This document shows, piece by piece, positions 1 to 24,161 of a stretch of 24,161 nt of DNA (the first letter of the stretch is position 1; every line of letters begins with the position of its first letter). Where the stretch lies: IMG/VR virus record IMGVR_UViG_3300036766_000234, positions 1 to 24,161 of that record; one strand, written 5' to 3'. Position numbers and translations under genes: made by a program. Origin of the DNA: a virus. The notes beneath the pieces are model-generated. The model made no database searches. It saw nothing but the letters and a program-made list of their open reading frames with translations, and had not been told where the DNA came from.

Positions 1-919
1 CAGCTCCAGTTGGGTCTGGTGGTGGTGAAGATGGCAAAGATACATCTCCAGTGGCCTGGCCTTTCGCACCCTCTCCCGCTGCACCTGGGGTTTGAGCAAC
101 AGAGTATAGCATGCTAGCGGCCTTAACAAAACCATTACGTTGTAGAACATTAGCTTCACGCACAATCATATCCTCATACAGACGTGTGGATATGCTTAGC
201 TTATTAACTAACTGAACCTTCTTCTTTAGATTATAGATTGCTTCCATCAAACTTTCTAGTTCGTTTCCAGCAAACATTTGTCCATCAGTAGAACGTAGAA
301 GTTTTTCAGCAGAGTCCAAACGTCCAATAATCTTGGCACGTTGTTTCTCAATAGTTAACTTCTTCTCTTCTTTACGCTCAGCCTCTTCACGAGCGGCATT
401 AGCATCAGCTTCTGGATCTCGTTCCGGCTCTTTTGGAGCGTCTGGTTTGATATGTAGGAAGTAACCCGGTTGCCCGTTTTCGTACCAGGTTTGTGCAAAC
501 TTGTATTTCATATTACTGCCCTCATCTTGAAATCTTAACCAATTTAGGAAGTCGTAGATTTCCATTTTAGGCCAACCCGTAGTAGACTGGCGAATAGCGT
601 CCTTATATTCGAAACCTGCTTTTTGCTTGTAATGAACGTTCTTTAGAGCCAGCTTCCACTTTTTAATGTCATGTCTGCCTGGAATATACATGTACTGATC
701 ATAATTAGGATAAGCCTTAGTATAGTCTGAAAACTCTGGCTTAGGACTACTTGCATCAATACCATATTGGTTAAAAAACTCAAGTAGCTTCTCAATTCTA
801 TCATCTACATTTTTACCAGATAGGTCTTCCTCAGACAAAGGACGTAGAGCAATTTCTTCCAGTTGTTTTTTGGAAGGAACGTCTACGATTGGCTTTTTAG
901 AAGACTTATGTTCTGACAT
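1..919 (-). CDS. Unknown protein, C-terminus cut off by window edge
   Basis: An open frame starts at an ATG whose A lies in the TAA stop of the upstream gene (TAATG) and runs for 306 codons off the left edge with no stop, so the real C-terminus is outside the window. I do not recognise it. The first half (about residues 40-155) looks globular and aromatic-rich (several Trp and Tyr). Residues about 160-195 are a highly charged Glu/Lys/Ala stretch likely to form a coiled coil, residues 215-275 look helical, and from about 277 the chain becomes low-complexity Gly/Ala/Pro/Ser with a run of prolines near 299-303. The ribosome-binding site is weak, so translation is probably coupled to the upstream gene. 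The only contextual clue is its place at the end of a run of unknown, helix-rich proteins. Confidence 0.8.
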   Translation of the reverse strand, partial: MSEHKSSKKPIVDVPSKKQLEEIALRPLSEEDLSGKNVDDRIEKLLEFFNQYGIDASSPKPEFSDYTKAYPNYDQYMYIPGRHDIKKWKLALKNVHYKQKAGFEYKDAIRQSTTGWPKMEIYDFLNWLRFQDEGSNMKYKFAQTWYENGQPGYFLHIKPDAPKEPERDPEADANAAREEAERKEEKKLTIEKQRAKIIGRLDSAEKLLRSTDGQMFAGNELESLMEAIYNLKKKVQLVNKLSISTRLYEDMIVREANVLQRNGFVKAASMLYSVAQTPGAAGEGAKGQATGDVSLPSSPPPDPTGA

Positions 920-1674
920 TAGTGGCTCAGCTTTTTGTTAATGGTTTCATTTAGAAGTTTAGCCTCGGCCAATTTCATATCGGTATTAGGAACTGTTTCA
1001 GGAGTAGCCGGCTTTATTTTAGACATTTTCTCCTGATAAAGCTCCATAAACAACATAGAACTTTCCAAATCCATTTGGGACAAAACTTCTCGGATTGCTT
1101 CATGAAATACCGAAATATGCTGATCTACCGCCTGCAAAGTCACATTGTGCTGGATGACCAAATCGGCAGGACCTTCGGTGAATTTATAATACTTTTCTAA
1201 TAGGCCCCCTAATAAATCGCCGTATTCAATTAATACGCGGTCTATACGAGAGTTAATATTTCTAGGATCTTCTTGAATTTCATCAAAGACCTGACCTAAA
1301 CGGGTCTCAATTGCAAGACATAACTGAGCTACCATCTTGCGAACATCTATTTCTTTACCAGCTAATTCAAGCATCTTACTCTTATAAGTTGGATTGCTCT
1401 TAACTGATAACTCTAATTCAACTTCTGTACTAGTTGCTAAAGATTGCTTAGTTTTCTGAATGTCTTCACGAATCATATTATAGACATCTAAATAGTTTTC
1501 TTTGAATGTCTTAATTGACTTCTCAGCTATAACAAATTTAGCTTCACTGACATTCGTATACTTAGATGCCAACCAATCATGAATATCTTTTGGAGAATAG
1601 TCCAATACTAATTTTGCAATTAGCTCATCTTTATCTGGGTGTTCTAGGATTTTCTTTAATGCGTTTTTGTTCAT
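919..1674 (-). CDS. Unknown helical protein, paralogous to the small upstream ORF
   Basis: This 251-aa protein is not a family I recognise. It is almost entirely predicted helix with many charged residues, and has no signal peptide, membrane segment or cysteine cluster. The ATG at 1674 has a good ribosome-binding site (GGAGA, 7 nt upstream) that lies inside the overlapping upstream 49-aa ORF. Residues 190-217, containing IREVLSQMD and then LFMELYQEKM, closely resemble residues 8-35 of that small ORF: 15 of 28 positions are identical by eye. This suggests a duplicated helical module. The stop overlaps the next start (TAATG), so the two genes are probably coupled. Function unknown; position in a run of unknown genes gives no firm clue. 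Confidence 0.85.
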   Translation of the reverse strand: MNKNALKKILEHPDKDELIAKLVLDYSPKDIHDWLASKYTNVSEAKFVIAEKSIKTFKENYLDVYNMIREDIQKTKQSLATSTEVELELSVKSNPTYKSKMLELAGKEIDVRKMVAQLCLAIETRLGQVFDEIQEDPRNINSRIDRVLIEYGDLLGGLLEKYYKFTEGPADLVIQHNVTLQAVDQHISVFHEAIREVLSQMDLESSMLFMELYQEKMSKIKPATPETVPNTDMKLAEAKLLNETINKKLSH

Positions 1675-1780
1675 CTAATTTCTCCGTGAAAAGGTCTAAG
1701 AAAAGCTGAGCCTCTTCCGGATCTAACTGTGACAAAACCTCTCTTATTACTTTATGCAAATCTGAGATGCAATCTTCCAT
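1631..1780 (-). CDS. Small ORF (49 aa) resembling part of the next gene
   Basis: A short frame that starts with the ATG overlapping the previous gene's stop (TAATG at 1780-1782) and ends at a TAA at 1631-1633. It overlaps the following gene by 44 nt in another frame. The peptide is charged and helical, with IREVLSQLD followed by LFLDLFTEKL, matching residues 190-217 of the downstream 251-aa protein (IREVLSQMD, LFMELYQEKM). The conserved protein pattern argues that this frame is or was coding, not chance. The ribosome-binding site is weak, so coupling to the upstream gene is likely. It may be a real small protein or the remnant of a duplicated gene that lost its other parts. The last dozen residues, in the overlap, have no counterpart. 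Confidence 0.55.
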   Translation of the reverse strand: MEDCISDLHKVIREVLSQLDPEEAQLFLDLFTEKLDEQKRIKENPRTPR

Positions 1781-2493
1781 TACTTATTATAACCTAGTCT
1801 ACCCTCACGTGTATCAAAGATAGCATGGAATGGAATATTCATTCCTTGAGTTTGTTGTGCTACATCTCCACCAGGAACTTTCGAACCATTTTCTAGTTCA
1901 AAACCGGTCTCAAAACTATAAATCTTCTTGTCAAGTTCGCATTGCCATACGTGTTCACCAACGCGGGCAATTTGTGCTCCTGCATGGTCTGGGCAATAAC
2001 GTGTGCTGAGGGGAGCTTCTAGAATTCTATATTCCTTAGTAAATCCGCTCTGTTCGATTCCCTTCTCGGAATCACCAATCTTATTATACTCGTGTAGCTT
2101 CTCACGTGTACCTTGATACTTCTTACGAAGTTCTTCAATACGATAACTCTCAGCGGCCTTCTTTTCCTGGCTAGCGCCTGGAGGGGCGGCAATACTTAAT
2201 AGCAATTCATCTAATACTGAGGCCATCTTCTTAAGCTGTGGGTCTCCAGACTCATCAAAAGCCTGAGCTAAAGCTGCGGTCTCATCAATTGATTCTGGAG
2301 TAAGAAGAGAGGCAGTAGGAGGTTCTAGTGCATCAACTTCATCAGCAGCATTCTTAAGTAAAGCTGCGGCAAGAACACAAGACTCTGCAACTACTTGCAT
2401 GCATCCAGCATCAGCTTCGGCAAGTAACATAGCTTCGTTATTTGGGCTTTCCAACCAAGCGGCCATGGCATTTAATAGTTCAGCAGTTCTCAT
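1780..2493 (-). CDS. Unknown protein with possible Cys/His metal site near C-terminus
   Basis: This 237-aa protein is not assigned to a family. Residues 1-105 are alanine- and leucine-rich helix and 107-145 a charged linker. A distinct C-terminal domain (about 160-237) contains CPDH at 167-170 and a further Cys at 185, then YSFETGF, a VPGGD turn and the end motif FDTREGRLG. The CPDH/Cys arrangement resembles a small metal-binding knuckle, but with three visible ligands this is uncertain. The ATG at 2493 has a clear ribosome-binding site (AGAGGAT). Its TAA stop overlaps the next ATG. It sits 18 nt after the previous gene in the same run. The compact C-terminal domain would be the part to use in a profile search. 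Confidence 0.85.
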   Translation of the reverse strand: MRTAELLNAMAAWLESPNNEAMLLAEADAGCMQVVAESCVLAAALLKNAADEVDALEPPTASLLTPESIDETAALAQAFDESGDPQLKKMASVLDELLLSIAAPPGASQEKKAAESYRIEELRKKYQGTREKLHEYNKIGDSEKGIEQSGFTKEYRILEAPLSTRYCPDHAGAQIARVGEHVWQCELDKKIYSFETGFELENGSKVPGGDVAQQTQGMNIPFHAIFDTREGRLGYNK

Positions 2494-2511
2494 AGTTTAT
2501 CCTCTTATTGC

Positions 2512-3366
2512 TTATTTATCCTCTTCATCCGAAGGGAAAATAGGTGCGGCCGGTTTCTCTGGCATCTTCTGTAATGCCGGAAGATTAGTTTGTCCGCGGT
2601 CCATAATTCTTTGTTTTATGTATTTGACTAGGCCAATTATCTCTGAAGATGTCTCCTCAGATGGGCCACGTTTAGAAGAACTAGATTTAACGGCCCTTAC
2701 AAGTTTGTCATATTTTTCTGTGAAGCCAGGCTCTTCAAAAAGTCTCTGCAATACATCGAGATTGTCAATAATATCAGGAGCATTGAATCCATACTGCTCA
2801 GCTTCTGGAGTACGTAAGAAATGTAATCTTTGCTCTTTAGATAGTGGCAAAATACCAGGAACAATTGTTCCTCCTTGTATTGCTGCTGGATCTGTTAAGA
2901 ACCTCTTCAATACTTTTGCAACTTCAGTCATTTGATGAGAAACTCTTCTAATAGATTCTTCAAGTCTTTTTAGATCGCTTCTATTATCATTAAGCACTTG
3001 TTGAGATGGCAAGAATTCTCTTGTTTGCTTTTTTGTATGCTTTATGGCTTTATCAAGTTCATCTGTCAAAGCAAGAACCTTATTAACATGAGTGTATAGT
3101 TCGCCAGGATGAGCACTTAACTCATCAATTTGAGCCACGATAAAATACATATGGCCCATAATTTTATTGCAGTGCGGCTCATTTCTTGAAGCAAACACAG
3201 GAATACCATTATAGGCTTTGGATGTAACTGATTTAGGATCAATGTAATGCAAGAATACTAATTTGATCTTTTCTACAACGTCACGCATAACGTCTTGTAT
3301 TGAAGCCGCTTCGGCCTTCAAACTATACTTAAGTTCAAAGAGTTGTGCAAGTCTTAGTATTCTCAT
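2512..3366 (-). CDS. Unknown helical protein, 284 aa
   Basis: The protein is nearly all helix, with heptad-like stretches around residues 75-165 (repeated Leu/Ile/Val between Lys, Glu and Asp) that could form a coiled coil. A loop with Gly-Gly-Thr near 165 follows, then further helices, and a short Pro- and Asp/Glu-rich tail at the C-terminus. There is no signal peptide, membrane span or recognisable catalytic motif. It begins 4 nt after the stop of the 533-aa gene. The ribosome-binding site is weak (GGGTAAATC), so it is probably translated by coupling. I cannot name a function. A structural or scaffold role would fit a helical protein next to a large unknown one, but that is only a guess. 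Confidence 0.85.
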   Translation of the reverse strand: MRILRLAQLFELKYSLKAEAASIQDVMRDVVEKIKLVFLHYIDPKSVTSKAYNGIPVFASRNEPHCNKIMGHMYFIVAQIDELSAHPGELYTHVNKVLALTDELDKAIKHTKKQTREFLPSQQVLNDNRSDLKRLEESIRRVSHQMTEVAKVLKRFLTDPAAIQGGTIVPGILPLSKEQRLHFLRTPEAEQYGFNAPDIIDNLDVLQRLFEEPGFTEKYDKLVRAVKSSSSKRGPSEETSSEIIGLVKYIKQRIMDRGQTNLPALQKMPEKPAAPIFPSDEEDK

Positions 3367-3370
3367 TGAT

Positions 3371-4972
3371 TTACCCGAAGATTTTCGAGTTCATGAAGGA
3401 AGCACCTTCGTATGTTTCGTCCATTCCTTGACGGTACATTGGGCGGCAGAAGCCGTTCTTATCCTGATAAACCTTGTTAACTGGTAAACCGGTCTGAGAA
3501 CAAACTGGGTGTTCGCTGTTAGCACTCTTGGTCATATGAGAGCACTTGGTCTCTGCAACTTTTTGACCAGCTAATCCGTTCATATAAATCTGGAAGCCAG
3601 TAGCATAAGCTCTGCTATCTCCTGAATTTGCTAGAACGTTTAGGGCATCTTCAGCCTTAGCAAAATTGTTATCATTCAACGCTTCACGCAAATTGTTGAT
3701 AACTTCGCTTGGTTTAAGTGAAGATAGTGTAGAAGCTACGGCTGCAACCTTAACATCAGTCTTGTTTTCACCAAGTAATTGGTTAATTGACTTCTTGTCG
3801 AAAGAGCCGATTGATCCATTGCACAACATTACGCCAGGCTTCTGAAGCTTGCCTTGTGTAACCTTAACAGGAACTGTGAATGCAACTTTACCGGTGTCTA
3901 GAGAGACTCCGTAGAAAATTGTGTTGTCGTCATTGCCAGTAATTACAATTTGAGAGTTAGTAAATCCAAAGGATGCCAATTCACGAGAAATGTGGTTTCT
4001 AGCGGTAACTACGTTGTCACTGCCAAATCTCCAAGCCGCTAAGCCTTGTGGAGATGTAAACTTCTTTTCAAATGAGAAGAATTCGTCAGACTTTGGAAGC
4101 TCAACGTCCTTCTTGCCAGCCTCTGCAACCTTCTGCCCAATAACTTGTCCTTGAAAAAACTCAGAGTTAGTTTGGCGAGATGCATTAAGACGGGTTACAG
4201 CTAATTCAGCGGCAGTTACTTCACGCTTCTCAGAGGTGGCGGTAGTAAGTGCATTTAGGATATCAACTCCGGCAACCTTGGTCTTTGAACCAGCTTGCTG
4301 AGTCAAATAGGCCTTGATAGTAGTGTTGTTTAGTTCTTCTGGTCCAGAATTACCCATGAAGGCAACTGGCTCAACAACGTCAGTCTTAGTTACTTCTACT
4401 GGAACGAAGAAGCTCGTAACACCCTTTGGCGTTTCGTAATCAGCCTTAATAACAATGAACTTGTCATTGCCATCGCTGACGGTTAGTTTAGAGGGCTTAA
4501 GGTTCCAAGCATCCAAAGTAGCGCTGACCGTTCTCACGGCCTTATCAGCTAATGGTTGCGAATACATCTTAAGTGGAAGGTGCTTATCAAACACGCTTTC
4601 CAAAGCGTTAGCTAATACCTGATCACCAACGTGATAAGGATTTGCTTGAACCGACTCATCACGCTGATAAGTGGTTACTTGTGGCTCTGCTGGCGTTTCA
4701 CCAAGCTCTTCAGAGAAGAGTTCAGCAAACTTGGTGCCACTAGAGTGAAGCTTATGGTAAAGAGACTTTAAATCGCCTTTGCGAATAAAGAAAGTCTGGT
4801 TCTCTGCCATTCTTGCGATAACCCTAGATATAGATCTAAGGGTTTGATCGTGCGGATAGGCGGCAACACATTTGTTTAGTTTTGCCGTTAGAAGAGGAGT
4901 GGCTAACTTTTCGTTATTATCCACTGCCTTTGCTAGAGTACCTACCATTTGGTATAATTTATCGACGCTCAT
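3371..4972 (-). CDS. Unknown 533-aa protein with an internal duplication
   Basis: A large soluble protein of unknown function. Two segments, about residues 143-225 and 319-400, look like copies of one alpha/beta module. Each has a helix, then a strand with LTVSDGNDKF or IVITGNDDNT, then a strand ending FFVPVEVTK or AFTVPVKVTQ, then a Gly-rich turn (MGNSGPEE or CNGSIGSF) and a helix. The N-terminal 125 residues are helical. The C-terminal 60 residues hold several Cys and His (CSHMT, HPVCSQTG, GFCRPMY) that could bind zinc. The ATG has a reasonable ribosome-binding site (AGGTG). It lies 15 nt after the 154-aa gene. Its size and repeated domain suggest a structural or binding protein, but nothing in the sequence proves it. 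Confidence 0.88.
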   Translation of the reverse strand: MSVDKLYQMVGTLAKAVDNNEKLATPLLTAKLNKCVAAYPHDQTLRSISRVIARMAENQTFFIRKGDLKSLYHKLHSSGTKFAELFSEELGETPAEPQVTTYQRDESVQANPYHVGDQVLANALESVFDKHLPLKMYSQPLADKAVRTVSATLDAWNLKPSKLTVSDGNDKFIVIKADYETPKGVTSFFVPVEVTKTDVVEPVAFMGNSGPEELNNTTIKAYLTQQAGSKTKVAGVDILNALTTATSEKREVTAAELAVTRLNASRQTNSEFFQGQVIGQKVAEAGKKDVELPKSDEFFSFEKKFTSPQGLAAWRFGSDNVVTARNHISRELASFGFTNSQIVITGNDDNTIFYGVSLDTGKVAFTVPVKVTQGKLQKPGVMLCNGSIGSFDKKSINQLLGENKTDVKVAAVASTLSSLKPSEVINNLREALNDNNFAKAEDALNVLANSGDSRAYATGFQIYMNGLAGQKVAETKCSHMTKSANSEHPVCSQTGLPVNKVYQDKNGFCRPMYRQGMDETYEGASFMNSKIFG

Positions 4973-4987
4973 TGAACACCTATTCCG

Positions 4988-5452
4988 TTAAACCAGTTCT
5001 GGGTATCTTTTGACTACCTCTAGACGGGCAGCATCATTCAAATCACTCAAAAGAGCTTTGACTAGTTTTTTGTTAGTGGCTAACTTTTCAGGTAAGTACT
5101 GTTCAGCACTCTGTAATTCATTGGCTGGAATACCAAGCTTGGATGCAGCAAATCTTACTAGAGGGTCACCCTTATAAGAAATTTGTAAATCTGTACCACT
5201 CTTAGTAACTAATACTGTCCAAGGATTATAAGATGCCGTCTTCTCAACTTCTTCATCTTCATAAAGAGCAACGATGTAATCTCCATCGTCTGCACTTTGC
5301 ACTTGCCATAGCTCAGCACCCTTGTCACCGTCTTTAAATCTGACTATATCAAAAGCAACTGTTTCTAACTGATCTTTAACATCAGAAAGACGGTACGCTT
5401 TCTTTGTAATCTGAGTGGCCAAACTTGAGTAATCTATCGAAATTTTAGGCAT
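4988..5452 (-). CDS. Unknown protein, 154 aa
   Basis: I do not recognise this protein. Residues 1-30 look helical. Residues 32-100 look beta-rich and acidic, with the turn SADDGDY followed by the acidic cluster YEDEEVE, and a strand with ISYKGDPLVRFA. Residues 100-154 are helical, with an LPEKLA turn. It has no cysteines, signal peptide or membrane span. The ATG is preceded by a strong ribosome-binding site (GGGAGATGCG) and by a 93-nt gap, the longest in this part of the window. Together with the directly repeated octamer in that gap, this makes it a plausible first gene of a transcription unit that continues through the 533-aa and later genes. Confidence 0.82.
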   Translation of the reverse strand: MPKISIDYSSLATQITKKAYRLSDVKDQLETVAFDIVRFKDGDKGAELWQVQSADDGDYIVALYEDEEVEKTASYNPWTVLVTKSGTDLQISYKGDPLVRFAASKLGIPANELQSAEQYLPEKLATNKKLVKALLSDLNDAARLEVVKRYPELV

Positions 5453-5497
5453 CGCATCTCCCGGTAAACAGAATGTACCCTACCTTAGATAGAGAAA

Positions 5498-5525
5498 TAT
5501 TGATAAATTCTGTACTTTATTGATA
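5498..5525 (+). repeat. Direct repeat TATTGATA, two copies 20 nt apart
   Basis: The octamer TATTGATA occurs at 5498-5505 and again at 5518-5525, start to start 20 nt, about two helical turns. Both copies lie in the 93-nt gap between the 153-aa gene and the strong ribosome-binding site of the 154-aa gene. A third copy, in the opposite orientation, lies at 6479-6486 in the gap before the sigma-like gene. The placement would suit a regulator site or part of a phage promoter. In AT-rich DNA an octamer can recur by chance, so this is a weak call. Confidence 0.25.
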
Positions 5526-5545
5526 GTTAGAACTACCTCTATAAA

Positions 5546-6007
5546 TTACAGAATATTACCACACTTCTTGTCCTTAAGCTTAGAAGACAAAACTTGTAGC
5601 TTTTCCTTATCAGAAAAGATATCATATAGGTCGTATCCAGACACAGTTCCATTATCTACTATTCCGCCAGGATAGTGCATAATAGGTTCAAATGGTATGC
5701 TTATTTCTGCCAAAAACTTGGCGGTCTCATCAAACTTGGCTTTGTCAGAGTTTATTGACATTTGCTCTGCTAATGGCTTTATTGACAAACTTGCCACCAA
5801 TTCTCTATCTATAAGAGCGTGAAATGATAGCGATTGTGATTTAGTTAAAACATCATACAAATGATTGGCTGATATGACAATATCTACTTGAACTTCAGAA
5901 CCGTCAATAGGATTTCTACCGCCACCCCAAATAGAAATGGTTATTCCTAGTCGGCACATAAGCTGACAGGTCTTAATAAATTCGTCGTCTGTGCGAATTT
6001 TCACCAC
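5546..6007 (-). CDS. Unknown protein, 153 aa, possible two-fold repeat
   Basis: The frame starts at tandem GTG codons (6007 and 6004) overlapping the TGA of the sigma-like gene. GAGG lies just upstream, and the second GTG has the better spacing, so the true start may be 6004. No family recognised. The two halves resemble each other: a helix, then a Gly-rich turn (WGGGRNPIDGS or YPGGIVDNGT), then a matching segment HLYDVLTKSQSL or YDLYDIFSDKEKL. This suggests an ancient duplication of a domain of about 60 residues. No metal-binding or catalytic motif is visible. Overlap with the sigma-like gene suggests joint translation, and so perhaps a related regulatory role. Confidence 0.78.
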   Translation of the reverse strand: MVKIRTDDEFIKTCQLMCRLGITISIWGGGRNPIDGSEVQVDIVISANHLYDVLTKSQSLSFHALIDRELVASLSIKPLAEQMSINSDKAKFDETAKFLAEISIPFEPIMHYPGGIVDNGTVSGYDLYDIFSDKEKLQVLSSKLKDKKCGNIL

Positions 6008-6441
6008 TTTTCCTCACGAATATCAGACATCTGTTGTAGGATATCTTTGATTCGGGCATCGTTCTCGACGATTTTCTTAATTTTCTTGCGGGCACCACCA
6101 TAAACCTTTTTACCGTTCTTGTAATCTACGTTGCCGTTTAACGACTTGGTGATAGAACTTTGGTTTACGTTTAGCATCTTAGCTATCTCCATTTGAGTAT
6201 AGCCGTCCGCATAAAGTCGGATTACTTGTCTTTGTCTTTCGGTTAGGAGGTTATCCACTATCCTCCAGAACTCTTTGTTAAGTTGGTCTTCCAACTCGAT
6301 TAAATCTTCGTTATACTCAAAGGGATTAAGCCTTGCCGAGATACTGTCCTCATTGCAAAAAGCTTCCATCATATCATTTGAACAAACTGTCTCTAACAAT
6401 ACCCATTGATAGCGGTCGCTTCTGTTTTGTCTTTTAGTCAT
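6001..6441 (-). CDS. Sigma-70 region 4-like transcription regulator
   Basis: A 146-aa protein with a sigma region 4 type helix-turn-helix: LTERQRQVIRLYADG at about 66-80, then TQMEIAKMLNVNQSSITKSL at 82-101. In sigma factors this region contacts the -35 element. A short basic tail after the HTH (NGKKVYGGARKKIKK) is also seen in small sigma-like proteins of large phages, from memory of the group. Nothing in the N-terminal 60 residues looks like sigma region 2, so it is unlikely to open promoters alone and may act as a partial sigma or accessory factor that redirects host RNA polymerase. The ATG at 6441 has GGGG upstream. The 74-nt gap before it holds a 15-nt palindrome. HTH fold is confident; exact role is inferred. 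Confidence 0.75.
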   Translation of the reverse strand: MTKRQNRSDRYQWVLLETVCSNDMMEAFCNEDSISARLNPFEYNEDLIELEDQLNKEFWRIVDNLLTERQRQVIRLYADGYTQMEIAKMLNVNQSSITKSLNGNVDYKNGKKVYGGARKKIKKIVENDARIKDILQQMSDIREEKW

Positions 6442-6494
6442 ATTTACCCCACAAGATTACAAAGTTCAAATCACAATATATCAATAGAGGATGG

Positions 6495-6509
6495 TTAGGA
6501 ATTTCCTAA
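6495..6509. promoter_or_regulatory. 15-nt palindrome (7-bp arms, 1-nt centre), possible operator
   Basis: TTAGGAA at 6495-6501 and TTCCTAA at 6503-6509 are perfect inverted arms around one base. The site lies just after the primase stop, about 55-70 nt before the sigma-like gene. No T-run follows on the minus strand, so it does not look like an intrinsic terminator. A binding site for a dimeric regulator is possible, though no promoter can be assigned confidently next to it. Confidence 0.3.
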
Positions 6510-6515
6510 GAAATT

Positions 6516-7292
6516 TCAACCTTTAACAACGAACGACATCTCCGTATAGTTACTAAGTCTTCCTTTAGTAATGTATTCGTCTATATCTTTATACTCATCT
6601 GGTAAATAAAAATTCTGAATATTGGCCAAACGGCCAAACTTATCGATAATGCGTTTCCTCCCTTTTTCCCCTGGTTCGTCATTATCCAATAACAGCATTA
6701 TGTTATTAGCGTATCTGCTAATGACAGAAAATTGATAGGAAGTCATACTACAATTACCTAAAGCTACAATATTTTTAAGACCTATCTCAGACGCCTTAAT
6801 TACATCAAACTGTCCTTCTACTACATAAACGCAACCAAGATCTAATATTGCTTGCTTATTCTCGAATAATCCGAATAATAAGTTGCCCTTCTTAAAGATT
6901 GGAGACTCTAATGTATTCTTATACTTAGATAGTTTTTTAGCTTTACGCTCTTCTTCACCTAATAATGTACGGCCTACTAATCCAGCAACCCGTCCATAAA
7001 CGTCTCGGAACGGCATAACTAGTGGATATTCCTCAAAATAACAAGACTTTACCTTGCGAGGAAATAGAGAGTCCTCGATATCCCTTGTATAAAGGAGTCT
7101 TTCTTCCGTCAATAGCCGCTCACCTACTAAGTCAGTAAGGGCGGACATATTTTGGGTGTTAGGAAAATAGCCGAAATGGAAATTATCTTGGCTTTCCTGA
7201 GTCAGTCGCGAATCAAGATATGACTTACTTTCCTGTGCATCCGGGTAATTGTTTAGAAGGAAGCGACAGGACTCAACTATCTTTTCTAGCAT
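6516..7292 (-). CDS. dnaG: DnaG-type primase catalytic core (TOPRIM)
   Basis: Makes RNA primers for DNA synthesis. This 258-aa protein keeps the DnaG catalytic core. The N-terminal subdomain has the family pattern YL..R near 25-29 and the FGYFP turn at 40-44. The basic KYKNTLESPIF motif at 123-133 precedes FGLFE. The TOPRIM domain has VVEGQFDV at 157-164 (Glu159) and LLLDNDEPG at 200-208 (Asp203 and Asp205), followed by DEYKDIDEYI, the counterpart of the DPKDPDE segment. It is much shorter than bacterial DnaG (about 580-600 aa), lacking both the N-terminal zinc-binding domain and the C-terminal helicase-binding domain. The gene directly upstream, overlapping by 1 nt, encodes a double zinc-ribbon protein that may supply the missing zinc domain in trans. 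No replicative helicase is visible in the window. Confidence 0.88.
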   Translation of the reverse strand: MLEKIVESCRFLLNNYPDAQESKSYLDSRLTQESQDNFHFGYFPNTQNMSALTDLVGERLLTEERLLYTRDIEDSLFPRKVKSCYFEEYPLVMPFRDVYGRVAGLVGRTLLGEEERKAKKLSKYKNTLESPIFKKGNLLFGLFENKQAILDLGCVYVVEGQFDVIKASEIGLKNIVALGNCSMTSYQFSVISRYANNIMLLLDNDEPGEKGRKRIIDKFGRLANIQNFYLPDEYKDIDEYITKGRLSNYTEMSFVVKG

Positions 7293-7654
7293 TAGACATC
7301 TTTGTTAGTTGTTTTCAGCTTATCTTTCAACATAATCTTGAAAGGCTCGCTAAGGTGCTCATGTTTTTTAGCACATGACGGGCAAACTATATCATCCCCA
7401 ACGATTTTGGGCTGAGCTTCTTTTCCACAATTTTGACACTTGACACCAAAGGGAACAGTCTGTTTTTGTCGAAATTGTTTAAGGCTCTTCATGGTAGTCT
7501 TCATAAAATAAGTAATGCCATCAATCTCATTATTACAAAGCGGGCAATAGACCTTTTCAGTCTTTGGGTCCATGTAAGGCTCGATCTGCCCGCACTTTCT
7601 TACCTTTTTCTTATCATCAATATATGTGTTGTTGCAGATTGCTGAGATTGGCAT
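7292..7654 (-). CDS. Double zinc-ribbon protein, possible primase partner
   Basis: A 120-aa protein with two sets of four cysteines: C7, C21, C37, C40 and C73, C76, C91, C94. Each looks like a zinc ribbon (the second is C-x2-C, 14 residues, C-x2-C). A basic helical linker of about 30 residues separates them, and the C-terminus is Lys-rich. No enzyme motif is present. It starts at an ATG overlapping the dnaJ stop, with a GAGGT ribosome-binding site, and its own stop overlaps the primase-core start (TAATG). Since that primase lacks the usual N-terminal zinc-binding domain, this protein may act as the template-recognising part of a split primase. This is inference from context; a general zinc-ribbon nucleic-acid binder is the alternative. 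Confidence 0.8.
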   Translation of the reverse strand: MPISAICNNTYIDDKKKVRKCGQIEPYMDPKTEKVYCPLCNNEIDGITYFMKTTMKSLKQFRQKQTVPFGVKCQNCGKEAQPKIVGDDIVCPSCAKKHEHLSEPFKIMLKDKLKTTNKDV

Positions 7655-8574
7655 TACGATACCTCGTCGAGTAAATTAATTAGTTTATCTATATTTTGGG
7701 GATATTGTACTTCCAATATAACCCTCTGATTCCCTATGCCATCTACTCCGCAGTTAGGGATGACAACTTCTTCAAAATTTTTGGATTTCGGTTCTATTCT
7801 AATTTCTTTTTTGCCATGTATTGTATTTACAGTACGACTACAGCCCTTCAAAGCATCTAATAAAGAAACATTTTCATGGCTAACAACATTCCTACCTTCT
7901 AGTCTTAGTCCCGGCTCAGCAGTAACGGTTACATGGCAATAAGCATCTGTATGTTGGTCAGCAAACCCCATGAATGAGCCTGCGTAATTTCCCATTCCTT
8001 GAAGTCGTAAAGTAGTGTCATTTGTGATGCCCGCAGGAATACCCACATGCACAGACACGTCTGTCTTTAATGTTCCAATGCCTTTACAGGAGCTACACCC
8101 TTCAACATCAGACTTGCCATAACAATCAGTGCAAGTACTAATCATTACAGTAATACCTTGCCTAATAATAACCTGTCCTTTGCCGCCACATTTCTTACAG
8201 CCATTATTGAGATGGATTTCTCCATTACCGCCGCACTTTTGACACTTGCCTTGGCGAGAATACTTAACTTCTCGTTTACAACCAAGAACGGATTCTTTGA
8301 ATGAGATAGTTGCTTCAATAGTGATATGCTCTATTTGAACAACTTGCTGTCTATGATATGAGTGAGTTGGTCTCATATCCTCTCGTTCATTACTCTTACC
8401 ACTTTGTACAACTTGATAAGCTTCATTTATTTTCTTGAACTTGGCTTCGGCTCCCGGATCCTTATTAACGTCCGGGTGGAATTTCTTAGTTAGGTCACGG
8501 TACTTCTTCTTGGCCTCCTCAGGGGAGGCGCCCGAATCTAATTCTAAGATTGTATAGGCATCCTTCAACTTCAT
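7654..8574 (-). CDS. dnaJ: DnaJ/Hsp40 co-chaperone
   Basis: A J-domain co-chaperone that would stimulate the ATPase of an Hsp70 (host DnaK, since none is seen here) and deliver client proteins. The J domain spans about residues 1-58 with the HPD tripeptide at 33-35. The DnaJ zinc domain follows at 111-167 with four C-x2-C pairs (C111/C114, C126/C129, C148/C151, C160/C163) in normal spacing. The third repeat is degenerate (CTDCYGKS). A substrate-binding beta domain fills the C-terminal part. At 306 aa it is shorter than E. coli DnaJ (376), mainly because the Gly/Phe-rich linker after the J domain is replaced by a short polar segment at 59-78 and the C-terminal end is reduced. Its ATG overlaps the ruvC-like stop (ATGA) and has AAGGGTAAG upstream. 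Confidence 0.95.
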   Translation of the reverse strand: MKLKDAYTILELDSGASPEEAKKKYRDLTKKFHPDVNKDPGAEAKFKKINEAYQVVQSGKSNEREDMRPTHSYHRQQVVQIEHITIEATISFKESVLGCKREVKYSRQGKCQKCGGNGEIHLNNGCKKCGGKGQVIIRQGITVMISTCTDCYGKSDVEGCSSCKGIGTLKTDVSVHVGIPAGITNDTTLRLQGMGNYAGSFMGFADQHTDAYCHVTVTAEPGLRLEGRNVVSHENVSLLDALKGCSRTVNTIHGKKEIRIEPKSKNFEEVVIPNCGVDGIGNQRVILEVQYPQNIDKLINLLDEVS

Positions 8575-9128
8575 TTTTTCTTACCCTTGAGCTTCACCTT
8601 TCCTGCCAAAACAAATGTATGATAAAGTGCAACAGCTACACCGTCTGCCTTATCGTAATTTTCGACTTTTAGGGAGCCCTTTTTTCCGTACTCATAGGGG
8701 AATGTAATTCCTAAATGTTTTGCGACAAGCTCTGGCACATCTTCTTTTTTTGGAAAAACCTTGTTGAGCTTCAATCCATGACGAATTGTCATTACACTAT
8801 AAAGATTTGGTGATGCTCCAAGATAATCATAAGCTGCCAATCCAATCATTCTATTGAATGTAGTAAGCATGATAATAGTTTGAGCGGAGCTTTTACCTTT
8901 CATGAACTTAATAATGTCTTCAATTGCTATATAGTCTGGCTTATGGTCCTCGATTATCTTCTTCATATGATTTCTAGTATCAACTATTCTTTCTATAATT
9001 GAACCTTTCTTAATTGGCTTGTGATAGCCCATCTTTACCAACTTAATATCGTTAGTTGATTCATCTAAAGTCAGAACACACCATCCTATAGTCGAACTAG
9101 ACACGTCGAACCCAATGACCGTCTTCAT
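8571..9128 (-). CDS. ruvC: RuvC-like Holliday junction resolvase
   Basis: A 185-aa RNase H-fold nuclease of the RuvC group, expected to cut branched DNA made by recombination and replication before packaging. The four acidic positions of the family are visible: Asp8 in GFDVSSSTIGW, Glu70 in YIAIED, and Asp159 and Asp162 in YDKADGVAVAL. The DxxD spacing and length fit RuvC (173 aa in E. coli). The C-terminal tail is strongly basic. Its ATG overlaps the stop of the HNH gene and its stop overlaps the dnaJ start, so these genes are translationally coupled. No RuvA or RuvB is seen, as is usual for phage resolvases. A mitochondrial- or poxvirus-like resolvase is a less likely alternative. Confidence 0.9.
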   Translation of the reverse strand: MKTVIGFDVSSSTIGWCVLTLDESTNDIKLVKMGYHKPIKKGSIIERIVDTRNHMKKIIEDHKPDYIAIEDIIKFMKGKSSAQTIIMLTTFNRMIGLAAYDYLGASPNLYSVMTIRHGLKLNKVFPKKEDVPELVAKHLGITFPYEYGKKGSLKVENYDKADGVAVALYHTFVLAGKVKLKGKKK

Positions 9129-9745
9129 TTGTTGCTCCTATCAAAGAAAGCAACAATCATTTTTAACTCTTGCAAAGTTGCATCATTTTTAATTCTGTTA
9201 GCCCTATGTGATATAAGCTGTATATTGCCTGGAATATATCCCAACTCTGGAATTATTCTGTCTAAAGATGGCGAATCATCTTGCGATATTTTATTGTTGA
9301 ATTGTAGTTGGATACCTAACATCGGACATTTTCCATCTAATGGAAATGTATCAATAATATCTTGCTTACTTATTGTAAACGGTACGCCAGCAGTTTTGGC
9401 ACGTCTTTTAGCTGCATACCAAACAAATCTAAAACGATCTTCAGATCTTTTATGTTCTCTCCACTCTTTATTCTTTTGCTTTCTGAAATCACTTTTTTCA
9501 TACTCACGCAATGTATCTTTATTCTTTTCTCTCCACTCTTTATTGCGTCTTCTTACATCATCTTTATTTTGTTGATAGTATTCTTTTGATTGCTGAGATT
9601 TTTTTTCTTTGCGTCGCATATTGCCTATACGTGCTTTCTCGCGACAAGAGAAACAAAGTTTGAAATAACCTATAAGCTCAAGCTTTCGAAAATGAGTAAA
9701 AAACGCGTCTTCCCATTCCTGTTTACATGCGGTACATCTTCTCAT
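9125..9745 (-). CDS. Free-standing HNH endonuclease with N-terminal zinc finger
   Basis: A 206-aa HNH nuclease. Residues 1-36 carry a zinc finger (C4, C7, C31, C34). Residues about 40-105 are a basic, tyrosine- and glutamate-rich helical array with a repeated NKEWRE motif, probably DNA-binding. The nuclease module at about 138-200 has KCPMLGI, SLDRI (Asp162), GYIPGNIQLIS and RANRIKND, a pattern common in phage HNH proteins. Such genes often behave as homing endonucleases. It sits between the terminator of the ssDNA-binding gene and the ruvC-like gene, whose start it overlaps by 4 nt. No good ribosome-binding site precedes its ATG, so expression may be low. The same architecture recurs at 20790-21515. 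A host-defence or recombination-nuclease role is possible but less likely. Confidence 0.88.
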   Translation of the reverse strand: MRRCTACKQEWEDAFFTHFRKLELIGYFKLCFSCREKARIGNMRRKEKKSQQSKEYYQQNKDDVRRRNKEWREKNKDTLREYEKSDFRKQKNKEWREHKRSEDRFRFVWYAAKRRAKTAGVPFTISKQDIIDTFPLDGKCPMLGIQLQFNNKISQDDSPSLDRIIPELGYIPGNIQLISHRANRIKNDATLQELKMIVAFFDRSNK

Positions 9746-9805
9746 ACTGCAATGATAAACTATTAGTAGAGTTTGCTAGAAATACCACAATTAGTTATTA
9801 TCGAA

Positions 9806-9844
9806 CAAAATAGAAGAGGCCCATAACGGTTAGTTGTGGGCCTC
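9806..9844 (-). terminator. Rho-independent terminator after the ssDNA-binding gene
   Basis: On the minus strand, GAGGCCCA (9844-9837) pairs perfectly with TGGGCCTC (9823-9816). Three further pairs (AAC with GTT) follow past one mismatch, closing a 5-nt loop. The stem is followed by TTCTATTTTG. It begins about 26 nt past the TAA of the ssDNA-binding protein gene. The GC-rich stem in an AT-rich gap is distinctive; the T-run is interrupted by C and A but adequate. Confidence 0.8.
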
Positions 9845-9869
9845 CTTGTTATCTAGACTTATGAGCTAA

Positions 9870-10589
9870 TTAGGCCTGTGGCTTATCTGCATAGTCTGGG
9901 AATGAAGTCTCTAGTTCTTCATCATCTGTCATGCTGACGGCTGCTGGAGCAGCTTTTGGCGTTACAGCAGCGGCGGTTTTAGTAGCTGGTGCGGCTTGCG
10001 TTGCACCTGTGGTCGTTACGCCGTTGATCTTATCGATTCGCTTCTGAACGATGTCAGCAGCAGGAGGACTTACTCTACGCTTTAGGTCATCCATATCGAC
10101 TTTGCTGTCTTTAATTACTTGGTCAGCAGCGGACAAGGCTTCTTTGCTATACGCTTGTACAGAGTAGTAGCCAGTTGCTCCACCGTTCTTATCAACTTCA
10201 ATGTTGATATCATACTTGGTTGGATCGCCAAACTTTGCATTCTTGGCAAACTTTCTGATCTGTGAGAACACAGCGAAAGAAATGTCTAGAATCTTATAGG
10301 TGTTATCCTTACGACTAATTACGCCGAGTAACCAGCGTGGCTTAGCCTTATCTCCCGTAGCACAGAGAGGGCAGCTTCCGTGAATTGCGGAACACTGAAC
10401 TTTCTGTCCGAAACCAGGATCACCTTCCTTCTTGAACTTGTGAACGAAGTGCTGAAAAGGTTGGGTTAGAAGTCTTACTTCATTAGTACCCTCATCCAAA
10501 CGAAGGAACAAGTCCTTGCTGTTTGTGGTCTTCTTATTGTCGCCTGCAAAAACATCATCATTCCAAGATACTTCACCGAATGTAGTCAT
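9870..10589 (-). CDS. gp32-type single-stranded DNA-binding protein
   Basis: A 239-aa protein matching the phage gp32-like ssDNA-binding family, which coats ssDNA during replication and recombination. An OB-fold core spans about residues 25-160. Within it the zinc site is visible as C66, H70, C73 and C76 (CSAIHGSCPLC), together with the family pattern around WLLGV, ISRKD and YKILDIS. An Ala/Pro/Thr-rich linker at about 196-222 leads to an acidic tail (DDEELETSFPDY), the part that in gp32 recruits partner proteins. The ATG has a good ribosome-binding site (TAGGAG). The gene ends at a strong terminator, and an 85-nt gap precedes it, so it may have its own promoter, fitting a protein needed in bulk. 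Gene order with a UvsX-like recombinase supports the call. Confidence 0.9.
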   Translation of the reverse strand: MTTFGEVSWNDDVFAGDNKKTTNSKDLFLRLDEGTNEVRLLTQPFQHFVHKFKKEGDPGFGQKVQCSAIHGSCPLCATGDKAKPRWLLGVISRKDNTYKILDISFAVFSQIRKFAKNAKFGDPTKYDINIEVDKNGGATGYYSVQAYSKEALSAADQVIKDSKVDMDDLKRRVSPPAADIVQKRIDKINGVTTTGATQAAPATKTAAAVTPKAAPAAVSMTDDEELETSFPDYADKPQA

Positions 10590-10674
10590 ATTGATCTCCT
10601 ACTGTTATTTTTCTTTTTGTACACTATGGTACTTTTTCTTCTTAACAAAACAATCGATCGTCTTCTTTAACACA

Positions 10675-10950
10675 TTATTGTGTAAATCTTACGTAACGAG
10701 TGCGCGCATGATCAGTGGTTCGGCTAAATCTTACACCGATACCTCTGTTTCGTAGTCTGTTTGCTATTCTATTGATAGCGATTCTTAATGCTGCCGGGGA
10801 CGCAGGTAAAAGTGCCCTTTGATTCTTGCTCGAAACTCTGTGAAGAGCAGTCTTCAAATTAGTCATCGTTCCAACCCAAATACCAGGCTGCCTTTCTATT
10901 ACTGTATTGACTTTTGTCAAAATCAATTCGCTTATGTTTTTCTTACTCAT
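10675..10950 (-). CDS. Small winged-helix-like protein
   Basis: A 91-aa basic protein. Residues about 20-91 follow a pattern I associate with the C-terminal winged-helix region of phage and plasmid primase-helicases and related ATPases: a start like W.GT...L..AL, then LPASPAALRIAINRIANRLR, then RGIGVRFSR and a basic strand ending in RTRYVRF. Here it stands alone without the ATPase. It would be expected to bind DNA. The ATG overlaps the upstream stop (TAATG) and has AAGGAAAG before it. It sits between a small unknown gene after the recombinase and the ssDNA-binding protein gene, so a role as replication accessory is plausible. Family assignment is from memory of the pattern, so moderate. Confidence 0.7.
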   Translation of the reverse strand: MSKKNISELILTKVNTVIERQPGIWVGTMTNLKTALHRVSSKNQRALLPASPAALRIAINRIANRLRNRGIGVRFSRTTDHARTRYVRFTQ

Positions 10951-11303
10951 TATCTTTCCTTACTTACGTTAACTGTAGTAATGCTCTTAACAGCGTTAAA
11001 TACTAAGCTTCTAATGCTGTGAATTCTATGCAAAGGAAGCATCATTTCCAATATAAGTTCTTTAGGGCAGCTTGTCAAGATCTCCGAAAAACTTTTGATT
11101 ATTTCGTCTTCGCTTTTATCACAGAAAATTCCCTTGACTTGCACAAACCCATTCTCAGACTGTGGTTTGTCCAAAGAAATAAATCTCTGAAAATTACGAA
11201 CCTTCCCTGTTACACCATCATCTAATGTAATTAGGAATGGTGGCTTCTTTAGAGATGGAGCTTGCGCGCCTATTAGACTTGTTGGTCCTAAATCGATTGG
11301 CAT
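10950..11303 (-). CDS. Unknown protein after the recombinase gene
   Basis: A 117-aa protein I cannot assign. Residues 20-65 look beta-rich (FLITLDDGVTG, then FVQVKGIFCD), with a helix at 66-78 and a hydrophobic strand or helix at about 80-108 (LILEMMLPLHRIHSIRSLVF). The tail is polar. There is no metal site or catalytic motif. It starts 2 nt after the UvsX-like gene's stop, without a good ribosome-binding site, so it is almost certainly translated by coupling to the recombinase. Its own stop overlaps the next gene. Tight linkage to recombinase and ssDNA-binding protein suggests a part in the same process, but the sequence alone does not show it. Confidence 0.8.
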   Translation of the reverse strand: MPIDLGPTSLIGAQAPSLKKPPFLITLDDGVTGKVRNFQRFISLDKPQSENGFVQVKGIFCDKSEDEIIKSFSEILTSCPKELILEMMLPLHRIHSIRSLVFNAVKSITTVNVSKER

Positions 11304-11305
11304 AA

Positions 11306-12499
11306 TTACTTAACCTTCTTACTCTTCTTTGTCTCATCTTCAACAACCGGAAGGGCCGCAAGGGCTGAAGCCTTTTTTGCTTCTTGCTCTTTGCGAGCGT
11401 TCTCTTGTTTATGATCACGAGCATCACTAATCTTTAGTTCTAACTCGGAAGATAATGCAGGATCATTCTTGATACCTTCGCAAAGCTTTGGAAAGCCTAC
11501 CCACTTCTTATCGCCATACTCGTGAGAGACGGCAGATGTCTTTTGGATAATATTGTAATCAACGGCTAGTTGAGCAATTTCTTCGTGTCTATCTATAACG
11601 CCGATTCCAAAGTTTACCTTGAATTCGCATTTGCGTGGCCATGGGCCGAACTTTGACTTCTCAATGGTTGCACGCATCGTGTGACCAATTTTGTCTTCCT
11701 TATCGTCAAGGATTTGCTTATCTTTAGCTTGGGAAGCTTCAAAGTAAACGTTGACAGACAAGAAGTGAGCATAGCTGTTGCCGCCAGAGAACGTATGGTC
11801 TGGGCCATAAGCATCCATGCTATCTTTCTTATGGTTGATAAAAATGAACGGAACTTGCGCTCTATTTGCATCAAGAGACAGCTTACGGAAAGTGGTAGTT
11901 AAGAACCTGGCTAGCAAGGCCATATTCATTTTACCTACGGCAGCAATATCTTCACCTGGAGGAATAAGTGCTCCAAGAGAATCTAGTACAACCATATTGA
12001 TGTTGAACTCGCCAGCCATAATCATGTCTAGTAAGCCATCTTTTGTCTTACCAACAAGTTGATGAGTCTTCTTATCTTCTTTAGGGACACCAAGAATCAT
12101 TTCGAAGCAGCTACGACCGATAACGGCCGTCTCACCATCTACAACAATGATTCGCGATACATCAAGACCTAAAGTCTCTGCCCAACGTGGATCGAAAGTG
12201 CCTTCAGCGTCAATGAACATTTGCTGAGCATTCTTGTCAGCTAGCTGAGCCTCTTTCATAGCAATCATAGCCATGAGAGTCTTACCGGAACCAGTTGGTC
12301 CGTAATACTGAATCAATCTACCCTTTGGAATTCCTCCGGAGGAAAGAGCGTCATCAAGTGCTAATGAACCAGTTGAAGTAACTGGCAGTTTCTCTCCAAC
12401 AGATTCGTGTGCGAATTTGAAATCTAATTGTTCGTCAGCTTCTGCAAAGCTGCGAAAAAATGCTGTTAGCTTATCTGACTTCTTCTTATCATCTGACAT
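11306..12499 (-). CDS. uvsX: RecA/UvsX-family recombinase
   Basis: A 397-aa strand-exchange ATPase that would form filaments on ssDNA and drive recombination-dependent replication and repair. The core runs from STGSLALDDAL (42-52). Walker A is GPTGSGKT at 67-74. The catalytic Glu is E99 in IDAEGTFDP. Walker B is MVVLDSLGAL at 169-178. The L2 region starts at FINHKKD (about 220-226), with the SGGN motif after it. Bacterial RecA has Gln at the position of His223 (Gln194 in E. coli); T4 UvsX, as I recall, has His, so the protein leans towards UvsX. The C-terminal 40 residues are Lys/Ala-rich and very basic. A strong ribosome-binding site (GGGAGATAAA) precedes the ATG. The upstream gene may encode its mediator. 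Confidence 0.93.
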   Translation of the reverse strand: MSDDKKKSDKLTAFFRSFAEADEQLDFKFAHESVGEKLPVTSTGSLALDDALSSGGIPKGRLIQYYGPTGSGKTLMAMIAMKEAQLADKNAQQMFIDAEGTFDPRWAETLGLDVSRIIVVDGETAVIGRSCFEMILGVPKEDKKTHQLVGKTKDGLLDMIMAGEFNINMVVLDSLGALIPPGEDIAAVGKMNMALLARFLTTTFRKLSLDANRAQVPFIFINHKKDSMDAYGPDHTFSGGNSYAHFLSVNVYFEASQAKDKQILDDKEDKIGHTMRATIEKSKFGPWPRKCEFKVNFGIGVIDRHEEIAQLAVDYNIIQKTSAVSHEYGDKKWVGFPKLCEGIKNDPALSSELELKISDARDHKQENARKEQEAKKASALAALPVVEDETKKSKKVK

Positions 12500-12511
12500 T
12501 TTATCTCCCTA

Positions 12512-13021
12512 TCATTCGTAGCCTTCGGGCACCTTGTCGGTCGTGCTTGAGTTATATCCGAGGATCGTCCTGCGTAGGCCCGCCGCAATATCTTTAAAAT
12601 GGTGGTGGGCTTTTACAATGATATCGAATTTTCGTTCAAGGGCGACCTTACCGCCTTTGGCTTCTGCTAGTTTATCTAACGCTGCTGTTACTTCGGGCGA
12701 ACATTCTGCTGCCCATTTCTTCATGTCTGAGGTCGTTCGTGCTCCATCTGGAGCTACATAATCTAAAGACACTTTGTTTTTAACACTATTTACTTTTGCT
12801 TCTAGATGTCCTACTGTCTTAACCATCTTGGCCATATGTTCTGCCAAGATATCTGCTCCTCTTAATGCTTGTTGCTGTAAATACTCAGCATGTGCCAAAT
12901 CTATGGCGTCTACATCGCTGAGTTGTATTAACACTTGCTGAACCTCGGTTAAATCGAAATCCTTGAAATTTTCCTCAAGATTGGCTCCGATTATGTCGCC
13001 GAGTCTTACTTGTTGGCTCAT
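12512..13021 (-). CDS. Coiled-coil protein, possible UvsY-like recombination mediator
   Basis: A 169-aa helical protein starting at the ATG at 13021, which has an ideal ribosome-binding site (AAGGAAG, 6-nt spacer). An in-frame TTG at 13069 is possible but has no such site. Residues about 45-95 form a heptad-like helix. A short DYVAPDGART turn follows, then SDMKKWAAECSPEV and a longer basic helix (KFDIIVKAHHHFKDI) ending in RRTILGY. This order (helix, basic turn, helix with LD..L, basic helix) recalls the UvsY recombination mediators that load UvsX on gp32-coated ssDNA. The gene lies 12 nt upstream of the recombinase. The assignment is by overall pattern and context, without a decisive motif, and could be wrong. 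Confidence 0.75.
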   Translation of the reverse strand: MSQQVRLGDIIGANLEENFKDFDLTEVQQVLIQLSDVDAIDLAHAEYLQQQALRGADILAEHMAKMVKTVGHLEAKVNSVKNKVSLDYVAPDGARTTSDMKKWAAECSPEVTAALDKLAEAKGGKVALERKFDIIVKAHHHFKDIAAGLRRTILGYNSSTTDKVPEGYE

Positions 13022-13099
13022 GTCTGTCTTCCTTTGTAATATTGAATTGATTGAACTTTTTCTCGACAAAAAATGATTAGTATTGTTGTCGAATATCGA

Positions 13100-13390
13100 T
13101 TATTTTTTCTTTAGTTCGGCTACAGCTTCATCCACCTGTTGGTGCATTAGGCGTAAATGTTGGTGTTGCATTAGCGACATCAAAAATAGAAATACTTCTA
13201 GGCTGGTCTGGCGCCTAGAGGGCGGCTTTAAGAATACAATGATTCCTTGGCTATCTGTCTCAAAAAGATCAATGAAAAGGTCTTCGCCTTTATTGGTCAT
13301 GGTCGTATATGACTTAACTATCTTCTGATACATAGCCCATTCAGGCTCAGTCATATCTAATCTTTTATTGTCAACAATTCTAATAGACAT
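13100..13390 (-). CDS. Unknown small protein, 96 aa
   Basis: A compact 96-aa protein. It begins with a beta hairpin and the segment RLDMTEPEWAMYQKI (10-24), then GEDLFIDLFETDSQGIIVFLKPP (35-57, a strand-turn-strand), then a hydrophobic helix (EVFLFLMSLMQHQHLRLM at 65-82) and a charged end. The well-ordered pattern suggests a conserved phage protein, and I have the impression of having seen similar sequences in large phages, but no function is attached to them. It lies 20 nt after the zinc-ribbon gene and about 80 nt before the ATG of the putative mediator. The ribosome-binding site is poor. Confidence 0.8.
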   Translation of the reverse strand: MSIRIVDNKRLDMTEPEWAMYQKIVKSYTTMTNKGEDLFIDLFETDSQGIIVFLKPPSRRQTSLEVFLFLMSLMQHQHLRLMHQQVDEAVAELKKK

Positions 13391-13410
13391 CTTACTTACT
13401 TTGTCCTAAA

Positions 13411-14274
13411 TTACGATCTAGAGAATCCGCCTTTACCAGAGGATAACCTCTTGTGGCCATTCTGAACCTTATGTTGCATTTCGTGAAGTGATTGCAAGTC
13501 CTTTTCATTGGCCCCGCCTTGATTACCCCTCTTATTAGAGCGTGAGGCCATTGCAAGAACAACAGATGGAATCTCATCATCGTCGCCAGTTGGGTCGGCC
13601 ATTAGACCTGAGGACACTATATCGCCACTATCAATCATGGAAGAGAATACTGCGACATCTTCTTCGCTAGCCGAGTCTAACATATCAGGACTAATCACAG
13701 ATGCCACACCACCTTCTTCAATGGCCGCTGACCCTGAGCTTTTGATTTCTTCGACTCTCGCCCTAAGATTTCTAGTTTTTTCTGCGACACTTTTAGGCAG
13801 TTCCGGCTCATCGGGTGACCTCGCTGCTTTTCCTGAACTCTTGCCAGCGCTCTTAAGTACCTCGGCTCGTTCAAAGAAACTCTCTGTCTTAGCGTCTGAT
13901 TGTACCTTTTCTACAGCAACCTCTTCTTCCGTGTATCCGCCCTTACCATCAGGTACCTTAATCTTAGCGGTACTAAATCTCTTCTCTTGAAATTCAGCCT
14001 CATCAATTTCTTTACGAAGTTCTTTTAGAGAACCTTTAGGCAAGAATAGCTTAAGGTCTGGAGAATCTGTTTTGATATAACCATGTACAGAAAGCATCCA
14101 ATCATCAAGTTGAGCTTGATACTTTAGCATATCATTCATTGCTAATGATAAATTGGCAATACAATTCTTAAGGTGCTCTTCCATGATGGGATCGCCACAA
14201 GAAGGGCACACGTTAATATCTATAGCGTGCTTCCACTTTGGATTGATTTCGGTCTCACATGAAATGCATTTCAT
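13411..14274 (-). CDS. Unknown protein with N-terminal zinc ribbon
   Basis: A 287-aa protein. The N-terminus is a clear four-Cys zinc ribbon (C3, C6, C23, C26; MKCISC and VCPSCGD). Residues 33-65 are a helix, 70-130 a mixed charged region, and 130-235 an acidic, Ser/Ala-rich, probably disordered stretch. The C-terminal 45 residues are Gly/Lys/His/Arg-rich and end in a GKGGFSRS-like tail. The layout (metal-binding head, acidic middle, basic tail) suggests a nucleic-acid- or protein-binding adaptor, but no family is recognised. It starts immediately after the upstream stop (TAAATG), so translation is coupled to the membrane-anchored protein gene. A separate frame within its 3' part is a shadow. 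Confidence 0.83.
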   Translation of the reverse strand: MKCISCETEINPKWKHAIDINVCPSCGDPIMEEHLKNCIANLSLAMNDMLKYQAQLDDWMLSVHGYIKTDSPDLKLFLPKGSLKELRKEIDEAEFQEKRFSTAKIKVPDGKGGYTEEEVAVEKVQSDAKTESFFERAEVLKSAGKSSGKAARSPDEPELPKSVAEKTRNLRARVEEIKSSGSAAIEEGGVASVISPDMLDSASEEDVAVFSSMIDSGDIVSSGLMADPTGDDDEIPSVVLAMASRSNKRGNQGGANEKDLQSLHEMQHKVQNGHKRLSSGKGGFSRS

Positions 14275-14679
14275 TTATTTGGTCCCATTATCTGTAAATG
14301 TGGCTAACTCAGCAACAGCATCGGCTGCAGGAGTCTCAGTAGCTATAACAGCAGTTGGCTGAGGGACTACTTTGTTTAATTTGCTGCCTTGTAAACCTTC
14401 AATTTTTTTAGCTGCAAACTGCTTGCGTGATTTAAGCACTGGATGATCTTCTGGCTTATTAACCCACCCACATTTTTGTGTAGTAGAAGGCAGTGTAATT
14501 TGAGAAGTTCTAGGGCTAATGTGGACATCTACTTGAGGTGGTGCTGGTGGTGGAGCAACGAAATCTGGATTTTTGCCCTTCAAAACAATTAGGTGACGTA
14601 AAACTAGATTCGTGCTAGTTAGTAATAGAGTGGCCAAAAGCTGAACAACACCCAGGTAAAATCTCTTGAAAAATGACAT
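14275..14679 (-). CDS. Small protein with N-terminal membrane segment and Pro-rich linker
   Basis: A 134-aa protein. Residues about 8-32 form a hydrophobic helix (YLGVVQLLATLLLTSTNLVL) preceded by Lys and Arg, a likely inner-membrane anchor; no signal-peptidase or lipobox site is seen. A Pro-rich stretch follows (APPPAPPQVD at about 42-51), then a basic domain containing one Cys, then an Ala/Thr-rich tail. By the positive-inside rule the short N-terminus would be cytoplasmic. Function unknown. A role in membrane association of the replication machinery or in lysis control is possible, but nothing proves it. The ATG has AAGGATAAG upstream and overlaps the previous stop. Confidence 0.78.
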   Translation of the reverse strand: MSFFKRFYLGVVQLLATLLLTSTNLVLRHLIVLKGKNPDFVAPPPAPPQVDVHISPRTSQITLPSTTQKCGWVNKPEDHPVLKSRKQFAAKKIEGLQGSKLNKVVPQPTAVIATETPAADAVAELATFTDNGTK

Positions 14680-15131
14680 TAGCTTATCCTTCTAAAACTT
14701 CTCAATAACTTGTGATGACCGTCTGCGCCAGCAACTTTGACAAAATCGCTTTCTTGAGTAATAACCCCGTGCGCACGAACTCGCTCAACTATTGATTTCT
14801 GTATCTCTATTGGCAAATCAGACTCATCCATTGCAAGACAGTTAGATAGTTCTTGCTTTGTTTGAGCGACCTTTCCACCTAATTGGGCCTCTAGATTCTT
14901 TATGTACTCTCTGTGCTTAAGCAATGAGACTGGATTCTTAGGATCTGAAGGGGCCTCTATGATACCTAGCGAGGCAATCAGGGCTTGATTATTACTCATT
15001 AGAGCGTTCTCATATAGGTCTTTTATTCTCAATTCATATTGAGTTGGTGGCAACTTTTCATCGTTATCACCATTCTGAATATCTTTAAGGCTTCCTCTAT
15101 CTGATTGCTGCTTAACTCTTCTAATTGACAT
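14679..15131 (-). CDS. Unknown protein, 150 aa
   Basis: A charged, mostly helical 150-aa protein with no recognised family. Residues 1-30 are polar and probably flexible. Residues 32-60 (a YELRIKDLYENAL helix, then a SLGIIEAP turn) and 70-96 look helical. Residues 98-150 contain a SDLPIEIQKSIVERV helix and a basic end (LLRSFRRIS). No cysteine cluster or membrane span is present. It starts 7 nt after the 267-aa gene with a weak AAGGG site and overlaps the membrane-segment gene by 1 nt. Placement in the run between the MerR-like gene and the recombination genes gives no specific clue. Confidence 0.8.
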   Translation of the reverse strand: MSIRRVKQQSDRGSLKDIQNGDNDEKLPPTQYELRIKDLYENALMSNNQALIASLGIIEAPSDPKNPVSLLKHREYIKNLEAQLGGKVAQTKQELSNCLAMDESDLPIEIQKSIVERVRAHGVITQESDFVKVAGADGHHKLLRSFRRIS

Positions 15132-15138
15132 TGGGCCC

Positions 15139-15942
15139 TTAACGAGTTTTTGTGAAATTACCAGTGAACTTAGCGCGCGTAATTTTCTTGCTCATTCTAG
15201 TAGCGGGTTCTTTAAATGAGCCATTGTTTTTGTTAAGTCTCTTTTTAGAGATCTTAACGCCAGCCTTCTTACCGTTCTTCTTTTCGGACTGTTCGGGCTT
15301 CTCTTGAACTAGAATTCCGAATTTCTTTGCAGCAGCGGCCAATTCATTAATTGCATCTGGCAAATTTTTAGCCGCAGTCTTCTCAACTAGTTCTCCTAGT
15401 GCTTCTTTTAGGTTATCACGCTCTTGCAACTCAGAAATGACGCGGGCTCTATAAGCTTGGCGACCTTCTTTTGTGTCCAAAGGAATATCCTTCTTATCAC
15501 AATCAGAAGCAATTTGATTGATCAAATCAGCAGCTACAGTGTTAGCACCTGTCTGACCAATGGTGAGTGGAAGACCATATCCATGATCAGTTGGTAACTG
15601 ATTAAGGTCGGTTAGCTCCACAAATGTCTCTTGGGTTATATTTCCCCATCTTGAACTTTCACGAACTTTATCAAGCTTCTTTTGAACCCAAGAAAGGTCG
15701 TATTCTGAATCATACTCTTCTTCATGAAATCTATCAAACGCATTTTGTAATGCCAATAAGTCTTTTTGACCAGGAACAGTATTTGGGTCTAAATCCTGGA
15801 TATCTAACAGATGCTTAGCAAAACCACTAATTGGAACTATCAAATAGTTTAGTGCCGTAATTCCAGTGCTAACATATTTCTTAAGTAGTTTAGGGTTGCC
15901 AGAAATGAATTGCTTGAAATGTTTTTGTAGTTGTAGTTGCAT
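15139..15942 (-). CDS. Unknown protein with strongly basic C-terminal tail
   Basis: A 267-aa protein of unknown function. Residues 1-45 are basic and helical. Residues 60-135 contain several charged helices and a WVQKKLDKV segment. Residues 136-215 include a Gly-rich turn (HGYGLPLTIGQTG) and long helices. The last 50 residues (about 218-267) are dominated by Lys, Asn and Arg, the kind of tail that binds nucleic acid. No signal, membrane span or catalytic motif is visible. The ATG has an AGAAGAGAT-type ribosome-binding site and lies 2 nt after the MerR-like gene's stop, so the two are co-transcribed and possibly act together. Confidence 0.82.
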   Translation of the reverse strand: MQLQLQKHFKQFISGNPKLLKKYVSTGITALNYLIVPISGFAKHLLDIQDLDPNTVPGQKDLLALQNAFDRFHEEEYDSEYDLSWVQKKLDKVRESSRWGNITQETFVELTDLNQLPTDHGYGLPLTIGQTGANTVAADLINQIASDCDKKDIPLDTKEGRQAYRARVISELQERDNLKEALGELVEKTAAKNLPDAINELAAAAKKFGILVQEKPEQSEKKNGKKAGVKISKKRLNKNNGSFKEPATRMSKKITRAKFTGNFTKTR

Positions 15943-15944
15943 GA

Positions 15945-16898
15945 TTATCTCTTCTTAGATGGTTTTCTGCCACGCTTACGAGGCACTGTTTCAGTTTCTG
16001 CCGTTTCTATAACCTTAGGAACTGACAATAGTTCTTTTTGTGTTGGTTGAAACGATGATTTTGGTACGCCGTAATAAGCGTGGGAGGCATCGCCTACTGT
16101 GAACGCTTCGCAAGTTCCGCTTATATCACCATTAAAACTCATGGAGGTAACCGTTGGAGAGAGACTACCGAAGGGCTGGCTTGTAGAGCCGGTATAGTTG
16201 ATCTGTTGTGGAGTAGTGTCTAAATCAACACTTCGTGTAACCAACCCTTCAGTAGTATTTCCCCCGTACATATGCACACCTGTGTGCGTACGCATGTCTG
16301 TGATGGCATCATCAGATATCTCGATGCCACGGTTAAATAGCAGTCTTTCTATTTCGTCTGTATCAGTAAGATCATAAGTCTCAATGTTGATTGGAGTAGT
16401 AACTCCAGTATCAAGTAGGTCGTTAAAATCATTATTAAGTATAGCGACAGAATTAGCTGATGGCACTACATCGCCAGCATTCTTTCCATTTTCAATAAAA
16501 TTCTTTACAGCCTTAATGTGTTCAATGTCTCTTTGATCAGGAATAAACTTTTGAAAATGCTTTTGCACTTCCTCTTTCTTTGGCTTATTCTTCGAGTACT
16601 TAGGGGCTTCGACTGCGCCGTTAAGTTTTAATTGGAAATTGGATATCACATAAGCGGCAAAATCTTCTACTGAAGAATTGCTCTTACTGAACTCAACCGT
16701 TTTCTTTAGAAAAAGGGAAATTGCATCGCTGGAAGTATTTGATACCATAGTTGGCTCCGGTGAATCATCTTCTACGAGGATGGTGCCAGAATCAAGCTGG
16801 ATAGCTCCAGGGATCATACCCGCATGAAAATGCCTGTTTGCGGTAATGTATGATAGATCGTGTTTGTCGGCCCACTCCGTTAGTTTTATCTTCGGCAT
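15945..16898 (-). CDS. Protein with N-terminal MerR/excisionase-like HTH
   Basis: A 317-aa protein whose first 45 residues match the MerR/excisionase type of winged helix-turn-helix: LTEWADKHDLSYITANRHF, then AGMIPGAIQLDSGTILVED, the 'wing' strand pair. The rest (about 50-317) is polar and rich in Asp, Thr, Ser and Gly, with no recognisable effector or dimerisation domain; the C-terminus is basic (RKRGRKPSKKR, an AT-hook-like GRKP core). The HTH suggests DNA binding, perhaps as transcription regulator or replication-site binder. A perfect 12-bp palindrome lies 27 nt upstream of the start and could be its site. It follows dnaE after a 102-nt gap. The GRKP tail makes an architectural DNA-binding role also possible. 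Confidence 0.75.
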   Translation of the reverse strand: MPKIKLTEWADKHDLSYITANRHFHAGMIPGAIQLDSGTILVEDDSPEPTMVSNTSSDAISLFLKKTVEFSKSNSSVEDFAAYVISNFQLKLNGAVEAPKYSKNKPKKEEVQKHFQKFIPDQRDIEHIKAVKNFIENGKNAGDVVPSANSVAILNNDFNDLLDTGVTTPINIETYDLTDTDEIERLLFNRGIEISDDAITDMRTHTGVHMYGGNTTEGLVTRSVDLDTTPQQINYTGSTSQPFGSLSPTVTSMSFNGDISGTCEAFTVGDASHAYYGVPKSSFQPTQKELLSVPKVIETAETETVPRKRGRKPSKKR

Positions 16899-16924
16899 AA
16901 CTTTATTCCTTACTATGCACAGAT

Positions 16925-16936
16925 TTTGTATACAAA
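16925..16936. promoter_or_regulatory. Perfect 12-bp palindrome upstream of the HTH gene
   Basis: TTTGTATACAAA is its own reverse complement. It occupies the middle of the 102-nt gap between dnaE and the MerR-like HTH gene, starting 27 nt before that gene's ATG. Such a site could be an operator for a dimeric regulator, the adjacent HTH protein being the obvious candidate. I could not place a convincing -35/-10 pair around it. Confidence 0.4.
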
Positions 16937-17000
16937 TGTTATCATTCGTATCATTTCGCCAAATCTAGGGCGTTTTTGTTATCAACCAGCATCTTATATA

Positions 17001-20000
17001 TCAATCATCCTCAGAATCTTCTTCTAAATCGATTAACCCTTCATCATATAAAGTGTCTTCTAATTGATCGAGTATGTCCTGAGGATTCTTAGGTTTTTCG
17101 CTATCTGAGTCCTTTGGATTCGAACCGGACATTTTTGCCTTAGCTTCTTTGAGATTGATTTTCTTAGCTTTCATATCTCCTGGCAAAGATGGCGGAAGTG
17201 AAATATTGTATAATTGATCCAATATGACGCCCATGTTGTCCTCGTAATTATTTGTATTACCGGCAAAGTGCAATGCAATACCTATACCAAACGCACCCTT
17301 TTTGTTAATTTCTTGAATTCTTTGTTGAACCATTTTCCATCTGTCTGGAAAGATTGTGCAACTGCATTGGTCGCCCTGCTTATCCTCAATCACGGCTTTG
17401 ATCATGGGCTGGCCATAATACTTGCCTTCCTTCTTAACTCTAAACTCAAAGAAGTCTCTAATCAAAACCCTTACTGAATTCAAATTAGTTTTGTCTTTTG
17501 AACGCTTAATATCATGAATTGAAACAGAATCTCCTTCGAAGAACTTGCCATAAGCTACGGCTGGCTTACAGATGAACGACTCTCCCAAGTAGTACTGCTC
17601 TAGAGCATATAGTTCTGGCATCGTCCACTCGCCCTCAGCGGGCCAAGGATAGATGAACGTCTCTACTGACGGGTCATGCTTCTTCAGCCATACCTGCAAT
17701 TTCTTACGATAGTCTGAGCAGTATAGAAATAGGAGCTTGCGAGGGACATTGAACGAGTCAAGCGCTCCACATGCTGCCAACGCCTGAATATTGTTTGCTC
17801 TAACTGACTTAGAACTAACTCTAGTCATGAAGTCAAAGAAGTCCTTGAAAGGCCTCTTTTCAATAATGTCCTTAATAGCTTCTTCGCCAACAAACTTGAT
17901 AGCATCCAAACCAGTAACTAATCTATTACCATCTTCAATCGAATAGACTAATTGAGCCTTATTAATATCTGGCGGAACTATCTTGACACGATGCTTTCGC
18001 AATTCCTTCTTAATCTTCTCAATATTGCTACTTGCATCTGGCGAGTTAGACTTAACCTCTGCCATTAAGTTGGCCATCAAGAACTCAACAGGATAATGGG
18101 CCTTAAGATAAGCAGTCTTATAGCTTGTCATAGAATACAAAATGGAATGAGACATATTGAAACCGTAACCTTGGAACTTGTCTACGACTTCGTCCCAGAT
18201 TCTTTTGGCAATAGCTTCGTTAACGTTATTGTTGTTTACGGCGTCTCTAATAAACTCAGCCCTCCACTCTTGAGCCTTCTTTGGATTCTTACCCTTTTCT
18301 TTGGTCAACTTACGCAAACGGTCGGCAGAGTGCAAACTCCAGCCAGCTACGTCCTGAGCGAGATACATAAGTGACTCTTCGTACAGACCGAATCCGAATG
18401 TATTGTTGAACGCTCGTCCAAGTGTTGGATGTAACAAAGCGAAGGGCTTCTTACCATCCTTAGTTAGGATGAAGTCATTACGCATATCTCTTGCAGAAGG
18501 ACGAGCCAACGAATTGATGTAGCTAATATCATTGACAGAGCGCGGTTTAATACGCCTACCTAAATCTATAGTGCCTCCGCTAGTTCCTAGCTGGAAAACA
18601 CAGAACGTATCTCCATTTGAGATAATATCATAAGCCTCTTGGTCATAAACATCATAATCAAGATTGTCAGGAGGCATAACTTTACCAGAAGCTTTAATGA
18701 GCTTCATCGTCTGACCAATGATGTCAAGCGTAGAAAGGCCAAGAGTATCCATCTTGACTAGACCGTTCTCTTCGGCCTTATCCTTATCGTACTCGATTGC
18801 TAGGGCGCCATCTTTATCTTTTCTTAAAGGTACAAGTCCGGTGAGAGGTCTTGCAGAGATAATGATACCGCCTGCATGTGTAGACCAAGCACGGTATTTG
18901 CCACAGATATCTTTATACTGCTCAAACTGTGGATATTTCTTGGCATACTCGGCGAAAAGTGGAACCTTTGTGAGAGCATCATCAATAGAATGGATTTCTG
19001 CTGGAATACAGTCAGCGACTTCATTTCCAATCTTAACTGCCGCATCTTTAGATCCGCCTAGCTCACAAGCTCTGGCGATGTCTCTAACATACACCTTTGG
19101 CGTGATGGTATTAACGTTGGACACGTGAGCCACGTTTTCCTCACCATATTTCTTTCGCAAGTAGTTCTGAACCTTCTCACGACCTGACGGAGCAAAATCC
19201 GTATCAATATCAGGAAAGCTTGACTTTTCCTTGTTGTGGAATCGTGCAAAGATCAAGTTATACTTTATTGGGTCAGCCTGATGGATTCCTAGCAAATATG
19301 CCACCAATGAGCCTCCCACGGATCCTCGACCCTCGCCAACTGCAATTTCATGACTTCTGGCCCAATCTATAAAATCAGCCACGATGAGCATGTAGCTGGA
19401 GAAGCCGTGGTACTCCAAAACGTCTAGCTCCTCATCTATACGCTTATCATATTGAACTCTCTGTTCAGATGAAAGGTTCTTCACACGAGAGTCAAAACGA
19501 ACAACGCAACGGTAGCGTAGAAATAATTTGTCTTCATCTAATTTCTGCAACTCATCTGGTTGCGTTGCTACCCATTCTCGGAACGCATCATAGTCAAGTT
19601 CGTCCTTGACTGGGAAAATTGGCAGCTCTTTACCTGATGGGTTTGAGTACTTAGGATCAATCCACTCTGGAGTTTCGCATAGATTAGCAAAGTAGATTGT
19701 ATTATCACACAATTGTTGCGCCGTCTCTTCTCCATAATTTCTAGAGAAGAAAGCTTTCACTTCATCCCCAGTCTTTAGATAGAAATCTGGAACGGTGTAT
19801 CGTAAACGAAAATTAGAGAAAACTGGCTGATGTGAGCCGATGGCCAAGAAGACATCGTGCGTCTCTGACTCTTCCTTGGTCAGGTAATGAGTATTGCAAG
19901 CGGCAACAACACGAATGTTGTGCTTCTTACCCAAATTGATAAGTTGTCTGTTCAAAAAGAACTGATCGATTTCATCATTAAAGATGTTCGATCCTCGCTT

Positions 20001-20534
20001 CATATTGTTGGGCTGAACTTCAATTCCAAGATTATCTCCAAAGAGCGCCTTGAGTTTGAGTAAAGTTTTCTCGGCTTCATCAGACTTGTGATTCATAAGA
20101 AGCTGGCTGATGATACCGTTGCCGCAAGCGGTGAGGCAAATCAATCCCTCTGAATATTGCTCAAGCAACTTCCAATCCAAAACGGAATATACACGCTTAC
20201 CAACGAAGGAGCTTTGATCGAAACCCTTCTTATTCAGAGTTAATAGGTTTCGGTAACCGACAGCATTCTTAGCTATCAGAATAACATGTCGAAATTTTTC
20301 ATTGATGTTCGATGCATCATCTTGAAAATAACATTCGCATCCAATGATAAGCTTAACGCCAGTATCTTTGGAAGCCTTCCAAGCGTCCCATGTGCCTGCT
20401 AACGACCCGTGGTCTGTTACTGCAATGGCTGTCTGCCCTAATTCTTTGGCACGTTTAAGAAGTGCCTTGGGCGTAATAAGAGAATCGAGAATAGAAAACT
20501 GAGTTTGATTATGCAATGAGACAAAATCGGTCAT
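17001..20534 (-). CDS. dnaE: DNA polymerase III alpha subunit (DnaE type)
   Basis: A full-length 1177-aa family C replicative polymerase (E. coli alpha 1160 aa). Order: PHP domain about 1-280; palm and thumb from about 370; catalytic aspartates D442 and D444 in FPDIDTDF and D596 in KMDTLGL, with GRGSVGGSL at 402-410; fingers with the HPTLGRAFN and YEESLMYLAQ motifs and the nucleotide-binding FNMSHSILYSMTSYKTAYLKAHYP block (about 792-815, shown in part only by key residues F792, H796, Y803); helix-hairpin-helix ending in AACGALDSF; OB-fold about 1000-1110; and an acidic tail. PHP motif I reads SLHNQTQFS where active family members have HLHxH, so two histidines are missing while TDHG is kept. 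No clamp-binding QxxLF motif is obvious. AGGAGGT at 20544-20538 gives strong initiation. It is DnaE, not PolC, because no exonuclease is inserted. Confidence 0.96.
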   Translation of the reverse strand: MTDFVSLHNQTQFSILDSLITPKALLKRAKELGQTAIAVTDHGSLAGTWDAWKASKDTGVKLIIGCECYFQDDASNINEKFRHVILIAKNAVGYRNLLTLNKKGFDQSSFVGKRVYSVLDWKLLEQYSEGLICLTACGNGIISQLLMNHKSDEAEKTLLKLKALFGDNLGIEVQPNNMKRGSNIFNDEIDQFFLNRQLINLGKKHNIRVVAACNTHYLTKEESETHDVFLAIGSHQPVFSNFRLRYTVPDFYLKTGDEVKAFFSRNYGEETAQQLCDNTIYFANLCETPEWIDPKYSNPSGKELPIFPVKDELDYDAFREWVATQPDELQKLDEDKLFLRYRCVVRFDSRVKNLSSEQRVQYDKRIDEELDVLEYHGFSSYMLIVADFIDWARSHEIAVGEGRGSVGGSLVAYLLGIHQADPIKYNLIFARFHNKEKSSFPDIDTDFAPSGREKVQNYLRKKYGEENVAHVSNVNTITPKVYVRDIARACELGGSKDAAVKIGNEVADCIPAEIHSIDDALTKVPLFAEYAKKYPQFEQYKDICGKYRAWSTHAGGIIISARPLTGLVPLRKDKDGALAIEYDKDKAEENGLVKMDTLGLSTLDIIGQTMKLIKASGKVMPPDNLDYDVYDQEAYDIISNGDTFCVFQLGTSGGTIDLGRRIKPRSVNDISYINSLARPSARDMRNDFILTKDGKKPFALLHPTLGRAFNNTFGFGLYEESLMYLAQDVAGWSLHSADRLRKLTKEKGKNPKKAQEWRAEFIRDAVNNNNVNEAIAKRIWDEVVDKFQGYGFNMSHSILYSMTSYKTAYLKAHYPVEFLMANLMAEVKSNSPDASSNIEKIKKELRKHRVKIVPPDINKAQLVYSIEDGNRLVTGLDAIKFVGEEAIKDIIEKRPFKDFFDFMTRVSSKSVRANNIQALAACGALDSFNVPRKLLFLYCSDYRKKLQVWLKKHDPSVETFIYPWPAEGEWTMPELYALEQYYLGESFICKPAVAYGKFFEGDSVSIHDIKRSKDKTNLNSVRVLIRDFFEFRVKKEGKYYGQPMIKAVIEDKQGDQCSCTIFPDRWKMVQQRIQEINKKGAFGIGIALHFAGNTNNYEDNMGVILDQLYNISLPPSLPGDMKAKKINLKEAKAKMSGSNPKDSDSEKPKNPQDILDQLEDTLYDEGLIDLEEDSEDD

Positions 20535-20596
20535 AAGACCTCCTGTAGGGTTTGTATTATGACAGCAGCATATCTAACTCACTCTTGGAGCGTTTT

Positions 20597-20617
20597 CAGT
20601 CTAATATATGTAGACTG
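20597..20617. repeat. Inverted repeat in the dnaE leader
   Basis: CAGTCTA (20597-20603) and TAGACTG (20611-20617) are perfect 7-bp arms around a 7-nt AT loop, about 63 nt before the dnaE start. Read on the minus strand it can form an RNA hairpin in the dnaE leader, but no T-run follows, so it is not a normal terminator. It may be an operator or a leader structure. Confidence 0.35.
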
Positions 20618-20643
20618 CGTATGCGAGGCCAGGGAATACGGCG

Positions 20644-20793
20644 TTAATGGTTTATGAAATTATTGAAAACAAAATTATTTAAACGCTGAAATGTAATGCT
20701 ATTATCTCCGCACAAAAATGCACAATTTGACGCTCTGCTACACTCTATATGGTGCGCACTTCTGAATTTAGTAACATCTTTTACTTTAATCAT
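20644..20793 (-). CDS. Possible small ORF (49 aa) coupled to the HNH gene
   Basis: An ATG overlaps the TGA of the HNH gene as ATGA (20793-20790), followed by 49 codons to a TAA at 20644-20646. This fills most of the 255-nt gap before dnaE. The peptide is slightly basic, with three Cys (18, 24, 28), two adjacent His (14-15) and an Asn/Phe-rich end (RLNNFVFNNF). No family recognised, and there is no ribosome-binding site apart from coupling. It may be a real small protein or just an open stretch that remained after an HNH insertion. Confidence 0.35.
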   Translation of the reverse strand: MIKVKDVTKFRSAHHIECSRASNCAFLCGDNSITFQRLNNFVFNNFINH

Positions 20794-21515
20794 TTTCTAG
20801 CACCATCAATCAAATTTTGTTTAGCCGAATACGGACGCAAATTACTTAATGCCCAACAATCCTTAAAAGATTGATCTTCCATTGAAATATAAATGAATTG
20901 ACTGTGCGGAATAATATGATCTATCTGCCAAGTCCAAGTTGTTGGATCATTATCGTCCCAAGTCTTAGACTTATAATTTCCGTGGTTATTCCATGTCATC
21001 CATGACTCAAACTGATTTTCAAGATGTTCTTTCAATTCTTGCATGGTGTATGACAAAAACATAACTATAGAATCATAATTCTTATTCGATCCACTCTTTT
21101 TAATATTGTAACCAATAGCGCTTGATAATAATGCCCTAAGCTTGAATTTAGGATCTATCTTGCGGCGATCCTTCTGATAACTCTTCTTATATATGGCAAT
21201 TTTTTCTTCATTTTCTTTATTATATTTTTTAGATGATGCTACTATTTGAGCTTTATTGCGCTTATAGTAAGCCCTATTGTAGACAAGTTTATTATCTTTG
21301 TTTCCAATATAGTATAGCTTTCTATATTGAGAAGATTTCTGACCTTGTTGATATTTTTTAACTCTAATATGAATTAGTTTCTTATTATCTTGATAATAAG
21401 ACTTCTTACTAAAACTGATACAACTTTTACACCACCCACTTTTCTTGAGAAATTGGGCTGGAGAAAAATCTCCTTCATTTTTATCAAAATGACATTTATG
21501 GCATACTTTGGTCAC
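20790..21515 (-). CDS. Free-standing HNH endonuclease with N-terminal zinc finger
   Basis: A 241-aa HNH nuclease starting at GTG, whose codon overlaps the TGA of the peptidase gene (GTGA). The zinc finger is C5, C8, C29, C32. Residues 40-120 are a Lys/Tyr-rich helical array, likely DNA-binding. The nuclease module has the pattern MTWNNHG (173-179) and then WQIDHIIPHSQF, with Asp199-His200, and SNLRPYSAKQN (Asn225, Asn234), the common HNH layout where a WxIDHIxP strand precedes the metal-binding helix. The gene lies between the peptidase gene and dnaE. Codons and AT-richness look more extreme than in its neighbours, which fits an acquired homing endonuclease. Its architecture matches the HNH protein at 9125-9745, although the nuclease modules differ. 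Confidence 0.87.
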   Translation of the reverse strand: MTKVCHKCHFDKNEGDFSPAQFLKKSGWCKSCISFSKKSYYQDNKKLIHIRVKKYQQGQKSSQYRKLYYIGNKDNKLVYNRAYYKRNKAQIVASSKKYNKENEEKIAIYKKSYQKDRRKIDPKFKLRALLSSAIGYNIKKSGSNKNYDSIVMFLSYTMQELKEHLENQFESWMTWNNHGNYKSKTWDDNDPTTWTWQIDHIIPHSQFIYISMEDQSFKDCWALSNLRPYSAKQNLIDGARK

Positions 21516-22183
21516 GTTGTCTTATATATCATTGATTTCAGATCTTTTTCGTCAAGGCCTTCGCTATTGTTGTAAAAATAAGCAATGTTCTTAAATTGCT
21601 CTTTCCAAAACTTTTTATTTCGTGACTTTTTAGTAAGTAATGTTTGTAGGTCATCAAAATTGAGTCTACGATGACGGAATAGTGCATGAGCGACTATAGT
21701 TACATCTTGCCAATGAGCGTGAAGTTCATGTTGAACTTCTCTCATTAACTTTTGTTTATAAAGGCTTCTTTTAATACCTGGTGAGGCCAAATTGTACTTT
21801 ATTATAACACTTCTGGCTGCTTTATTATCATCAGTTGAACCATCGATAATAAAAGAAGGGGTCTGCCGGGATCCTGAAATACTCTTAAATAAAGACTTCT
21901 CAGCAATCAAGCCGGCATAATTAACTCCTATTTCAGCTCTAATTAGAGAGTTTAGCAAATCTAAATCCTCCATATTATCAAAATCGCTGGGAACGTCGTA
22001 ATGTGTAACTCCATGAATTCTTTTAAGTTTCTTATTCTCAAATACAGAAACTGAATTGACCTTCATGCAGTGCAAAAGGGCATAGATCGTATGTCCGGCC
22101 TCATGAAATGAGGTAGAAATAAACTCGTGAGTTTTCGTTACTTTCTTTCTAATTTCGGAAATAGACCCTGTTCCTTTTGCCAT
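21512..22183 (-). CDS. Stand-alone M41 (FtsH-type) zinc metallopeptidase
   Basis: A 223-aa protein with the FtsH peptidase signature FHEAGHTIYAL (His27, Glu28, His31 from the ATG at 22183) and a later segment AGLIAEKSLF, then GSTDDNKAARS, the counterpart of the FtsH region that carries the third zinc ligand, an Asp (about D120 here). The remaining sequence is helical, as in the M41 domain. No AAA+ domain and no membrane segment are present, so unlike FtsH it cannot unfold substrates itself. It might process folded or partly unfolded targets or work with another factor. A GTG at 22189 is an alternative start, but the ATG has GGGGTG just upstream. It follows two small unknown genes and the trigger factor gene, which suggests a role in protein quality or phage protein processing. 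Confidence 0.83.
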   Translation of the reverse strand: MAKGTGSISEIRKKVTKTHEFISTSFHEAGHTIYALLHCMKVNSVSVFENKKLKRIHGVTHYDVPSDFDNMEDLDLLNSLIRAEIGVNYAGLIAEKSLFKSISGSRQTPSFIIDGSTDDNKAARSVIIKYNLASPGIKRSLYKQKLMREVQHELHAHWQDVTIVAHALFRHRRLNFDDLQTLLTKKSRNKKFWKEQFKNIAYFYNNSEGLDEKDLKSMIYKTT

Positions 22184-22185
22184 TA

Positions 22186-22464
22186 TCACCCCGTTCTGAG
22201 AAGTAATGCCTCAAAATCATTGAGGATTTGGTCACAGTCAGCCTTCTTACACTTAGCGTTGATCTTATCAGCGCCGAATGGACCCGTCACTATTAAGTCC
22301 GGATTATCGGCATATAGCAATCCTGCCTGTGTAAAGTGTGCTGCTTCTGTGAACCCATTACTTTTCAGAACTTCGAGTAAAGCTTGATCAACTGGACGGT
22401 CCAGTTTGAACGAAATTTGCTTCCGCCCACAACAAGCTACTATTACGAACTTCTCAACCTTCAT
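22186..22464 (-). CDS. Unknown small protein with Cys residues, 92 aa
   Basis: A 92-aa protein. It starts with a strand (KFVIVACCGRK), followed by SFKLDRPVDQALLEVL (a helix), GFTEAAHFTQAGLLYADNPDLIVTGPFGADKI (two helices or strands with a Gly-rich turn; shown only in part, residues about 37-68), then the segment KCKKADCDQIL and a helix. Four cysteines (CC at 10-11, two near 72 and 77) could be a metal or redox site. The layout looks conserved and compact, but I cannot name a family. Start overlaps the previous stop (TAATG), and the stop overlaps the GTG alternative start of the peptidase gene. Confidence 0.78.
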   Translation of the reverse strand: MKVEKFVIVACCGRKQISFKLDRPVDQALLEVLKSNGFTEAAHFTQAGLLYADNPDLIVTGPFGADKINAKCKKADCDQILNDFEALLLRTG

Positions 22465-22784
22465 TAGGGTTCCTTGTTATCCAACTCAACTCCCTTGCTC
22501 TCTAAGCAAAGTAAAGCGTATTGGATCTTGGCCTGCTGATGCTTCCTTGCCTCACGATGAGGCGCAGAAAGCTCTTTAGCCAACTCTCTAGCTCCAGCTA
22601 GTTTCATATCTGCCTCTTCATCCTTATTGACTGTGTAGATGTTACCTTCACACTCAACAATGATCTTCTTGAGATCTTCTACGCTGGCCGAATCGGCAGT
22701 GTCCTTGAACTCAGGCATCTTCTTAATCATATCATCCCACTTCTTAGGCAAGCTAGTCAGTGGCCCGGCGTCTTTCTTACTCAT
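22464..22784 (-). CDS. Unknown small helical protein, 106 aa
   Basis: A 106-aa charged protein. Residues 10-30 carry the segment LPKKWDDMIKKMPEFKDTA. A helix follows (VEDLKKIIVECEGNIY), and then a long helix about 56-95 rich in Ala, Lys and Glu (AGARELAKEL, HREARKHQQAKIQYALLCLE). No motif for activity. It may be a small nucleic-acid or protein binding factor. The ATG at 22784 has AGGAGA upstream. It follows the trigger factor gene by 14 nt and overlaps the 92-aa gene by 1 nt. Confidence 0.78.
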   Translation of the reverse strand: MSKKDAGPLTSLPKKWDDMIKKMPEFKDTADSASVEDLKKIIVECEGNIYTVNKDEEADMKLAGARELAKELSAPHREARKHQQAKIQYALLCLESKGVELDNKEP

Positions 22785-22798
22785 GGTCTTTCTCCTAA

Positions 22799-24046
22799 TT
22801 ACTCAATTACTCTAACTGATTTAACAATATGATCCATCGCATGTTCATCTTTAATGCGAGAGAATAGAATTTGCAAATATCCAGAACGATTCATCTGTTG
22901 AATGATTTCATCTAAGCTCTTGTCCGTTTTTGTTTGCGACAAATTCTGCTTGATGATTTCAAATACTTCTTGATCTGTCAACTGAGCTTCTGGCTCATCT
23001 TCTCTTACCTTATCTAAGATAAGGGCAAGCTTAACATTTTTCTCTGCAATCTCAACTAACTTTTCCTTATCGGAGTCATTTAGGAGGTTCCAATCCATTT
23101 GGGATTGCTGTGCAAGATACTGCGCCTCTGACAAAGACATCCAACCTGGCACTGCCATTTGAGTGCCTTCAACAAGCTTCTTGGCTACCGACTCATGCAG
23201 GCGCATCTTGTTTGTGCCAGCTACGCGGGAGAAGGCTGCCTGAGCAACGAACTCTTGCAGGTCAGCAAAGTCCTTCCTCTCCATTTTCTTAGCCATCTCA
23301 TCATCAAGCGCACAAGGCAGTGTCTTGGAACCCATTACAAGACTAAGCTTGAAATGAATTGTCTTTCCAGACATAGATGGTAAGCCGCCCTCTGGAGCTA
23401 CGAAATCGAATTCGCGAGTTTCACCAAGCGTCATTCCTAGCATATTGTTATCAAATCCTGGCAGAGGACTCTTGCCTACAGTAAGCATTTCGCCCTGAGC
23501 ATTGAGAGATTCAACAGCTACACCATCGATTGTGCCCTCATAGTCTACGATGATATTGTCCCCGGTCTGAACGAAATCAACTTCGCTGTAGGGAAGTACG
23601 TCACCTAAACGAACTCGTAAATCTTGCATCATTAGTTCTGCAACTTCTACCTCAGTCATATCTTCATGCGGCTTTGGAACTTCCATACCCTTCCACTCCG
23701 GAGCAACGAACTCTGGTTTGGTATGAACTTCAAATTCACAGGTAAACTTACCGCCTTCCAACATAAGGTTGTTGAAATGTGGGGCTCCATGTGGGCGTAG
23801 TTTCTTGTCAAATAGCGTATTGTGATACGCATCTTCAGCCAAAGCTCGCTTGAGGGACTCCTCAATTTGCTGACGGTAATGCATCTTGATTGCATCCATC
23901 GAGGCCTTACCCTCTCTAAATCCTGGGACAGGCGCCTTCTTAAAAGCGTTCTGCACTTCATATCGCTTGTCCATTACTTCTAGCGCGGTGGCTTCGTAAT
24001 GTACGGACAACTTACACGGTTCTAATTCAGTAATTTCGATTTGCAT
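22799..24046 (-). CDS. tig: Trigger factor homologue (ribosome-associated chaperone)
   Basis: A 415-aa protein matching bacterial trigger factor (432 aa in E. coli) along its length. The ribosome-binding domain has the signature VPGFREGKASMDAI (40-53; GFRxGK at 42-47), the loop that docks on ribosomal protein L23. The peptidyl-prolyl isomerase domain (about 155-240, FKBP type) has VDYEGTIDG, LPGFDNNMLGM and the strand ETREFDF. The C-terminal helical arms (about 110-150 and 245-415) are also present. All three domains are therefore present and uninterrupted, so it should bind translating ribosomes and shield nascent chains. The ATG at 24046 has GAGG just upstream. Neighbours are unknown small genes and an M41 peptidase; dnaJ lies elsewhere in the window. 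Confidence 0.95.
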   Translation of the reverse strand: MQIEITELEPCKLSVHYEATALEVMDKRYEVQNAFKKAPVPGFREGKASMDAIKMHYRQQIEESLKRALAEDAYHNTLFDKKLRPHGAPHFNNLMLEGGKFTCEFEVHTKPEFVAPEWKGMEVPKPHEDMTEVEVAELMMQDLRVRLGDVLPYSEVDFVQTGDNIIVDYEGTIDGVAVESLNAQGEMLTVGKSPLPGFDNNMLGMTLGETREFDFVAPEGGLPSMSGKTIHFKLSLVMGSKTLPCALDDEMAKKMERKDFADLQEFVAQAAFSRVAGTNKMRLHESVAKKLVEGTQMAVPGWMSLSEAQYLAQQSQMDWNLLNDSDKEKLVEIAEKNVKLALILDKVREDEPEAQLTDQEVFEIIKQNLSQTKTDKSLDEIIQQMNRSGYLQILFSRIKDEHAMDHIVKSVRVIE

Positions 24047-24055
24047 TTGTTCCTC

Positions 24056-24161
24056 TTACTTTAAGTCTACTATTGGATTGCAATACATTTTGAATGGCTT
24101 AATCCTATTAGTCTTATCTTCAATGTTCAGCTCAAACTTGAGATTAAGATCTGATGCTTGA
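24056..24161 (-). CDS. C-terminal end of an unknown gene, cut by window edge
   Basis: The last 34 codons of a frame that enters from the right edge and ends in TAA, 9 nt before the trigger factor ATG. The visible end is mixed charged and hydrophobic (LKFELNIEDKTNRIKPF, then YCNPIVDLK). Too short to assign. No other minus-strand frame is open here. Its closeness to the trigger factor gene suggests the same transcript. Confidence 0.6.
   Translation of the reverse strand, partial: QASDLNLKFELNIEDKTNRIKPFKMYCNPIVDLK

Follow-up and report, generated by a model that had tools for sequence, protein, structure and literature searches.

The stretch of DNA analyzed here (the window) comprises 24,161 bp and is an IMG/VR viral record in its entirety. 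Near one of its ends lies a gene for trigger factor (TF), the bacterial cotranslational chaperone positioned at the site where newly made proteins emerge from the ribosome (Table 1). The open reading frame starts with ATG, has no internal stop and encodes all domains in TF order, with the FKBP-type domain inserted between the N- and C-terminal domains. The probable ribosome-binding site is located 6 nt upstream of the ATG, and several relatives carry TAAGAGGAA(A)CA ahead of their TF genes. Judged against the curated Pfam cut-offs, three out of three models matched: Trigger_N (PF05697; E = 1.2e-21, 78 bits vs a cut-off of 22.2, residues 1-137), FKBP_C (PF00254; E = 5.3e-6, 27.1 bits vs 21.1, residues 159-214), and Trigger_C (PF05698; E = 4.6e-8, 33.7 bits vs 22.7, residues 261-408).

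Table 1 Features of the TF gene and its surroundings in the window.
Feature	Coordinates	Strand	Extent	Basis or remarks
3' end of gene upstream of TF	24056..24160	-	34 codons + stop	homology to L005/L006
GAGG, probable ribosome-binding site of TF gene	24052..24055	-		read in sequence
TF gene	22799..24046	-	415 aa + stop codon	ORF, Pfam, model
N-terminal ribosome-binding domain	23711..24046	-	residues 1-112	Pfam Trigger_N, Foldseek to 1oms
Docking loop GFREGKAS	23900..23923	-	residues 42-49	
FKBP-type domain	23321..23596	-	residues 151-242	Pfam FKBP_C; active-site pocket eroded
C-terminal helical chaperone domain (arms)	22802..23320	-	residues 243-415	Pfam Trigger_C, model helices
Protein next downstream of TF	22464..22784	-	106 aa	cluster 4, 58/61 loci; no Pfam/PHROG match
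Uncharacterized protein	22186..22464	-	92 aa	cluster 8, 51/61 loci; no Pfam/PHROG match
M41/M50-like metallopeptidase, HEAGH motif, without AAA domain	21512..22189	-		cluster 12, 48/61 loci
DNA polymerase III alpha subunit (PolIII alpha)	17001..20534	-		conserved downstream neighbor of TF
RecA/UvsX-like recombinase	11306..12499	-		
DnaJ, HPD motif and zinc-centre cysteines	7654..8574	-		

The TF gene belongs to a module of replication and recombination genes (SbcCD-like, nuclease, PolIII alpha, RecA, SSB). Besides PolIII alpha, the RecA/UvsX-like recombinase, and DnaJ, the window encodes SSB-like (the SSB of this module), RuvC-like, and primase proteins. The metallopeptidase gave weak Pfam matches below the cut-off, its HEAGH motif being assigned by motif count. 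Two ORFs without a Pfam match (20790-21515, wedged between conserved genes of the TF module, and 9125-9745) resemble HNH-type homing endonucleases by eye, and a 146-aa protein (6001-6441) has a sigma-70 region-4-like helix-turn-helix. In some relatives (L030, L235, L248, L255, and L257), the PolIII alpha matches are 4-5 kb long or split into two ORFs, which suggests inteins or introns.

The predicted structure agrees with the domain assignments. A profile built from seven phage homologs retrieved only TFs from the PDB, the best being E. coli TF (1w26, 3.5e-26). An AlphaFold model based on an alignment of 36 sequences reached a mean pLDDT of 87.6 and replaced an earlier AF2 model from 7 sequences, which was poor (pLDDT 66.7). 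Its best PDB matches are the TFs of E. coli, Thermotoga, Vibrio, and the chloroplast; compared with E. coli Tig, it matches 1w26 and 2vrh at 7.7e-22 and 5.3e-21, respectively, over ~430 alignment columns. The whole-chain TM-scores against PDB TFs are moderate (0.56-0.66) because the domains differ in orientation, whereas the N-domain alone superimposes on the E. coli TF N-domain (1oms) with a Foldseek TM (target) of ~0.8 and an rmsd of 2.3-2.9. The FKBP-type fold is present in the model, and its C-terminal domain is made of helices at 249-410. The proposal of the preliminary description that the gene encodes a full-length TF is thus borne out by the three Pfam models, the complete 415 residues, and the TF-like predicted fold.

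The ribosome-docking motif of TF reads GFREGK at residues 42-47 of the window protein. Inspection of this loop in 80 distinct phage TFs revealed that Gly42 and Arg44 are unchanged in all of them, while Phe43, Gly46, and Lys47 are found in 71, 74, and 70, respectively; the docking Phe is therefore absent from 9 of the 80 and the Lys from 10. Position 45 is Glu in the window TF and Pro or Lys in the sampled bacterial TFs, and the Pro that follows the motif is replaced by Ser.

The isomerase pocket, unlike that of bacterial Tig, is eroded. In the window TF, the equivalents of Phe177 and Tyr221 are Val and Gly, that of Phe168 is Tyr, and those of Phe198 and Phe233 are retained. The same pattern extends across the lineage: of 61 phage TFs, 41 have Gly at the Tyr221 equivalent and 47 have Val, Ile, or Leu at the Phe177 equivalent, with the Phe168 equivalent mostly Tyr and the Phe198 and Phe233 equivalents mostly retained. 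Isomerase activity is dispensable for the function of E. coli TF, and for this reason we did not take these residues as defining a TF. Apart from the isomerase pocket, every sequence feature tested places the protein in the TF family. The C-domain is the least conserved of the three domains, with a mean pairwise identity among phage TFs of 38%, vs 46% for the N-domain and 45% for the FKBP domain; the chaperone body is nevertheless whole (at least 400 aligned residues) in 76 of the 80 distinct proteins.

We retrieved full-length TF homologs from at least 60 loci in IMG/VR, with identities of 31-72%, on contigs of up to 480,838 bp. The window is a fragment, and the genes for terminase, the ribosomal protein bS21, and peptide deformylase (PDF) fall outside it. 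Among the larger TF contigs, 16 out of 20 carry a tailed-phage (Caudoviricetes) terminase matching phrog_2, and a GpA_ATPase terminase was detected in L054 (54.3 bits) and in 9/9 further contigs. A search for the T4-type capsid protein Gp23 gave no match, but the control was likewise silent, so this search was uninformative; tail sheath matches were all below the cut-off (14/20 contigs). One gene order is common to 61 loci: SbcD-like, SbcC-like, dNMP kinase, an uncharacterized gene, Fn3-associated, PD-(D/E)XK nuclease, TF, two small uncharacterized genes, HEAGH peptidase, and PolIII alpha. That the TF is phage-encoded, as first proposed, is supported by its presence in this same order in many phage contigs of up to 481 kb.

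Since TF is otherwise a bacterial gene and no more than 115 bp separate the window copy from the contig end, we had to consider that a host gene had become attached to a phage contig, or that the gene had been captured once, and recently, from a host. The 105-bp gene fragment upstream, however, has its homolog immediately upstream of TF in L005 (a 358,993-bp contig) and L006, with a BLOSUM62 score of 147 against these two vs 59 against L038. We also considered this fragment as the end of the PD-(D/E)XK nuclease, an assignment rejected because its score was below those of shuffles. The recurrence of one gene order in 61 loci argues against a joined or captured host gene as well, as does the position of all sampled bacterial TFs outside the phage clade, at most ~33% identical to a phage TF. 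Such an origin is exceedingly improbable: a chimera can be dismissed in practice, and the synteny in independent contigs refutes both chimera and capture.

In order to place the phage proteins among bacterial Tig sequences, trees were built with 115 rows and, with bootstraps, 62 rows. One branch parts the phage from the bacterial TFs (SH-aLRT 100; 100/100), and the stem on the phage side measures 0.95 changes per column. The bacterial TFs were picked by motif and similarity, and several phyla are missing, e.g. Bacteroidota and Cyanobacteriota; with this incomplete sampling, the nearest bacterial source (sister group) cannot be named. A search of genome contigs with the phage alignment identified no close bacterial relative among them, a pattern-based result that is not proof of absence.

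The gene is carried by every member of the lineage in which it could be looked for. Searching with PolIII alpha gave 78 loci, 75 of which contain TF; the other three start at the polymerase, and TF is missing there because the contig ends upstream of it, so that TF is present in 75/75 loci that extend upstream of the polymerase. Of the true homologous loci retrieved with the nuclease, 75/75 contain TF; five more loci, with 25-27% identity, were unrelated. Over 42 loci, TF distances correlate with those of the polymerase (Mantel r 0.967, 0/999 permutations) and, over 53 loci, with those of the nuclease (Mantel r 0.863), which fits vertical inheritance. For the pairs close enough to have a dS below or near 1, the TF dN/dS was ~0.05 (L106/L108), 0.07 (L002/L017), and 0.13 (L039/L041), values indicating that the gene is under purifying selection. 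The eroded isomerase pocket could suggest a functionally decayed passenger, but this is very unlikely given the purifying selection, the full length of nearly all copies, and the presence of TF in every testable lineage member. We conclude that TF is a core gene passed down within a single lineage of uncultivated megaphages (giant bacterial viruses).

The expectation that no phage version had been described held in our searches of INPHARED, PHROGs, BFVD, and open-access papers. BFVD contains no viral protein of the TF fold at E 0.001. The open-access PMC papers searched yielded no phage TF; this scope could miss one published in a subscription journal or as a preprint. Matches in INPHARED (21 records, below 32.1% identity) were rejected as bacterial or unverified DNA rather than genuine phage TFs: Acinetobacter phage MD-2021a has tig-clpP-clpX beside metX/metW, i.e. 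a bacterial chromosome, and the tree places the record of Staphylococcus phage SA 1306 Kay, like two fecal records, with the TFs of Bacillota. The phage-labelled INPHARED records CAKLQH020000005 (in which tig-clpP-clpX is present), CAKLQF020000005, OR844993, and MT83xxxx contain bacterial tig DNA and likely reflect contamination or mislabelling. The PHROG family phrog_26774 scores 355-455 bits on bacterial TFs vs 101 on the window TF and therefore models the bacterial-type protein. As far as searched, the phage setting of TF has no previous description.

Other genes acting on the ribosome or in folding accompany TF. PDF and DnaJ genes were each found in 20/20 large contigs and bS21 in 18/18 (e.g. 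at 192482-192640 of the L002 contig), whereas DnaK was found in 0/20. In the five contigs compared, bS21 and PDF lie 12.4-15.0 kb and 8.8-10.9 kb upstream of TF, respectively, and DnaJ and terminase lie 12.7-16.1 kb and 26.8-30.8 kb downstream. A simple pattern recognizes a C-terminal SEC-C-like zinc motif in 20 of 26 PDFs (L002:1004-1531 and 25 other loci), and the L002 PDF has a Pfam SEC-C match. A thioredoxin-like protein encoded at L002:1831-2139 and 30 other loci has the CxxC motif in 0/31 copies and is therefore probably not a redox enzyme.

From these observations, we propose that the phage TF is probably a ribosome-docked core protein of the lineage that handles nascent chains in infection. 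It would dock on the host ribosome beside the tunnel exit through its GFRxGK loop, as suggested by the invariant docking residues, and its C-terminal arms, whose retention is the basis for a chaperone step, would cradle newly made proteins, beside or in place of the host TF. Since the isomerase pocket is degraded, the protein would probably act mainly as a holdase/foldase and not as an isomerase. The products of the bS21 (initiation), PDF, and DnaJ genes, encoded within ~30 kb in the same genomes, may work with TF, a cooperation suggested by their co-occurrence only: PDF would act at the tunnel exit to strip the formyl group, and DnaJ, because the phage has no DnaK, would hand clients to host DnaK. 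Host TF already matters in phage infections: in its absence, phage Chi loses more than 95% of its plating efficiency (PMC10399903), and Arg45 in its docking motif is ADP-ribosylated by T4 ModB (PMC3014915). Speaking against the proposed function are Glu at position 45 and Ser after the motif in the window copy, the loss of the docking Phe or Lys from some phage TFs, and the lower conservation of the C-domain.

The preliminary description had linked the protein to folding during virion production, which our results do not support. Its gene lies in the replication/recombination module, 27-31 kb from terminase. Expression early or midway in infection is therefore no less likely, and this location speaks against confining the role of the protein to virion production. 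The same location among replication genes would also suit a free chaperone acting off the ribosome on large phage complexes, either replication proteins or virion parts. The title of PDB entry 3gty proposes the Thermotoga TF as an assembly chaperone, our model matches this entry, and DnaJ is phage-encoded too. We nonetheless consider an off-ribosome function improbable, as the invariance of Gly42 and Arg44 (80/80, at low overall identity) is hard to explain without docking.

Docking itself could serve another purpose, namely to displace host TF and alter the fate of host proteins rather than to fold phage proteins, perhaps also changing how SRP or other exit-site factors gain access. Several findings would fit such a competitor: no part of the motif is better kept than its docking residues, the proteins have lost the isomerase pocket, their C-domain varies more than the other domains, and the docking arginine is also where T4 attacks host TF (PMC3014915). 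A bare competitor would, however, need only the N-domain, whereas the whole chaperone body is retained in 76/80 proteins, making displacement as the main function an unlikely account. Beyond the proposed docked chaperone, bS21, PDF, TF, and DnaJ could form a dedicated set for taking control of the host ribosome at every stage between initiation and the tunnel exit, producing ribosomes equipped with phage factors and a TF devoid of prolyl isomerization; we offer this wider reading tentatively, as a possibility on balance somewhat doubtful.

A TF fixed across a megaphage lineage together with bS21, deformylase, and DnaJ would mean that the phage takeover of translation reaches the tunnel exit, beyond initiation and elongation. 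The ~80 divergent natural TFs, with docking kept and the isomerase pocket lost, make the long-debated role of the isomerase domain directly testable. The phage TF also ties in with the known phage effects on host TF, those of T4 ModB and in phage Chi.

Compared with bacterial Tig (E. coli PDB 1w26 and 2vrh), the phage TF is alike in its three-domain order, its predicted fold, its docking Gly-Phe-Arg-x-Gly-Lys, and its length (415 vs 432 residues). It differs in sequence (21-25% identity to four bacterial TFs), in forming a separate clade, in its eroded isomerase pocket, and in its neighbors, which are phage replication genes instead of clpP-clpX. The translation and proteostasis genes described in huge phages include bS21, PDF, and elongation and release factors (PMC7162821, PMC9723584). 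Those phages and the megaphage lineage both have large genomes equipped with genes acting on the ribosome, with bS21 and PDF common to both, but the term trigger factor is absent from these two papers, whereas TF is a fixed member in the megaphage lineage. Moraphages (PMC12619734) and jumbo phages (PMC7824862) encode DnaJ/DnaK and other heat-shock chaperones, and trigger factor is named in neither paper; DnaJ is shared with the megaphage lineage, which has no DnaK, and the moraphage and jumbo-phage chaperones are not ribosome-docked factors. Lastly, both T4 ModB and the megaphage lineage concern the contact between TF and the ribosome. Arg44 of the phage TF corresponds to Arg45 of E. coli TF, the uL23 contact and ModB target (PMC3014915); T4 modifies the host TF, whereas the megaphage lineage brings its own TF, in which that arginine is invariant.
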